From Leptolyngbya sp. SIOISBB (GTDB lineage Bacteria; Cyanobacteriota; Cyanobacteriia; Phormidesmidales; Phormidesmidaceae): a stretch of DNA of 64,000 nt. The position numbers and the translations under genes were made by a program. The notes beneath the pieces were generated by a model that ran no database searches, was not told where the DNA came from, and saw nothing but the letters and a program-made list of their open reading frames with translations. This document shows positions 1 to 64,000 of the stretch, piece by piece (position 1 is the stretch's first letter; the number at the start of each line of letters is the position of its first letter). Where the stretch lies: positions 930,001 to 994,000 of the forward strand of contig JAAHII010000001.1 of the NCBI GenBank assembly GCA_010671905.1. The letters run 5' to 3'.

Positions 1-110
1 TTGACAACTAGTAGACAGACAGAGGCCTCAACGACGAGGCTTCGCATTCTGTCTGCAGCGTTGCAAAATAGACTTGATATTGCATTACAGAGCGGTCAAA
101 CAGGCAAGCC

Positions 111-1913
111 ATGAATAAACGACAGCGGTTAACAGCTTGGTGCTTGGTGGGTGTGCTGCTGACCGTTGGCTGGCATGGACTCAGCTTAGGCGGACAACCC
201 GGTTATGCGAGTCAAGCATCGTTAACGACCCAAGGTCAACTGGATGAGTCAATCCCCCAACAAGCGGCGGCCGAAGAGCTGAGTTTGCCAGAATCAGAAG
301 ATTCTGTAGACAGCGAATCGACTGAAGCAGAGACGCTGAACTTGCCTGACTTTGAACCGCAACTGCCCGGCGAGAGTTTACCGGCAGAGGTTCCGGCGGA
401 AGCCGATGAAGACTGGAATGAAGTTGACATTGAATCGACCGGCACGGAAACTTCACCGCCGAAAACTACCAAGCAACAACAGATTTTGATGACGGCGGAT
501 GAGCATTATTTGGCCGGCGATCGCGAGACGGCTGAAGTGCTGTATCGCCAGGTCAAAGATGCGATTTGGCGAATTGATCCAGCCTCACTGCGCCCCCTCC
601 CCATCACGGATCCGGCGGATCTATCGCCTGCCGGTGAAGTGTATTGGCGTGAGGCCCAGGCTGGTTACGAGTTGGGGCTCGTTCACCGGACGTTGGTACC
701 GCTCGAATTGTTGGTTGAGGAACAGCCGGAATTCATTCCGGCCCAAGTTTTTTACTCGCAATATCTGATCGAAAATGAGCGAGCCGATGAAGCCGACGCC
801 ATCTTAGATCGAGCACTTATGCTCTATCCCAGCCAGCCTGAGCTATTGCAGGCCCGGACCCGCGCTCAGATGGCCATGGAACAGTGGATCGAAGCCGCCA
901 TCACCGCTAAACAGTTTGCCTTGCTCAATCCTGAGCATCCAGACTATGCCGAAATGGAAGCTCTGAGTGAGCAAAATCTTGATCGATTTCGGGCTGAGAT
1001 GAATGAAGAGTTGACCGGTAACTTAATCGGCAACATCATCACCGGTGCGGCTGGTCTGGTGTTGACGGGCGGCCTCATTGGCCCTTACACCGCGCTGAAC
1101 TCAGCACTGATTTTGCTGCAAGGGGAGTCGGCGGTCGGGGCGAGCGTGGCGGAACAAGCCAAAGCTCAGTTACCGATGATGAGCGATCGCCAGGTGGATG
1201 AATACCTAAATGGGATTGGCCAACACTTAGCGAGTTTGGCCGGTCGTGACGAATTCAACTATGAGTTTTATGTGATTGATGATCCGGGCCTGAATGCCTT
1301 TGCCCTTCCTGGCGGCAAGGTTTTCATCAATTCTGGAGCCATTCTAAAAACGCAGTCAGAGGCCGAGCTGGCCGGGCTGGTCGCCCACGAACTAGCCCAT
1401 GCGGTGCTCTCTCATGGCTTTCAGATGGCGACGAATGGCAATTTGATCGGCAGTCTCGCGAGCGTCATCCCCATTCCCGAAGTGGGTGGTCTGGCGGCCA
1501 ATTTAGCGTTCAGCAGTTACTCACGGCAGATGGAACGTCAGGCCGATATCTTGGGAACCCAGTTACTCTCTGCCGCTGGGTACGCGGCTGATGGGTTACA
1601 CAGCTTGATGATCACGCTACAAGAAGAGGCGGGCGATCGCGGCGGTATTCAATGGTTTGCTTCGCATCCGGCACCGGCGGAACGGGTCGATTATCTCAAG
1701 CAAATTGTGGAAGTGGGCGGCTTTAATCGCTATGCCTACGAAGGGGTAGCTCCACACTTGGATATTCAGCAAAGGGTTGCACGGCTGTCCACCAACGACG
1801 AGGCGATCGAAACGACTGAAGACGACGAGACCGCAGCCAGTGAGGAAACTGAAGCGACCAACGAGCGTGAAGAGTCCGAGGAAATTGAGGAAACCACAAA
1901 TGAGGACAGTTAA
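111..1913 (+). CDS. M48 family metalloprotease with TPR region
   Basis: A 600-residue secreted or periplasmic zinc protease of the M48 (BepA-like) class, probably used in envelope protein quality control. An N-terminal hydrophobic segment (about residues 8-25) looks like a signal peptide. An acidic low-complexity stretch follows, then TPR-like helices around residues 125-290. A glycine-rich hydrophobic segment lies near 305-325, ahead of the peptidase domain. The zinc motif HELAH is at residues 426-430 and the downstream metal-binding Glu is in MERQAD (E475), so the active site looks intact. The C-terminal 45 residues are Glu-rich and not part of the family core. The next gene follows on the same strand after about 110 bases. 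Ribosome-binding support for the ATG at 111 is weak, but the signal peptide starts there. Family is confident; substrate is unknown. Confidence 0.88.
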   Translation: MNKRQRLTAWCLVGVLLTVGWHGLSLGGQPGYASQASLTTQGQLDESIPQQAAAEELSLPESEDSVDSESTEAETLNLPDFEPQLPGESLPAEVPAEADEDWNEVDIESTGTETSPPKTTKQQQILMTADEHYLAGDRETAEVLYRQVKDAIWRIDPASLRPLPITDPADLSPAGEVYWREAQAGYELGLVHRTLVPLELLVEEQPEFIPAQVFYSQYLIENERADEADAILDRALMLYPSQPELLQARTRAQMAMEQWIEAAITAKQFALLNPEHPDYAEMEALSEQNLDRFRAEMNEELTGNLIGNIITGAAGLVLTGGLIGPYTALNSALILLQGESAVGASVAEQAKAQLPMMSDRQVDEYLNGIGQHLASLAGRDEFNYEFYVIDDPGLNAFALPGGKVFINSGAILKTQSEAELAGLVAHELAHAVLSHGFQMATNGNLIGSLASVIPIPEVGGLAANLAFSSYSRQMERQADILGTQLLSAAGYAADGLHSLMITLQEEAGDRGGIQWFASHPAPAERVDYLKQIVEVGGFNRYAYEGVAPHLDIQQRVARLSTNDEAIETTEDDETAASEETEATNEREESEEIEETTNEDS

Positions 1914-2021
1914 GCTTTGCCTCAGTGAATAACCGCATAGAGTTAGGCCAAGTCTTGTGCTTGCCTGCCTCGATTCTTGAACTTCTGAATTAGGATAACG
2001 ATAAGCGCTGAGGAGTTCTTG

Positions 2022-2858
2022 ATGACTGAGGATGGACCAACGCCAATGCGGCAAAGTCAACTGCTGCAGCAACTGGTGCTCGATTTGGTAACGACCGAGG
2101 AGTTGGGCAAGCTGTCGCATTTTTTAGTGGATGTCAAGCAGCATCAGGTTGAAGGGTTTGTCTGTAAAAAAAGACTGCTCAGCTTCGAGACGATTCCTGT
2201 GATGTGGGTACAAGTCGAATCTGTCGGGCAAGACAGCATCCTCGTCCGTTATAACGACAGCGCCATTTCTCAACGCTTGGATGCCGCGATCGCTCTAGAG
2301 CAGCAAACCATCTGGTCAGACAGCGGTAATGAAGTCGGAAAACTGGTTGATTACTGTATTGATCTCTCAACCGGTGCAATTACTCAATACCTCTTCACCG
2401 CTCCGGGATGGCAAGGGTTGACCGATGGCCTTTACACCTTTGCGCCCACAGCGGTCGTCAGTGCGGGCAAAAAACGCATTATGGTACGCCAAGCCGCTCT
2501 GGCCCAAGCCGAGCAGTTTATTCCAGGCGTGCAAGAGCGAGTGCAAAAAGTTTGGCAGCAAGACGTTGCACGCACTCGTCAGGATATGCAAGGGGCGATC
2601 GATAGCACCCGAGAAGTGGCCGAGCAGGTGCAAACCCAAGCGCAAAAGCTAACTGAACAGGCTCGCAGTCAATTTGGCCAAGTGTTTGGCCAGGTCAAAA
2701 AGCGTAGTAAAAACTTGCGATCACAAGTGAATGATCGATTTGCGGATGCTGCCTCTGGTTTCGATAATGTCCGGCGGCCCAACACTAAACAAGTCCCTGG
2801 GAACACCATTGACGTTGATTCAGAAGAGATCTGGCCCGATGAGGAAGAGACACCTTAG
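2022..2858 (+). CDS. PRC-barrel domain protein
   Basis: A protein of 278 residues with two PRC-barrel-like segments (about residues 20-90 and 95-165), recognised by the pattern of a short beta barrel around 'ELGKLSHFLVD' and 'EVGKLVDYCIDL'. A long amphipathic, Gln- and Arg-rich helical region follows (about 170-250), then an acidic tail. PRC-barrels are small adaptor domains found in RNA-processing and photosynthetic proteins. The specific role here is unknown. I chose the ATG at 2022 over the TTG at 2019 because AGGAG at 2011-2015 is correctly spaced from it. It follows the M48 protease gene on the same strand. Confidence 0.75.
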   Translation: MTEDGPTPMRQSQLLQQLVLDLVTTEELGKLSHFLVDVKQHQVEGFVCKKRLLSFETIPVMWVQVESVGQDSILVRYNDSAISQRLDAAIALEQQTIWSDSGNEVGKLVDYCIDLSTGAITQYLFTAPGWQGLTDGLYTFAPTAVVSAGKKRIMVRQAALAQAEQFIPGVQERVQKVWQQDVARTRQDMQGAIDSTREVAEQVQTQAQKLTEQARSQFGQVFGQVKKRSKNLRSQVNDRFADAASGFDNVRRPNTKQVPGNTIDVDSEEIWPDEEETP

Positions 2859-3377
2859 CCCCTGCTGCCATCCAAGAATCTATGGTCTCTATTTATTAGT
2901 ATTCCTAACACGTAAGCATAGTTGAAGGCCTCTAGGGATAATGCTTTGGCAGCATCAACTTTTTTGGCAGCACGTAGGTATCAACCAAAGACGGAAAGCA
3001 CAATGCTGATGGCTTCCTTGAACTCGCGTTCCTTCTCTTAGAAATAGCTTTAACATGCATGAGCTAATGCATACGCTAAAAAGTTATCACAATCTCTGCA
3101 AGCTTTTTCTTGAAGCATTTTGGCCGATCCTTAACCCTCGCGGACTACCCATTACAGAAAATGAATTTAAAGTTTTGCTTGGATGGACTGGCAAGGCAAT
3201 GAAATCGAAACTCCGATGAATTTTCTAGTCTGCATATTTTTGAAGGTTATCAAAACAATATGAGATGTGGAAGCGTGGCATTGAAGTGCAAACAAAAATA
3301 AAGGAATGAAATAAATGTGTTCCTCTGAATTCAGATCGATATACTCTCACTAAGAGTTTTTTACGGATTCTTTCTAG
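2859..3377 (+). other. AT-rich intergenic stretch
   Basis: About 520 bases, visibly richer in A/T than the flanking housekeeping genes. It contains one short open frame, listed separately at 3055-3219. I see no RNA gene, insertion sequence or clear terminator. The compositional shift continues through the pentapeptide gene to about 4800. Confidence 0.5.
3055..3219 (+). CDS. possible small hypothetical protein
   Basis: An ATG-initiated open frame of 54 codons inside the AT-rich gap. The peptide has a plausible mixed composition (for example 'LFLEAFWPIL' followed by 'ENEFKVLLGW') but matches nothing I recognise. There is no Shine-Dalgarno-like sequence before the ATG. It may equally be a decayed fragment of a transferred gene. 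Confidence 0.25.
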   Translation: MHELMHTLKSYHNLCKLFLEAFWPILNPRGLPITENEFKVLLGWTGKAMKSKLR

Positions 3378-3497
3378 ATGAAATGTAAGCAAATTGCTCA
3401 AGTCATTGGATTCTTGGTGCTCCTATCATTATTTTCTAGTAAAAAAAACTCTCCTTTTATGTGGGCAAATCTTTCTTCTCCAGAGCCCATTTCCTAA
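3378..3497 (+). pseudogene. detached signal-peptide segment of the pentapeptide gene
   Basis: An ATG at 3378 opens 39 codons encoding a basic-plus-hydrophobic leader (MKCKQIAQVIGFLVLLSLF) and ends at TAA (3495-3497). The same frame then continues without another stop through 'ERLNEIIQTQECESC' into the pentapeptide protein at 3561. The leader therefore looks like the original N-terminus of that protein, cut off by one nonsense codon (for example CAA to TAA). Confidence 0.6.
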
Positions 3498-3560
3498 GAA
3501 AGACTCAATGAAATCATTCAAACGCAGGAGTGCGAATCTTGTGCCATCTTTCAAGCAGAT

Positions 3561-4454
3561 ATGTCTGGACTAGATTTGTCAGGAGGATATTTCAGAAATG
3601 CCACGATTTCATATTCTCAATTGGTTGGCAGTAGCCTAATAGAAGCGAATTTTGAATCCGCAATAGTGTATGAGACAGAATTCTTTGAGGCCGATCTAAG
3701 GTTAGCTAATTTCAGGAAGGCACGGCTGAATTTTAGCGATTTTAGTTATGCAAACATGTCAGATGTTGATCTAGAAGACTCATATATCACGAGCAACTTT
3801 AGAAATACTAATTTAGAGAGGGCTAACCTTTCAAATGCTGAAATCCAGAGAGCAGACTTTGCAGGAGCAAACTTAACAGATGCGAACTTTTTTAACTCCA
3901 ATCTGAGAACTGCATCATTCGTTAATACTGATTTAAGAGGTGCCCAATTCGACCAGGCGGCTTTTGAGGTTGTTGTTTATGATGCACGTACTGAGTTTCC
4001 AGATGGGTTCTCTCCCTCTGAAGTTGGGATGTATTTGCTGGCATCATATTCCTCAGTAGTAGAAGTTTACGTTGACTTTGCAATACTGGTAGAGCTAAAG
4101 GAACAAAATTTGACTGGCATGAATGCTAGCTATTCTAGGTTTCATGCTGATTTCTTCAGAGCAACTCTAGACCAAGCCTTTTTTGAAGAAGCCAATCTCT
4201 TCCGTTCTAACTTTACAGAGGCTAGTGTTATTGACACCTGCTTTATCAATGCTCACTTAAGAATGACAGATTTGACACGGGCTGATTTTCAAGGTGCTGA
4301 TTTTCGAGGTGCTGACTTGTGGCTTGCCGTTATAGATGAGACGAACTTTCAAGGGGCAATTTACAACGAAGAAACTCGATTTCCAGAAGACTTTGACCCA
4401 GCAGCGGCGGGAGCCATTTTGTCTGATGGACCTTCTGATGCTTGCTCACCTTGA
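3561..4454 (+). CDS. pentapeptide-repeat protein
   Basis: About 297 residues built mainly of A(D/N)LXX pentapeptide repeats, which fold as a right-handed quadrilateral beta helix. Two repeat blocks (about residues 1-140 and 185-275) are separated by a non-repeat insert. The insert and the C-terminus share the motif 'TRFP(E/D)DF', typical of cyanobacterial members of the family. The upstream frame is open back to a TAA at 3495 and beyond it encodes a signal peptide, so the ATG used here is probably internal and the gene may be inactive or mislocalised. Base composition is lower in G+C than its neighbours, which suggests transfer. Function of the family is generally unknown. Confidence 0.8.
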   Translation: MSGLDLSGGYFRNATISYSQLVGSSLIEANFESAIVYETEFFEADLRLANFRKARLNFSDFSYANMSDVDLEDSYITSNFRNTNLERANLSNAEIQRADFAGANLTDANFFNSNLRTASFVNTDLRGAQFDQAAFEVVVYDARTEFPDGFSPSEVGMYLLASYSSVVEVYVDFAILVELKEQNLTGMNASYSRFHADFFRATLDQAFFEEANLFRSNFTEASVIDTCFINAHLRMTDLTRADFQGADFRGADLWLAVIDETNFQGAIYNEETRFPEDFDPAAAGAILSDGPSDACSP

Positions 4455-4905
4455 GAGCTGTGTTTTAAGCTCAACAGGAAATTCTTTGTCTAGTTGCCCT
4501 CATTGCCAGGTCAGCTCTTCCGTTTCTGGTCTCGAACTGCGGTTTATTTATTACCGTCAAGGAGCTAATGGGGACATTGACAGACTAGATTTATGAACTT
4601 TTGAGGGAGTGCTCAAACCCTCAATGTGGAAACCTAACTCCCCCCCCCTTAAAGCATCAACTCAATCAACGAAAGCCACGTGATGTGCATACTCCAACTA
4701 GGGATAATTGAGTATTACAGAATTCTTAGATTTGGTATAGCAAGTACTATCGAACCTGATGATTTGAGTATCATGGCCCTTTCTTCAAATGTAATAGTTG
4801 TCTAAACCCTTGTAGCAACCAGACGAAAACTCCTAGCTGGTTGCGTGAGCACGAGCGTAATGATGTTGACGTCTAAAAACTGCCGTTATTAATTGATGAT
4901 GTTCC
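4455..4905. other. intergenic region with one hairpin
   Basis: A 450-base gap between convergent genes. The only structure I see is an 8-bp perfect inverted repeat, GCAACCAG (4815-4822) with CTGGTTGC (4837-4844), and a 14-base loop. It may help end transcription of one of the converging genes, but there is no clean T-run. Confidence 0.4.
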
Positions 4906-6177
4906 CTAAGCAGACCTGGAGGTCAGAGACTGAACACCCTGCTGCTCACGCAACCGTAAAGCCCGTTGATAATCATGCAATGCGCCTTCGGCATCGTCAG
5001 CTGCTGCCCGCGCTTGAGCCCGACTGATATAAGCCTCAGTCAAATTAGGATCAAGCTGTAGTGCTTGAGTAAAGTCTGCCAACGCAGCTTTAGCATCGCC
5101 CAACTGAAAATACGCGTTCCCTCGATTGTTGTAAGCTTCAGCCGACTTAGGGTCGCGCTGAAGGGCTTGGTCAAAATCTTGGATGGCCGATTCAAATTGC
5201 CCCGCTTGCAGGCGTAAAATCCCCCGATTGTTGTAGATGCCTGATCGCTTGGGCTCGATCGAGAGGGCCTTCGTATAATCAGCGATCGCGCCATTCGCAT
5301 CCCCCAATTCTGCCCTCAGCTTACCGCGACTGTTATAAATTTCGGCCAGTTGGGGCGCTGAAGTCATCGTCTTTTCATAGGTCTGCGTCATCCCTGACAT
5401 TGTCGGAGGAGCGGTTGCTGCCGCCCCTGATGGTCGCGCCGAAACCGCTTGCTGCGGCAGCTCTGCCGTCAGTCGCATCACCTGCTGATAGTCTGCTACA
5501 GCCCCGTCAGTGTCGCCCAACTTATGACGCAACAAGCCGCGATTGCCATAAGCTTCGACAAACTGCGGATTCAGCTCGATCGCTTGGTTCATATCTGCGA
5601 TCGCTTGATAAAAGTTGCCCAAATGCATGTGGGCGAGTCCACGACTGTGAAAGGCATCTGACAAGGTGGGCTTGTAGGTCAGAGCGGTATCAAAGTCCGC
5701 GATCGCTTGATGATAGTCCTCTAACTGCAGATAAGCACAACCTCGCCAGAGATATACCTTGGCGAATTTTGGGGAGTACGCGATCGCCTGTTCAAAATCG
5801 CGAATTGCCGCCGTATAACTAGCCTGAATTAAGTACGCTAAGCCTCGACCACCGTATGCTTTTGCAGAGGTTGGTTCAATTTGTAAGGCAGCCTCAAAGT
5901 CAGCCATCGCAGCGACGTAATCACCCATCTTGCGATGAAGATTGCCCCGGTTGAGGTAAGCATTGACGTAATCAGGATTTAGATTCAACGCGTCGGTAAA
6001 GCCAGTCAACGCTTCTTGTGTTCGCCCCAAATCCCCCAAAGCGCAAGCTCGATTGTAATGAGCCTTACTGTACTCTGGCTCTAGCTTCAAGACTTGATCA
6101 AAAAGGACAACTGCTTGATCCAGTTCACCCCGTCGTGCCCGATCAATTGCCTCATTGAGTATGGTCTTCCATTGCAT
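4906..6177 (-). CDS. tetratricopeptide repeat protein
   Basis: A 423-residue protein made almost entirely of TPR units of 34 residues with the usual G/A/Y pattern ('AYGNRGLLRHKLGD', 'AYNNRGNAYFQLGD'). I count six to seven repeats in residues 1-235. A Pro/Ala/Thr-rich linker (about 243-280) follows, then three to four more repeats to about residue 405. There is no signal peptide, membrane segment or enzymatic domain, so it is most likely a cytoplasmic protein-interaction scaffold. It stands alone, convergent with the pentapeptide gene and 620 bases from the next gene. Partners cannot be deduced. Confidence 0.85.
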   Translation of the reverse strand: MQWKTILNEAIDRARRGELDQAVVLFDQVLKLEPEYSKAHYNRACALGDLGRTQEALTGFTDALNLNPDYVNAYLNRGNLHRKMGDYVAAMADFEAALQIEPTSAKAYGGRGLAYLIQASYTAAIRDFEQAIAYSPKFAKVYLWRGCAYLQLEDYHQAIADFDTALTYKPTLSDAFHSRGLAHMHLGNFYQAIADMNQAIELNPQFVEAYGNRGLLRHKLGDTDGAVADYQQVMRLTAELPQQAVSARPSGAAATAPPTMSGMTQTYEKTMTSAPQLAEIYNSRGKLRAELGDANGAIADYTKALSIEPKRSGIYNNRGILRLQAGQFESAIQDFDQALQRDPKSAEAYNNRGNAYFQLGDAKAALADFTQALQLDPNLTEAYISRAQARAAADDAEGALHDYQRALRLREQQGVQSLTSRSA

Positions 6178-6797
6178 GTTGGCAACTCAATCCCTTTGAG
6201 GCATGCCCCAGTACCTGCTGCCGAACGGACACCAGCTCAGTCGAATTCCACAAGCTTCGGTATTTACGTACATCTACTTTTAGCGCATCTCAACCACAAT
6301 AATCAAAAAAATTGCCTGTGAGCAGCAGCTTAGTGACAGGTTGACTAACTTACTTGTCGATTGCGAAAGCCTTGGCATGACAATCAGCTATCAACAATGT
6401 AAGCTTGGACTTCAAACCACTTCTACCCTAATCGAAAGCACTCCTACTCAAGGCGTCACCAATAACTAGGTTCACGCAATCTTTACAAACTTCCTATCAA
6501 TCTTTGACCAGCCTATATGAATTAACGTGTAGATTCCCGGTTGTGTCATACGCAAACAAGCTTGGAAATACCGGTGACTACCCATGTGCATGAATTGACC
6601 CGTGGATGGATCGCCCTCTACTCATCGACAGCCCATCGATTAGCTCAATTCCGATCGCTGAAATCCACAGCCAACGAGACCTGTCCTGCCAACCTCTGAA
6701 TGCTGAACGTAGCTCGACGATGGCAACCAAATTCTGGACCGCAGAGTGAAGGGAAGAGATGTCACATCAGACTGCTCGTCAGGCCAAGACATCGTGA
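6178..6797. other. 620-base intergenic region
   Basis: This lies between the TPR gene (upstream side) and the 3' end of the deaminase gene. I see no open frame with coding character, no tRNA-like fold, no array of repeats and no clear promoter. Confidence 0.4.
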
Positions 6798-8162
6798 CTA
6801 GGCAGAGAGTAATTGTAACGCCGCTTGATTGTGTCGCTGAGTGAGCTTTTGTAAGTCGATGGTGGTGAGGCGACCTTGGTCAACCACGCGATGACCATTA
6901 ATAAAGCTGTAAGCAACTTGATCAACGTGACAAAATAACAGCGCCGCGACCGGATCATGAACAGCAGCTCCGGCGAGAGAGGGTTGCTCAAGATCAACCG
7001 CAATAAAATCAGCCGCCATATTCGGAGCCAAGCTGCCAATATCATCTCGTCCGAGCACTTGAGCACCCCCTCTGGTGGCGATCGCCAACGCTTCTCTGGC
7101 CGTTAATGCCCCCGGGGCCTCATCCCTGACCCGAGCAGCTAGCATCGCCATCCGGGCTTCTTGCATTAAGTGACCAGCATCATTAGAGGCCGAACCATCG
7201 ACCCCGAGACCGACTGGAATCTGAAGATTCAACATTTTGCGAATCGGGGCAATGCCGCTGGCCAAGCGCATATTGCTGCAGGGACAGTGAGCGACCCCCG
7301 TGCCCGTCGCCGCGAACTTCTGCAGGGAACGGTCGCTCAACTTGACACAGTGAGCATGCCAGACATCGTCACCGAGCCACCCTACTGATTCAGCATATTC
7401 GCCCGGAATTTGCCCAAACCGCTCCAGACTGTAATTGACGTCGCTAACATTTTCAGCCAGGTGAGTGTGTAGCCGCACCCCCGCATGGGCGCGAGCCATA
7501 GCAGCAGATTCGCGCATGAGATCCTGCGACACGGTGAAGGGGGAACAGGGTGCCAACGTGATCCGCAGCATCGAGTAGCGCTCATTGTCGTGATACTGCT
7601 CAATGAGTCGCTGACAGTCTTTCAAAATGAACTCTTCGGCTTCGACCAAGCCATCGGGTGGCAGTCCACCCTGGCTCTCGCCAATGCTCATGCTGCCGCG
7701 ATTGGCATGAAAGCGCAGCCCGATCGCTTTAATTGCCTGGATTTCATCGTCCAGAGTGCAGTCATTGGGAAACAGATAGTTGTGGTCACTGGCCGTGGTG
7801 CAGCCCGATAAGATCAACTCTGCCGCCGCCATTTGCGCGCTCGTCTGCAGGATATCCGCAGTAATGTTTGACCAGAGAGGATATAAGCTCTGTAGCCACT
7901 GAAACAGTTCATGGTCTTGGGCTGAGGGAATGACTCGCGTCAGGGTTTGGAAGAAATGGTGATGGGTATTGACCAACCCTGGCAGCACGATGTAGCGATC
8001 GCCCAAATCCAACACTTCATCAGCGGTATCAGGCAACTCAGCGGTCGTGCCGACCTGTTCAATCACGTTATCGCGCACAAAAAGTGCACCCTGGCGAATT
8101 TCGCGCTGCGCATCGTCAAAGGTCGCTAGGGTGTGGATGTTTTTGACCAAAAGAGTTGTCAC
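6798..8162 (-). CDS. 8-oxoguanine deaminase (amidohydrolase)
   Basis: A 454-residue metal-dependent amidohydrolase of the AtzA/TrzN group, best matching 8-oxoguanine deaminase. That enzyme hydrolyses 8-oxoguanine to uric acid and salvages or detoxifies oxidised purine. Metal ligands are visible: the His cluster at 67-69, H232/H234 in 'HTHLAE', 'HAHC' at 269-271, and D322 in 'GVDGSASND', which is the signature of this subfamily. Length is normal for the family. It is transcribed away from the TetR gene, with a shared 390-base region containing a palindrome. Alternative calls are hydroxyatrazine ethylaminohydrolase or another guanine deaminase-like enzyme; substrate is inferred from motif likeness only. 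Confidence 0.82.
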   Translation of the reverse strand: MTTLLVKNIHTLATFDDAQREIRQGALFVRDNVIEQVGTTAELPDTADEVLDLGDRYIVLPGLVNTHHHFFQTLTRVIPSAQDHELFQWLQSLYPLWSNITADILQTSAQMAAAELILSGCTTASDHNYLFPNDCTLDDEIQAIKAIGLRFHANRGSMSIGESQGGLPPDGLVEAEEFILKDCQRLIEQYHDNERYSMLRITLAPCSPFTVSQDLMRESAAMARAHAGVRLHTHLAENVSDVNYSLERFGQIPGEYAESVGWLGDDVWHAHCVKLSDRSLQKFAATGTGVAHCPCSNMRLASGIAPIRKMLNLQIPVGLGVDGSASNDAGHLMQEARMAMLAARVRDEAPGALTAREALAIATRGGAQVLGRDDIGSLAPNMAADFIAVDLEQPSLAGAAVHDPVAALLFCHVDQVAYSFINGHRVVDQGRLTTIDLQKLTQRHNQAALQLLSA

Positions 8163-8420
8163 GCGATTACTTCCTCAAGGTTGCCGACTGGTGTCATCGT
8201 TCCCCCGAGACCTCAGAGCCGGAGCGAACGCCTCATCATACTGTTGCCGGTATGCCTTGGATGTATTGGATTAACCGAAAGTTTCTGATGCGGCATGGTC
8301 AGCCACTAGCCCGATAACCCGCATTCGCTCAGCATCTTACTGGTGTCGCGATCACCGACCATCTAAAAGACAGGGGAGCACGCCTTCCAAAGCAACGGCA
8401 CCTAATACGGCCACGACGAA

Positions 8421-8454
8421 TCACTGTGATGCCGACCGGATGCCATCACAGTGA
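8421..8454. promoter_or_regulatory. 11-bp perfect inverted repeat between divergent genes
   Basis: TCACTGTGATG (8421-8431) is repeated in inverse at 8444-8454 with a 12-base spacer. The two flanking genes diverge, so it is not at the 3' end of either one. An operator or a leader hairpin is more likely than a terminator. The rest of the 8163-8553 gap shows nothing else except the site next to the TetR start. Confidence 0.45.
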
Positions 8455-8523
8455 GGAAAGGCTAGTTAAGCAATGGAGGACGGGTTTCACCCGCGATTAT
8501 CGGCAATCTGGAGAAAAACCAAT

Positions 8524-8549
8524 TTTTATATCGAACGTGTGGTATAAAA
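8524..8549 (+). promoter_or_regulatory. candidate TetR operator / promoter
   Basis: A 26-base imperfect palindrome with arms TTTTATA and TATAAAA ends five bases before the regulator's ATG. TetR-family genes commonly carry an autoregulatory palindrome in this position. The arms also resemble a -10 box. Assignment is by position and symmetry only. Confidence 0.4.
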
Positions 8550-8553
8550 AAAC

Positions 8554-9129
8554 ATGCCTAAAATTGTTGACCATAATTCTTACCGGCGCGAGCTGTTGAC
8601 CCAATGTCTTTCACTGTTCGCAGAAAAGGGATTTGGTGTCGTTACCATGCGACAAATCGCCAACAGTCTGGGCGTTTCTACCGGCACGCTCTATCACTAC
8701 TTCCCCAACAAAGAGAGCATCTTCATGCAATTAGTTGAAGAGTATTGCAGCAAAGATGTTGCTGAGTTTTTTGCCCAAGCGCCAGTGCAGGCAACGCTTG
8801 GGCAAAAGTTGCAGAATTTGATGGCATTTTTTCTCACCAACTATGGGGCTTACCAGCAGCAGTTCTTGATTTGGATCGATTTTTATCAACATTGTCGGCA
8901 CACCGGTAATGCTGACGAAACCGTGCTCCACCAGTTTTGTCAGCAAACCCATCAACGGTTGGCGACTTATTTACAGCTCGCGCCCGAGCAAGTGGATTGC
9001 CTGCTGACCTTTTTGGATGGCTTGCTCTTGCAATGTCTGTATGGGCGTAGTGAGGCAGAAATCACCTGCCAAGCTCATGCATTTATCGACCTCTGTGAAA
9101 ATTGGCCGAGGGTAGAGTCGATGACTTAA
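8554..9129 (+). CDS. TetR/AcrR family transcriptional regulator
   Basis: A 191-residue regulator. The N-terminal helix-turn-helix is clear (residues 8-55): 'FAEKGFGVVTMRQIANSLGV' followed by 'STGTLYHYFPNKESIF', the hallmark of TetR proteins. The C-terminal helical half would bind a small ligand and dimerise. It is divergent from the 8-oxoguanine deaminase gene and lies 70 bases before a DUF4336 gene on the same strand, so either may be its target. A palindrome sits directly before the start codon. The inducing ligand is unknown. Confidence 0.9.
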   Translation: MPKIVDHNSYRRELLTQCLSLFAEKGFGVVTMRQIANSLGVSTGTLYHYFPNKESIFMQLVEEYCSKDVAEFFAQAPVQATLGQKLQNLMAFFLTNYGAYQQQFLIWIDFYQHCRHTGNADETVLHQFCQQTHQRLATYLQLAPEQVDCLLTFLDGLLLQCLYGRSEAEITCQAHAFIDLCENWPRVESMT

Positions 9130-9199
9130 GTCGCTCGCAGTGGCAACAGTCGTCAATGGAATCGATGGATCACGATGTGTAACAACAGGAGCAACGAGG

Positions 9200-9955
9200 A
9201 TGCTTTTCTTGGCAGAAATTGCCCCCAACCTCTGGACAGCGGCCCAGTCTCGGCGGTTTTTAGGCCTCGAAGTGGGGTGCCGCATGATCGTGGTGCGATT
9301 GCCCAACGATGATCTCGTGTTAATCTCTCCGTTGCCCCTCAAGAGTGGCGATCGCGCTCGATTAGAGGCGCTGGGCAATGTGGCTCACTTGATTGCCCCA
9401 AACCGCTTTCATCATCTGCATTTTGGGCCAGCTCAAGCCCTGTATCCTAAAGCTCAAGCCTGGGGTGTTGAGGGGTTGTCGCAAAAACGGCCCGATCTGC
9501 GATTTGATCACACACTTGACCAACCCGGCCATTTTGAAAATGTGCTGCACTATTTACCCCTCAAGGGATTTGCCAGCATTACGCCCAGAGGGATTCAAAA
9601 CCTGAATGAATCGGTATTCTGGCACCAACCCAGCCAGACTCTTATCCTCACTGATATTGCCTTTAATTTCGACGAAACCTTTCCCTTTACGTCTCGACTA
9701 GCGGCCCAGGTTTTGGGGAGTTATCAAACGCTCCGGCCCACCCGGCTAGAAAAATGGGGCAGTTTTGATAAAGACGCGGTTGAACAGTCCATTCGCCAAG
9801 TGTTGCATTGGGACTTCGATCGCGTTATTCCCGGCCATGGTTCTATCGTCGAGTCCGATGCGAAAGCTGAGCTACAAGCTGGCTATGAATGGTTGCTAGG
9901 GCGATCGCTAGATCCTCACCCAACCCTCGCTGCCCTTTACAACACCGCCCGTTGA
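9200..9955 (+). CDS. DUF4336 / metallo-beta-lactamase-like protein
   Basis: About 251 residues. The N-terminus 'MLFLAEIAPNLWTA' and the 'LIAPNRFHHLH' and 'VIPGHGSIVES' segments match the DUF4336 family, which is related to the metallo-beta-lactamase fold. The full catalytic HxHxDH motif of that fold is not present, so hydrolase activity is uncertain. I place the start at the ATG at 9200, not the upstream GTG at 9140, because the first 20 upstream codons do not look like the family and a purine-rich GGAG-type site precedes 9200. It is probably co-transcribed with the TetR gene. Confidence 0.7.
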   Translation: MLFLAEIAPNLWTAAQSRRFLGLEVGCRMIVVRLPNDDLVLISPLPLKSGDRARLEALGNVAHLIAPNRFHHLHFGPAQALYPKAQAWGVEGLSQKRPDLRFDHTLDQPGHFENVLHYLPLKGFASITPRGIQNLNESVFWHQPSQTLILTDIAFNFDETFPFTSRLAAQVLGSYQTLRPTRLEKWGSFDKDAVEQSIRQVLHWDFDRVIPGHGSIVESDAKAELQAGYEWLLGRSLDPHPTLAALYNTAR

Positions 9956-10041
9956 GGTGATGTCAGCGACCTGGCAAGGTTCCACCCTCGCGAACAGTAA
10001 CTGAACTGATAGGATCAGGTTCAACCTCTAAACACAACATC

Positions 10042-10686
10042 ATGCTGACGATCGCCCTCCCCAAGGGAGCTCTGCTCAAAGAAAGCATCGCCCGATTTCA
10101 AGCTATTGGCTTAGACTTCAGTGCCTTTCTCGATAAGTCCAACCGGCAACTCCAAATTACGACCCCCAATGGCCAAGCCCAGGGGTTACTGGTGCGGGCG
10201 CAGGATGTTCCCGTCTATGTGGAATATGGTCAGGCCCAGTTAGGCATCGTGGGCTATGACGTCTTGCGAGAAAAGCAGGCCCATGTGGCTCAACTGGCTG
10301 ATTTGGCGTTCGGGCACTGCCGCATGTCAGTCGCCGTGAAAGCGTCGAGTCCTTATCGTTCAGCGTTAGATTTGCCAGCTCACTGCCGGGTCGCATCAAA
10401 ATTTGTGAACTGTGCGCGGGACTATTTCTCGAGTATCGACCTGCCGGTAGACATTGTGCCCCTGTACGGCTCAGTTGAGTTAGGGCCCATTACCGGCATG
10501 TCGGAAGCCATTGTGGACTTGGTCTCTACGGGACGCACCTTGCAGGAAAACAACTTGATGGAATTAGAGGTGTTGTATGAAAGTACTGCCCGGTTAATTG
10601 CCCATCCCATCAGCTATCGGGTGAATGCCGATGGTCTGAGTGACATTATTCACCAACTGCGATCGCCCACCCTCGTCCCGGCCTAA
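10042..10686 (+). CDS. hisG: ATP phosphoribosyltransferase catalytic subunit, short form
   Basis: This enzyme catalyses the first step of histidine biosynthesis, joining ATP and PRPP. It is 214 residues, the length of the short HisG type, which needs the HisZ regulatory partner; hisZ is not in this window. Recognisable pieces are the N-terminal 'LPKGALLKE', 'GIVGYDVL', and the PRPP-binding signature '[18 protein letters not shown]'. It stands apart from other his genes, as is usual in cyanobacteria. The ABC transporter gene follows on the same strand. Confidence 0.93.
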
Positions 10687-10687
10687 C

Positions 10688-10708
10688 GATCGCCACCGCT
10701 TGGCGATC
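10688..10708 (+). terminator. hairpin after hisG
   Basis: GATCGCCA (10688-10695) pairs with TGGCGATC (10701-10708) across a 5-base loop, two bases after the hisG stop. There is no T-run after it, so it is either a weak terminator or a HIP1-derived palindrome. Confidence 0.35.
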
Positions 10709-10804
10709 ACCCAAGGGGTTAGTTGCCTACGATACAGTGGGAAGAGTTCGGTTACCGGCCGCTAGTGTTGGCTAGAAACCAGCGATCACGCCCCTATTGC
10801 CCTA

Positions 10805-12731
10805 ATGACATCAGCCCCTTACTCACCCAATAATTCGCCTCAGCAGAACAGCCCATCCATTCGTAACAACGATTGGCGATTGTTTTTGCGGCTATGGCCT
10901 TACATTCGCGCCCAGCGCCGCTTTCTGTGGTTGCCGTTTGTGTTGCTCGTGCCGCTTTCGCTGGCCAATGCTTTACAGCCCATTTTGATTGGGCAAGCGA
11001 TCTCCCTGATTCGCCAAGAGCCGGTGGCTGGGTTTTTAGCCGACCGGACTCTGCAAGGAGGGCTCAACATCCTCGTCGGGCTGCTGTTGGTCACGGTCGC
11101 TGTGCGTTTGACGTTGGATGGCTGGCAAAGCTTTTTGGTGCAAAAAGTTGGTCAACGCATTACGGCCAATATTCGCAACGATCTGTTTACCCATGTGACC
11201 TCCTTGGCGGTCCGCTTCTTCGATCGCACGCCGGTGGGCAAGCTGATCACTCGCCTCACGAGCGATGTCGATGCGTTAGGCGACGTGTTTTCGACCGGGG
11301 CCGTGGGTATTTTCAGCGATCTCTTCTCCATTGGGGTGATTGCTGTCGCGATGTTCTGGCTGCAATGGCAACTGGCCTCGATGCTCATCGCCATGCTGAT
11401 TCCCGTGACCTGGTTGATCATTTACTTTCAGCAACAGTACCGCAAAGCCAACTATCGCGCTCGCGAAAAGCTGTCAGAGCTGAACGCCGCCCTGCAAGAA
11501 AACATCATGGGCATCGAGGTGGTGCAAATGTTTCGCCGTGAACGCTTCAACTCAGAAGCCTTTCGGCGGACGAATCGGCAGTATGTGCGCGCCATTGATA
11601 AAACCATCTTTCATGACTCTGCCGTCTCATCCACCCTGGAATGGATTGCCCTGGTGGCGATCGCGGGGGTGCTCTGGCTCGGGGGCTACTTGGTCATGCA
11701 AGAATCCCTCACCTTTGGGGTGTTGGCTTCATTTATTCTGTTTGCCCAGCGCCTGTTCGATCCCCTCAGACAATTTGCGGATAAATTCACCTCTATCCAG
11801 GCCGGCTTCACGGCAGTTGAACGCATTACCGATTTGTTTAATGTGCCTGTTGAAATTCAAGATCCTGGTCAATTGGCGATGCCAGAGGCCACCCCGACCA
11901 CGGTGCCCCGCTCAGCCAAAGTCAATGGTTCAGGGCATGCCCCCCTTGGCTGAAGCGATCGCGGTTGCCGATCAGTCTGAGCAAGGGGCCGCATTGGTCA
12001 AAGCCTCAGAAATTCGGTTTGAGCAGGTGCTGTTTGGCTATAAGTCTGATGAATACGTCCTGAAAGATCTGAACTTCACCATTCACCCTGGCGAAAAAGT
12101 GGCTCTGGTCGGCCCGACTGGCGCTGGTAAAAGCTCGATCATTCGTTTGCTTTGCCGTCTTTACGATGTGAGTCAAGGTGAGATTCGTTTAGATGGGGTC
12201 AATATTCGCGACCTGCCCCAGGCGGAATTGCGGCGACGGATGGCCGTCATTTTGCAAGACGGATTTCTCTTTGCGGGTGACGTCAAAAGCAACATCACCT
12301 TAGGCGAAGACTATCCTCTCGAAGCCGTCAAAGCTGCCGCTGCCAAGACCAACGTCGCTCAGTTTATCGAGCAACTTCCCCAAGGTTATGACACGCTGCT
12401 GCGAGAGCGGGGAACCAATCTCTCTGGCGGACAAAAACAGCTCCTGGCCTTTGCCCGCGCCGCCATCCGCAATCCCGGTATTTTGATTCTGGATGAGGCC
12501 ACGGCCAACCTCGATGTCGGCACCGAGGCACTCATTCAAGACGCCCTCGAAAAGCTGCTTGAAGATCGCACCGCGATCATCATTGCCCATCGCCTCTCAA
12601 CCATTCGCAATGTCGATCGCATCCTAGTCCTCAAACAAGGAGAGCTGATTGAGCAAGGTAACCATGAGTCACTGTTAGCGCAAAACGGCCTCTACGCTAG
12701 CCTCTATAAGCTGCAAATGCTCGAAGGTTAG
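10805..12731 (+). pseudogene. ABC transporter permease/ATP-binding exporter, frameshifted
   Basis: An exporter half-transporter of the MsbA/lipid-multidrug type, about 640 residues if repaired. The membrane domain (about residues 35-340, six helices) is in the first frame up to a TGA at 11951-11953. The nucleotide-binding domain continues in the next frame: Walker A 'GPTGAGKSS', signature 'LSGGQKQ', Walker B 'ILILDEA', and the H-loop 'IIAHRLST'. Removing one C from the C6 run at 11940-11945 joins the two halves as 'GHAPLAEAIAVAD'. All motifs are otherwise intact. A sequencing overcall is the simplest explanation; a true frameshift would leave a membrane domain without its ATPase. The transported substrate cannot be inferred. 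Confidence 0.85.
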
Positions 12732-13413
12732 GGCCAAACGAGTCTGACGCAGAGGTTGGGGAAGTCAAGCTTAGCCGTGATCGTGTTGACGCAACTGGGC
12801 GGCGTTATCTCAGGTCTCAAAGATATGGCGGTTCCAGATTGCCGATGGCTCGATACTCACCAGCCGGTCGCGCATTCGCTGGTATAGCAAGCCGCAGTTT
12901 GATCAGGTCGCCCTGGATTGTCGAAACTGCTTTCTAGCCTGCATTTCAATTCCGCATTCCGACCTCCGCATTCCGCATTCTGCTATAGCCACCAGGGAGG
13001 TCACCCGTCTGCAATCGGCTTACTCATAACTCAGTGAATTCCTCAATAATTTGGGCAGGCTTTACCGCAACTTTACTTGGGGCTCAGTATTTTTCATGAA
13101 AACAATGAAATTGCCCGCTATCAACGCCCTAGAGGCTTGAAGTATACTTGAAGCGGAAAATCGATTGCCCGCAGCCACTTTTGACCCAGGCGAAGACTAA
13201 GAATTGCTTGAGCGAATGATTGTTCTGTCGAAACCATCTTTCTTCAGAAACGGCTATTCAAAATCTGTGCCATTTTTACGCTAATTAATCTTCAACAACT
13301 CTCAGACTTAAACCTTAAAATCTTTTTTCACCGAACCTTTTGACAGATGATTTTCCACTTTTAGATGCTTTAGCAAGTGGAAATTCTTGAAGGCGTGTCA
13401 TCGATGGAATCTT
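12732..13413 (+). other. intergenic region holding repeat copy A
   Basis: About 680 bases. It contains one 105-bp dispersed element at 12883-12987 (listed separately). The remainder has no convincing open frame. The last 150 bases are A/T-rich and would hold the promoter of the GH9 gene. Confidence 0.45.
12883..12987 (+). repeat. 105-bp dispersed TIR element, copy A
   Basis: Bounded by TATAGCA and its inverse TGCTATA. The right half carries tandem TCCGCATTC-like heptad/nonamer units. Copies B (24274-24378) and C (36273-36377) have exactly the same length; D (51334-51431) is diverged. There is no coding capacity, so it resembles a MITE or REP-like element. Confidence 0.8.
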
Positions 13414-15333
13414 ATGAAGGCAACTCTGTTTTTTCGAAAGCTCTCTTTGTTCTTTCGTCAGATCTATAGACCGCAAAAACAGTGGATCTTTGCCTCCCTG
13501 TGCGTCATCAGTGCGATCGCGGTGGTCGTATTTGGCGGTTGCGGGGCATTGCAGTCTTCTTCGTTGGCGGCCCCCCCCAGTATCTTGGTGGATCAATTTG
13601 GCTACCGGCCGGGCGACGCTAAAGTTGCGGTCATTCAACAGGCGAGTGCGACGACCGAGGATGATCCGAGTTTGTACGCCCACTTGACGGACACGTTTCA
13701 AATCGTCAGGGTAGACAACCCAGCAGCCCCGGTTTACACCGGCCAGGCAGAACTTTGGGAAGCCGGAAAAATTCATCCCCAGTCCGGCGATCGCGTGGCT
13801 TGGTTCGACTTTTCAACGGTTCAAACCCCCGGTGAATACGTCATTCAAAACACCCGAACAGGAGACGCTTCAGCCCCGTTTGCGATCGCAGAAGACGTGT
13901 ATCAAAACGTCTTGATCGCGGCCACTCGCATGTATTACTACCAGCGCAGCGGCTTTGATAAGGTTCCACCTTATGCGGATGCTCGTTGGGCTGATGGAGC
14001 AGCTTATCTAGGTCCAGGGCAAGATACTGAAGCCCGCTTCGTAGACGATAAAGAAAACGCCGAGCTCGAACGGGATATGCGGGGCGGCTGGTTTGATGCG
14101 GGTGACACGAATAAATATGTGACGTTTGCCTCTCCCCCCATTCATCAACTGTTAGACGCTTACACCCAAAATCCAGCGGTTTGGACGGATGATTTCAATA
14201 TTCCTGAATCCAATAACGGGATTCCTGACATTCTGGATGAGGTGCGGTACGAACTCGATTGGTTTCAGCGCATGCAAGATGACGACGGAGGCGTTTTCAT
14301 CAAACTCGGCACTCTTGATTACAACGATGCCCGACCGCCGAGCCAAGACCGGCGGCCCCGATTTTATGCGCCGAAGTGTTCCTCATCGACGATTGATGTG
14401 GCCAGCACCTTTGCCCATGCCGCGCTAGTATTTCGAGATTTTCCTGAGCTCCAGCCGCTGGCTGATACCCTAGAGCAGCGATCGCTCCAAGCCTGGAACT
14501 GGTTCAATCGTCATCCAGTTCAAACTGAGTGCGATACTCAGGAAATCAAAGCCGGAGATGCTGATCGAGATCCGGTAACGCAATTAGGATCGGCCATTTT
14601 AGCTGCCGTCTATCTGTCAGAGCTGCAAGACGATCCCCAGTTTGATAACTACATTCGGGAACATTTCCGTGAAACTCGGCCATTTAATGAGAGTCTAGGC
14701 GTTTTGTACGCTTCCTCAGTTGTTGACGGCTTGACAATCTATAGTCAGTCGGCCACTGCTCCAGCCGATATTCAAGCTGCTGTCAAAACCGAACTCTCAC
14801 AACTTTTGTTCGAGCAGTTGCCAATCTTCTTTCAACATTCCCTTACCTTAGATCCCTACCGCGCTTTTATGCCCGACCCTCAATATCATTGGGGTAGCAA
14901 TGCAGTGAAAAGCCGATTTGGCAATATTAATCACGTGATTAGTAGCTCTACTGACAATGCGCAAAAATCCCAACAATATACCGAACAGGCACTGGGCTAT
15001 TTGCACTATTTGCATGGGGTTAATCCCCTCGGCATCGTTTATTTGACCAATATGTATGAAGATGGTGCCGAGTATTCAGCCAATGAAATGTTTCACAAAT
15101 GGTTTGGGGGCGGTATTTATGACAATGCTCAGACCTCTTCGAGTGGCCCTGCCCCTGGCTATGTGACGGGGGGGCCGAACAAGAACTACACTGGCCCAGC
15201 AGAAGGGGTCGTGGATCAACCACCCATGCGGACTTATTTAGACCGCAATGACACAGAGTTATTGATGTGGGAAATCACAGAACCTTCGATTGCTTATCAA
15301 GCACCGTATATTCAACTTCTATCCAGCTTCTAG
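13414..15333 (+). CDS. glycoside hydrolase family 9 protein (endoglucanase-like)
   Basis: A secreted beta-glycanase of about 639 residues. A hydrophobic N-terminal segment (about residues 24-45) ends in a Cys and may be a lipoprotein or signal anchor. An N-terminal Ig-like CelD_N domain follows ('ILVDQFGYRPGDAKVAVI', about 55-150), then the alpha/alpha barrel. The GH9 catalytic Asp motif is 'GWFDAGDTNKYV' (D228, D231), and the C-terminal general acid is probably E623 in 'WEITEP'. 'HYLHGVNPLG' is also typical of GH9. The start is the ATG at 13414; an upstream TTG adds nine unlikely residues. GH9 enzymes in cyanobacteria may act on cellulose-like exopolysaccharide. It is followed by a glycosyltransferase on the same strand. 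Confidence 0.87.
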   Translation: MKATLFFRKLSLFFRQIYRPQKQWIFASLCVISAIAVVVFGGCGALQSSSLAAPPSILVDQFGYRPGDAKVAVIQQASATTEDDPSLYAHLTDTFQIVRVDNPAAPVYTGQAELWEAGKIHPQSGDRVAWFDFSTVQTPGEYVIQNTRTGDASAPFAIAEDVYQNVLIAATRMYYYQRSGFDKVPPYADARWADGAAYLGPGQDTEARFVDDKENAELERDMRGGWFDAGDTNKYVTFASPPIHQLLDAYTQNPAVWTDDFNIPESNNGIPDILDEVRYELDWFQRMQDDDGGVFIKLGTLDYNDARPPSQDRRPRFYAPKCSSSTIDVASTFAHAALVFRDFPELQPLADTLEQRSLQAWNWFNRHPVQTECDTQEIKAGDADRDPVTQLGSAILAAVYLSELQDDPQFDNYIREHFRETRPFNESLGVLYASSVVDGLTIYSQSATAPADIQAAVKTELSQLLFEQLPIFFQHSLTLDPYRAFMPDPQYHWGSNAVKSRFGNINHVISSSTDNAQKSQQYTEQALGYLHYLHGVNPLGIVYLTNMYEDGAEYSANEMFHKWFGGGIYDNAQTSSSGPAPGYVTGGPNKNYTGPAEGVVDQPPMRTYLDRNDTELLMWEITEPSIAYQAPYIQLLSSF

Positions 15334-15427
15334 AAGCCAAAAGTCTAGTCTGAAGTTGGTTATCGGTCTTTAAGACTATCCGTTTATCGCCCATTTTTCA
15401 GACTCATCTACATCCTCTAAAATAACG

Positions 15428-16357
15428 ATGTCAATCTTTATTTCTATCTGTATTGCCACCTATAAACGCCCTGCTGGCTTGTCTCGATTGTTAGAGGGGC
15501 TCAACAACCTGAGATTTAATGAGATTGAACTCCCCAGGGTGGAAGTTGTCATCGCCGATAACGATGGCGAGGGTTCAGCAAAGCAGATTTATGAATCCGT
15601 CAAGCCAGATTTTAAGTGGGAATTGGTTTATGGTATTGAGCCTCAGCAGGGAGTAACGTTTGCCCGTAATCGTTCCTTGGCCTTAGCCTCTCCAGATGCT
15701 GACTTTTTAGTCTTTATTGATGATGATGAAGTGCCCACCGCATATTGGCTAGAATCCTTAATTGCTTGCCAAATTCAATATGATGCGGATGTGGTTACCG
15801 GTCCTGTTTTTCCGAAGTTTGAAGCGCAGGATGTTCCCGAGTGGATTGTTAAGGGTGGTTTTTTTGCCCCAGCAGAGCATGAAACGGGTAAAGCCATGGA
15901 GGTGGCTTTTACTAACAACACCCTAGTGAGAAGCGCCGACATTCGCCAGCTAGATAATCCCTTTGACGAAAATCTGGCGTTTAGAGGCTCCGAAGATGTT
16001 CACCTATTTATGAATCTCTTTAAACAGGGTTCGAAGATTATTTGGTGTAATGAAGCTGTGGTTTACGAGTTCATTCCCGAAAGTCGTTTGAACTTAAAGT
16101 GGCTGCGCGATCGCAATTACTACGGCTGGAGCACCCACAGCTTGGTCGAAAAGCAATGCTTTCCCTCTTTGGCGGTCCAAGGTATGAGGATGATCAAAGG
16201 CTGCTTATTGATTCTGATTGGGGGATTGACGCTGGTGCCGAGTTTCTTAATGGGGCAACATCGGGTCGCCAAATCTATCATCCAAGTCTATCGGGGGCTC
16301 GGCAGTTTATCTGGCTTAATTAATGTCCAAGGAGCTTGGGGGGGAGCCGATCGCTAG
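15428..16357 (+). CDS. glycosyltransferase family 2
   Basis: About 309 residues with a GT-A fold. The N-terminal nucleotide-sugar site is 'ISICIATYKRPAGLSRLLEG', a second loop is 'VVIADNDGEGS', and the metal-binding DXD is in 'FLVFIDDDEVP' (about residue 97). 'RGSEDVHLF' fits the acceptor or catalytic Glu-Asp region. A hydrophobic segment near 260-282 would anchor it to the membrane. It follows the GH9 gene by 95 bases on the same strand, so a shared role in exopolysaccharide synthesis and trimming is possible. Sugar donor and acceptor are unknown. Confidence 0.85.
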   Translation: MSIFISICIATYKRPAGLSRLLEGLNNLRFNEIELPRVEVVIADNDGEGSAKQIYESVKPDFKWELVYGIEPQQGVTFARNRSLALASPDADFLVFIDDDEVPTAYWLESLIACQIQYDADVVTGPVFPKFEAQDVPEWIVKGGFFAPAEHETGKAMEVAFTNNTLVRSADIRQLDNPFDENLAFRGSEDVHLFMNLFKQGSKIIWCNEAVVYEFIPESRLNLKWLRDRNYYGWSTHSLVEKQCFPSLAVQGMRMIKGCLLILIGGLTLVPSFLMGQHRVAKSIIQVYRGLGSLSGLINVQGAWGGADR

Positions 16358-16525
16358 TCTTTCGCTCAAGCGGTCACAGCTCTGCAGCCGGTGGGATACC
16401 CACGTTGATCATTAACCAGATTTACCCTTGGGACATCAGTTCGACAGCCTGGTTTCGCCCTCTCTTCAAGCCTCTCCCAGAAGGAGAAAGGCATCAAACG
16501 TACGTGTTTAGTGTCTGTATACCGC

Positions 16526-16608
16526 AAATCCCCTCCGGTGGAGGGGTGCCCGCAGGGCGGGGTGGGTTTACCGCGTTTGGAATGCCAGGTTTGACCCACC
16601 CCTTAAGC
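16526..16608 (+). repeat. GC-rich dispersed palindromic repeat
   Basis: It starts with CCCCTCC (16530-16536) paired to GGAGGGG (16540-16546) and continues with a GCAGGGCGGGGTGGGT core and a GACCCACCCC return arm. A related copy lies in the opposite orientation at about 28897-28999. It is similar to repeats seen between genes in many cyanobacteria. Confidence 0.6.
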
Positions 16609-16738
16609 CTAGGGTTGATTCTCTACAGGGAGAAAATTAGCTATGATCCGGCATCTCCGTTAGACCTCAAAATGAACGCAACATAAAAATGAGGGTTTCA
16701 CCTTTTTTCTTTGTCGAGAGAATCAGCCCTACCCCTTA

Positions 16739-16759
16739 ATCCCCTCCACTGGAGGGGAT
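16739..16759 (+). terminator. perfect 9-bp GC hairpin
   Basis: ATCCCCTCC and GGAGGGGAT with a 3-base loop. It lies between convergent genes and repeats the head of the GC-rich repeat at 16526. It may act as a bidirectional terminator. Confidence 0.4.
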
Positions 16760-16883
16760 GAGCTCCTAGCAAACCCGATACGCTAAACAGATACAGAGGG
16801 AGAAAGGCCGCAAACCCTGATGCGTTCACAGTCTATTATCCAAATCTGGGTCGAAAATTAGAATTTTTGGTTTTTCATCGAAC

Positions 16884-17594
16884 TCACGTTTGGGGCACGA
16901 GCCCAGGCAGCAGGGTTTCTAAATTCAAGTCAGAAGCCGCCGCGATAAGCGCCGCTTGATTACTGGTCTGTTCTAAGTAAGGTATTTTGCCCAGCACTGG
17001 CAACTGGGTCAGGCGCTCAATTAACTCGATCGGCGCCCAGTTCTGCTGCTCTTCTAGGGTGAGGGGCGCGGTGCAATTGAGAATCAGCCCCTTAACCGAG
17101 AGCTGATGTTGACGGGCGAGGGCGGCATTGGCCACGGCCTGTGAGATCGCCCCTAACTTTATCGGCACAACCAACACGATGGGCAGGTGCCAGGCCGCGG
17201 CCAGGTCCGCGATGGTCCACTCGTCGGTCACCGGGGAGCCCAGGCCCCCCAGGGCCTCCACCAGCACAAACTGCCGTTCAGCAAGCAGCTGACTCAGATG
17301 TTGCCACACCACCGTCAAGTCAATGGTTTTACCCTCTTGGGCAGCGGCCAGCGGTGGTGCCAGGGGAGCCGCAAAACGCTGCGGCGCGATCGAGTCGGCG
17401 GTCTGAGCTAAGTCAAAGAGTTGAGTATAGGTTTCAAAGTCGCCGATGCCTGATTGTACTGGCTTCATCAGACCTAGGGATGTCGCCGTAAAGTGCTGGA
17501 GCCAGTAAGCGGCGATCGCGGTGGTGACCACGGTTTTGCCCACTTCAGTATCCGTACCGGTAATGAGTAGGCCATTTTTAACTGCGGTAGTCAT
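16884..17594 (-). CDS. bioD: dethiobiotin synthase
   Basis: This ATP-dependent enzyme carboxylates 7,8-diaminopelargonic acid to dethiobiotin, the penultimate step of biotin synthesis. It is 236 residues. The P-loop 'ITGTDTEVGKTVVT' (about residues 10-23), 'MKPVQSG' and 'VEALGGLGSPV' are the expected substrate and nucleotide segments. The ATG shares its A with the TAA stop of the upstream kinase gene (TAATG), so translation is probably coupled. No other bio gene is in the window. Confidence 0.92.
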   Translation of the reverse strand: MTTAVKNGLLITGTDTEVGKTVVTTAIAAYWLQHFTATSLGLMKPVQSGIGDFETYTQLFDLAQTADSIAPQRFAAPLAPPLAAAQEGKTIDLTVVWQHLSQLLAERQFVLVEALGGLGSPVTDEWTIADLAAAWHLPIVLVVPIKLGAISQAVANAALARQHQLSVKGLILNCTAPLTLEEQQNWAPIELIERLTQLPVLGKIPYLEQTSNQAALIAAASDLNLETLLPGLVPQT

Positions 17595-19540
17595 TATTCC
17601 TTCATCACAAATTGCAGCGTAAACTCAGAATTGTCTGTGGCACTGACATCGATCGCATAATCCCCCCCAACCGGTGCCGCATCTTCCCACAGCTGCACTG
17701 AAGAGGCGAGCGGTCCCCCAGCGGGGAGACGAACCGTAAAGGTCGTCGGAGCCGTGGAACTAGCCACGGTCACTTCCAACACTTCCCCCTCTCGCAGGTT
17801 GATCACATAGCGGCGGATGCGGCTGGGACCGGCACTATTGGCCACGAGCGTCGAGTTCTGCCCTGGTGGAAAGCGGATCCGTTGCTCGGAAACGATTTCA
17901 GGTTCTTCTGGGGTTTCCGGTTCCTCGGGCTCGGTAGGCGTTTCCGGTTCCTCAGGGTCGGTGGGGGTTTCGGGCTCCTCGGGGTCAGTGGGTGCTTCGG
18001 GGTCACTGCCTTCCGAGAGGGAAACTTGCAGGGCATAGTTGCTTTCCTCAACTCCCTCCACAGGACTGAGCTGAATCGTATACTCCCCGGTGAAATCGAG
18101 GGGGCCGGTCCAACCGAGAACGCGGCGAGCTTGCCCATCAGGCGGATTGCCATTGGGGGCCAACACCGTCATGAGCACCCCTTCACCTTCTAATTGAGCC
18201 AGCAGGGTTTCTCCCTGACGGCCTTCAAAGATGTAATTTACGGTTTCGTTGGCCTTAAGACTCCCTTCCACGGTCGTTGATTCGCCGGTTCGAATGTCCA
18301 GGTTTTGGGTATATTCCACCGGTTCGGGCTCCGGTTCGGGTTCGGGTTCCGGCGGCGGCGTGGGGCGCGTTACCGGCTGGTCAGGATTGATTTCAATCTG
18401 CGGCACATCGGATTCGGTTTCCGCAGGCGGACGATTGAGGGCGTTGACCAGTCCCCACCCCCCTAGCCCCGCGACGATCGCCAGCCCCAAGGCTAACCCC
18501 CCAACCGCCAGCGGGTTTTCCCAAATGGAACCGTCGTCTTCCTCCAGTACCGCCGGAGTCGCTGGACGATACGTTTTGGGGGTCTCTGGCCCCGCCATCG
18601 TCGTCGATTGAGCCGCTCGACCGACCGCCACAGTCCGGATTGGAGCATTGGGGGCAGCAGCGGGGGGCGAAAAAGCGGGTACCGGTGCCCCAGTGGAGAA
18701 ATTGCCTGCAGCTCCGAGGGCCTGAGCCATTTCGCTGACGGTTTGATAGCGATCGCCCGGTCGATAGCTAGTCGCTTTATCTAGCACTTGCGTCAGACCC
18801 GGACTGACATCCGCATAGCTGTGCCAGTACCAGGTCAAATTGACATCATCAAAAATGTCTTGGGGTTCGCGACCGCTGAGCAGCACGATCGCCGTCACGG
18901 CCAAAGCGTACAGATCACTGCTGGGATACGCCCGCCCTGACTGCATCTGCTCGCTGGGGGCATAGCCCGGTTTGCCAACGGTGGTGGCATGGTAAGTCGC
19001 CCCCGCCATCTGGACTCGCGTGACGACTTCTTTCACGACGCCAAAGTCAATGAGCACCGGCAACCGGTCTTGATTGCGCAGCAAAATATTGTCGGGACTA
19101 ATATCTCGATGAATGATGCCCTTGGCGTGAATGTGAGCTAGCACCGGCAGCATTTGCTGGAGAAACTGCCGCACCTCAGCTTCTGAGAAGGTCGCGTTTT
19201 GCAAGCGCCGCTGATGCAACAACTCGCGATAGGAGTGTCCCTCAACATAGTCTTGCACCAAAAACAGTCGCCCCTCTACTTCAAACGTGGCGCGAAACTG
19301 CGGAATCTGTGGGTGCTGAATCTGATAAAGAATGGTTGCTTCTCGCTGAAACAACTCCGTTGACTTGCTGGAAAAGTGATCTTCTCCCTGCTGGGGTAAA
19401 AACTCTTTGACCGCACAGCGTTCGTTAAAGCGGCCCTGGTCTTGCGCCAGATACGTCCGTCCAAAACCGCCCTGACCAAGCAGTTGAACGATTTGATATC
19501 GCGACTGGAGCACGGTGCCAAAGGGGAGCGGGGGATACAT
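17594..19540 (-). CDS. Ser/Thr protein kinase with transmembrane and extracytoplasmic domains
   Basis: A Hanks-type kinase of about 648 residues. The kinase domain (about 10-285) shows the Gly loop 'LLGQGGFGRTYLA', the Lys in 'CAVKEF', the catalytic loop 'HRDISPDNIL' and 'IDFGVV'. A transmembrane helix lies near residues 345-370. A Pro-Glu repeat linker follows, then a beta-rich pre-peptidase-like domain, a second Glu/Pro/Thr repeat tract and a final beta domain, all presumably outside the membrane. I chose the ATG at 19540 because family members start just before 'FGTVLQSRYQIV'. It overlaps bioD by one base. Substrates are unknown. Confidence 0.9.
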   Translation of the reverse strand: MYPPLPFGTVLQSRYQIVQLLGQGGFGRTYLAQDQGRFNERCAVKEFLPQQGEDHFSSKSTELFQREATILYQIQHPQIPQFRATFEVEGRLFLVQDYVEGHSYRELLHQRRLQNATFSEAEVRQFLQQMLPVLAHIHAKGIIHRDISPDNILLRNQDRLPVLIDFGVVKEVVTRVQMAGATYHATTVGKPGYAPSEQMQSGRAYPSSDLYALAVTAIVLLSGREPQDIFDDVNLTWYWHSYADVSPGLTQVLDKATSYRPGDRYQTVSEMAQALGAAGNFSTGAPVPAFSPPAAAPNAPIRTVAVGRAAQSTTMAGPETPKTYRPATPAVLEEDDGSIWENPLAVGGLALGLAIVAGLGGWGLVNALNRPPAETESDVPQIEINPDQPVTRPTPPPEPEPEPEPEPVEYTQNLDIRTGESTTVEGSLKANETVNYIFEGRQGETLLAQLEGEGVLMTVLAPNGNPPDGQARRVLGWTGPLDFTGEYTIQLSPVEGVEESNYALQVSLSEGSDPEAPTDPEEPETPTDPEEPETPTEPEEPETPEEPEIVSEQRIRFPPGQNSTLVANSAGPSRIRRYVINLREGEVLEVTVASSTAPTTFTVRLPAGGPLASSVQLWEDAAPVGGDYAIDVSATDNSEFTLQFVMKE

Positions 19541-19674
19541 AGACCAACTTCTCTGGACAAAAACACAGGCAAGCATACCCCAATTAAGGTAGCCTGCCGT
19601 TGAGGTTTCATGATTTTAGACTGTGCCAATCTCCTACGTCAGAATTTTTCGGGTTTGGTCTGAAGATCTTTGAC

Positions 19675-19818
19675 TCATCCCTGCCAAAGCCAATGGTCTG
19701 AGAGACTTTCCTGGAGCTTTGCCACAAGCTCAGCGGCGCTGCTAACGTCGTTAACATAGTTAGCATGCTCGCGAGCAATCGCCTCTGGGAGAGGGTAGTT
19801 TTCCAAAAGTTGGTTCAA
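19675..19818 (-). CDS. possible small ORF after the lipoprotein gene
   Basis: A TTG-initiated frame of 47 codons beginning two codons after the lipoprotein stop and in the same frame. The peptide ('LPEAIAREHANYVND', then 'SAAELVAKLQESLSDHW') looks like ordinary helical protein, not random translation. It may be a tiny gene, or the former C-terminus of the lipoprotein cut off by TGA. I do not recognise a family. Confidence 0.3.
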   Translation of the reverse strand: MNQLLENYPLPEAIAREHANYVNDVSSAAELVAKLQESLSDHWLWQG

Positions 19819-19824
19819 AACGGT

Positions 19825-20823
19825 TCATCGGTTAACTGTGATATCGAACTCAACACCGCCCATTTGATGTACAAACAGCACATCGGTATCGGGCAAAATT
19901 TCACCAAATTTCTTGAATGGCAACGTGGCTCCTGGAGCCAGCTTGTCTTCTGGCATCAGGATGGTGGAAAACGCAAAATTTTGGCGATCGCTACTGTAAG
20001 TCATACTAAACCCGTCAATCGCCTCTGCTGATTGGTTGGTGACGCACCCTATCAGCACCGACTCGCGATACTCATCAAAGTCGTAAGGATCTTTAGGCAA
20101 TTCATAAATTTGTAAGCTACTGAGGGCAATCGGCTGCTCCGACGGAGCCGGTTCTACCTCAGTACAAATTGCCTCGGAGGGTTCTCCCGCAGGTGCCTTG
20201 GCCGGAACATGAACCACCGCGATCGCTGTCGCAAATGTCTCTAGGGGTTGAAAGGCATATTCCTCATAGCCTGGCATCGGTTCCAAGGTGGTCACTTCAG
20301 CCACCGTCAATGCCGTAATCTCAGGGTCAAGTTCTGCTTGGTGTCTAAAGGGCACAGTCTGGCCCGGGGCAATATAATCGCCCGGAAAATCAACCATCGT
20401 TACCGCAAAGCCACTGCCTTGTTCATATGCAAAATTCAGGACTAATTCGACACCGGCGATCGCCGTTGCTGACTGATTAGTCAGGCAACCAATCAAATGC
20501 TCGAAGGGTTCCTCATCGTCGTTAAAGCTATCGAAATCAAACGGGATGGGCATCGGGCGATGAAACTGCAGATTGGTGATGGCCACAGGATCATTGAGAT
20601 CTCCTGGCTCGATTTGAGCACACAGCTCCGACGGTGGTGGTGCGACTTTGGCTGCAGCTGAGGGTGTGGCAGGCGTGGCAGCAGCGGAAACCTCTTTCTC
20701 GGCTTCTACAGTCGTACTCGTTTCCTCGATTGTGGTGGTCGGTGAGGCAGGAGCATCTGATGCTGATTTGGGTGTACACCCAATTGCTCCAAGGAGCCCC
20801 ACTGCTATCAACAACTTGCTCAT
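19825..20823 (-). CDS. lipoprotein with duplicated domain
   Basis: About 332 residues. The start at the ATG at 20823 gives a typical lipoprotein leader ending in 'LLGAIGC', with the Cys as the lipidation site. A Thr/Ala/Pro/Glu-rich linker follows. Two homologous halves come next, each beginning with a '(L/I)C(A/T)(Q/E)(I/V)EP' motif and containing 'LIGC(L/V)TNQSA.AI', then 'APG.T(V/L)PF' and a hydrophobic end. The conserved Cys residues suggest a disulfide in each half. I know no named family; it is probably an envelope protein of unknown role. It lies upstream of the kinase gene on the same strand. Confidence 0.7.
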   Translation of the reverse strand: MSKLLIAVGLLGAIGCTPKSASDAPASPTTTIEETSTTVEAEKEVSAAATPATPSAAAKVAPPPSELCAQIEPGDLNDPVAITNLQFHRPMPIPFDFDSFNDDEEPFEHLIGCLTNQSATAIAGVELVLNFAYEQGSGFAVTMVDFPGDYIAPGQTVPFRHQAELDPEITALTVAEVTTLEPMPGYEEYAFQPLETFATAIAVVHVPAKAPAGEPSEAICTEVEPAPSEQPIALSSLQIYELPKDPYDFDEYRESVLIGCVTNQSAEAIDGFSMTYSSDRQNFAFSTILMPEDKLAPGATLPFKKFGEILPDTDVLFVHQMGGVEFDITVNR

Positions 20824-21212
20824 CTGAAGGTGATCGGATCGCTGCCACACAGTTGAGTGCCATCGGACAATTGGAAGATGAGAAATCAGCATTGTCTAAT
20901 ACCGGAAATCAATAATAATTAGTGGAAGTAAATTTGTGTCTACCTACTGTTTTCCTTTGGTGTGGTATCGCTTGAGTAATCCGATAGCTCAAGCATTCCC
21001 ACAAGCTCATCAGGATTTGCCCGATTCGATTCGCGATACATTTCCCTAGGAAAGGTTATTGCCCTAAGGCATTGAATTAAGGGGCCATAGCAGAAAGATT
21101 AAGTTCTTCCTCAAGCGGGTTTCCCGTAATCAGTAAATTCCGCTGAGCCCTTAGAATAAAGTTGCTTTGTCGTGGGTATTGCGCCAAGCGTGTTGGCATT
21201 TGCGGGGTCTAT
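20824..21212. other. divergent promoter region
   Basis: About 390 bases between the lipoprotein gene and the GTPase pair. It holds a 7-bp inverted repeat GCTTGAG (20970-20976) / CTCAAGC (20988-20994). No gene is visible. Confidence 0.4.
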
Positions 21213-22772
21213 GTGGTGGTTGGCAAGCGGCTGTTAGAACGTCCCATTTTGGTTGGCGGGCTGGGACTTGCGGCCACCTTGAGTCTGTTAGGTGGTTTGT
21301 CTGATTTGTTGGCTGACAGCATGACGATCGCTGGACTCATTGCCGCCGGGGCAGGGGTTTGGTGGTGGCGACAACAATCTCCAAGTGCAAAGCCGGTGGC
21401 AGTCAAACCAGTTGCCCTGGTTGAGCGGGAGCAAGTGGAAGCAGCGATCGCGACCCTCAAAACCGACCTTGCCGCCCTTCAGGAAGAATTAGAGTCGCTA
21501 GCAACAGACACGAGAGAATCGATCATTACTCGTTTGGAGCACCGACGGCAGGCCCTGCTTCCAGAACTTGATAGAACTGCACTGAAAGTGGCAATCGCAG
21601 GCTATCCTCGCACGGGCAAATCCAGCCTACAGCCCTTCTTGACCGATCTCCTGCCCCCTGAATCCGACCATTCCTTAGCGCTAGCAGAAGTCCTACTCAC
21701 TGCCGAAACTGCCCATCCTGAAGCGATGGCTGAGCTATTGCAGCAGCAGGATGCAGTTGTTTACCTAGTTACCGAAGATCTAACGGAATCAGTCTGGGCA
21801 GATCTTAAAATCCTGACCCATGCCGGACAGCGCGTGATCTTGGGGTTGAACAAGCAGGACAACTACTTGCCCGAAGAGTGCAGCGCTGTGCTCGAACAAA
21901 TCCAAGACCGGCTGCGATCGCTGCCGTATGAGGTGTGCGCTGTGGCGATCGCCGCCGCACCCCGGCCGATCAAAGTTCGCACCTACGACGAATCGGGACA
22001 GGCGAGCGATCGCCTAGAAACACCCAAGCCCACGGTGGAACCACTCACCACTGCGATCAACCATTGGCTAGAGCAGGAAGTCGCCCATTTGGTCGCACAG
22101 ACAGTAATGCGTCAGGTACATCAGTTACGTCGCGATATTCAGACTGAGCTGAACCAGGCACGACATCGGCAGGCCCTACCGATAGTTGAACAGTTGCAGT
22201 GGGCGGCCGCCGCCACGGCGTTTGCCAGTCCCGTACCGTCGTTGGATCTGCTAGCGGCGATCGCGATCAACGGTCAACTGGTCATGGATTTGAGCAAAGC
22301 CTATCAACAGCCCCTGGCGCTCGATCAAGCCAAAACCATCGCGGCAGAATTAGCAGCCGTTGTGGTGAAGCTGGGGATCGTCGAAGTGTCGACTCAGCTA
22401 TTCACGACGACCCTCAAGAGTCATGCCGCCACCTTTGTGGTGGGGGGGAGTGTCCAAGCCTTCAGCGCCGCCTACTTGACCCGCCTTTCGGGAGAAAGTT
22501 TGATGGCCTACTTTGAAGAGCGCGCGTTGTCAGGCCAGGCAACATCGGCAGTCTCAGTAGAGGCCATTGGGCAAAAACTGCAAGCACTGATGCCGAGCAC
22601 TCAGCGTACGGAATTTCTGCAGACTCTCGTTAGCCAAGGTCTGCAAAAGCTCTCACCGAAAGCGGCCCCAGCCCTGACACCCGGTGAGACAGGGCCGCTT
22701 AACTTGTCCGCGACCGCGACCACCACCGTCCCTGTGCAAGCAGAGCCGGTTTCCTCTGGAGAGCGGCTCTAA
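21213..22772 (+). CDS. GTPase-like membrane protein with DUF697-type C-terminus
   Basis: About 519 residues. Two hydrophobic helices lie at the N-terminus ('PILVGGLGLAATLSLLGG' and 'MTIAGLIAAGAGVWWW'). A coiled segment follows, then a GTPase-like domain with P-loop 'GYPRTGKSS' and the G4 motif 'NKQD'. The usual DxxG of G3 is not visible in the shortened switch region, so hydrolysis is doubtful. The C-terminal half resembles DUF697. The start is uncertain: GTG codons at 21213 and 21216 are the likeliest, and the frame is open back to a TTG at 21162. It lies 36 bases before a second GTPase gene, so the two probably form an operon. Confidence 0.72.
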   Translation: MVVGKRLLERPILVGGLGLAATLSLLGGLSDLLADSMTIAGLIAAGAGVWWWRQQSPSAKPVAVKPVALVEREQVEAAIATLKTDLAALQEELESLATDTRESIITRLEHRRQALLPELDRTALKVAIAGYPRTGKSSLQPFLTDLLPPESDHSLALAEVLLTAETAHPEAMAELLQQQDAVVYLVTEDLTESVWADLKILTHAGQRVILGLNKQDNYLPEECSAVLEQIQDRLRSLPYEVCAVAIAAAPRPIKVRTYDESGQASDRLETPKPTVEPLTTAINHWLEQEVAHLVAQTVMRQVHQLRRDIQTELNQARHRQALPIVEQLQWAAAATAFASPVPSLDLLAAIAINGQLVMDLSKAYQQPLALDQAKTIAAELAAVVVKLGIVEVSTQLFTTTLKSHAATFVVGGSVQAFSAAYLTRLSGESLMAYFEERALSGQATSAVSVEAIGQKLQALMPSTQRTEFLQTLVSQGLQKLSPKAAPALTPGETGPLNLSATATTTVPVQAEPVSSGERL

Positions 22773-22808
22773 GCGACCCAACTCCCATCGTTTGTTGAGA
22801 ATGCCACT

Positions 22809-24212
22809 GTGTCCACTTCTGCCCCCAATCGCTTCCAGCAGGTGCGCCAGGCTTTACGCCAGAGCGTGCAGCGCTATGCGCCAACGCTGCAGCGATCGCA
22901 GCCGAATGCTGATCGGCAGAGTCAAAAGGCCGCCGTGCAAGATGGCGTTAGTGCCCTGGGGGCTTTAGAAGCGCGATTGGCCAAGCCGGTGCTGCGGATA
23001 GCGGTGTTCGGTCTTGTCAGTCGGGGCAAGTCGGCGGTCATTAATGCCCTAGTGGGAGAAGACATTCTGCCCACGGGGCCTTTGCATGGCGTGACGCGTT
23101 GGCCGCGCTCAGTTTATTGGCGACCGCCGATCGAGGCCGTTCATGATGTGGACGAGTTGCCCCAAATCGAACTCATCGACACGCCTGGCTTGGATGAGGT
23201 GGATGGTGAAGCGCGCGGGGCCATGGCTCAGGAAGTGGCTTACCAGGCCGATATGATTCTGTTTGTGGTGGCGGGTGACATTACCCGCACCGAATATGAT
23301 GCGCTGGTGACGTTGCAAGCGGCGAAAAAGCCGCTGCTGCTCGTGTTTAACAAGATTGATTTGTTTCCGGATACCGATCGCCAAGCCATCTACGATGTCC
23401 TGACGAATCTGTGGAAATCGACCCATCGCGATCGCCCCAACGCGGCTCTAGCCGTCGATGATGTGGTGATGATCGCGGCCGCTCCGACGCCGATGCAGGT
23501 CAGAGTTGAGTGGCCCGACGGCAAGATCACCCACGAATGGGAAAAACTGCCCCCGCAGATGGATAGCTTGAAGCAAGCCCTCCTCACGATCGCTCGTCAA
23601 GACGGCACCACCTTGATTGCCTTGAATGCCCTGCGCGAAGCGGATTCTTTAGAAACCGACATTGCCCGACGAGCGATCGCCCTGCACCATGAAGATGCGG
23701 AAGCGCTGATCTGGAAGTTTGCCAAATATAAGTCGCTAGCAGTGGCCCTGAATCCCATTGCGATACTCGATCTGGCCGGTGGATTCATCACTGACTTGGT
23801 CATGATTCGTGCCCTCGCAAAGCTTTACGGGCTCCCCATTACCCAGCACGAAGCGAAGAAGCTGTGGCAGGCGATCGCCAAAAGTTCCGGGACGCTACTA
23901 GCGAGTGAAATCGGCACGGGGCTCTTGCTCGGCACGGGCAAAGGGGCCGCCGCTGTGTGGAGCATGTTCGATAGTGCGGGAGGCTTTTCGGCTCTGTTGA
24001 GTGTGATGGCAGCCCAAGCCGGAGCATCCGGCTACGGTACCTACGCCGTTGGTAAAGCCACCCAAGTCTACCTAGAGCAAGGCTGTACTTGGGGACCCAA
24101 CGGCGTCAAAGCAGTCATGAAGGACATCCTCAGCCAGATCGATTCTGACTCCACTGTTTCCCGCCTGCGTCAAGAACTCGAAGCCCAACTGCTGGCCAGC
24201 AGTTCTAAGTAG
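22809..24212 (+). CDS. Era/dynamin-like GTPase with DUF697 domain
   Basis: About 467 residues starting at GTG. The GTPase domain is complete: G1 'GLVSRGKSA', G2 Thr in 'GVTRWPRS', G3 'DTPGLDE', G4 'NKID'. The C-terminal region (about 290-440) has alternating hydrophobic helices typical of DUF697, which often associates with membranes. It is paired with the upstream degenerate GTPase-like gene. Related cyanobacterial proteins have been linked loosely to membrane or cell-division functions, but no specific role can be assigned. Confidence 0.85.
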   Translation: MSTSAPNRFQQVRQALRQSVQRYAPTLQRSQPNADRQSQKAAVQDGVSALGALEARLAKPVLRIAVFGLVSRGKSAVINALVGEDILPTGPLHGVTRWPRSVYWRPPIEAVHDVDELPQIELIDTPGLDEVDGEARGAMAQEVAYQADMILFVVAGDITRTEYDALVTLQAAKKPLLLVFNKIDLFPDTDRQAIYDVLTNLWKSTHRDRPNAALAVDDVVMIAAAPTPMQVRVEWPDGKITHEWEKLPPQMDSLKQALLTIARQDGTTLIALNALREADSLETDIARRAIALHHEDAEALIWKFAKYKSLAVALNPIAILDLAGGFITDLVMIRALAKLYGLPITQHEAKKLWQAIAKSSGTLLASEIGTGLLLGTGKGAAAVWSMFDSAGGFSALLSVMAAQAGASGYGTYAVGKATQVYLEQGCTWGPNGVKAVMKDILSQIDSDSTVSRLRQELEAQLLASSSK

Positions 24213-24273
24213 CGATGGCAGCGTGAATATGCGAGGACATTCACGCTGATTAAACACAGTCGATTGAATCAGG

Positions 24274-24378
24274 TATGGCAAGCCGCAGTTCGATCAAGTC
24301 ACTCTCAATTTCTGAAACCGCTATCTGATAGGTATTTCAATTCCGCATTCCGACTTCAGCATTCCGCATTCTGCTATA
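24274..24378 (+). repeat. 105-bp dispersed TIR element, copy B
   Basis: Ends TATGGCA and TGCTATA, same orientation as copy A. The flanks share ATCAGG (24268-24273 and 24378-24383), which may be a target duplication overlapping the last base of the element. Confidence 0.75.
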
Positions 24379-24605
24379 TCAGGATTCTAGGAACGAGTGA
24401 CTTGACCGTAATTGCACACTCGGTCGCTCACGACGACGCAGTGGGAATGTTTCTGAGCAGCAATACCATAGGGCAAGACCGTACTTTGCGAACACAGGCT
24501 GCTACAGAGCTAGACGGTCTCTATTTTTATATCCATATCCATGTATGAAAATTTTCTGAGCGATTTCTGACTGACTGATGCGGTGCGCCGAAATCAATTT
24601 TAATA

Positions 24606-24637
24606 CATGGAAAATTCTAATCAGGAAATTTTCCATG
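24606..24637 (+). promoter_or_regulatory. 11-bp inverted repeat upstream of porin gene
   Basis: CATGGAAAATT (24606-24616) and AATTTTCCATG (24627-24637), perfect, with a 10-base loop. It lies about 280 bases before the porin start. A regulator-binding site or a leader structure are both possible. Confidence 0.35.
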
Positions 24638-24919
24638 CCCTTCAGAGCACAGATACCCCACTCCAGAAATAGCTCGATTCCTTTTCAGAGAGCTGATTTG
24701 AGCTTCTCAAAGGGTCTGATTTAAAGTCTTTCCCTATAACTTTTTGTTCATAAATCATTGATAAGTTCAATCACTCATAGCCTTGGGACGGCAACCTTGA
24801 AGGGCTATACTTCGTCCTAATTTCATGGATATCGGCTGACTTCTCTCGGCATTTGAGAGCGTTGGGGTCAGGCTCGTAGGGAGTCAGGCCACCTAAATTA
24901 ACGGTGTGTGAGGAATACA

Positions 24920-26860
24920 ATGTCAATCAACTTTAAGGGGCCACTGTGGCTGATGACGGCCTTGGCGATGGGGGTGTGTTTAAATCGAGCCGCGATCGCA
25001 GCGACGGAAACTAGCCCAGATATCCATTCGATAGGCCAGAAAGAACTCAAAGAACCAGCCCACAAAGTTGTAGAGGCGGAGGTGGCTCCACAAGAGTTTG
25101 AGACCGATTTGGCGATCGCGGCGGCCATTGCGCCTGCTGTTGTAAACCCTAGAGTGTCCTCGATTGAAGAGAGCGATCGCACCCACCAGGATCTGATCGC
25201 GGGCCTCCCCTTCACCGACCTAGAGACGGAAACAACTGAGAACAACACGGGCGGCACGAGTGATATTTGGCTGAGTCCCGAAGCCTCAGACAGCAGCGAG
25301 TCAGAACTATCGCAGCAAGGGCATGAGGCGTTGCCAGAGCCCCCCCTAGAACTGCGTAACCCCCAGGCTGTTGCGCAAACCACCACATTAGAAGAATTAT
25401 CTGACATCGACCCCAATCATTGGTCTTATCTCGCAGTTCAATCCCTCATCGAGGACTATGACTGTTTAGAAGGGTTTCCTGACGGCACGTTTAGGGGTAA
25501 CCAGTCATTGACGCGGTACGAGTTTGCTGCCGGCTTAAATGCCTGTTTGGATGAAGTCACCCAGCTCGCCGACCTCTTGCCAGAAGACCAAGAAACGATC
25601 GCGGCGTTGACCCAACAATTTGACGACGAACTCATCGAATTGACGACAGATGTAGATCGGCTAGCCGCCGTCATCGAAGAATTGCGAGCCAATCAATTTT
25701 CCCCGACGACCCGTTTGTTTGGTCAGGTGATCTTTGGTCTGCAGGGACGGACCAACAACACAGCCGATTTCTTCCCGGTCGACGGCAATGCGGAAACGGA
25801 TGATCCAGGCGCAGGTGCAATCGATTTCTATAGCAATGCCCAGCTCTCACTGATCAGCCGCCTCACCCGCCGCGATTTGTTGCTGATAAGTTTGCAAGCC
25901 GGACAGGGCAACAGCTTGTTCGATGCCAATACCAACACCGCGTTGGGGCTAACCAACAATATTCGTCTGGCTTACGAAGGCGATACTGACTTCGACGTTG
26001 AGCTGACCGATTTAACGTATCGTCGCTTGATTGGCGACAGCGTGGCCCTCATTGCCGGAGCTGCTGGGGTGAACCAAGTGAGCGTCTTTAGGGGGCCGAG
26101 TGAAGCTGAAGGGGCGGGTTCCGGGCCGCTGTCGGTCTTCGCCCAACGCAACCCGATCTTGAGTATCGGCAATGGTGATACTGGTTTAGGGTTTGACTGG
26201 CAAATTATTGATCGCCTGAGTTTGCAGGGGGTTTATACCGTTGCGGATGGCAATAACCCGAGCGAAAACGGCTTATTTGGGGGCGATCGCACCCTGGGCT
26301 TTCAGCTCACGGCTTCTCCATTTGAAACCGTTGATTTGGCGCTGAATTACGTTAATAGCTATAGCGAAAATGGCAACTTGGGTACAGGTATTGGCGATAC
26401 TCAACTGTCTGCGGGGGATGCCCTGACCACCAATGCTTTCGGAGCCACCCTAGACTGGGATGTGACACCTAGATTCACCCTTGGGGGCTGGGGCGGTTAC
26501 ACCACCTCGGTGACCCCTGGCGAAGATGGCTCGGTAGAAACCGTGAACTGGATGGCCTTTATGAACTTTCCGGATCTCTTTGGACCGGGTAATTTAGGTG
26601 GCCTTTATGTGGGGCAACCCCCTCGCATTACCAGTAGTGATTTGCGCCAGGGGCAAAATATTCCTGATTTGCTGGCAGGTAACCTCGGCGACCCAGGTGA
26701 TCAACCCGGCTCAACCTTACATATCGAAGCTTTCTACCGCTATCAAATGACTGACAATATCAGCCTGACGCCTGGCGTCATCGTTTTGTTCGAGCCGGCC
26801 AATGCCTCTGGCAGTGACACCATCACGATTGGGGCTTTGAGAACCACATTCCGGTTTTAG
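24920..26860 (+). CDS. iron-uptake porin (SLH plus OprB-like barrel)
   Basis: An outer-membrane channel of about 646 residues. A signal peptide lies at residues 1-28. A long acidic linker follows, then one SLH domain ('WSYLAVQSLIEDYDCLEGFP' and 'LTRYEFAAGLNACLDEV', about 155-215), a coiled coil ('FDDELIELTTDVDRLAAVIE') and a C-terminal beta-barrel ending in 'TFRF', with a terminal aromatic as in outer-membrane proteins. This order is that of the cyanobacterial SLH/OprB porins, several of which transport inorganic iron. The ATG at 24920 has GAGG upstream. It stands alone, followed by a hairpin. Confidence 0.88.
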   Translation: MSINFKGPLWLMTALAMGVCLNRAAIAATETSPDIHSIGQKELKEPAHKVVEAEVAPQEFETDLAIAAAIAPAVVNPRVSSIEESDRTHQDLIAGLPFTDLETETTENNTGGTSDIWLSPEASDSSESELSQQGHEALPEPPLELRNPQAVAQTTTLEELSDIDPNHWSYLAVQSLIEDYDCLEGFPDGTFRGNQSLTRYEFAAGLNACLDEVTQLADLLPEDQETIAALTQQFDDELIELTTDVDRLAAVIEELRANQFSPTTRLFGQVIFGLQGRTNNTADFFPVDGNAETDDPGAGAIDFYSNAQLSLISRLTRRDLLLISLQAGQGNSLFDANTNTALGLTNNIRLAYEGDTDFDVELTDLTYRRLIGDSVALIAGAAGVNQVSVFRGPSEAEGAGSGPLSVFAQRNPILSIGNGDTGLGFDWQIIDRLSLQGVYTVADGNNPSENGLFGGDRTLGFQLTASPFETVDLALNYVNSYSENGNLGTGIGDTQLSAGDALTTNAFGATLDWDVTPRFTLGGWGGYTTSVTPGEDGSVETVNWMAFMNFPDLFGPGNLGGLYVGQPPRITSSDLRQGQNIPDLLAGNLGDPGDQPGSTLHIEAFYRYQMTDNISLTPGVIVLFEPANASGSDTITIGALRTTFRF

Positions 26861-26866
26861 CGATCG

Positions 26867-26903
26867 TGCCCCCACGGAGTGTAACGCAGTTCCTCGTGGG
26901 GCA
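26867..26903 (+). terminator. hairpin after porin gene
   Basis: TGCCCCCACGGAG pairs with CCTCGTGGGGCA across a short loop, with one bulge and one mismatch, just after the porin stop. There is no long T-run, so it may be an mRNA-stabilising structure. Confidence 0.45.
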
Positions 26904-27044
26904 TCCGGAACTTCTCAAACGTTTATGACGTCTTGACACTCAATAATTTTGAGCATGAGTCTGTGAATCGTTAGCCATTTCACATCACAACATCCGAGCC
27001 ACCCAAATTCGCATCAGTATTTGTCATTCAACGGAGTCAACGAC

Positions 27045-28676
27045 ATGAGTCTTGCACTGTCTAACAGGTATACCCTCATCGGTTTAGTAAGTAGCCTCGC
27101 CCTTGCCGTGCCTGCGAGTCCGGGCTGGGCACAGCTCGATGTGACGGGTGGTGGGGCAGTGCTCAATGACGTTGACATCTTTGTGCCGACTGACGGCACG
27201 ATTGAAAACAGTGATGTGCCGGGCTCAACCGATACGCGAGCGGTCATTTACAACAGCACATTAGACGATAGCACCCTCCTGATTGAGACCAATCAGGGGA
27301 ATATTCCCGCTGACGCGATTTTCCGCATCAACACCTTACCGACCATCAGCACGGCTGGAAATGGTGAAGTTGCCACCGAAGCCAACCTGGTTGATAACTT
27401 TGTGGGATCTCAAGGGGATATTCTCGGGACGCTGTCATTTAGAGCGATCGGCCCTAGTGGTGCTCAGTTCTTCAACATTCCGACTGAAATACAGTTCGAG
27501 GTGGTCAGTCCGGAAACGCTGATGACTGGCGGCGACCCGTTTACCGAATATCGGGCAGAAAATTTCATCCTCCGAGAAACTGGATTTGTGACCGGTGCTT
27601 CAGGGATTGGTGTCGTACAGCGCCGTACCCCAGTCACGCTGGTGCAGTATCAAGCAGACCCTAACGACCCGGCTAACCAAATTGTGCTGGGCAATTTCAT
27701 CCCCTCCGGTGTATACGATGCCGAGCGCACCGGCAGTAGCTATGAAGCCGATTCAGTGGAATTGACCTTTGAAGATGGCATCATCTTTTCTCCACCAGGA
27801 TTTACCCTCGGCAGCACTGCCAATGGTGATGATGGCTTTGGCATGGATGATTTTGATGACGACGATGATTTTGATGGCGACGATGATTTTGATGACGATG
27901 ATGATTTTGACGACGATTTTGATAGCGGTCGTGGTACTCGGGTGATCATCAGCCGCGCTTTCACCAGCACGTCTCGGGTTGAATCCATCAGTATTTTTAA
28001 TGACGTCGCTATCATTAACCTGCCGTCGTTCGATGACATTGAGTTTGACGACGATGTCGATGATGTCGATGATGGCGATGACGACGATGACGATGACGAT
28101 GGCGACGATGACGATGACGGTATCGTGATCAATCCCAATGACGGTGGTAGCCAATTTCGTCCAGTCTTGCCGGTCCGCTTCATCGCGATCGGTGTGTTTG
28201 TCTTTAACAATGTGCCGTCTGGCCGGTGGGTTGATCCCCCGATGGCAGACGGGTTTGAATACACCATGACCCCTCGCGATATCCCTGTTGGCGTGGCTAG
28301 CCGGATCTTCCCTGGCATGACCGGAGAGGGCGAGGCTGATGATGCTGTGTTTACCCGCATCAGTGGCTTCCCCACAGGGGTTGATGCCGATGATACGTTT
28401 GAGGTTTCTGTTGACGGCATCGTGTTGGGTGAGTTTAGTCCTGGCGACATCCTGAGCTTTAATGACTATGCCGACGAGTTGGGCGATCGCCTCGTCGATG
28501 GCGGCGTCGCTCAATTTACGGTGAGCGAGATCAACCCAGCGGTAGATTCCCGCAACCCTGTCGCTTTTCCCCTCAAGGTGGATTTCAGCACGCCGACGGC
28601 GAGCTTTGAAATGCGCGCATTGGAAGCAACAGCAGCCGAAAATACGCCACAAGAAGTTTCGCAGATAGCGGAATAG
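27045..28676 (+). CDS. secreted Asp-rich protein of unknown function
   Basis: About 543 residues with a signal peptide (residues 1-30, cleavage near 'SPGWAQ'). The first 240 residues look like a beta-rich extracellular domain. Two almost pure Asp tracts follow, with Phe or Val every few residues, encoded by GAT/GAC repeats at about 27839-27925 and 28045-28120. A second beta-rich region ends the protein. The Asp tracts would bind divalent cations, most likely calcium. The ATG at 27045 has GGAG upstream. It follows the porin gene on the same strand. I recognise no family; calcium binding is inferred from composition only. Confidence 0.7.
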   Translation: MSLALSNRYTLIGLVSSLALAVPASPGWAQLDVTGGGAVLNDVDIFVPTDGTIENSDVPGSTDTRAVIYNSTLDDSTLLIETNQGNIPADAIFRINTLPTISTAGNGEVATEANLVDNFVGSQGDILGTLSFRAIGPSGAQFFNIPTEIQFEVVSPETLMTGGDPFTEYRAENFILRETGFVTGASGIGVVQRRTPVTLVQYQADPNDPANQIVLGNFIPSGVYDAERTGSSYEADSVELTFEDGIIFSPPGFTLGSTANGDDGFGMDDFDDDDDFDGDDDFDDDDDFDDDFDSGRGTRVIISRAFTSTSRVESISIFNDVAIINLPSFDDIEFDDDVDDVDDGDDDDDDDDGDDDDDGIVINPNDGGSQFRPVLPVRFIAIGVFVFNNVPSGRWVDPPMADGFEYTMTPRDIPVGVASRIFPGMTGEGEADDAVFTRISGFPTGVDADDTFEVSVDGIVLGEFSPGDILSFNDYADELGDRLVDGGVAQFTVSEINPAVDSRNPVAFPLKVDFSTPTASFEMRALEATAAENTPQEVSQIAE

Positions 28677-29038
28677 GGGCGGATTGCCAGGTTAGGCATC
28701 TGCGGCTAGATAACATACCCATGAATCAGTTTCAACTTCGCTCGACCTGCCAATATTGAGAGTTGAGCGGAGTTGAAGCTTGGCCTGCGGAGAGAATTTT
28801 CCAGTCCTTCCCTGAGTGCCCACCGAGCGCCATGACTAATGTTATTCAGCGTCAGTTCGGGTTAAAAAAGCTCCCGTCATCAGCATCTTGGGGGTGCATT
28901 TCCCCTCCTAAAGGTGGGGCAGGGGTGGGGTTTTCGACCCTTTTAAGTCTCCTTCGGACCCACCCCGCCCTGCGGCCACCCCTCCGCAGAGGGGATTGGG
29001 GTCACTGGTTAACGAAGAAGCGTTATCACGAGTTCACG
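28677..29038. other. intergenic region with inverted GC-rich repeat
   Basis: It lies between the convergent Asp-rich and sugar dehydrogenase genes. It holds a second copy of the GC-rich palindromic repeat at about 28897-28999 and no believable gene. Confidence 0.45.
28897..28999 (-). repeat. GC-rich dispersed palindromic repeat, second copy
   Basis: Read on the minus strand it matches the 16526-16608 copy through AATCCCCTC, GGAGGGGTG and CCGCAGGGCGGGGTGGGT. The outer arms can pair to form a long hairpin between convergent genes. Confidence 0.6.
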
Positions 29039-30304
29039 TCACTCAGCGGGTTCTATGCGGAGGAGTTGCCCATTGGACTCATCCGTCAAGACATACAGTA
29101 AGCCATCGGGGCCTTGCCGGACATCGCGCACGCGCTGACCAATGGCGATCGCGACTTCATTGACAACCGTGCCCGAGGCATCGACTTCTAGGCGACGAAT
29201 ATCTTGCGACACTAATCCCCCGGCAAAGAGATGACCCTGCCATGCCGGAAAGGCATCGCCGCGATAGACCGCTAACCCCGAGGGCGCGATCGAGGGTGTC
29301 CAAATGACTTGTGGATCAATCATGCCGGGCAGCGATGTTTCCGGCGAAATTAAGCCGCCGGAATACTCTCGACTATGGGTAGCTACCGGCCAACCGTAAT
29401 TTTCACCCGCATCGATGCGATTCACTTCGTCACCCCCGCGCGCGCCGTGCTCAGTGGCCCAAACTTGTTCAGTAGCGGGGTCGATCGCCATTCCTTGAAT
29501 ATTGCGATGTCCATAGCTCCAGACTTCTGGCGCGGCACTCGGATCATTGGCAAACGGATTATCAGTTGGGATCGATCCATCGTCGTTAAGGCGAACGACT
29601 TTGCCGAGATGACTGTTGAGGTTTTGCGCTTGCTGACGGATAAACTCGCCGTCCAATGAGACTGGCGGATTGCCGCCATCCCCAATGGCCGCCAGTAGCG
29701 TGCCATCGGGTAACCAGGTCAGCCGTGAGCCAAAATGCTGGCCCCGAGATTTCGTTTGAGACACCTCAAAAATCACTTGCCAATCGCTCAGGGCACTGCC
29801 GTCAAAGGTGGCGCGAGCAATCTGAGTGCGGTTAGCGTCCGTTGTGCCTTGAGAATAAGTGAAATACACCAGTTGATTCGCCGCAAAGTCAGGATGCAGC
29901 GCAATGTCTAGCAGGCCGCCTTGGCCCTGAGCGAACAGGTCAGGTACCCCCAAAATCGGCGTCGACTCCAACACGCCATCCTGAACGAGCCGCACTTGGC
30001 CCGATCGCTCGGTAATCAGAAAATCCCCGTCTGGCAACCAGGCCACGCCCCAGGGATGCTCCAGGTTATCCACCACGGTGACGATCTGGAAATCGCGATC
30101 GCTGTCCTCAGCCCCTTCAGCAATCTCGGCACCCTCAGCAATCTCAGGCGTTTCTGATACCTCAGCCGTTTCTGGAGGTGCGATCGCTGGAGTAGACTCC
30201 GGTTGAGCAGCACAGCTCAGCAGGCCGCAGAGCGCGATCGCACCTCCAGAAACGAGCAAAGAGTAGGCCCGTCGAGTTTTAGACAGTTGGCGATTCATTG
30301 ACAA
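29039..30304 (-). CDS. PQQ-dependent sugar dehydrogenase-like lipoprotein
   Basis: A protein of 421 residues of the soluble glucose/aldose dehydrogenase (GDH-B/YliI) family, a six-bladed propeller that oxidises sugars with PQQ. The leader ends in 'LLSCAAQ', a lipobox. Low-complexity Glu/Ala repeats follow, then the propeller motifs 'LEHPWGVAWLPDGDFLITER', 'GQHFGSRLTWLPDGTLLAAI', 'GHRNIQG' and 'EHGARGGDEVN', which contain the usual PQQ and calcium contact residues. It is located on the periplasmic side. Whether this cyanobacterium makes PQQ cannot be told here, so the true cofactor and substrate are open. Confidence 0.85.
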   Translation of the reverse strand: MSMNRQLSKTRRAYSLLVSGGAIALCGLLSCAAQPESTPAIAPPETAEVSETPEIAEGAEIAEGAEDSDRDFQIVTVVDNLEHPWGVAWLPDGDFLITERSGQVRLVQDGVLESTPILGVPDLFAQGQGGLLDIALHPDFAANQLVYFTYSQGTTDANRTQIARATFDGSALSDWQVIFEVSQTKSRGQHFGSRLTWLPDGTLLAAIGDGGNPPVSLDGEFIRQQAQNLNSHLGKVVRLNDDGSIPTDNPFANDPSAAPEVWSYGHRNIQGMAIDPATEQVWATEHGARGGDEVNRIDAGENYGWPVATHSREYSGGLISPETSLPGMIDPQVIWTPSIAPSGLAVYRGDAFPAWQGHLFAGGLVSQDIRRLEVDASGTVVNEVAIAIGQRVRDVRQGPDGLLYVLTDESNGQLLRIEPAE

Positions 30305-30592
30305 CCTATCTCATCATTAGTAGCTTGCCGTCATCAGCGGTGAGCCAAGGGGCTAGGTCGTATAGGATGACGCTTGAGGTGAAACCCAGAGGCGAATACC
30401 CTTCGACCCATGACCTACGCTGATTGACCCAGTTCCACTATATCGACCGTTTCTCCAACTGCGGGGCTGAACTATCAGCACTTGGCTGTTTAATCTTTTG
30501 TGGTGTGCAAAAAGGCTACTCTGTTTGTCAGCCATCATCCGAGACGCAGATTCAGTACAATAAAACTACTTTGCGGCTGTGTGGAGACTGCC

Positions 30593-31330
30593 ATGGTTGA
30601 TCAGCTTGCCTTGCCAACATCCGAAGCCGACCAGTCTGATGAAGCAATCATTTTTCCCGATGCTAACCAACTGGTGACTGAGGATGACACCCCAGTGGAT
30701 AATTTTGCCTCTGAAAAACAACAGCGCTTATTGACTTCCATCCTGTTTAGCAGTCTTAAAGAGCGTCAGCCATTTATCGCGGCGGCTAATGTTGGGATTT
30801 ATTACACCGACGACCAGCCGCCGATTGTGCCTGATGTGTTTGTCAGCTTTGGAGTGCAGGTCGCTAAAGACTGGTGGGCTAAGCAAAATCGCTGCTATCT
30901 ATTGTGGAAGTTTGGGAAGCCGCCCGAAATTGCGATCGAACTGGTGTCTAACAAAGTCGGTAAAGAGCTGACGGATAAACTCGCCATCTATGAACACATG
31001 CGGGTCAGCTACTACGCCGTTTATGACCCCAAACAACGCCTCAGTGAGCACCCTTTACGGATTTTTGAACTTCGGGGGACGCAATATTTTGAGCTGTCTC
31101 AACCCTGGATGGCGCATGTTGAGTTGGGACTCACGCTCTGGGATGGGGAGTTGGAAGGGAACGACAACACCTGGTTACGCTGGCAAGATGCCAACGGCAA
31201 TCTCCTGCCAACCGGGGATGAACAGGCTGCCCAGGCTCAAGCCCAAGCTGAACAAGAACGCGATCGCGCCGATCGCTTAGCGGCCTATCTTCGATCACAG
31301 GGGATCAATCCTGACGAACTGCCCCAATAA
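30593..31330 (+). CDS. Uma2 family (DUF820) putative restriction-endonuclease-fold protein
   Basis: About 245 residues. The family has a PD-(D/E)XK nuclease fold and is expanded in cyanobacteria. The core signature is visible: 'PDVFVSFG' and 'PEIAIELVSNKVGKE', with the D and E-x-K-like residues. The C-terminus (about 205-245) is a Gln/Glu/Arg coiled coil ending in 'YLRSQGINPDELPQ', typical of the family. The ATG at 30593 is preceded by GGAG. It lies just upstream of polA on the same strand. The biological role of the family is not established. Confidence 0.85.
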   Translation: MVDQLALPTSEADQSDEAIIFPDANQLVTEDDTPVDNFASEKQQRLLTSILFSSLKERQPFIAAANVGIYYTDDQPPIVPDVFVSFGVQVAKDWWAKQNRCYLLWKFGKPPEIAIELVSNKVGKELTDKLAIYEHMRVSYYAVYDPKQRLSEHPLRIFELRGTQYFELSQPWMAHVELGLTLWDGELEGNDNTWLRWQDANGNLLPTGDEQAAQAQAQAEQERDRADRLAAYLRSQGINPDELPQ

Positions 31331-31416
31331 CCTCGATGTTATCGGCCCACAAATTTTGCTCTCCCAGCCTTTTACAATGGAGCCCTGTACTCTGAACGCG
31401 ATCGCACCTAAAACCT

Positions 31417-34311
31417 GTGGCTGACCAATCTCCTTTGCTGATGCTCGTTGACGGGCACTCTTTAGCCTTTCGTTCTTACTACGCCCACACCAAAGGGCCA
31501 GAAGGCGGGCTCCGCACCTCCACAGGCATTCCCACCAGCGTTTGTTACGGCTTTCTCAAGTCGCTGTTGGATACGATCGAAGCTGAACGGCCTCAATATG
31601 CTGCCGTCGCGTTCGATCTCGATCAGCCGACCTTTCGCCACGAAATGGCCGATGACTATAAAGAAGGTCGCCCCGAAGCTCCTCAAGACTTTGTGGAGGA
31701 TGTCAAGAACCTGCAAGACCTGCTGCAAACCCTGGGATTTTGCGTGGTCACCGCTCCGGGATTTGAAGCCGACGACGTGATTGGCACCCTCTCCACTTCA
31801 GGAAAAACAGAAGGTTATCGAGTCAAAATTCTCAGCGGCGACCAGGATCTGTTTCAACTGGTTGACGAAGAACAGGGCCTGGTGTCGGTGCTGTATCTCA
31901 GCAGCATCTTTGCCAAGGGGCCGGGGAAAAGTGGGCCAAAGGAATTCCAGGCCGAACAGGTCAAAGACAAGCTGGATATTTTGCCATCCCAGGTGGTGGA
32001 CTACAAGGCGCTGTGCGGCGACACCTCCGACAACATTCCGGGGGTGAGAGGGATTGGGGCCAAGACCGCCGCCAAGTTGCTCAACCAGTACGGTACTTTA
32101 GATGCCGTTTATGCCGACCTCGACAATATCAAAGGTGCCACTCAGAAAAAGCTGCGGGAAGGCAAAGACAAGGCCTACCATTCCCAAACAATGGCCCGCA
32201 TTGTCACCGATGTAGCGTTAGAGGCCCATCTAGAAACCTGCAAGCTCACCGGATTTGATTTGGACGCCGTCACCGCCAAGCTCAAGCGTCTGGAATTTCA
32301 ACAGTTCATCAGTCGCTTACCCTACATCGAAGCGGCACTGAAAGGCGAAGCGCCGCCAGAGAAACCGGCTAAAGAATCAAAGGTGCGGGAAGATCCCGAT
32401 CTGGCCTTTTTTTCAGCGGAAGAAACCGACCAGGCGCAGCGGGTCAAGGCGGTTGATATTACCCCGCGAATCATCACGACGGCAGAAGCCCTGTACGACC
32501 TGCTGGACTTGCTGGGCGAACAGACCGATCCGGCCAATCCCGTGGCGTGGGATACGGAGACAACCTCGCTGACGCCTCGTGATGCGGATTTAGTGGGCAT
32601 CGGCTGCAGTTGGGGAGAGGGCAAAGCTGACCTCGCCTACATTCCCGTCGGTCACAAGGAGGGCACCCAGCTCGATAAAGCCACGGTGCTAGAAGCGCTA
32701 CGCCCGATTTTAGAAGGAGCGGAGTTTCCCAAGGTATTGCAAAATGCAAAGTACGATCGCCTCGTGCTGCGATCGCAAGGCATCCAGCTCGCGGGTGTCG
32801 TGTTTGACACCATGTTGGCCAGCTACATTGCGAACCCCGAAGCGAACCACAACCTCAGTGATTTATCTCTGAAATATCTCAACGTTTCCGCCCTGAGTTA
32901 CACCGACTTGGTGCCTAAAGGCAAAACGATCGCAGACCTGCCCATTGCCGATGTGGCCGATTATTGCGGGGCCGATGTCCACACGACGTATCGCCTCACG
33001 TCCCTGCTCAAAGCGGAACTGGCTCCATACCCGGATTTGGAAAAACTCTTTCACGAGGTAGAACTGCCTCTGGAACCGGTACTGGCTGAGATGGAGTACG
33101 AAGGCATCCGCATTGACTCCGAGTATCTCGGCAAGTTCTCAAAGCAATTGGAAACTGACCTCAAAAAGATTGAAGAAGAAGCCTATGAACTGGCCGGAGA
33201 AGAATTTAATCTCGGTTCCCCAAAACAACTGAGTGCCTTGCTGTTTGAGAAGTTGGGGTTAGACAAACGCAAATCGCGTAAGAACAAATCCGGCGGTTAT
33301 TCCACCGATGCCTCGACGCTAGAAAAGCTCCAGGATGACCATCCCGTGGTGAAGCTGATTGTCGAAAACCGGACGCTGTCCAAGCTCAAGTCCACCTATG
33401 TCGATGCCCTGCCCGAACTGGTGCGCCGCGACACCCATCGGGTTCACACCGACTTCAACCAGGCCGTCACCGCCACCGGTCGCCTGTCCTCGTCGAATCC
33501 CAACTTGCAAAACATCCCCATTCGCACTGCCTTCAGTCGCCAGATCCGCGCCGCCTTCATTCCCCAAGATGGCTGGAAACTGGTGGCCGCCGACTATTCG
33601 CAAATTGAGCTGCGGATTTTGGCCCACTTGAGCGAAGAGCCCGTGCTGATTGAAGCCTACAACAGCGGCGATGACGTACACGGCCTGACTGCGCGTCTAC
33701 TGTTTGAAAAAGACGACATCACTCCAGACGAACGGCGCATGGGCAAAATCATCAACTTCGGCATCATTTATGGCATGGGAGCAACGCGATTTGCGCGGGA
33801 GGCCGAAGTCAGCCGCAGCGAAGCCAAAACGTTCATCGATCGCTACTACGATCGCTACCCCAACGTCTTTGAATACCTGCAACAAATCCAGCGAGAAGCG
33901 ATCGCCCACGGCTATGTGCAAACCCTGATGGGTCGCCGTCGCTACTTTAACTTCACTAGTGGCCAACTGCGGGATATGCAAGGCAGCGACCCCGACGCGA
34001 TCGATTTGAACAATCTCAAGCGCATCAACGGCTACGATGCTGGCATGTTGAGAGCTGCCGCCAACGCCCCCATCCAAGGCTCCAGTGCCGACATCATTAA
34101 AGTGGCGATGATCCGTCTGCATGAATTGCTGAAGGGGTATCAAACTCGCCTGTTGCTACAGGTCCATGACGAACTCGTGTTTGAAGTGCCACCAGAGGAG
34201 TGGGCGGCACTGGAGCCGAAGATTACCGACGCCATGGAGTCCGCCGTATCCCTCAAAGTGCCTCTGGTGGTGGAAGCCAGCGCTGGCCCCAACTGGATGG
34301 AGGCCAAGTAA
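31417..34311 (+). CDS. polA: DNA polymerase I
   Basis: Full-length enzyme (964 residues, GTG start) that fills gaps and removes RNA primers. The 5'-nuclease domain occupies about residues 1-300 ('LLMLVDGHSLAFRSYYA', 'GVRGIGAKTA'). The 3'-5' exonuclease domain retains its catalytic residues (D379 and E381 in 'WDTETTS', plus 'NAKYDRL' and 'YCGADVHTTY'), so proofreading is expected. The polymerase domain has motif A 'DYSQIELRILAHLS' (D726), motif B 'RRMGKIINFGIIYGM' and motif C 'VHDELVFEV' (D918, E919). A diverged remnant of the 3' end of a polA gene lies 1.9 kb downstream at 36213-36460. Confidence 0.96.
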   Translation: MADQSPLLMLVDGHSLAFRSYYAHTKGPEGGLRTSTGIPTSVCYGFLKSLLDTIEAERPQYAAVAFDLDQPTFRHEMADDYKEGRPEAPQDFVEDVKNLQDLLQTLGFCVVTAPGFEADDVIGTLSTSGKTEGYRVKILSGDQDLFQLVDEEQGLVSVLYLSSIFAKGPGKSGPKEFQAEQVKDKLDILPSQVVDYKALCGDTSDNIPGVRGIGAKTAAKLLNQYGTLDAVYADLDNIKGATQKKLREGKDKAYHSQTMARIVTDVALEAHLETCKLTGFDLDAVTAKLKRLEFQQFISRLPYIEAALKGEAPPEKPAKESKVREDPDLAFFSAEETDQAQRVKAVDITPRIITTAEALYDLLDLLGEQTDPANPVAWDTETTSLTPRDADLVGIGCSWGEGKADLAYIPVGHKEGTQLDKATVLEALRPILEGAEFPKVLQNAKYDRLVLRSQGIQLAGVVFDTMLASYIANPEANHNLSDLSLKYLNVSALSYTDLVPKGKTIADLPIADVADYCGADVHTTYRLTSLLKAELAPYPDLEKLFHEVELPLEPVLAEMEYEGIRIDSEYLGKFSKQLETDLKKIEEEAYELAGEEFNLGSPKQLSALLFEKLGLDKRKSRKNKSGGYSTDASTLEKLQDDHPVVKLIVENRTLSKLKSTYVDALPELVRRDTHRVHTDFNQAVTATGRLSSSNPNLQNIPIRTAFSRQIRAAFIPQDGWKLVAADYSQIELRILAHLSEEPVLIEAYNSGDDVHGLTARLLFEKDDITPDERRMGKIINFGIIYGMGATRFAREAEVSRSEAKTFIDRYYDRYPNVFEYLQQIQREAIAHGYVQTLMGRRRYFNFTSGQLRDMQGSDPDAIDLNNLKRINGYDAGMLRAAANAPIQGSSADIIKVAMIRLHELLKGYQTRLLLQVHDELVFEVPPEEWAALEPKITDAMESAVSLKVPLVVEASAGPNWMEAK

Positions 34312-34516
34312 TACCGGTCACCAATAACCGCATGGGTTGGAAGATCAAATCATCTAGAGTACGTGCTGAGTATGCTCAATTGCGGAAGCGGGGCGATCGC
34401 TCTGCCAGCAATAACTGTATTGACTCACCCTTACCCAATACGCTGCCAGCAGTCTATCCCTAAGGTAGAGAAATTGCGCACCCTGTTTTGTGCCAAAAAA
34501 GGTACAGTAGTGTCAC

Positions 34517-34867
34517 ATGAGTACAAAGCGGGTACCTGCTAAGTTCTATCAGACAGAAGGGGGGAATGAGCCGGTTCGGGAATGGCTCAAACGGCTTGAT
34601 GTCTTGGAGAGGAAAATAGTCGGTGCTGATATCAAGACCGTTGAGTATGGCTGGCCGATTGGTATGCCAACCTGCCGTTCGATGGGAAAAGGGCTCTACG
34701 AAGTTCGCTCTAATCTTCCCAATGGCAAGATTGCCCGAGTCCTTTTCTGCATGTTTGAAAACCACATGATTCTATTGCATGGGTTCATCAAAAAAACTCA
34801 GAAAACCCCAGCCAAAGAACTAGACCTAGCGCTTAAACGGAAAAGTATCCTGGAGACAAGGCGATGA
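34517..34867 (+). CDS. HigB-like toxin (phage Gp49/RelE-type)
   Basis: A basic protein of 116 residues with the phage-derived Gp49-like/HigB pattern: an N-terminal strand, 'EWLKRLDVLERKIVGADIKT', 'MGKGLYEVRSNL', 'IARVLFCMFENHMILLHGFIKKTQKTP' split over strand and loop, and a final Lys-rich helix. Members are ribosome-associated mRNA interferases in type II toxin-antitoxin modules. Its stop overlaps the next gene by four bases (ATGA), and toxin first with antitoxin second is the HigBA order. The module lies between polA and a remnant of a polA 3' end. Confidence 0.85.
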   Translation: MSTKRVPAKFYQTEGGNEPVREWLKRLDVLERKIVGADIKTVEYGWPIGMPTCRSMGKGLYEVRSNLPNGKIARVLFCMFENHMILLHGFIKKTQKTPAKELDLALKRKSILETRR

Positions 34868-35214
34868 CAAATAATCCTCATATTGGCTCTTCTTTAGATG
34901 ATTTTTTAGAAGAGGATGGAGTCCTTGCTGAAGTGAATGCTCTCGCCCTGAAGCGCGTGCTGGCATGGCAACTTCTTCAAGCGATGCATCAAAGAGGGTT
35001 AAGCAAATCTCAAATGGCAGTTTTTATGAAAACGAGTCGTTCTTCACTAGATCGATTGCTTGATCCTGATAATACGTCTGTCACGCTTAAAACGATGGAT
35101 CGTGCGGCAGCAATTTTGGGGAAACGTCTTCAGATCGAGTTAGTCGATATTCAGGAGTCCAGCACTGAAGTATTGGCTGCTCAAGAGTCCGCTGAGCCCT
35201 ACGCATTGAGTTGA
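34864..35214 (+). CDS. HigA-like antitoxin (XRE helix-turn-helix)
   Basis: A 116-residue DNA-binding antitoxin. The helix-turn-helix spans about residues 45-90 ('RGLSKSQMAVFMKTSRSSLD' then 'RLLDPDNTSVTLKTMDRAAA'). The N-terminal acidic helix ('DDFLEEDGVLAEVNALALKR') would cover the toxin. Overlap with the toxin gene implies coupled translation. Antitoxins of this class repress their own operon; a candidate operator was not identified. Confidence 0.85.
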   Translation: MTNNPHIGSSLDDFLEEDGVLAEVNALALKRVLAWQLLQAMHQRGLSKSQMAVFMKTSRSSLDRLLDPDNTSVTLKTMDRAAAILGKRLQIELVDIQESSTEVLAAQESAEPYALS

Positions 35215-35323
35215 TGAGTTGTTCAACAGAGAGAAGCGGTTTTGTCAGGATTTGAGTGGTCGATCTGAACGAAATGACAAAATCTGGGCCGAACTATCCT
35301 TGATGAAAAAACAGGCTATCTAA

Positions 35324-36154
35324 ATGTCTTGGCACCTTAATCAACGAGTAGAAACCAGTGCCGGAGAAGTAGCCATCGGGACAGGTGGCAATGGCCCCGC
35401 TCTGGTCTTAGCGCATGGCTGGCCCTGGTCTTCTTTTTCGTGGCATCGGGTCATCCCCGGACTGGCAAAACATTTCCGAGTCCATTGGTATGACATGCCG
35501 GGCTATGGCAAATCCGCCAAAACCGTAGGTCAACGAACATCGCTTGACGTGCAGGGGCAGGTTTTTGCCGAGATGCTTGACCATTGGGGACTGGAGCGAC
35601 CGTTGGTCGTAGCGCATGACTTTGGGGGCGCGACGACGCTGCGTGCCCACTTGCTGCATGGGTGTGAATTTGACCGATATGTTTTGATGAACGTCGTAGC
35701 CATGAGACCGTGGGGCTCAGAGTTTTTTGACCACGTAGGACGCCACGTCGAGGCATTTCTCAAACTGCCGCCCCATATTCATCGAGCGGTAGTCACAGCC
35801 TATATCGAAGGGGCACTGGTGAACGAGATTGATCCTAGTGATCTGGAACACCTGATCGAGCCTTGGATTTCAGAAGAAGGGCACAGGAGCTTCTATCAGC
35901 AGTTTGCCCAGGCCGATGAGCAATATACGGCGGAAATTGAGCCGTCATTTGGCCAAGTGCGGTGTCCAGTGAAAATCATCTGGGGCAAAGAGGATCCTTG
36001 GATTCCCCTAGAACGAGGAGAAGCGCTGCATGAGCTCATGCCCCATGCCTCGTTTGAGATCTTAGAAAATGTGGGTCACCTGCCACAATTAGAGGCCCCC
36101 AAGCTGGTCTTAGAAAAGCTGGTGGGATTTTTGTTGAGTGATGCAGCTGATTAG
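35324..36154 (+). CDS. alpha/beta hydrolase, haloacid/haloalkane dehalogenase-like
   Basis: A 276-residue alpha/beta-fold hydrolase. The oxyanion motif is 'HGWPWSSFSWH', the nucleophile elbow is 'VAHDFGG' with Asp rather than Ser, the acid is in 'GKEDPWIP', and the catalytic His is in 'NVGHLPQLEAP'. An Asp nucleophile is the mark of dehalogenases and epoxide hydrolases, so it is likely one of these and not an esterase. Substrate is unknown. It lies directly after the toxin-antitoxin pair and before the polA remnant. Confidence 0.8.
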   Translation: MSWHLNQRVETSAGEVAIGTGGNGPALVLAHGWPWSSFSWHRVIPGLAKHFRVHWYDMPGYGKSAKTVGQRTSLDVQGQVFAEMLDHWGLERPLVVAHDFGGATTLRAHLLHGCEFDRYVLMNVVAMRPWGSEFFDHVGRHVEAFLKLPPHIHRAVVTAYIEGALVNEIDPSDLEHLIEPWISEEGHRSFYQQFAQADEQYTAEIEPSFGQVRCPVKIIWGKEDPWIPLERGEALHELMPHASFEILENVGHLPQLEAPKLVLEKLVGFLLSDAAD

Positions 36155-36212
36155 CGAGAGTAGCGAGCTGAACTTTGGGCAATCATGATGATCTCTACGT
36201 ACACCTCGTTAT

Positions 36213-36460
36213 GTGGATCCATGCAGGTGTTTGAAGTCTCGCCAGGAAAGTGGACGGAGTTGGAGCCCAAGATGTAGCAGAATGCGGAATGCGGAGGTCG
36301 GAATGCGGAATTGAAATGCAGGCTAGAAAGCGGTCTCAACCATCCAGGGCGACCTGATCAAACTGCGGCTTGCCATAACCGACGCCATGGAGTCCACTGT
36401 ATCTCTCAAAATGCCCCTTGTAGCGGCAGTCAGTGCTGGCTCCAATGGCTGGCGGCCAAG
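36213..36460 (+). pseudogene. remnant of a polA 3' end, interrupted by a 105-bp element
   Basis: The translated pieces 'VFEV.P..W..LEPK' (from 36227) and 'DAMES.VSLK.PLV' align with the last 45 or so residues of PolA encoded at 34170-34311. The DNA has drifted and has a small indel near the end. The alignment is interrupted exactly at the Lys-Ile-Thr codons by the repeat at 36273-36377. It is the only visible part of the gene, so it is non-functional. Confidence 0.75.
36273..36377 (-). repeat. 105-bp dispersed TIR element, copy C
   Basis: Ends TGTAGCA and TGCCATA, opposite orientation to A and B, same length. It sits within the polA remnant. Comparison with intact polA (AAGATTACC) gives the empty site and fixes the insertion at a T/TA position. 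Confidence 0.82.
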
Positions 36461-36516
36461 GCGTCGGACGTTGAGCAGAGCATTCAGAGGCGATCGCCCT
36501 GGCGCCTAAATGACCG

Positions 36517-36750
36517 CTAGCTCCGAATGGATTCGGTGATCACAGCGATCGCCCCCAAGCACAGGATGAGTACAAACCCACGACTAAACACATCCTCCAA
36601 AACTTTAACCATCAATCCAGACAACAGACTGAACTGCAGCACCACGGAGATGACATAGGCTACGGTGCAGCCGGTGAGACCCAGCAAAAAATACTTCAGG
36701 GCTTTCGCTGCTAAGGGCAGCAGGGAATACGAGGTCGGTTGCTGTCGCAT
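36517..36750 (-). CDS. small two-helix membrane protein, paralogue 1
   Basis: 77 residues with two predicted membrane helices (about 18-45 and 50-72). It is clearly related to the 78-residue protein at 40744-40980: both contain 'KYFLLGL.GCTV.YV' and end in 'AVITES(I/L)RS'. Both lie on the minus strand on either side of the STAND/WD40 gene, and their upstream regions also share sequence (around CAGTAT). I know no family name. Function is unknown; conservation of the pair argues that it is a real gene. Confidence 0.65.
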   Translation of the reverse strand: MRQQPTSYSLLPLAAKALKYFLLGLTGCTVAYVISVVLQFSLLSGLMVKVLEDVFSRGFVLILCLGAIAVITESIRS

Positions 36751-37036
36751 GAAGGGATCCTCAGAACAGATGGCATTAGTTTGCGAGATACTTTTGACAG
36801 TGGCGTGAATTCAGTATGAAAAAGCCACTCGAGTTTGTTGACTGAGAGTGAGCCAATTTCCCCACCGTCCTCTCAACTGTCCACCCAAGAAGCCGCTGCC
36901 ATCAGGGCAAATCGACAGTTCAGTAGCCTGATCGCCCAGTGGCTGACCCGAAAAAAATCGCCTACCATCGACGCAAGTCCAGAAACTTTCCGTTAAGTTT
37001 CCGGTTGCCTGAGTCGTCATCTGCCCCCAACGAACC

Positions 37037-40000
37037 ATGAGCAAGCGTCAACGTGGTGTGGTCTTGACCGAGTACGGTCTGGAGCGATTAGAGGCCGCGA
37101 TCGCGGCAGCCCAAAACCAGGAAAAATATGGCAAGCGCTTTACTCAGGCAGAGTTGTCGGAACGTGCCAACCTCAGCATTAGAACCATCAAGAAGATTCG
37201 CCAGGGTACCGCTCCTGTTGATCAGCCTTCGGTCAAGGCGCTGTTTATCGCGTTCGGCCTGGAACTGGAGTCGGCTGATTATGGACAGCCTGAACCAGCG
37301 CCCCAAGAATCGGAACCTCAACTGGCAAAAACAGATCAGCGGGTTGCGACCAAAATTGACTGGGGTGAAAAGCCCGACACGACGATTTTCTTTGGCCGCG
37401 CTGAGGAGTTAGCGACGCTCAGCGACTGGGTGATGGCAGAGCAGTGTCGCGTGGTGACGTTGCTCGGCATGGGGGGCATTGGCAAAACCTCGCTGGCAGC
37501 CAAACTGGCGGATCAGATTTACGACCAGTTTGATTACGTGATCTGGCGCAGTCTGCGGGAAGCGCCGCCGCTAGAGGAAATTTTGGTGCGGCTGATTCAG
37601 TTCCTTTCGGATCAGCAAGAAACGGAAATCAACTTGCCCAACCGCTTGGGCGAACGCCTCATTCGCCTGTTGCATTACTTGCGGGAGCACCGTTGCTTGC
37701 TGGTGCTGGATAACCTGGAGTCAATTTTACAGGCAGAATCGACGGGGCAATTCCGCGATGGCTATGAAGGCTATGGCGAACTGATTCAGCACATCGGCAG
37801 TACAGAACATCAAAGTTGCCTGGTGCTCACCAGTCGGGAATGTCCCCGTGAACTTGCGCCGATGGCGGGCGATCGCCTACCCGTACGCCTCTGGTCAGTC
37901 ACCGGCATCGACCCTGCCGCCGGACGAGAGATCTTGCAAACCAAGGGGCTGGAACTCGACGAGGCCAATCCCCAAAGTCAGGAACTGATCGATCGCTACA
38001 GCGGTAATCCCCAGGCGCTCCATCTCGTTGCCACGGCGATTCAGCGAGAGTTTTTGGGCGATGTCGATGACTTTTTGGAGGAGGAAGGGGCAGCTGTTGA
38101 GGATGTCCGCACCCTGCTTGATCAGCATCTCACTCGCCTTGCGCCATTGGAGCGATCCATACTGTTCTGGCTCGCCATCAACCGCGAACCTGTGGGACTG
38201 GATGAGCTAATGGAAGACCTGCTACCGCCTGTGACGAAGCGAGAAGTTCGAAGTGCGTTGAGGGGGGTTGAGCGATCGCTACCTGATTGAGACGGTCGGC
38301 AAACAGTTCACCCTGCAAAAACGTGATCATGGAATTTGCCAGCGATCGCTTTGTCGCAAAAGCGAGACAGGAGCTCAAAACACAGCAGTTTGAAATTCTT
38401 CATACCCACGCCGTCATGAAAGCCTCTTCCAAGAATCATGTGCGTGAAACACAAGTACGCCTCATCCTACAGCCAATAACTGCCGCGACTGATAACTTAG
38501 GACGCGCTGTCGAAGAAGCATTGAAAATAATTCATCGACAGACAATCTGGTATCAAGGGTATGTCGCTGGAAACCTATTGAACTTTTTGTGCCAGTTGCA
38601 ATTGGCCCACCGAACATTTGATTTTTCAGGTTTGACATTGAGACAAGCCTCTTTAAGTGGTGTAGAGCTACACCACTTAAATCTAGTTGGTAGTCATTGG
38701 ATTCAGCCCGACTTAACGCATCTGTTTGGGGTGATCAATGTCCTTGCGTACAGTCCGGATGGACGGTGGCTAGCAAGTGGGAGTAACGATTGCACCATTC
38801 GGCTGTGGCAGGCCGACACAGCTGAATGTAAGCAAATGCTCCTCGGGCATACCATGTGGATTAGAGAGCTCGTCTTCAGCCCCAACGGTCAATGGTTAGC
38901 CAGTAGTAGCAGTGATGGAAAAATTCGGCTGTGGCAACTCAGTCAAGGGGAATGGACCTGTAAACATATTCTGGCAGGGCACACCAAGTGGGTCAGGTCA
39001 GTTGCGTTTAGCCCTGATGGTCAATGGTTGGCCAGTGGCAGTGGGGATACCACTATTCGAATCTGGCAAGTCATTACTGGGGAATGCAAACGAGTTCTTT
39101 CAGAACATGCTGATTGGGTGAGGTCGGTTACTTTTAGTCCTGACGGCCAATGGTTGGCCAGTGGCAGTGGTGATACCACTATGCGAGTCTGGCAAGTCAG
39201 CACTGGGGAATGCAAACGGGTTCTTACTGGACACCAAAAATGGGTTAAGACAGTCGTATTTAGCAGGGATGGTAAATATCTAGCAAGTGGTAGCGGGGAT
39301 GGAACGATTCGCCTCTGGCAAGTCGACACCGGGCAATGTAGACATGTTTTGACCGAGCACAAGGACTTTGTCAGTTCACTCGTTTTCAGTCCAGACGGTC
39401 AATGGTTAGCGAGTAGCAGTGGAGATAAAACCGTTCGACTATGGCAGGTCAGCACCGGAACTTGTCAACATACGTTGATTGGTCATACCAACCGGGTTAA
39501 GACGGTCATTTTTAGCCCAGACGGTCAATGGCTGGCAAGTGGTGGAGCAGATCCTACAGCTCGGCTCTGGGAAGTTAGTAGCGGGGAATGCAAACATACG
39601 TTGATTGGTCATACCAACAGAGTCTTAGCAGTTGTTTTTAGTCCCGATAGTCGATGGCTGGCAAGTGGCAGTAGTGATGCGACGTTAAGACTCTGGCAAA
39701 TCAGCACCGGAGAATGCCGACATGTTTTCAAAGGTCACGTCAATCGGGTTAATTCAGTCACCTTCAGTCCAGACGGCCAAGGGTTAGTGAGTGGCAGCGG
39801 GGATGCCATCATTCGCCTATGGGACGTTACAACTGGGAAGTGTCTGCAAACCTTGACGGGCCACACTGATTTCATTAGTTCAGTTGCTTTGACCTCTGAT
39901 GGTCAGTGGCTAGCGAGTGGTAGTGGAGATGCCATGATCCGCCTATGGGACGTTAAGACTGGGAAGTGTCTACAAACCTTGACGGGCCACACTGATTCCC

Positions 40001-40747
40001 CTCGACTCAGTTGTGTTTAGTCCGGATGATCAATGGCTGGCTAGTGCTAGTGATGATCACACCCTCCGCCTATGGCAAGTTGGTACTGGAGAGTGTTTTC
40101 AGACTTGGACCGATCACACTGACTGGGTAAGGTCGGTCAGCTTTAGTCCAGATGGTCGGTGGTTAGCAAGTTGCAGTGAAGATAATACAATTCGCCTGTG
40201 GCAAGTTGGGACGCAGGAATGCTGTGCAGTCTTGAGGGGACACACCAACGGTGTTAAGTCGGTAGCTTTTAGTCCGGATGGCAGATGGCTGGCCAGTAGT
40301 AGCGAAGATAAAACCATTAGGCTTTGGCAAGCTCATAGCGGGGAATGTCAACTAACCTTAAAGGGACATGAGAATCTAATTATTGCCGTCGTTTTTAGCC
40401 CAGATGGTGAATTGTTAGCCAGTGCTAGTGACACTACCATTCGGCTATGGCACTTCCGCACAGGAACTTGTCAAAAAGTGTTGGTCGAACATACTGATTT
40501 TGTTAGAACTTTAGCCTTTAGCCCCAATGGACAATACTTGGCGAGTGGTAGCAGTGATGACACCGTCCGTCTATGGAATGTCAATACCGGCAATTGCTTG
40601 AAGGTGTTACCGATATCTCGCCCTTACCAAGGTAGCGATATTACAGGTGCTCAAGGATTATCTCCAGTACAGCGAGCCTCTCTTTTGGCTCTGGGAGCGG
40701 TTGACCATACTTATACAAACCATATAGACCCGCCGCGATTCCATTAG
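37037..40747 (+). pseudogene. STAND (NB-ARC) ATPase with WD40 repeats, frameshifted
   Basis: If repaired, one protein of about 1236 residues. An N-terminal helix-turn-helix-like domain (about 20-85) comes first. The NB-ARC ATPase follows, with 'FFGRAEEL', P-loop 'GMGGIGKTS' and Walker B 'CLLVLDN'. A winged-helix/linker region comes next, and then 15 WD40 repeats and a short tail ('SDITGAQGLSP'). The frame is broken by one extra base in each of three homopolymers: G6 (38262-38267), A5 (38317-38321) and C4 (39998-40001). Deleting these gives 'ALRGLSDRYLIETVG', 'FTLQNVIMEFASDRF' and 'GHTDSLDSVVFSP', all as in intact relatives. STAND proteins act as sensors in signalling, defence or cell death; the ligand here is unknown. 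Confidence 0.87.
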
Positions 40748-40980
40748 GATCTAAGCGATTCGGTGATGACGGCCATGGTGCCGAGGCAAAACACCAGCAC
40801 CAGCGATCGCACTGCCAGCCTTTCGAGCAGCCAAATCATTAGACAAGCGACGACCTCCAGGTTGAACACCCAAGCCATTACATAGGTCACTGTGCAACCG
40901 GCTAGCCCCAGCAAGAAATATTTCACCGCCCTCGTGGCTAGCCTGAATAGCCAACTTTGAGAATGCTGTTGTCTCCTCAT
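40744..40980 (-). CDS. small two-helix membrane protein, paralogue 2
   Basis: 78 residues, paralogue of the protein at 36517-36750, with the same two-helix plan and the same C-terminal 'AVITESLRS'. The ATG at 40980 aligns with the paralogue's start; longer frames upstream give no similarity. Its 3' end overlaps the STAND gene's 3' end by four bases on the opposite strand. Function is unknown. Confidence 0.65.
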   Translation of the reverse strand: MRRQQHSQSWLFRLATRAVKYFLLGLAGCTVTYVMAWVFNLEVVACLMIWLLERLAVRSLVLVFCLGTMAVITESLRS

Positions 40981-41618
40981 GGTTGGGCCTCTGAAATGCG
41001 TCATGAAGTCAGTATCAAGAGAGCAACCCCATCGCACCAGGAAACTTGAATGTCTTAAAAGAAAGATGCCGGAAATTTTGTGCCGGACATGGGTAAATCT
41101 ATCGAAAAGCTTTTTCAGCAAGCTTTCCGGCTCCCAGATGCGATTTTCAAAAAAGTCCAAGTTCCCCTAATCGAGGTCGGAAACTTTCCCCTAACTTGCC
41201 AATTGGCGGGAACTGCTATCACTTGGGCGGAGCTACTTCCGAGGCGTATTGCTAACGCAACATCAGCTCCTGAAACGGAAAATCTGGTCCCGCCTACGAA
41301 TATCAACCACGAGTTCCACAAGCAGTTTTGCACAGCGCGATCGCCCCTACCTGCCATGATTTCCCGGTCAGATTAAAAACGTCATAATAGCGCAAAAACG
41401 CTATCCCTAGGGGCATCGTTAGTCACTGCACTCTGAATGGAGGGGCTGTCAGAGATTGTCCCATCAGGCAGTGTTCATGCTCGCAACGAGATTAAGGCAA
41501 CCCATTGATAGTAAGTGTTCCAAACCTGAGCAGCCTTGCTATACTTCGGTGCCATAGCTCGCCCTATTTGTTTTAGATAAATAGATGTCAGTCCGGGTGT
41601 TTAGCGCTTCCTAAGGTC
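40981..41618. other. 638-base intergenic region
   Basis: It begins with sequence related to the region upstream of the first small paralogue (shared CAGTAT and GAG-GC pieces). Short open frames here have no coding character I trust. No repeat or RNA gene was recognised. Confidence 0.4.
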
Positions 41619-43532
41619 ATGACTTCCTCCTTTTCATTCGCTGCATTAGATCGCTTTGTGGCTGCCCTTGAGCATCAAATTCAAGCGGCGATCGCCGATG
41701 CCTCCCCCAACTCTCCGCCGACCATTCGCTGCCGGTTTCAACAGAAGCGGCTACTGGTTTTGTCAGAGGAGCAGGTGGCCGCTGTCACCGCAGCCGATCG
41801 CGACGAGCGGTTTAAGGCCTTGGCCTTAGCGATGGGCCAGGGACTCGAAGCAGCAGAAATACCCGATGAAGTGCTGGACGAAAACGGTGAGTTGTCAGCA
41901 CGGCTGTATCTACGACAGCTCGGGACTGCCAGCCCCTATGCGGCCCGCACCTGGAATTGGCAACCAGCTGATACGACTGCCGCGATCGCGGATGCGACTA
42001 CCGATGCCGAGGACGCCGTTGCCGACGTTCCTCCGCAAGTGACTGAGGTGACCTCCAGTTCTTTGGTGCTGTTGTCTCATCCCACCGATGATGAAGATGT
42101 TTTGCCCGATGCGGCAGCCCCGACAACTGCCTTATCGCATTACCCGGTGAGCGTTTGGCAAGCCATCAAAGGCTTCACCGAACCTGACGGCTGGCGGCAA
42201 AGTTGGCAAACTGTTACCGCCGATTGGCACGACCTGCCGTGGCGCTCTGTCCTCGGCTTGGCCCTGGCTGGTGTCACCGTGGGCGCGATCGCTTACGGCA
42301 CAACTCGTCCCTGTATGGTGGGAAATTGCGAGCAACGACAAATTGCGAGCGATCTGAGCCAAGAGACGTTGACTGACCTCGCGGGCACCCCGACCCCCGA
42401 TGAAGTCAGGCGCGCCCACCAAGATTTGCAGAATGCTATCCGGCTCGTGGCCGCGATTCCGCCTTGGTCATCTCACTATGATGCGGCGCAGGCTGAGCTG
42501 CTCCGCTATCGCACCCAACTATCTGATCTGGAATGGATTATTGCCGGTCAAGAAAGCGCGACTCAAGCCTCAGAAAAGAGTCAAAATCCACCTCACCCTG
42601 TACCGGTGTGGGTAGAAGTTCATCTGCTTTGGCAAAAAGCCATTAACCATCTGCAACGGGTGCCGTCAGATAGCTACCTGGCCGATTTTGCCAACAAAAA
42701 GATCACCGAATACGAAGCCAACTACACCACGATCGGGCAACGACTATCCATTGAGGAAGCGGCGGAAGGCAATTTAAATGAGGCCCTTGAGGCTGGGGAA
42801 CTAGCTGTTGCTCAAACGGAAGCGGCGACCACCTTGAACGATTGGATAGTCGCCCAGCGGGAATGGAATCGAGCGATGCAGGCCATTAGCAAAATCCCCC
42901 AAGGCACTCTGGCTTATGAGGAAGCGCGATCGCTCTTGGCGGATTATCGCCGTCAATCCATCCAAACTCGCACCCGCGTCACTTTTGAAAAGTCTGGCGA
43001 GCGAGCCTATCAAGATGCTCTGGCCGACGCGGCCCAGGCTCAAGCTGCTGAGCGCGCTAACCAGTGGACCCAAGCAGTCACCTTCTGGAGTGAGGCCTAT
43101 GCGCAAATGCGTCAGGTACCCAGAAATACCCTGCGCTATGCCGACGCTCAAGGGCTACTCAGTGGCTACCAAACTTCGTTAAAGCAAGCTCAAAACAAAC
43201 TCAAGCAAGCAGTGGCGTTACAGTCCATCGACGAAGATCTGGCCACTCTGTGTCCGATCGCTGAGGGTATCTGCACCTATAGCTACAGCCCCCAACAGGT
43301 TGAGCTGATGCTGCGATCGCCTTACGATAGTGCCATTCGTCAGTCCACTTCGCCGCCCTCGACTCAAGGTCGCCTGAACCGCAATGATTCGATCATTGCC
43401 GAAACTCATGAACTGGTGCAAAACATTATGCAGTTAGGCAACCAAGTCCAGCTGCCGATCGTGATTTACGATGACAATCGTCAATTTATTGCTCGCTATA
43501 AGCCAGAATATGGCGGTTTTGTGAAAAACTGA
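41619..43532 (+). CDS. conserved cyanobacterial membrane protein of unknown function
   Basis: 637 residues. The N-terminal domain (about 1-105) is helical and contains 'LDRFVAALEHQIQAAIAD'. A variable acidic linker follows. A single transmembrane helix lies near residues 210-230 ('SVLGLALAGVTVGAIAYGTT'). The long C-terminal part is Ala/Gln-rich and helical, with TPR-like or coiled repeats ('WNRAMQAISKIPQGTLAYEE', 'WSEAYAQMRQVPRNTLRYAD' are two related units about 75 residues apart). No enzyme motif is visible. The repeated W..A...I..IP..T..Y.EA unit is the most distinctive feature. Role unknown. Confidence 0.7.
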   Translation: MTSSFSFAALDRFVAALEHQIQAAIADASPNSPPTIRCRFQQKRLLVLSEEQVAAVTAADRDERFKALALAMGQGLEAAEIPDEVLDENGELSARLYLRQLGTASPYAARTWNWQPADTTAAIADATTDAEDAVADVPPQVTEVTSSSLVLLSHPTDDEDVLPDAAAPTTALSHYPVSVWQAIKGFTEPDGWRQSWQTVTADWHDLPWRSVLGLALAGVTVGAIAYGTTRPCMVGNCEQRQIASDLSQETLTDLAGTPTPDEVRRAHQDLQNAIRLVAAIPPWSSHYDAAQAELLRYRTQLSDLEWIIAGQESATQASEKSQNPPHPVPVWVEVHLLWQKAINHLQRVPSDSYLADFANKKITEYEANYTTIGQRLSIEEAAEGNLNEALEAGELAVAQTEAATTLNDWIVAQREWNRAMQAISKIPQGTLAYEEARSLLADYRRQSIQTRTRVTFEKSGERAYQDALADAAQAQAAERANQWTQAVTFWSEAYAQMRQVPRNTLRYADAQGLLSGYQTSLKQAQNKLKQAVALQSIDEDLATLCPIAEGICTYSYSPQQVELMLRSPYDSAIRQSTSPPSTQGRLNRNDSIIAETHELVQNIMQLGNQVQLPIVIYDDNRQFIARYKPEYGGFVKN

Positions 43533-43730
43533 GCAACGACTGGTTCCTGCCTCAGTTCGGTTTTGACCTCAGTTCTTAGGGTGGGCGCTGCCCTCGGACC
43601 CTGACGAAACGATCACGACCCAAAGCTCATAGATGACAAGCTAATCGGTTGTGCCCGTAGCGACTCATCCCTTTACCGCTTGAAAAAGCTTCCCAAACTG
43701 CCTTTCTTGCTGCGATCTAGCGAGTGCAAT

Positions 43731-44258
43731 ATGACTACCCAAACCCAGTTCGTCTTATATATTGCGACCACCCTGGATGGCTATATTGCCAGTGCTGACG
43801 GGGGCATTGACTGGCTGACTGCTTTAGACGCTGACGATGAAGACCTTGGGTATGAGGCTTTTTACCAGGAGATTGAGGCGCTGGTGATGGGGGCGGCCAC
43901 CTATGAGCAAGTGTTGACGTTTGGTGACTGGCCCTACACCAATAAATTGTCCTATGTGTTAACCCACCGCAATTTCTCCACTGAGCGCAGCGACATCCAG
44001 TTCGTCCACGATATTGAAGCCTTGTTGACCGCAATCCAGAATCAGGGATTCCAGCGAATTTGGGTTGTGGGGGGTGGCCAAATTGCGGCCGAGTTTATGC
44101 GCCGAAGATTAATCAACGACTGGATTTTGGCGATCGCCCCGATCATCTTGGGTGACGGCATTTCGCTCTACCAAAACGTCCCCCTGCAAAAACTCCAGCT
44201 GCTCAGCACCCGCCGCTTTCAGTCGGGCATCGTGGAATTGCACTACAAAAATACATAA
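43731..44258 (+). CDS. dihydrofolate reductase-like (RibD C-terminal) protein
   Basis: About 175 residues with the DHFR/RibD-reductase fold: 'VLYIATTLDGYIASADGGID' at the N-terminus, 'VMGAATYEQV', and the NADPH-binding 'WVVGGGQIAAEFMRR', then 'APIILGDGISLY'. These are the usual signatures of YwjB/YyaP-type reductases. They are probably not true DHFR, and the substrate is unknown. The start is placed at the ATG at 43731; the upstream 17 codons are unrelated to the family. Confidence 0.82.
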   Translation: MTTQTQFVLYIATTLDGYIASADGGIDWLTALDADDEDLGYEAFYQEIEALVMGAATYEQVLTFGDWPYTNKLSYVLTHRNFSTERSDIQFVHDIEALLTAIQNQGFQRIWVVGGGQIAAEFMRRRLINDWILAIAPIILGDGISLYQNVPLQKLQLLSTRRFQSGIVELHYKNT

Positions 44259-44357
44259 AAGTTTCGCTGCCCGCTACCAGCCTCAATAAGCTAACTTCGC
44301 TAAAATCCATATGGAATAATCATCCATATTTCTACATTTTCAAAAGTTGAGAAGTTT

Positions 44358-44948
44358 ATGGGGCTTGACGTTCCTGCAATCTATGCTGTTTATCCTCGGC
44401 AAGAGCAACCGATTCATTGCTTGGATGAGCAAGAAGTAGTGGCTCTTCTAGGCAAGTTAAGCGATTGGAAGAACCCTGCAGATGCAGGCATTTGCATATG
44501 TACTTGCCGCAATTACTGGCATCAAGGTCTGCTTAAGAAAATATGCAAAGGGGCCAATATTGAGGCAGTAGATTTTATTTGGGAGATTCCTTCTTATGCC
44601 ACCCTAATTGATACTGAATTGGATGCCGCTCAGCAAGGAATTAAGCAACTGTTTAACCTTCTCAAATCAGAGTTGCCAGATTTAGGAGAGTGGGAAGACG
44701 AAGGGATTCAAGATTTCAGATACTGCCGCGATTTGAGTATGGGCAGAAAGATTGAGACAGAAAACGATGACCCTAGACAATATCTCAACGCGTTTAAAAA
44801 AGCAGAAGTACAGTTATACATAGATAGTGAAAGCTGGGGGTTTGAAGCAAACAGATCCTTTTGCAGTCATATCAAAACACTGCACTTTAAAATTCATGAA
44901 GCTATTGAAAAAGATGCCTACTTTGTTTACGTATTACTCAGAGCATAA
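44358..44948 (+). CDS. hypothetical protein
   Basis: 196 residues, soluble, with several Cys in the first half ('AGICICTCRNYWHQGLLKKI') and no signal peptide or membrane segment. I do not recognise the family. Base composition is lower in G+C than most neighbours, which may mean recent acquisition. It stands alone between a DHFR-like gene and a convergent VOC gene. Confidence 0.6.
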   Translation: MGLDVPAIYAVYPRQEQPIHCLDEQEVVALLGKLSDWKNPADAGICICTCRNYWHQGLLKKICKGANIEAVDFIWEIPSYATLIDTELDAAQQGIKQLFNLLKSELPDLGEWEDEGIQDFRYCRDLSMGRKIETENDDPRQYLNAFKKAEVQLYIDSESWGFEANRSFCSHIKTLHFKIHEAIEKDAYFVYVLLRA

Positions 44949-45108
44949 GGATATTTCGCTCCTAAAACCAGGATATTCGTGTATGAGCTCTGCTCTGCGG
45001 CTGTGCTTAACACAGCCGCATTTCATCATAATGAAGCACTTGTCAAAGGCGTCGTCTCATAAAAATTGCGATCGCCCAACGATCAATCATGGCGACATTA
45101 CTTTGCAC

Positions 45109-45906
45109 CTAGGCAGTTGCCGATTGTTCAGACATTTCGATGATGGTGAAATACCCTCCCTGAGGGTCTTGCAAGATCACAAAGCGACCAACATCCGGAA
45201 TTTCAATCGGGGTCATATCGGCTCGTCCGCCAAGGTTTTGGGCTTTTTTAAGGGTGGCATCGCAGTCTTCCACCGCAAAATACACTACCCAGTTGGGCGG
45301 TACCTCACCCCAATCTGGTTGAATCTCGATCATGCCAGCGCCTGAGTTACCGGCCCGTTGAAATTCGGTGTAGTCTCCACCCAGCGCATTTTTACTACTG
45401 TGAGTTGTCCAGCCAAATAGCTTGGTGTAAAAGTCAGTGGCTGCCGCCAAGTCTTTAGTCTGTAATTCATTCCAGCAAAAGGTATTCGGTTCATTCACCA
45501 AATCCGCCCCCATATGCTGTCCGGGTTGCCAAAGTGCGAAAACGGCCCCAGTCGGATCTTGCAGTAGACTCATGCGCCCAGATTCCATCACATCACAGGG
45601 CGGCTGTAATACCTGACCGCCCAGCGCTTGGGCTTGTGCTGTGCTGTCGTCAACATTTTCGACGGCGACATAGCTTAGCCAATAGGGTGGTCCTGAGTGC
45701 TGCATCTCTGCAGGAATTTGGTACAAAGCACAAACATTCTTACCGGCCTTTTCGAGCATCGTATAAGTGCCAGCTTCCCCAGCCGGGACATCAGTCGCGG
45801 TCCAATCAAACAGATTGGTGTAGAACTTTTTTGCCCCTTCAGCATCCGTCGTTGCTAGGTCAACCCAGCAAAATGTACCTGGTGCATAGGATTTGAACTC
45901 AACCAT
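45109..45906 (-). CDS. VOC family (glyoxalase-like) protein, two domains
   Basis: 265 residues formed of two tandem vicinal-oxygen-chelate modules, about 1-125 and 130-262. Each starts with a 'TFCW..L.T.D...A..FY..LF.WT' motif and ends in 'DP.G..F.(L/I)'. Such proteins bind metal and small molecules (glyoxalase, dioxygenase, antibiotic-binding). The particular residues do not identify a substrate. The start at 45906 is an ATG. Confidence 0.85.
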   Translation of the reverse strand: MVEFKSYAPGTFCWVDLATTDAEGAKKFYTNLFDWTATDVPAGEAGTYTMLEKAGKNVCALYQIPAEMQHSGPPYWLSYVAVENVDDSTAQAQALGGQVLQPPCDVMESGRMSLLQDPTGAVFALWQPGQHMGADLVNEPNTFCWNELQTKDLAAATDFYTKLFGWTTHSSKNALGGDYTEFQRAGNSGAGMIEIQPDWGEVPPNWVVYFAVEDCDATLKKAQNLGGRADMTPIEIPDVGRFVILQDPQGGYFTIIEMSEQSATA

Positions 45907-46221
45907 CTCGCTACCTCCGCAGCAATTATGAACTCAATTCAATCGACGCTAATCAGACTCAATCTCTGCCCGCACCCAAAACTCTGAGCGACGGAAAAAA
46001 CGTCACTGGCAGGCCAAAAGTCAGGCAACTATCACAAGATATAGTTCATTTGAACCATAAGATCAAGGGCCACAAATTGGGGTGATGACACTCACTCCCA
46101 ACGCTTCTTTTATCAAGCGATCGCCTGTTTCCTGGGAAGAGTTTCAGGACTTCCCACTCTGGCAGGTCATTCTGGTTGCATCAGTTCACATGAACGAGGC
46201 GAATCCCTAACAAAGCGACGC
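45907..46221. other. 315-base intergenic region
   Basis: It lies upstream of the VOC gene and downstream of the FetB-like gene. The only symmetry seen is a short GTTCACATGAAC palindrome near 46184. No gene is visible. Confidence 0.35.
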
Positions 46222-47001
46222 TCAAGGCAAGACTAATTGTTCCGCATCGTTAAAAAAGAGCCGTCGAATGCCAGCCGTCACGAGAATTGCCGCCAACAGG
46301 TCAGAAAAGGCCAGCATAAAGATAATCAACATTTGGTACAGCGCCGCGTTGAGCGGATCGGCCCCGCTCAGTAACTGTCCGGTAATGATGCCTGGGAGTT
46401 TGACGATGCCGACGACCATCATGGCGTTAATGGTCGGAATGAGTCCGGCTTTGATCGCCTCACGGCGGTAGGTCGCGATCGCCTGTTGAGGAGAGGCCCC
46501 CAAACTCAGATGCGTTTCAATGACGACTGGATTTCTTTTAAGACTGGTGACGAGGCGATCGCCAGCGATGGTGGCGGCGGTCATCGCGTTCCCCAGCACA
46601 ATGCCCGTCAAGGGAATGAGATAGCGGGGCTCGTACCACACCTCGGGGCGAATGATGACGCCCATGGTGTAGACCATTGTCAGCAACAAAGTCGTGAGTA
46701 GCGACCCAGCCAACAGGGGCAGCAAGCGCGACAATCGCCGATCAATGCGATTGCGGGCGACAACTGTGGCGATCGCCAGCATGACCAACACCACGGTAAT
46801 CACACTGTAAGGATTCCGCCAGGTAAACACGATCGCGAGGACGTAGCCGACTGCCAACAGCTGCAATACGGTCCGAGCCGTGGCGTTTAACAGCGTCAAC
46901 TCCAAGCCCAGTTGTTGCCAGCGCACCAGAGCGATCGCGGCCGCCATAAGCCCCAACGCGAGGGCAATTTGCCCGAGACCGAGGGTAATCACGACGACCA
47001 C
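46222..47001 (-). CDS. FetB-like ABC permease (UPF0014)
   Basis: About 259 residues with seven or so membrane helices. It belongs to the UPF0014/YbbM family, whose E. coli member FetB works with the ATPase FetA in iron export and oxidative-stress resistance. Typical segments are 'LTGIVLGNAMTAATIAGDRL', 'LSLGASPQQAI' and 'GIVKLPGIITGQLLSG' split around helices. No ATP-binding partner is next to it. The start is GTG at 47001 or the GTG at 46992, which fits relatives better. Confidence 0.82.
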   Translation of the reverse strand: MVVVITLGLGQIALALGLMAAAIALVRWQQLGLELTLLNATARTVLQLLAVGYVLAIVFTWRNPYSVITVVLVMLAIATVVARNRIDRRLSRLLPLLAGSLLTTLLLTMVYTMGVIIRPEVWYEPRYLIPLTGIVLGNAMTAATIAGDRLVTSLKRNPVVIETHLSLGASPQQAIATYRREAIKAGLIPTINAMMVVGIVKLPGIITGQLLSGADPLNAALYQMLIIFMLAFSDLLAAILVTAGIRRLFFNDAEQLVLP

Positions 47002-47357
47002 ACCCCTCGTTGCCGTAACTCAAGCACCGTCACCATTAAGAAACGACGGTCTCGCATGAAATCGGTTTTGGCATGCCTTTTATCAAGAGAAAAAGCTTTC
47101 AGCATTGACTAAAATCTATTTCAACCTTTAGGGTGTTTTTACTTAATAAGTGTTAAGTCGTCAACGATATTAACTGTATTTTTCTATACTATTGTTAAGG
47201 ACACTGATACATCCTCCTGATTTATTCGGTGTGGGACTGACGATATTAGCGCCTTGATGGGATGACGTGAGCTCAGTCACTGGCTCTTGCATGGCCTTGA
47301 TGCCTAGGTTCGGAGAGGCTTTTACGCTCTTGTCGAAAAGTGTTAGAGGATTTCGCA
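47002..47357. other. divergent intergenic region
   Basis: It separates the FetB-like and ABC1 kinase genes, which diverge. It is A/T-rich around 47110-47200 and probably holds both promoters. No RNA gene or repeat was seen. Confidence 0.4.
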
Positions 47358-49075
47358 ATGCAGGCATCGCTATTTCGATCTAGGGTTTACGACGCTGGCG
47401 TAATTGCGAAATATTACAGTCGCCGTCCTTGGATTGTGCTTTGGCGATCGCTACAAGTTTTGTGGTGGTTAGGCACCTTTATCTTTGGTCTGCAGAGCGA
47501 TCGTTGGTTGGGTCGCGAAGAGAAAAATTTGGAAAAACGCGCGATCGAGCTGCGGCAGTTGCTCACCCGCCTTGGTCCCACCTTCATCAAAGTGGGTCAG
47601 GCTCTATCGACTCGACCGGACTTAATTCGTAAAAGACTTTTTTAGAAGAACTGACTAAGCTTCAGGACCAACTGCCGCCATTTTCCACCCCCCTGGCAAT
47701 GGCGATTCTAGAGAATGAGTTGGGCTACTCTCCCGAAGAAATTTACAGTCGAATCTCTCCCGAACCCGTCGCTGCGGCCAGCCTGGGTCAGGTGTACCGG
47801 GCACGGTTGTACAGCGGCGAAGAAGTCGCGGTAAAAATCCAGCGGCCGCAGCTGTTACCCATCCTGACCTGTGATTTGTTCATCATGCGGTTTGCAGCTC
47901 GACGATTGGGGCCCTTATTGCCACTTAACCTCGGTCACGACCTCAGTATTATCGTCGATGAGTTTGGGACTAAGTTATTTGAGGAAATTGACTACCTCAA
48001 TGAAGGGCGTAACGCCGAGCTGTTTGCTGCTAACTTTCAGAATGATCCGGCCGTTAAGGTGCCGGAGATTTACTGGCGCTATAGCAGCGGTAAGGTCCTT
48101 ACCCTTGAATGGATTGAGGGCTTTAAGCTGACTGATATCGGCAGCATTCAAGCGACCTCACTAGATACCGATACGCTAATCGAAATTTGTGTAACCACCA
48201 GCCTGCAGCAGCTTTTAGAATACGGTTTCTTTCACGCTGATCCCCACCCTGGCAACCTGTTTGCCATGACCGATGGCCGGATGGCTTACATCGACTTCGG
48301 CATGATGGATCAGTTGAACCAGGATACGAAGGAAACCCTGGTCGATGCTGTCGTTCATCTGATTAATCAGGACTATGTCAACCTGGCTGCAGATTTTGTG
48401 AAGCTGGGCTTTCTGACGCCCGATACGAATCTTGAACCGATTATTCCGGCTTTGGAAGCGGTTCTAGGAGAAGCTCTAGGCGCTAAGGTCCGGGACTTCA
48501 ACTTCAAAACCATCACCGATCGCTTTTCGGAGCTGATGTACGAATATCCGTTCCGAGTACCCGCTAAGTTTGCCTTAATCATTCGCTCTCTGGTGACCCA
48601 AGAAGGCGTCGCTCTGAGCCTGAATCCCGATTTCAAAATTGTGGATATTGCCTATCCCTATGTAGCCCGGCGGCTGCTGAAAGGAGAAACCCCTTCCCTG
48701 CGTCGTCGCCTGCTGGAGGTTCTTTTCAAAGACGGAAAGTTTCAGTGGCAGCGCTTGGAAAATCTGCTGCAAATTGCTCGCAGTGATGAGGGCTTTGACC
48801 TCTTACCCACCGCCAGTCTGGGACTGCAGTTTTTGATGTCTCAGGAAGGGCGCTACATTCGGGAACGCCTCATTTTGGCCATCACCGAAGACGATCGCCT
48901 GCATACCGAAGAAGTGCAAAAACTGTGGGAGTTGGTGAAAGATGACGTCACCCCCACCAAGGTGTTGGGCGTCGCCTGGAATGCCATCCTGCAATCATCG
49001 GTCGAACGCGCTGCCGACTGGTTGCCGCCGGTATCGGCTCTATCGGCTAGCCTGCAATCGACGAAGAGGGTTTAG
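47358..49075 (+). pseudogene. ABC1/AarF (UbiB-like) atypical kinase, frameshifted
   Basis: An ABC1-family kinase of about 572 residues if repaired. These ATP-binding proteins regulate quinone and other lipid metabolism in plastids and cyanobacteria. The N-terminal KxGQ motif is present ('IKVGQALSTRPD'). After the break come 'AAASLGQVYRA', 'EVAVKIQRP', 'EEIDYLNEGRNAE', the catalytic-loop region 'FFHADPHPGN' and 'IDFGMM'. The frame is lost at A4 (47631-47634) and T6 (47638-47643). Removing one base from each gives 'LIRKDFLEELTKLQDQ', the family sequence. All motifs survive, which favours sequencing overcalls. The ATG at 47358 has GAGG upstream. Confidence 0.85.
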
Positions 49076-49155
49076 CCGCGCCAACTGACCGATATAATAA
49101 GTGCAGCTTTACATATCTTCGTATCCACGTCGCCGTTTCCTAGAGGTTTTGCCCC

Positions 49156-49518
49156 GTGTACCCTGATCCGCCCTATGTGTTAATGATTGCGGGCTTTTTG
49201 TCGGCGATCGCCACTGGCTTTGCGTTCAGTACTTCTCTACAGCAAGCCACCCAAACCTGGGCCAAAAATCCCAAAGCTAGTTCACTAGAGGATATTCGGG
49301 GGATGTCTTTACAACTGCCCTATCTCGGCATCTGTCTGGGTGTCTGGGTCACCCTCGCCTCCGGCATCCAAATCTTTGGTTTCTCGGCTAGCCCCGCCTA
49401 TGCGATCAGTGCCGTATTGACCGCACTCATGGCCTGGTTAGTCTGGCGTCAATTAGGAGCCATTTTGGGCCAAATTCAGCAGGGTGGTTCTAAGGCTCTA
49501 GACCTAGATTCCTTCTAA
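49156..49518 (+). CDS. small conserved membrane protein
   Basis: 120 residues, GTG start, with three hydrophobic segments (about 8-25, 50-72, 78-98) and a polar tail 'GGSKALDLDSF'. I recognise no named family. It lies 80 bases after the ABC1 kinase gene on the same strand and may share its transcript. Confidence 0.65.
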   Translation: MYPDPPYVLMIAGFLSAIATGFAFSTSLQQATQTWAKNPKASSLEDIRGMSLQLPYLGICLGVWVTLASGIQIFGFSASPAYAISAVLTALMAWLVWRQLGAILGQIQQGGSKALDLDSF

Positions 49519-49611
49519 AACAAAGTCACGGGCAATGCATTGGCCGGCTGCCCCCTGGCGGTTGAAGTGAGTACCGCCTATCGGTTCAGCCGTTAGCGCA
49601 CTGTCTTAGGT

Positions 49612-50592
49612 ATGCGTGTGTGGTTTTTGGCGCAAATTTATGTGCCGCTCTGCGGTGGTGTGCTGCTCGGCGGCGTCATCAGCGTACTCTTGGGCCAACT
49701 CAGCCGGAAATCGCCCCAACGCGCTTTGTGGCCATACCAGACTCCCCTATGGCTAGGGCGGTTCTTATTTTGGGTAGGGGTGCCGGGTAGCCTCATCCAC
49801 TTTTTGCGGCAAACGGATCTCTCTGGCGGTGTCTGGATCGCTCCCGTCATGGCCTGGGTAACTTTTATCGTCGCGTTTGGCTTAGCCTGGATTTGGCTGC
49901 AAGTACGCACCATTGACTGGCCGATGCCGACTAAAGGTATCTTTTTGCTGTCGTCGATGGTGGGGAATACCGGTTATATCGGTTATCCCGTCATTCTCTT
50001 GCTGCCCCAGTTGGGCACCACCTATTTTGGCTGGGCGGTGTTTTACGACTTACTCGGGACTGTCTTTGGTGCCTATGGCTTGGGAGCAATAATTGGAGCC
50101 TATTACGGCCAGGGCATGAGTCAAGGACGCAGGTCCTCGCCTTGGTTACAAAGCTTACACGCACTGGTCAGAGCCCCTACCCTCCCAGCCTTTGCCATCG
50201 GACTGCTGCTACGCCCTGTGTCCTTTCCTGAGTGGCTCGATCGCGGGCTCCAGGGGTTTGCTTGGTCAATGGTGATGTTATCCCTAGTACTCATGGGGAT
50301 GCGCCTACAGCAGTTGCGATCGTGGCATCGGGTGCGACCAGCTTTCATCGCGACGTTGATTCGCATGGCGATCGCGCCAGCTGTGATTGGCATACTGTTA
50401 ACCCTATTCGGCTGGCATGGGGCACCACGTCTAGTCATCGTCTTGCAGGCAGCCATGCCAGCCGCGTTTGCCACGCTGGTGTTAGCGGAAACCTTCGATC
50501 TGGATCGCGACTTAGCCGTGACTTGTTTGGGCATCAGTTCAATCCTGTTATTGCTAACTTTGCCTCTCTGGCTGTGGATTTTCCCTGTCTGA
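49612..50592 (+). CDS. AEC (auxin efflux carrier-like) transporter
   Basis: 326 residues with about ten membrane helices in two five-helix halves, as in the AEC family. Typical segments are 'SSMVGNTGYIGYPVILLL' in the first half and 'AAMPAAFATLVLAETFDLD' in the second. Bacterial members move dicarboxylates or other small anions; the substrate here is unknown. It has the same orientation as its neighbours. Confidence 0.83.
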   Translation: MRVWFLAQIYVPLCGGVLLGGVISVLLGQLSRKSPQRALWPYQTPLWLGRFLFWVGVPGSLIHFLRQTDLSGGVWIAPVMAWVTFIVAFGLAWIWLQVRTIDWPMPTKGIFLLSSMVGNTGYIGYPVILLLPQLGTTYFGWAVFYDLLGTVFGAYGLGAIIGAYYGQGMSQGRRSSPWLQSLHALVRAPTLPAFAIGLLLRPVSFPEWLDRGLQGFAWSMVMLSLVLMGMRLQQLRSWHRVRPAFIATLIRMAIAPAVIGILLTLFGWHGAPRLVIVLQAAMPAAFATLVLAETFDLDRDLAVTCLGISSILLLLTLPLWLWIFPV

Positions 50593-50686
50593 TTTAGCCA
50601 TCATCACGTCATCGTTTGCCCACATTATGAATTATTGAAGCCAGCCCGTAGAATATGTTGGCACTGGCTGAGCCGCAATTGTCCTG

Positions 50687-51217
50687 ATGATGCCTTCCTT
50701 GCGCAAAAGAAACACCGCGCGATCGGTGGCTGAGACTGATCGCTCCTGGCTGCTATGGGGGGCAAAGCATGGTGTCAAAAACTTTTGGCGACTGCGCATG
50801 CGAGCGATCGCTGGCCTATTGAGCGTTATGAGTCTGGGTATCTGCGGCCGCCCTGCTTTGAGTGCTGAAATGACGTCAACTTTCAGGCTCCAATTCCCAG
50901 CCGCACCGGGGCAACTCGCTATTCAGACAAAGCCATTGGCAGCAGGCCTCATAGCTAAACCGGTGCAGCCCACCCGCATGATTGCGGCCCCTATCACTAC
51001 AGTCTCAGAGTCGGAACTGGCCACGGATGCACAGCCCCCAGCGCCTTCGGTAGTTTGGTTGATTGTGATGCCTGCGGTGCCCATTGTCGGGGGTGCCTTG
51101 ATCTATCTATCGCGGCGCCTGTTGGGCAAAGCCTCCGGAGAAAGTCGTCTCCTCACCCATGCCCCGATACCCGAGCCGGTCAAGCCCCAAGACGCTGACC
51201 CGCCTAAAGATCCATAG
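50687..51217 (+). CDS. hypothetical membrane-anchored protein
   Basis: 176 residues. It has a basic N-terminus and a signal-like hydrophobic segment (about 40-60, ending 'RPALSAE'), a Pro/Ala-rich middle, a second hydrophobic helix (about 122-142, 'VVWLIVMPAVPIVGGALIYL') and a Pro/Asp-rich end. It is probably an envelope protein. I recognise no family. Confidence 0.55.
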   Translation: MMPSLRKRNTARSVAETDRSWLLWGAKHGVKNFWRLRMRAIAGLLSVMSLGICGRPALSAEMTSTFRLQFPAAPGQLAIQTKPLAAGLIAKPVQPTRMIAAPITTVSESELATDAQPPAPSVVWLIVMPAVPIVGGALIYLSRRLLGKASGESRLLTHAPIPEPVKPQDADPPKDP

Positions 51218-51637
51218 TCACCAACAACAGTCAGCAAATCACCTTTGATCACAACCCTCATCGCCCGTTACCGGGTAATTCCTCGCCACTCGGCCATCGA
51301 CACCTCGAGCTTCCATTTTGGGTGATGGCCTCATGTAGCAGAAGTCGGAAGTCGGAAGTCGGAGCTGAAAAGCTTGCCAGATAGTGGTTTCAGTTGTCTG
51401 GAATGACCTGATCAAACGGCAGCTTACGGTATCACCATCTATAGAAGGGTGAAAATAAGTCCAATCGCTGCAACTCATAGCCCGTCAGACCAACATTTCT
51501 GAACTCCGAACTTTGCATTCTGAACGCCGTCCTTGACCATATCCACACAATAAAGACATCTGGAGCAGGCCGTATTCCGTTAACCTCCCAGAAATTTCGA
51601 GCCTAGCTAAGATGAAGCTAAATTTTAGGAGAGATTG
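51218..51637. other. intergenic region with repeat copy D
   Basis: 420 bases. It contains the diverged fourth copy of the dispersed element (51334-51431). The remainder, including an A/T-rich stretch before 51638, shows no gene. Confidence 0.45.
51334..51431 (-). repeat. dispersed TIR element, diverged copy D
   Basis: It begins TGTAGCA, then three tandem GAAGTCG units instead of the GAATGCG units of the other copies. It shares a TGATCAAAC-like inner segment with copy C. The far end is degenerate (TTACGGTA). It is about 98 bases against 105 in A-C. Confidence 0.65.
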
Positions 51638-52258
51638 ATGTTAGTTCAACTCGTCCGCCCCTTGGTGCGATCGCAGATCCAGATGTTGGCACAGAACCCA
51701 GCCGCCGACTCGCAGCTCTCTAGTATAGTTTCTCAGTGGTTAGGATATTTGGGCGTCCAAGCTGAAGTGACTCAGTTAGACGCTAGCGGCGAGCTCATCG
51801 AAGTTTCCCTCAAGGTCAGTCGGCCAGAGCAATGTAATGAAAATGAGTGGCGGCAGATTCTCGCCAATCTGGCTCACAAGCATCAGGCACCAGCGGCAGA
51901 AGACATGGGACTGACCTATGAGACCATGACCGCCGCTCAACAAAGCAAAGTAAATCGCCTGCTTGCCTGTGTCTTGCAGGCCTCCAACGAACAGATTCTT
52001 GATCATTGGGAAGATATTAAAGATCAGCTCATCGAGTTGAACTTGCCTGACAGTTTGTTGACTGAGTTGCGATCGGCCATTCGAGTCGCCACACCCATGG
52101 AACTCTTGGTCAGAGACCTAGAGCCTGAAGTCGCCGCCTATGCTCTGTCTAAAGCGATCGCGATCGCCCTAATGGATCAGCACATTAATCAAGCTGAAGA
52201 CGGTGCCCTCAAAATTCTCCTCAGTGCCCTCCAGCAAAAACCGTCATCTCATACTTGA
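51638..52258 (+). CDS. hypothetical helical protein
   Basis: About 206 residues, soluble and mainly helical. The C-terminal part ('AIAIALMDQHINQAEDGALK') recalls the TerB-like tellurite-resistance fold, where an acidic Asp/Glu pair follows a hydrophobic helix, but I cannot confirm this. The ATG at 51638 is supported by GGAGA at about 51628; a TTG one codon earlier is less likely. It is convergent with the histidine kinase gene. Confidence 0.62.
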   Translation: MLVQLVRPLVRSQIQMLAQNPAADSQLSSIVSQWLGYLGVQAEVTQLDASGELIEVSLKVSRPEQCNENEWRQILANLAHKHQAPAAEDMGLTYETMTAAQQSKVNRLLACVLQASNEQILDHWEDIKDQLIELNLPDSLLTELRSAIRVATPMELLVRDLEPEVAAYALSKAIAIALMDQHINQAEDGALKILLSALQQKPSSHT

Positions 52259-52452
52259 ACGACGACAAAGCCACCCTGCGCCTAGTAACCTTCCGTGAGG
52301 TATTCTGCACTCTGCCATATCACTTTTGCGGCAAGCGTCTGACTACCATTGAAAACAGGGATACGGTACTGCTCTAGAGGGTGTAGACGAGATTCTGGAT
52401 TCACCCTTATCTGCTATTGAGGCAACAGTACGCAAACTTACGCCGTAGTTTA

Positions 52453-55400
52453 TCAGCAGGGAATCTCTATGGTAAATCGTACACCTTGACCCGGAGTCGA
52501 AAAACATTGAAGCTGACCGCCATGTTTTTCGGTAATGATCTGGTGGCTAATAGACATACCGATACCGGTACCTTTGCCAACCGGTTTAGTTGTGAAAAAA
52601 GGATCAAAAATCCGTTGCTGAAGCTTCTCTGGAATCCCCGGTCCATTATCCTCAATGCCAATCAAGATTCGGTCTGAGCTAACCCACCGGGTCTGCACTT
52701 TAATGACACTGGGGTGTTGCTTGATCACCGCTAAGGAACGATCTCGATCGCGCTGCTCTAGGGCATCCAAGGCATTGGCCAAGATATTCATCAACACTTG
52801 GTTCAGCTGCCCTGGATAACACTTCACTAGAGGCAGATCACCATAATCTTTCTCAATGTGAATGGCCGGTCTTTCGGGGGTGGCTTTGATACGATTCTCT
52901 AAAATCAGTAGGGTGCTATCGATACCCGCGTGGATATCGGCTTCTTTGAACTCGGCCTCATCCAGGCGAGAAAAGTTCTTGAGGGAGCCCACAATCTGAC
53001 GAATACGCTCTGTGCCCACCTGCATTGAGGTCACGATTTTGGGAAAGTCTTCCTTCAAGAATGCCAAATCGATGTCTTCAATCTGCTCTTGGACGGTCAG
53101 GGAAGGGGTGGGATATTCCTGTTGATAGAGTTCAACCAAGTCAATCAGATCGTGCGTGTACTCAGACATCGGGGCAATATTGCCGTGGATGAAGTTTACC
53201 GGGTTATTAATCTCGTGGGCTACACCCGCTACCAACTGTCCCAGAGAAGACATTTTTTCGCTTTGGATCATTTGCAGTTGCGTACGCTGCAATTCTTCTA
53301 GGATTTGCTCCAGTTCCGCTGCCTTTTGTTGCAGGGCCGCTTCTGCCTGCTTTTGGGCAGTAATATCTCGCACGATGGTAGAAAGGTATTCCACTTCTCC
53401 ACCTGCGCTCTTGTGAGCAATAATCACCTGGGATACTGGAAATTCCCGCCCTTTGTAGGTGAGCAGTCCCGTTTCCCCTTGCCAGACTCCGGCACGAATC
53501 GCGGTGGGAATGCCCTCCTCAAACACCATCGATTTGGCCCAGTCTGGAAGATTGGTATCTAAAGGACGGCCCTGAATTTCCAGATCTTCGGGTATCTCTA
53601 ACATGTGACGACCCGCTGGATTCATGTAAAGCTGCTCACCTTGCATGTTGGACATGCCGACAAAATCTGAGGTGGCATCCAAAATAGCGGTCAGACGAGA
53701 CTGGCTTTCCTCAATGGTTTTGCGATCGCTAATGTCCCGCGCAAAACCCTGCCAGCCAATCATCTGGCCTTGTTCATTTTTAATGGGTGTGTTGCTACAG
53801 GTGATCCAAAAGTAAGTGCCATCTTGGTGAAGGGTGCGAAGTTCTATCTCGGTTTGGCGCTCGCCCGTAGCCATCAGGGTTTGAACTGAGTTGATGGCAA
53901 GGGGCAAGTCATCGGGGTGGATTAATGGCGCAAACGATTGATGTATAAAATCTTCAACCGGATATCCCCACATCTTAGTGAACTGGGGTGAGAGATAAGT
54001 GAAGCAATCGTCAGCATCAACGGTATAAATCAAGTCGTTGGCGTTCTCAACTAAGCGGCGGAATTTGGCTTCACTTTCCGCAATTTTGATCTCCGCCAAC
54101 TTACGCTCAGTGATGCTCAGGCCCGTACCGCAGAAGCCAGTAAGCTCGCTCTGCTGATTCAGAATTGGGATCCCACTGACCGCTTCCCAAACCACTTCCC
54201 CAGAGGGCAAGATGTCGCGATGCTCTAAGGTGAAGGCAGACTTATCCACCGTTGCTTTTTGCACAATCGCTTCAACTCTAGGAATATCTTCGGGGCACAT
54301 GAATTCAAACGGGGTATGCCCTAGCAGTTCATCAGGACTGTATCCTTTAACGGCTTTAGCCTGCGGGGTCACAAAGGAATAGATCCCGTCGGTGGTTATT
54401 TCCCAAATGTATTCTCCGGCAGCTTCGGTCACATCGCGGAACCGCTGCTCACTCCGGCGCAGCGATGCCTCCATCGCTTTGAGATCGCTAATATCTTGGG
54501 CTAAGCCAAGGATGCCAATCACATCCCCCGCTGCATTGTGTAGGGGGGCCTTCGTACTCAAGTAAATGGCATTGTCTGAGGAAGAGATCGGTACGACCTC
54601 TTCAAATCGCTGTAAAACACCCTGGACCATAACTTCTCGATCTTTGTCGAGAAAGGCCTGAGCCGTTGCAGGGGGAAAGAAATCGAAATCACTTTTGCCG
54701 ATCACCTCTGATATCGATTGCTGATAGGAATTGGCTAAGTTTGAATTGAGGGTGATGTATTTCCCTGCTCGGTCTTTAGCAAAGAAGAAACCAGGGATGG
54801 CTTCTAGAACCGAGGTCAAGAAAGAGTTCGCATCCTTCAGATTGGCCTCAGTCTGCTGTTGTTCTGCTTCTAGACGTTTGCGATCGCTAATATCTCGCAC
54901 CACGGACAAAACACAGGGTCGATCGCCGTAGTTAAAGGGAATTCCGGTCACCTCAATATCAATCAAGGTGCCATCTTTATGCAAGTTGACGACCTCAGCC
55001 TTAAACCGCTGCCCCGCCTGGATCGTTTCTATGAACTGAGCAAACGTGGATAAGTAATCAGCATGGATATAGTCTGGTGGGTCGAGCTGAATAAATTCGT
55101 CATAGGCATAACCATGCATCTTACAGACGGCAGGATTCACCGCGATTAATTCACGAGTGCTGATGTCCTGAATCACAATGCCGTCATTAATGGATTCAAA
55201 AATACTGCGGTATTGATATTCCTTTTGCTGTAAGGCAACCTGTGTCGCCTTGATCTCGGAAATTTCAACCGCAGTTAATACAATTCGATAAATTTGACCG
55301 TGCTGATCTTTCAGGGGATTGAGCGTCGTTAACCACCAATACTCCTGCCCTTGAAGCGGCAAGAACTCCTCATAGGTAATCGGCTCACCGGTTTCTAAGC

Positions 55401-56310
55401 AGCGCTGATAGTTTTGTCGGATATCAGCCCCGAGTTCGTCGCCAAAGACGCCTTCTGGCGTTTTGCCGATGACCATGGTGTTGGGAATACCTGTCATGGC
55501 TGCGGTAGCCGGATTCCAACCCAAAAAGTAAAAATCGCCCTCTGGAGTCACATCGATGATGACGATGTTATGCTCGACGCCCTCATAGGTACTGCGCAGA
55601 ATCTGCTCTTGCTCGTAGAGCTCTGCTTCAGCCGTCTTGCGATCGCTGATATCCCGCCAAGTGGCATGAATCAGCTGTCGATCTTGGGTGGTGATCGCCG
55701 TCAGCAACACTTCTGTCCAAAACGTTTCCCCATTGGCCCGTTGATGCATCCACTCAAAGCGATGGCTGCCCTGCTGTAGCGCTACAGCGATCATCTCGTT
55801 GGCTTTCTCAAAAGAGAATTGACCATCCGATTGCCTCTCAGGAGACAGCGCTGAGGGATGGACTGCTAACAGATCGGCCTTGCTGGCGTACCCCAGTATG
55901 CTTACCGCAGCCTGGTTGCAGTCAATGAGGAGCCCATTTTCGAACCAAGCCATGGCTTCCATGGCAGTCTCAGACAATGGCTGACAGTCCGTCACCACTT
56001 GCGGGACCGCGCTGGCCATCGGAGCCTCTGGTATCCCGGTGGTAGCGCTAGGTTCCGCCGGTGGCGCAGTCAAAGGCAACGCCTTGGTGTACCGTGCTAA
56101 AGCCCCTTGAGCGGCTTGTAGCTGTTGCCACAGAGACGATGCATGGGCCTGAGCAGCTTGGTCAGCGGCGGTGAGAACTTGGCAGGCTGCGAGCGCCTGT
56201 TCTAACCCTTGGCGTAAAGCTTGGCGGGCTTGGGCTGGCGAGTCTGGGCTGGGTACTGTCTGGGACTGCATATCTCTTTGAGGCGTGAGGTTGATGGCGC
56301 TGGGGCGCAT
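52453..56310 (-). CDS. multi-PAS sensor histidine kinase
   Basis: 1285 residues, cytoplasmic, with no membrane helix. After a helical N-terminus (about 1-100) come seven PAS domains (starting near 115, 235, 360, 490, 620, 745 and 875 by eye), several followed by PAC segments. A coiled coil follows, then the dimerisation/phosphoacceptor helix 'GVAHEINNPVNF' and the ATPase with 'NILANALDAL', 'IEDNGPGIP' and 'GTGIGMSIS'. The phosphoacceptor His is present. No receiver domain is fused and no response regulator is adjacent. AGGAAG at the right distance supports the ATG at 56310. PAS pockets might bind haem, flavin or small ligands; the stimulus is unknown. Confidence 0.92.
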   Translation of the reverse strand: MRPSAINLTPQRDMQSQTVPSPDSPAQARQALRQGLEQALAACQVLTAADQAAQAHASSLWQQLQAAQGALARYTKALPLTAPPAEPSATTGIPEAPMASAVPQVVTDCQPLSETAMEAMAWFENGLLIDCNQAAVSILGYASKADLLAVHPSALSPERQSDGQFSFEKANEMIAVALQQGSHRFEWMHQRANGETFWTEVLLTAITTQDRQLIHATWRDISDRKTAEAELYEQEQILRSTYEGVEHNIVIIDVTPEGDFYFLGWNPATAAMTGIPNTMVIGKTPEGVFGDELGADIRQNYQRCLETGEPITYEEFLPLQGQEYWWLTTLNPLKDQHGQIYRIVLTAVEISEIKATQVALQQKEYQYRSIFESINDGIVIQDISTRELIAVNPAVCKMHGYAYDEFIQLDPPDYIHADYLSTFAQFIETIQAGQRFKAEVVNLHKDGTLIDIEVTGIPFNYGDRPCVLSVVRDISDRKRLEAEQQQTEANLKDANSFLTSVLEAIPGFFFAKDRAGKYITLNSNLANSYQQSISEVIGKSDFDFFPPATAQAFLDKDREVMVQGVLQRFEEVVPISSSDNAIYLSTKAPLHNAAGDVIGILGLAQDISDLKAMEASLRRSEQRFRDVTEAAGEYIWEITTDGIYSFVTPQAKAVKGYSPDELLGHTPFEFMCPEDIPRVEAIVQKATVDKSAFTLEHRDILPSGEVVWEAVSGIPILNQQSELTGFCGTGLSITERKLAEIKIAESEAKFRRLVENANDLIYTVDADDCFTYLSPQFTKMWGYPVEDFIHQSFAPLIHPDDLPLAINSVQTLMATGERQTEIELRTLHQDGTYFWITCSNTPIKNEQGQMIGWQGFARDISDRKTIEESQSRLTAILDATSDFVGMSNMQGEQLYMNPAGRHMLEIPEDLEIQGRPLDTNLPDWAKSMVFEEGIPTAIRAGVWQGETGLLTYKGREFPVSQVIIAHKSAGGEVEYLSTIVRDITAQKQAEAALQQKAAELEQILEELQRTQLQMIQSEKMSSLGQLVAGVAHEINNPVNFIHGNIAPMSEYTHDLIDLVELYQQEYPTPSLTVQEQIEDIDLAFLKEDFPKIVTSMQVGTERIRQIVGSLKNFSRLDEAEFKEADIHAGIDSTLLILENRIKATPERPAIHIEKDYGDLPLVKCYPGQLNQVLMNILANALDALEQRDRDRSLAVIKQHPSVIKVQTRWVSSDRILIGIEDNGPGIPEKLQQRIFDPFFTTKPVGKGTGIGMSISHQIITEKHGGQLQCFSTPGQGVRFTIEIPC

Positions 56311-56425
56311 GTCTTCCTTAAAGTTTCCCCAGGGTTAGCAATAATCAACACCCTAAATTTTGCTAAACAGTACAAGCGTAACCTAGCCAAAATACACCAT
56401 TTCTAAACAGGCTTAAAACTGAATT

Positions 56426-56470
56426 CATAGGGATATTTCCCAGCCGAATCGGCTGGGAAATATCCCTATG
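56426..56470. repeat. 45-bp perfect palindrome
   Basis: Two perfectly complementary 22-base arms around a single A at 56448. The arms start CATAGGGATATTTCCC and end at GCCGA. It lies 116 bases upstream of the histidine kinase start and 230 bases from the insertion sequence. It can form a very stable hairpin in either strand. Confidence 0.85.
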
Positions 56471-56633
56471 AAAACTGGCGCAGATCTCTGCGATCGCCTG
56501 CAAATTGTTCAACCTAAAGCAGTGATCTTACTGTTGCAAGAACGTAAAAGAGACGAACCACCTTCGAGATTGGCGAGCCGGTACAAGCCCTTGCAGCAAC
56601 GGCAAAACAGCCCCTCGCTTATGGAGTGAAGGC

Positions 56634-56686
56634 GGGCGCGTCATGCTTACCCCAAAAGGCTTCTGGGATTAATTGATGACGCGCCC
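56634..56686. repeat. 11-bp inverted repeat flanking a smaller hairpin
   Basis: GGGCGCGTCAT (56634-56644) and ATGACGCGCCC (56676-56686), perfect, enclosing a CCCAAAAG/CTTCTGGG partial stem. It ends four bases before the insertion sequence's target duplication, so it predates the insertion. Confidence 0.55.
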
Positions 56687-56689
56687 TAG

Positions 56690-56698
56690 CTCCTAACC
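56690..56698 (+). repeat. left target-site duplication of the IS
   Basis: CTCCTAACC immediately before the left inverted repeat. The identical 9 bases follow the right inverted repeat at 57860-57868. Confidence 0.8.
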
Positions 56699-57859
56699 CC
56701 AGGGCTGATTCAATGTGATGAGATAAAAATTAAGCTGTAAGGCACCCGTATCGTTGATGTTGCGATGAACCTTATAGAAGCCCTACAGACCGTCCCTGAC
56801 TATCGTCATGCTCGTGGGAAACGCCATCCGCTGTGGATCATTTTGGTGTTCATTGTGATGGGAAATTTAGCGGGTTATCGAGGGAATCGCCCCCTAGAGG
56901 AGTTTGCGCAACGCTACGGTTCCGAGGTAGCTGACTTATTGCAGATTGACCTTGACGCGGTACCGTCCTTTTCGACCTTCCGGCGAGCCCATATCGGGCT
57001 TGACTTTGCCGCGCTCAGCGACGCCTTTGTTCAATGGATGCGCCAGTATCTCACGGTAGACGAGGATGTATATGCCATTGACGGGAAGCGGATTCGACAA
57101 CCCATCACCGACGATGACGGCAAAACGCGCTTTGTCGGACTCGTCAGTGTCTTTGCTCAAGCCCAAGGGATCACCGTCGATTTAGCCGCGCTGACCCCCC
57201 ACCGACAATAGCGAGTTGAAGGTTGTGCAGTATCTGTTAGAGAAACTCCACTTGAGCGGAGTGGCTTTTCAGCCTGGATGCGCTTCACGCGCAAAAAAAA
57301 CACTGTCGCTCATTGTTGAGGGGGGCAATGACTATGTGGTGGCGGTTAAAGAGAATCAGGGGAAGCTGTATCGTCAGATCGAGACGATCATTCGTTATCG
57401 CCAACCGCGACAAACCGCTTCAACCCCCTTCGAATGCCACCATGGCCGTCAAGAACAGCGGCGGGTCAGCGTGTATTCTGCCCAAGGGATTGACCCTCAA
57501 CGCTGGCAGGGGACGAAAACCATCCTCTGTGTTGAACGACGGCGCTGTACGCCAGACAAATGTTCCATTCATCGAGCCTACTATCTCAGCTCTCTAGCGA
57601 CCACGGCAAGACTCTGGAACAATATGGTGCGAGGGCATTGGAGCATTGAAAATCAATTGCATTGGCCGAAAGATGTCGTCCTTCATGAAGATGAAACGTA
57701 TGGCCGAAACCCGAACGCTTTGCTCAATGCCTCTCTGTTTCGTTCCATTACTATCAATTTGCTCCGACTGAATGGGTTTAAGTCGGTTACTTCCGCTCTA
57801 CGAGAGCTCGCCAACCAGGTTGAGAGGATTTTTCGTCTCCTACAATGAATCAACCCTGG
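56699..57859 (+). mobile_element. ISAs1-family insertion sequence
   Basis: A complete element of 1161 bp. Inverted termini are at 56699-56716 (CCAGGGCTGATTCAATGT) and 57842-57859 (reverse complement CCAGGGTTGATTCATTGT), differing at two positions. The direct repeat CTCCTAACC on both sides is a 9-bp target duplication, in the usual size range for this family. It carries a single transposase gene, broken in this sequence. It separates the histidine kinase region from the phycobilisome cluster. Confidence 0.85.
56765..57848 (+). pseudogene. ISAs1-family transposase, frameshifted
   Basis: A DDE transposase of about 360 residues. The N-terminal domain is typical ('VPDYRHARGKRHPLWIILVF'), followed by 'IDGKRIRQP' with the first catalytic Asp. 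The frame is lost at C6 (57195-57200); removing one C gives 'LTPTDNSELKVVQYLLEKL'. A second local disturbance lies between T4 (57266-57269) and A8 (57293-57300); taking one T and two A away restores 'FSLDALHAQKTLSL', with the second Asp. The C-terminal part retains 'RGHWSIENQLHW' with the Glu. All catalytic residues can thus be recovered, so either these are overcalls or the copy has died recently. Confidence 0.85.
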
Positions 57860-57868
57860 CTCCTAACC
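57860..57868 (+). repeat. right target-site duplication of the IS
   Basis: CTCCTAACC directly after the right inverted repeat, identical to 56690-56698. Confidence 0.8.
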
Positions 57869-57917
57869 CAAACTGGAGGAGTTCTCAAACACCTTTTCAG
57901 ATCTACCTTAAGGCATT

Positions 57918-58046
57918 CTAAAAACGTAGCAATGTCGCTAAGAACAGTATCAGGATAAAGGCTGTACCACTGAAGAATAAACCCACCCAAGCCTTTTCTA
58001 GAGCCTTAGGGGGTTGCTTTTGCCATTCCCAACGGACAGACGACAT
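57918..58046 (-). CDS. 42-codon membrane-anchor ORF, likely the C-terminus of CpcL
   Basis: It begins with ATG one base after the stop of the upstream linker gene (TGA-A-ATG) and encodes 'MSSVRWEWQKQPPKALEKAW' followed by a strongly hydrophobic helix ('FFSGTAFILILFLATLL') and RF. CpcL-type rod linkers are known to end in such a hydrophobic anchor, and the linker gene here stops without one. Removing one base (for example from the GGG at 58051-58053 on the plus strand) fuses the two as 'FYRPEMSSVRW', giving a protein of about 249 residues, the length expected for CpcL. As written, it is a separate +1-frame ORF positioned for stop-start reinitiation. Confidence 0.65.
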   Translation of the reverse strand: MSSVRWEWQKQPPKALEKAWVGLFFSGTAFILILFLATLLRF

Positions 58047-58047
58047 T

Positions 58048-58668
58048 TCAGGGCCGGTAAAATCCTTTGCCTCTTAGAGCTTGTAGATTGGGCTCAGGGA
58101 GCTGATCGCGATAGTCGGTACCATAGCGAGCCATGTGAGCGAACGAAATCTCCCCTGCGGCTCGTTGCGGCAAAATTCGCCGCCGCTGGTAGGGAACGGT
58201 CGTTTCACCAAAGTTCTCCAAATACTCTTCACTATCGAGCAAAGCATCGACAAAGGCGTTCAACCCCTCCTGTCCGAGGATAATCGACCAAGCTAACTTC
58301 TCGCGATCGCTGTAAACATTGCGGCCTAGAACTCGCTGCACGCAAATTTCAACAAAGCGATAGTTATTGTTGCTCTCGTAGACAAAGCGACGGAAAGAAT
58401 CGGACAAAACTAAGCCGCGAATAAATTCTTTGGCCGTAATTTGCCCTGCTTTTAACTGAGATTCCAAAAAAGGTTGTCGATTGCTTTTGAGCATCTGTTG
58501 CTCATTATAAATCTGGCGATAGGCAGCCATAATCAACCCATCGAACTCAGATTCAGACAGAAGATTGTCTGTCGTGAAAATTCTAGACTGTTCATCTCCC
58601 GGAACTTCGAAGCCAGACACTCTTTGGTTCTGGGAAGAAGGAGCATACTCCAACAAGTTAATCGTCAT
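58048..58668 (-). CDS. cpcL: CpcG/CpcL-type phycobilisome rod linker (linker domain)
   Basis: 206 residues as written. It has the conserved start 'LLEYAPSSQNQRVSGFEVPG', the linker-domain core 'AAYRQIYNEQQMLKSNRQ', 'EFIRGLVLSDSFRR', 'NNYRFVEICVQRVLGR' and the end of the domain 'TVPYQRRRILPQR'. These linkers join phycocyanin rods to the core (CpcG) or, in the CpcL form, to the membrane and photosystem I. The anchor expected for CpcL follows immediately in the +1 frame at 57918-58046, so I favour CpcL. AGGAGG precedes the ATG. It lies downstream of cpeR in the same orientation, 170 bases away, probably with its own promoter. Confidence 0.8.
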   Translation of the reverse strand: MTINLLEYAPSSQNQRVSGFEVPGDEQSRIFTTDNLLSESEFDGLIMAAYRQIYNEQQMLKSNRQPFLESQLKAGQITAKEFIRGLVLSDSFRRFVYESNNNYRFVEICVQRVLGRNVYSDREKLAWSIILGQEGLNAFVDALLDSEEYLENFGETTVPYQRRRILPQRAAGEISFAHMARYGTDYRDQLPEPNLQALRGKGFYRP

Positions 58669-58838
58669 AATTTTGCCTCCTAGATTTAAAAACTGAATAG
58701 AGTAGGGGAAACTCGAAACATTGAGAACTCGCAGTCTTTAGTTAAGCCTTGAAAACTCGACCTCGCTACCTATTTGATCGAGCTTCTCTGAATCGCTACA
58801 TACCAGTGAGCTGCCGCAACGCACATTATTGATAGGAC

Positions 58839-59204
58839 TCAGAGAGCGCAATCAAATCGAGTCCTAAAGCTGCCATATTTAATCCAATATTGTTTAAGTT
58901 TATGCCCCGGTGTTAGTAAACTGGCTTTAACTCGGTAAAGGACGACTTGGCGATGATTACCCATCCAGACCTTATCCACTGGATCAACTGAAATAACCGC
59001 TCCACCCAAGGTAGAGATACAGTCTGAAAACCGCTCAATCGTGCCATAATCTACCGTCTCAAACACGAAGAAATTACCTGAACAGATAAGATGACGACTA
59101 CGGATCCAGCCTTGAATCTTTTTCTGTGCTTCTGGAGGGAGCATAGTCGACGAGGAGACATCTAGAGTACTTGCAACTTCTTTATTGAGTGATGATGATT
59201 TCAT
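58839..59204 (-). CDS. cpeR: CpeR-like phycoerythrin operon regulator
   Basis: A small protein whose core 'GWIRSRHLICSGNFFVFETV' followed by 'DYGTIERFSDCISTLGG' and 'VWMGNHRQVVLYRVKASL' matches CpeR. In Fremyella CpeR is required for expression of the phycoerythrin genes. Two starts are possible: ATG at 59204 (overlapping the end of cpeT) or ATG at 59144 ('MLPPEAQKKIQGW'), which fits the length of known CpeR (about 100 residues) better. Neither has a strong ribosome-binding site. Its place at the end of cpeCDEST supports the assignment. Confidence 0.75.
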   Translation of the reverse strand: MKSSSLNKEVASTLDVSSSTMLPPEAQKKIQGWIRSRHLICSGNFFVFETVDYGTIERFSDCISTLGGAVISVDPVDKVWMGNHRQVVLYRVKASLLTPGHKLKQYWIKYGSFRTRFDCAL

Positions 59205-59812
59205 GGGCAAAGCTTTCCCGCTTTTCAAATTTCAGAGAACCATGTTCAGATCCCCAAACTTGCTCGTTGGTATTGACATCTAGCCCCTTATCAAGGCTAG
59301 CCCAAGTGAATTCCGTAATCTCGACATCGCTAACCAAATATGTCTGGCAGCCATTTTTCTTGATAAGACATTGGTTGCCAGGTTCAACCTGCCCAACAAA
59401 CTTATCAGCCTGTCGTTTAAAGACCATTGAACAGTGTTGTCGTCGTCGAATACAGTCTGGGGTAATCGTCTTCAAGATGTCTGGCTCACGAGCGGCTCCC
59501 CGCATAGAGAAAAGGATCGATCAGACCATAATTCTCGATATAAATTTGTCCTCCCTGATCAGTCAAACGATGAACACCTTGACGATAAGGAGTCCATAAA
59601 TCATAGTCATAAACCTGCTCTGAATAGAATCCAATATCAGAGAAAAAGTCAAAGGCCAAAGGCCGAAAAAATACATGGATATGAGCATATTCTCGGGGAT
59701 TTTCAGACGCTTGTTTATAGTTGCTGAAATCACCTGCCATCCAGCGAGCTAGGGTCACTAAATCAGTGGAATAGCGTTCTGATAGAGGTTGAGAAGAGGA
59801 GGAAGTTACCAT
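59182..59812 (-). pseudogene. cpeT: CpeT phycoerythrobilin lyase, frameshifted
   Basis: A CpcT/CpeT-family chromophore lyase of about 209 residues if repaired; CpeT has been assigned to attachment of phycoerythrobilin at beta-Cys165. The N-terminal part ('LARWMAGDFSNYKQASENP', 'IHVFFRPLAFDFF', 'SEQVYDYDLWTPYRQGVHR') is in one frame up to TGA. The rest ('AREPDILKTITPDC', 'CSMVFKRQ', 'EPGNQCLIKKNGCQTYLVSD') is in the next. Removing one base from the run of four at 59498-59501 gives 'FLYAGAAREPDILK', the family sequence. A start at the ATG at 59812 fits relatives. It follows cpeS by 23 bases. Confidence 0.85.
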
Positions 59813-59835
59813 ATCCAAAACTAATTGGTTATCCC

Positions 59836-60363
59836 CTATGACTGTCGAATTTCTGAGGAAAACGAAGCGGTGACCACCCCTGTCCCAGCACTCGTTTTAA
59901 TGAGTGACACGCGACAGCGAACGTTGGGGTTGACAAACCAGATTTTTTCTTCGGCAGCGGCGCGATCGTAACTTGTCGTCAAGACAAAGGTGCCATCTTC
60001 CATCAGTCGGTAGTCACCTGCCGCCGCCATCGTTTCGGCATATCCTTGCTCACGCAATAATTTGCCGCAGTTCAATTGGGTTGAGTTTGGCACCGGCACC
60101 AGCACAGACGAGCCCTTCAGCACCTCTTCACCATCATCCCAATCCGACTCTCCTTCCCAAGTCATCTTAAAGGGGGAAACAATTTGCTGGGGCTCAACCC
60201 CGTATGCCTTACAAAGCTCAATCACCGATGCATCTTCAGGAGAAATTGCTTCGATATCAATAACTGACTGAACCGCTTCAAAATGGCTGAACGCCAAGTG
60301 ATGAGCGCTCCTCTGAGAGCGCCACTGACCAATGGACTGTGCAACAAACTCCTGGATATCCAT
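59836..60363 (-). CDS. cpeS: CpeS phycobiliprotein lyase
   Basis: 175 residues of the CpcS/CpeS lipocalin-like lyase family, which attaches phycoerythrobilin to Cys82-type sites of phycoerythrin. The N-terminus 'IGQWRSQRSAHHLAFSHFEA' is the family hallmark, with 'SPFKMTWEGESDWDDGEE' and 'YRLMEDGTFVLTTSYDRAAA' and the later 'EKIWFVNPNVRCR'. The ATG at 60363 is used, not the TTG at 60366. It lies between the linkers and cpeT, as in the cpeCDESTR operons of Fremyella. Confidence 0.88.
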   Translation of the reverse strand: MDIQEFVAQSIGQWRSQRSAHHLAFSHFEAVQSVIDIEAISPEDASVIELCKAYGVEPQQIVSPFKMTWEGESDWDDGEEVLKGSSVLVPVPNSTQLNCGKLLREQGYAETMAAAGDYRLMEDGTFVLTTSYDRAAAEEKIWFVNPNVRCRVSLIKTSAGTGVVTASFSSEIRQS

Positions 60364-60707
60364 CAAAACTGCATCTTTGTTAGAGAGTTAGAAACAGAGA
60401 TTTTGGGGAGAGGTACTGAGACATCTTGAGCATGGGCTTCAAGTATGTCTCAGCTAACTTGTAAGCATCATCATGAGTTTGATGACTCACTGATAATAGT
60501 TACTCGACCTTACCTAACTCCTTTAACCACTACGTACACCTCGCACACTTTATTACGGCTGGTTGTAATGACGTCTTGATGGAAGCATTCCATCATGTTG
60601 ACAGCAATTATTCCATCATCTTCAGTGCGAGGTTCAGTAGCCGCAGCAGCATTATTACTGCTCATATGAGGTCATCGTCAACATTCAACAATACTGCTTA
60701 ACAACTT
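60364..60707 (-). promoter_or_regulatory. cpeE-cpeS spacer with structured leader
   Basis: An unusually long 344-base gap inside the operon. Besides the hairpin at the cpeE stop, it has a perfect 8-bp stem TGATGGAA/TTCCATCA (60577-60595) with a 3-base loop. A further copy of TTCCATCAT lies about 30 bases away, at about 60609. It may carry a second promoter or a processed leader for cpeSTR. Confidence 0.45.
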
Positions 60708-60716
60708 TTAAGCAGT
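60693..60716 (-). terminator. hairpin at the end of cpeE
   Basis: ACTGCTTAA and TTAAGCAGT pair perfectly over 9 bases with a 6-base loop. The cpeE stop codon lies in the stem. It could be a partial terminator or a stability element between cpeCDE and cpeSTR. Confidence 0.55.
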
Positions 60717-61475
60717 GGCGACTTCGGCAATTTTGAGAATCTTGCCGCCGGTCTTTTGGATGTTTTGAATCTTTTTAGAGAGCTGGGCATAACCGACCTC
60801 AAAGGTATGATTACTTTGAGTGACCCGAGGCCCATAAGTAACTTTGGCAACTGTAATCCGGAAGCGCTTACCCGTACTGCTAGTGGCTCCACTGCCCCGT
60901 GCCGGATTGACAATTTTGGTGCCTCGATTACCCGCCACATCACTGATCAAGCTAGCTGATTCACCTGTATCACTGGTAGCATCACCCCGGAACAGCGAAA
61001 AAGTCCGGTTGAAACCGACGTTTTTGACGCCTGTTTGAGTTTTGTTCCCGCGCACAGAGGGGACCAAATTTTCCCCAAAGTTAGCGTCGTATTCACCGTT
61101 GTCGAGATAGGAATTAATTTCTGCTGCGTAGCCTTGCTCATTATAGAGAACGACATGCTCAGCGATTTCTTCTTGGTCTTGAGGAGCACGACCAAGAAGG
61201 TGCTTAAAGTTTAACTCCACAAAGCGATAAGGAGAAGACGTTTCAAAGAACAGGGAGCGATATGCATCAGACTGAGCGATCGCTCTCACAAACCCTTTGA
61301 CCGTAATATTGCCATCACGCAACAGAGATTCAGCCGTCGTCAACCGCTGGGATTCCATCAGGTGAGCATTGCCAAAAACTTGCTTATAGGTAGCCCGAAT
61401 AACTAATTGCAGCTCATCTTCAGTAAAGTTGGGACGGAGTTCTAAAACATCTGTATCTTCTAACCAGAGGGCCAT
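60708..61475 (-). CDS. cpeE: phycoerythrin rod linker CpeE
   Basis: 255 residues. The linker domain (about 15-150: 'IRATYKQVFGNAHLMESQRL', 'VRAIAQSDAYR', 'YRFVELNFKHLLGRAPQDQE') is followed by a C-terminal CpcD-like domain (about 195-252, 'KRFRITVAKV' to 'GGKILKIAEVA'). These proteins stack phycoerythrin hexamers in the rod and tune energy flow. AAGGAGA lies eight bases before the ATG. It is third in the cpeCDE order; the D/E distinction is by order and likeness, not by decisive residues. Confidence 0.8.
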   Translation of the reverse strand: MALWLEDTDVLELRPNFTEDELQLVIRATYKQVFGNAHLMESQRLTTAESLLRDGNITVKGFVRAIAQSDAYRSLFFETSSPYRFVELNFKHLLGRAPQDQEEIAEHVVLYNEQGYAAEINSYLDNGEYDANFGENLVPSVRGNKTQTGVKNVGFNRTFSLFRGDATSDTGESASLISDVAGNRGTKIVNPARGSGATSSTGKRFRITVAKVTYGPRVTQSNHTFEVGYAQLSKKIQNIQKTGGKILKIAEVATA

Positions 61476-61571
61476 AATTACGGTCTCCTTTTTATTGACA
61501 AATAAAGGTCTAAAGCCGATCGCTTTAGCAAATTTTCAGCAAGCAGATTTTCAAAAAAGTTATTTCAAAAA

Positions 61572-61598
61572 GCCTGATGGCAAACCACCACCAGGCTT
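61572..61598 (-). terminator. hairpin with T-run between cpeD and cpeE
   Basis: On the minus strand AGCCTG pairs with CAGGCT, extended inward by TGG/CCA after one mismatch, and is followed by five T. This is a normal intrinsic-terminator form and lies inside the operon, 97 bases before cpeE. Confidence 0.65.
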
Positions 61599-61606
61599 AA
61601 CCATGA

Positions 61607-62341
61607 CTAGACGATTTCAGTGATACTGACAATCTTGGCTCCAGTCTTATTGATCCGCTTGATTTGGGGAGTCATCTTGCTCGCCGACACGATGTACTCA
61701 TTCGTGCTGATCCGGCGAGGCGCATCAAATTTAGCCCCCGTGGTCAAAATCTTGAAGCGCTTCTCAGTGCCAGAACCGACGACCGTCGCCTTGGAAGGCT
61801 TAATGGCCGTCGCCAAGTTGCCCCCGAGGTCACCCACCAGTTGCGAAGCTTTGACACTGCTATCAACCTGCGCTGGGCCCCGATTGAGGGCAAAGATGCG
61901 GTTGTATCCCACCTGCTTGGAATTGGCCGCACTGCTTGCGCCCCGATAATAAGGAACAACGTTCTCCCCAAACGCCGCCAGATACTCATCGCTATCGATA
62001 TAAGAGTCAATCTCAGCGTCGTATCCCTCTGCCACACAGCACACAATATGTTCAGAGATTTCCCGCTGATCTTGAGGTGCTCGGCCTAGTAGGTGCAGGA
62101 AGTTGAGTTCAACAAACCGATAGGGAGCGCAAGACTCAAAGTAGCGAGTCCGGTAAAAATCAGACTTGGCAACGGCTCGCACAAACTCACGCACAGAGAT
62201 GGAGCGATCGCATAACTGCGATTCAGCAGCGGTTAGACGCTCACTATCCATGACATGGGGATTACCCAAAACCTGCTTATAAACCGCTCGAATAGCGATT
62301 TGCATTTCTTCCAAACTACTGGTGGGCCATAGCTCAAGCAT
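61607..62341 (-). CDS. cpeD: phycoerythrin rod linker CpeD
   Basis: About 244 residues. The linker domain ('IRAVYKQVLGNPHVMDSERL', 'EFVRAVAKSDFYRTRYFE', 'LNFLHLLGRAPQDQREI') is followed by a CpcD-like domain at the C-terminus ('KRFKILTTGA' to 'GAKIVSITEIV'). The ATG at 62341 is chosen; the frame is open further upstream, but that part includes the hairpin region and is unlike the family. AGGAG lies 12 bases before the ATG, slightly far. It is preceded by cpeC and a very strong hairpin. Confidence 0.8.
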   Translation of the reverse strand: MLELWPTSSLEEMQIAIRAVYKQVLGNPHVMDSERLTAAESQLCDRSISVREFVRAVAKSDFYRTRYFESCAPYRFVELNFLHLLGRAPQDQREISEHIVCCVAEGYDAEIDSYIDSDEYLAAFGENVVPYYRGASSAANSKQVGYNRIFALNRGPAQVDSSVKASQLVGDLGGNLATAIKPSKATVVGSGTEKRFKILTTGAKFDAPRRISTNEYIVSASKMTPQIKRINKTGAKIVSITEIV

Positions 62342-62448
62342 GGGACGCTCATCTCCTGAAGTTACTAAAAGAGTTAAAAACAAAACTGTGTGAGGACAAC
62401 CACAGGAGCAGCGCAAGGCACCGGTGGTCAACGAAAAACTTCCCCTAG

Positions 62449-62494
62449 CCCACCTTAGCCAGCAATAACTCACGCTTTTGCTGGCTAAGGTGGG
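62449..62494 (-). terminator. 15-bp hairpin between cpeC and cpeD
   Basis: CCCACCTTAGCCAGC and its exact inverse GCTGGCTAAGGTGGG with a 16-base loop, 9 bases after the cpeC stop. It is very stable; a weak T-tract (GTTTTTC) comes about 13 bases later. It could attenuate transcription or protect the cpeC message 3' end. Confidence 0.7.
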
Positions 62495-62502
62495 GAGGTA
62501 TC

Positions 62503-63363
62503 TTAGACGGCGGTAATACTCGCAATCACCCCACCTTGGCGATGAACGCGTTGGTAGGTCTCAGATAACTTGTCGAACGGCACCAAGTAAACCTGATTCG
62601 CCCGGCGGAATTGCGACACTTTTCTGGCCGTGTTAGCCCGATAACCGGTCACCTCAACCCGATAAACCTTGCCATCCGCTGTGGCACCAACGCCATGACG
62701 CTGACGGGCGGCGACGGGCGGATTCTGGAAGGTGGCGCCATCACTGGCCGGTGAAACAACGGGAGTCGGCGTACCTTGTATGACCAAGCTATTGAGCTTA
62801 GGTTGCTTGCCAGAGACATCGGCTTTCAGGCTACTGCTGGAAGCCCCACGCACCATTTGGAATAAATGAGTGAATTGCACCATGCTGTCGCAAGCTTCGG
62901 TTTTATATCCCCGAATATAGGGAACGAAGTTTTCTCCGAACGTGTTTTGATACTCATCACTATCAAGATAGGCGTCGATATCAGCCTCAAACCCCTCTGT
63001 ATCAAGAATCGTGCTGTGCATCCGCATCTCTTCTAAGTCGAGCGGTGTCCGACCTAGCAAATGCCGAAAGTTCAATTCAGTTGCTCGGTATCGAGGGCAG
63101 CTAGCAAAGAAGCGAGAGCGGTAGAGGTCTGATTTAGCGACTGCTCGAACAAACTCCCGAACGCTCAACTCGCCCAACTTAAACTGGGACTCAGGGAGCG
63201 CTAGGCGCTCACTTTCCATCACGTAGGCATTGCCTAAAACTTGACGGTAAACAGCACGGATATAGGCCTCAGCCTCTTCAGCAGAACGACCGGGCACCCA
63301 TTCCACGGGCGGAGTCTCATCAAATAGGCTGACTCCTAGTCTTGATGCGGGTCCAAAAGGCAT
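62503..63363 (-). CDS. cpeC: phycoerythrin rod linker CpeC
   Basis: 286 residues, close in length and sequence to known CpeC. It starts 'MPFGPASRLGVSLFDETPPV', then the linker domain ('IRAVYRQVLGNAYVMESERL', 'SVREFVRAVAKSDLYRSRFF', 'FRHLLGRTPLDLEEMR', 'GENFVPYIRGYKTE'), a Pro/Ser-rich joint, and a C-terminal CpcD domain ('YRVEVTGYRA' to 'GGVIASITAV'). CpeC links the proximal phycoerythrin hexamer to the phycocyanin rod. AGGAG is eight bases before the ATG. It is first in the operon, and 387 bases of noncoding sequence lie upstream. Confidence 0.92.
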   Translation of the reverse strand: MPFGPASRLGVSLFDETPPVEWVPGRSAEEAEAYIRAVYRQVLGNAYVMESERLALPESQFKLGELSVREFVRAVAKSDLYRSRFFASCPRYRATELNFRHLLGRTPLDLEEMRMHSTILDTEGFEADIDAYLDSDEYQNTFGENFVPYIRGYKTEACDSMVQFTHLFQMVRGASSSSLKADVSGKQPKLNSLVIQGTPTPVVSPASDGATFQNPPVAARQRHGVGATADGKVYRVEVTGYRANTARKVSQFRRANQVYLVPFDKLSETYQRVHRQGGVIASITAV

Positions 63364-63750
63364 TCAAATACTCCTGACTAACGGCAGAGGTTAAGCAAAT
63401 ATGGCAAAGGCTAAATGTTATGGATAGAGGCTGCTCACTTGCAGGAAGCACAGCAGCGACGAAAAACCCGACAAATCAGCAGAAGTTAAGGCTAGCCAAG
63501 CCTCTCTGGTAGTTTTATACGGTTTGTTATAAACAATCTTCTAACAGCGGTGACAATCTGCATGGGAAGGCTTTACTAATGTTTACGTTGTAGCGTCTGT
63601 TGAGAAATCTGCACGGCTTTGCAGGGGCTTCATTTCTAGAGGGCAAGACTGCTTTCTCCGTCTTGAAAGGCCTGTGGGTCAGTTGTCAGCCTCTCTTTGG
63701 GCGGCAAGTAATATCTATTAACTGAACTTCATGAAACTTCTCCAGGTTGA
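63364..63750 (-). promoter_or_regulatory. cpeC upstream region with candidate operator
   Basis: 387 bases without a gene. It contains a small palindrome TTGTTTATAACAA (63524-63536 on the complementary strand) just before a TATAAAA box (63513-63519), read towards cpeC. This is a candidate promoter or regulator site for the operon. I did not find the RcaC L-box motif (TTGCACA repeats) in it. Confidence 0.35.
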
Positions 63751-64000
63751 TTACGGGTCGCTGGTGATACTGCCTTCGAGGGTCGCTGCCACTACATAAT
63801 GATTTGGATCCTGACGCAGGCCAGCCAGCAATTTTTGGGCTTCTAGATGGCCAGATAGGCTGAGGGTAGTTGCCGATCGCCAGCGATCGCGCCAGCTTTC
63901 CGACGAGGCTAGTGGGGTGAGTATTTCGAGGGCGGCGGTTTCAAAAGGTCCATTCATTAAAGGGGCCAGCGCTAAAATGGCCGTCTCCTTGACCGTTTGG
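63751..64000 (-). CDS. HEAT-repeat protein (PBS lyase-like), partial at window edge
   Basis: The C-terminal 83 or so residues of a protein whose start lies beyond the window. Helical pairs of the HEAT/PBS-lyase type are visible ('VKETAILALAPLMNG', 'RDRWRSATTLSLSGHLEAQK', 'LLAGLRQDPNHYVVAATLEG'). The frame is open to the window end. Next to the cpe operon, a bilin lyase or lyase chaperone of the CpeY/CpeZ/CpeF group is a reasonable guess, but the fragment alone does not say which. Confidence 0.65.
   Translation of the reverse strand, partial: QTVKETAILALAPLMNGPFETAALEILTPLASSESWRDRWRSATTLSLSGHLEAQKLLAGLRQDPNHYVVAATLEGSITSDP

Follow-up and report, generated by a model that had tools for sequence, protein, structure and literature searches.

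A cpcL gene split at a homopolymer in Leptolyngbya sp. SIOISBB is most likely an ordinary rod-membrane linker gene with one miscounted T

In a 64,000-nucleotide stretch of the genome of Leptolyngbya sp. SIOISBB (assembly GCA_010671905.1, contig JAAHII010000001.1, positions 930,001–994,000; hereafter the window, whose own numbering is used throughout), a phycobilisome linker of the CpcL type and a short hydrophobic protein are encoded in different reading frames, one base apart. Does this arrangement reflect a regulatory switch, the recent loss of a membrane anchor or an error in the assembly? As described in the initial annotation, a 206-codon linker frame (58048–58668, minus strand) ends in a stop codon without a C-terminal anchor, and a frame of 42 codons that encodes a membrane helix (57918–58046, minus strand) begins with an ATG located one base past that stop (TGA-A-ATG). 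The 206-residue protein carries a single linker domain on its N-terminal side, as CpcL proteins do (PF00427, PBS_linker_poly, residues 38–162, E-value of 1e-45 in Pfam). The 42-residue frame gave no match in a Pfam search and contains a hydrophobic helix (top 19-residue mean hydropathy of 2.32) that matches other CpcL anchors in hydrophobicity.

CpcL, known as CpcG2 in Synechocystis 6803 and as CpcG3 in Anabaena 7120, is the rod-membrane linker of core-less phycobilisomes. PMC10322944 describes it as the linker by which core-less rods are attached to the thylakoid membrane, reports that CpcL-phycobilisomes are associated with photosystem I and indicates that the CpcL-phycobilisome structure does not resolve the transmembrane region. 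A hydrophobic C-terminal helix is what sets CpcL apart from CpcG, according to PMC9415938 and PMC12461855. Among single-domain linkers of solved structure, the best match of the 206-residue protein was the CpcL chain 8hfq_n (residues 1–191), although the multi-domain CpcN and ApcE chains scored higher; the NCBIfam models for CpcG1–CpcG4 matched below their cut-offs, so that no curated model supports the name CpcL. The window linker thus resembles CpcL in its PF00427 domain, in its match to 8hfq_n and, if one extra T is disregarded (see below), in having a hydrophobic C-terminal helix, and differs from it in that the anchor, as assembled, is out of frame. It shares the PF00427 domain and the sub-threshold NCBIfam matches with CpcG rod-core linkers, but in CpcG-type relatives (loci L088, L090 and L091) the C-terminus is not hydrophobic, whereas a membrane helix follows in the window. 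The 206-residue frame ends before any hydrophilic C-terminal part of the kind seen in these three loci, and its hinge aligns with that of the anchor-bearing relatives.

The position of the break is best seen in comparison with the relatives. The same genome contains a second cpcL (locus L039, at G000:C1:2840536), which encodes 249 amino acids with the anchor in frame and is 80% identical to the window linker over residues 1–206. The frame also runs without interruption from linker to anchor in three genomes of the same genus or family (L010/L050, L011/L049 and L012) and in a metagenome bin (L054), so the comparison with related CpcL proteins that the initial annotation had called for gives a continuous frame in all five, the organism's own second copy included. 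In an alignment of the window with these five sequences, the stretch around the break reads GYTGPEMSA in the second copy, GFTGPAMSP in genomes G002 and G003, GFVGPTMSP in G021 and GYTGPKMSS in L054, that is, an uninterrupted G-[FY]-[TV]-G-P-x-M-S. The window DNA at the break is GGATTTTACCGGCCCTGAAATG. Dropping one T from the run TTTT at 58059–58062 (minus strand; AAAA on the plus strand) gives GGA TTT ACC GGC CCT GAA ATG, which encodes GFTGPEM (GFTGPEMSS) and restores the motif. This run is TTT in the orthologues from G002 and G003 (L011 and L012), TTC in G021 and TAT in the second copy.

The initial annotation was right that removal of a single base yields a continuous CpcL of 249 residues but placed that base in the run GGCCC. 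By inspection, deletion of a C there gives GFYRPEMSS, whereas the five aligned relatives have FTGPxM, YTGPxM or FVGPxM; they match the window with one T fewer and not with one C fewer, and the odd base therefore lies in the T run at 58059–58062. The junction peptide to be expected is accordingly FTGPEMSSV instead of the previously proposed FYRPEMSSV. With one T fewer, the C-terminal hydrophobic helix that is missing from the assembled linker frame is present, just as in the second copy and the aligned relatives. We consider it most likely that a single gene, cpcL, occupies 57918–58668 (minus strand) and consists of 249 codons and a stop, with 751 bases in the assembly because of one extra T; this view is based on the PF00427 domain and on the alignment with the second copy and the relatives. 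The 206-codon in-frame part would then correspond to the linker domain and the 42-codon frame to the C-terminal membrane anchor of the same protein. Judged by this alignment, the last three codons ahead of the stop (YRP) are out-of-frame noise, and the apparent start ATG of the small frame encodes the Met inside the motif G[FY][TV]GPxMS.

Comparison with the four nearest relatives revealed similar constraints on the two parts of the gene. In the 45 codons from GPEM onward, pN was 0.12–0.18 and pS was 0.62–0.73; the respective values for the linker part were 0.10–0.12 and 0.69–0.75. The match to the relatives from GPEM onward goes far beyond chance, and these ratios indicate that the anchor codons are still under purifying selection and that anchor and linker evolve alike. 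The frame was unbroken until very recently, or is so now.

Could the extra T be an artefact? The assembly itself offers a way to address this question. An insertion sequence (IS) encoding a DDE transposase (56700–57858, plus strand) lies next to cpcL, with 59 bases between its end and the stop of cpcL, and is flanked by an 11-base direct repeat, GCTCCTAACCC, at 56689–56699 and 57859–57869. As the IS end at 57858 and the direct repeat (to 57869) both lie outside cpcL, insertion of this element is rejected as the cause of the break. The genome carries 15 near-complete, nearly identical copies of this IS (the window copy and L129–L142), which has spread recently and is bordered by target repeats of ~10–11 bases. 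These copies differ almost exclusively in the length of homopolymers and so provide an internal gauge of assembly error. When the runs are collapsed, 14 of the 15 copies are identical and the fifteenth (L136) has one substitution; the 14 copies show 26 run-length differences and no other changes in 16,208 bp, and in 24 of these 26 cases the run is longer. With the most frequent length of each run as the reference, which is not a known truth, excess length was seen in 3 of 602 cells for runs of three and in 2 of 98 for runs of four; for runs of five, 6 of 70 cells were altered, and for the single run of six and the single run of seven, 7 of 14 each (L136, one of whose runs has an additional A, was left out of this count because of its substitution). 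The change proposed for cpcL, T3 to T4, occurs three times in the IS by the same yardstick; one of these cases is in the IS copy of the window, at a distance of ~0.8 kb from the T run of cpcL. A transposase frame of 368 residues, expected with suitable run lengths, is intact in none of the 15 copies in their assembled form (the longest has 348 residues); the window copy is itself broken in frame and has homopolymer differences from the others.

Other repeats behave similarly. In a second IS family with 11 copies, we found 19 indel cells versus 7 substitution cells, four of the latter occupying a single column next to an indel, which suggests a shifted alignment; L150 carries an insertion of two bases that is not in a homopolymer, and the uncut pairwise table lists 4 mismatches for L152 and 6 for L146. 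Two rRNA loci, aligned in two pieces over 3,322 positions, have no mismatches and 6 gaps, all of them in homopolymers. The genome also contains a third 16S rRNA (L162, G000:C1:6026667–6028193) that shares ~79% identity with the first across 1,325 aligned positions and lies in a locus of 43.5% GC, compared with 51.6% in the window; this is possibly foreign or misassembled DNA. The assembly miscounts homopolymers, although a small part of the IS and rRNA differences could be real.

Homopolish reportedly deals with gene-fragmenting homopolymer errors in long-read assemblies. That such indels break genes in long-read assemblies has been described (Kastor, PMC12007338). The pattern seen here is similar in that single-base indels in runs break genes and substitutions are few, with the type of error read from the repeat copies. 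It differs in direction: longer runs dominate in this genome, whereas the homopolymer-tied errors of the nanopore assembly covered in PMC12007338 are mainly deletions, which speaks against an error. So does the low rate for runs of three (3 of 602 cells): any such site, taken singly, is improbable as an error, and the case for an error draws on the large number of sites at which one can occur. If the rates seen in the IS are applied to the runs of cpcL, roughly one run-length error (1.07) would be expected in such a gene, half of it contributed by a single run of six bases. Two hallmarks of a homopolymer error are present: a break at a run where removal of one base restores a conserved motif, and identical repeats that differ in run lengths and hardly in substitutions.

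A similar break is found ~0.5 kb upstream of cpcL, in the same cluster. The gene for a CpeT/CpcT lyase (59182–59818, minus strand) is split into two frames that cover positions 1–88 and 87–181 of the PF06206 profile. The break falls at GGGG (59498–59501), 1.4 kb from the cpcL T run; by inspection, one G fewer rejoins the frames through YAGAAREPD, and both halves are in one frame in L039, L040 and L064. This split is probably a further run-length error. The cluster, all on the minus strand, consists of three rod linkers (60708–61475, 61607–62473 and 62503–63363; span 60708–63363), each with PF00427 and PF01383 domains, a CpeS-type bilin lyase (59836–60366), CpeT, a small conserved ORF (58839–59228) and, last, cpcL. 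The small ORF, which we take to be CpeR-like, is ~69–82% identical to its counterparts in L039, L040 and L064 and gave no match in Pfam and NCBIfam searches. These three loci have the same gene order as far as the stretches reach, with two extra linker-domain hits in one frame before cpcL; in L039 the two extra domains form an ORF of 560 residues.

The second copy of the rod-linker cluster (L039:5264–13283, G000:C1 at ~2.833–2.841 Mb) has unbroken cpeT and cpcL. The window CpeS finds a match there over its residues 124–170 only, and the cpeS gene of that cluster may be broken or degraded. Elsewhere in the genome (L156:3380–7527, G000:C1:2713670–2717217), five PF00427 domains are spread over two adjoining ORFs of 767 and 556 amino acids, perhaps a broken multi-domain linker, perhaps two genes. 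When Pfam was run on 20 selected frames of the window, the sole other case resembling a split gene was a pair of overlapping WD40-repeat frames (38287–40020 and 39983–40747, plus strand), which perhaps belong to one gene with a frame break, the repeats being a confounding factor.

In a scan of named genomes with the 206-residue protein, the best 80 of 89 relatives yielded 79 distinct loci; an anchor was scored as in frame at a 19-residue hydropathy of at least 1.6, and the 250 bases past the stop were checked for split anchors. In this set, the anchor is in frame in 49 of the 79 loci, including 33 of the first 34 listed (L049–L082), an order that follows similarity only roughly (the scores of L093 and L117 would place them earlier). 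The one exception among these 34 is L057 from Richelia intracellularis (contig CBZS010000829.1), in which the cpcL anchor is out of frame and broken by further stops; in this symbiont genome, the anchor of CpcL has probably truly decayed. Besides L057, the 30 loci without an in-frame anchor comprise L113 and L126, which have CpcG-type ends and some hydrophobic stretch within 250 bases past the stop; L097, which is cut by a contig end and was scored as anchor-less; and 26 loci with nothing of the kind. On inspection, most of the remaining anchor-less loci have a CpcG-type hydrophilic end. Two further loci are irregular: the frame of L098 runs on beyond the anchor, and the end of L116 is odd. 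None of the 79 loci, checked to 250 bases past the stop, presented a functional split cpcL, and this set does not show the conserved out-of-frame arrangement that a programmed frameshift or translational coupling would lead one to expect.

Taken together, the data are best explained by an ordinary cpcL gene with one T miscounted in sequencing, a reading to which we assign a probability of roughly 0.94. The suggestion of a homopolymer overcall made in the initial annotation is thus strongly supported by the repeat copies, the rRNA loci and the restored motif, with the correction that it concerns the T run and not the C run. We infer that the particular T at 58059–58062 is one of the run-length errors of the assembly. 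The gene in the cell would encode a 249-residue rod-membrane linker with one PF00427 domain and a C-terminal membrane helix; the assembly would have TTTT in place of TTT, putting the last ~45 codons out of frame and creating a false stop just ahead of the internal Met. The protein is most likely made in one piece and, by analogy with known CpcL proteins, would fasten core-less phycobilisome rods in the membrane close to photosystem I.

A real, recent frameshift is improbable. It would have left the window with a redundant cpcL copy without an anchor, either a 206-residue soluble linker or a pseudogene, while the L039 copy kept the function. As cpcL is present in two copies, such a loss would be tolerable, and the IS inserted just downstream of cpcL and the decayed, out-of-frame anchor of Richelia are likewise compatible with it. 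The event would, however, have to be very recent because the anchor shows no relaxation, and the many run-length differences among identical repeats, together with the homopolymer break of cpeT in the same cluster, argue against it. It is more doubtful still that a young frameshift in one of the two copies has given rise to a CpcL-type linker that is soluble for lack of its anchor, whether or not a separate 42-residue anchor is made by reinitiation, such that the two operon copies would yield both membrane-bound and free rods.

For the switch between core-bound and photosystem I-bound rods envisaged in the initial annotation, in which termination and reinitiation at TGA-A-ATG or frameshifting would yield a soluble linker and a separate or fused anchor, we found no positive evidence beyond the bare anatomy of a stop and an ATG one base apart, and it is extremely unlikely given that this ATG aligns with an internal Met of the fused protein in five close relatives, that, by inspection, the closest purine-rich stretch, AAGGA, stops 16 bases before it, too far for a usual ribosome-binding site, that no heptameric slippery motif was seen by inspection, that the T run is not conserved and, at four bases, is short for transcriptional slippage, which needs long runs, that the 79 loci surveyed revealed no functional split gene within 250 bases past the stop and that homopolymers are miscounted elsewhere in the assembly.

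The main message of this locus is one of caution: a frame break that falls in a homopolymer of this assembly carries little weight as biological evidence, and every gene that appears split in it needs accurate reads first. Should the break at 58059–58062 nevertheless prove real, one of the two rod-linker clusters of this organism would have lost its photosystem I anchor naturally.
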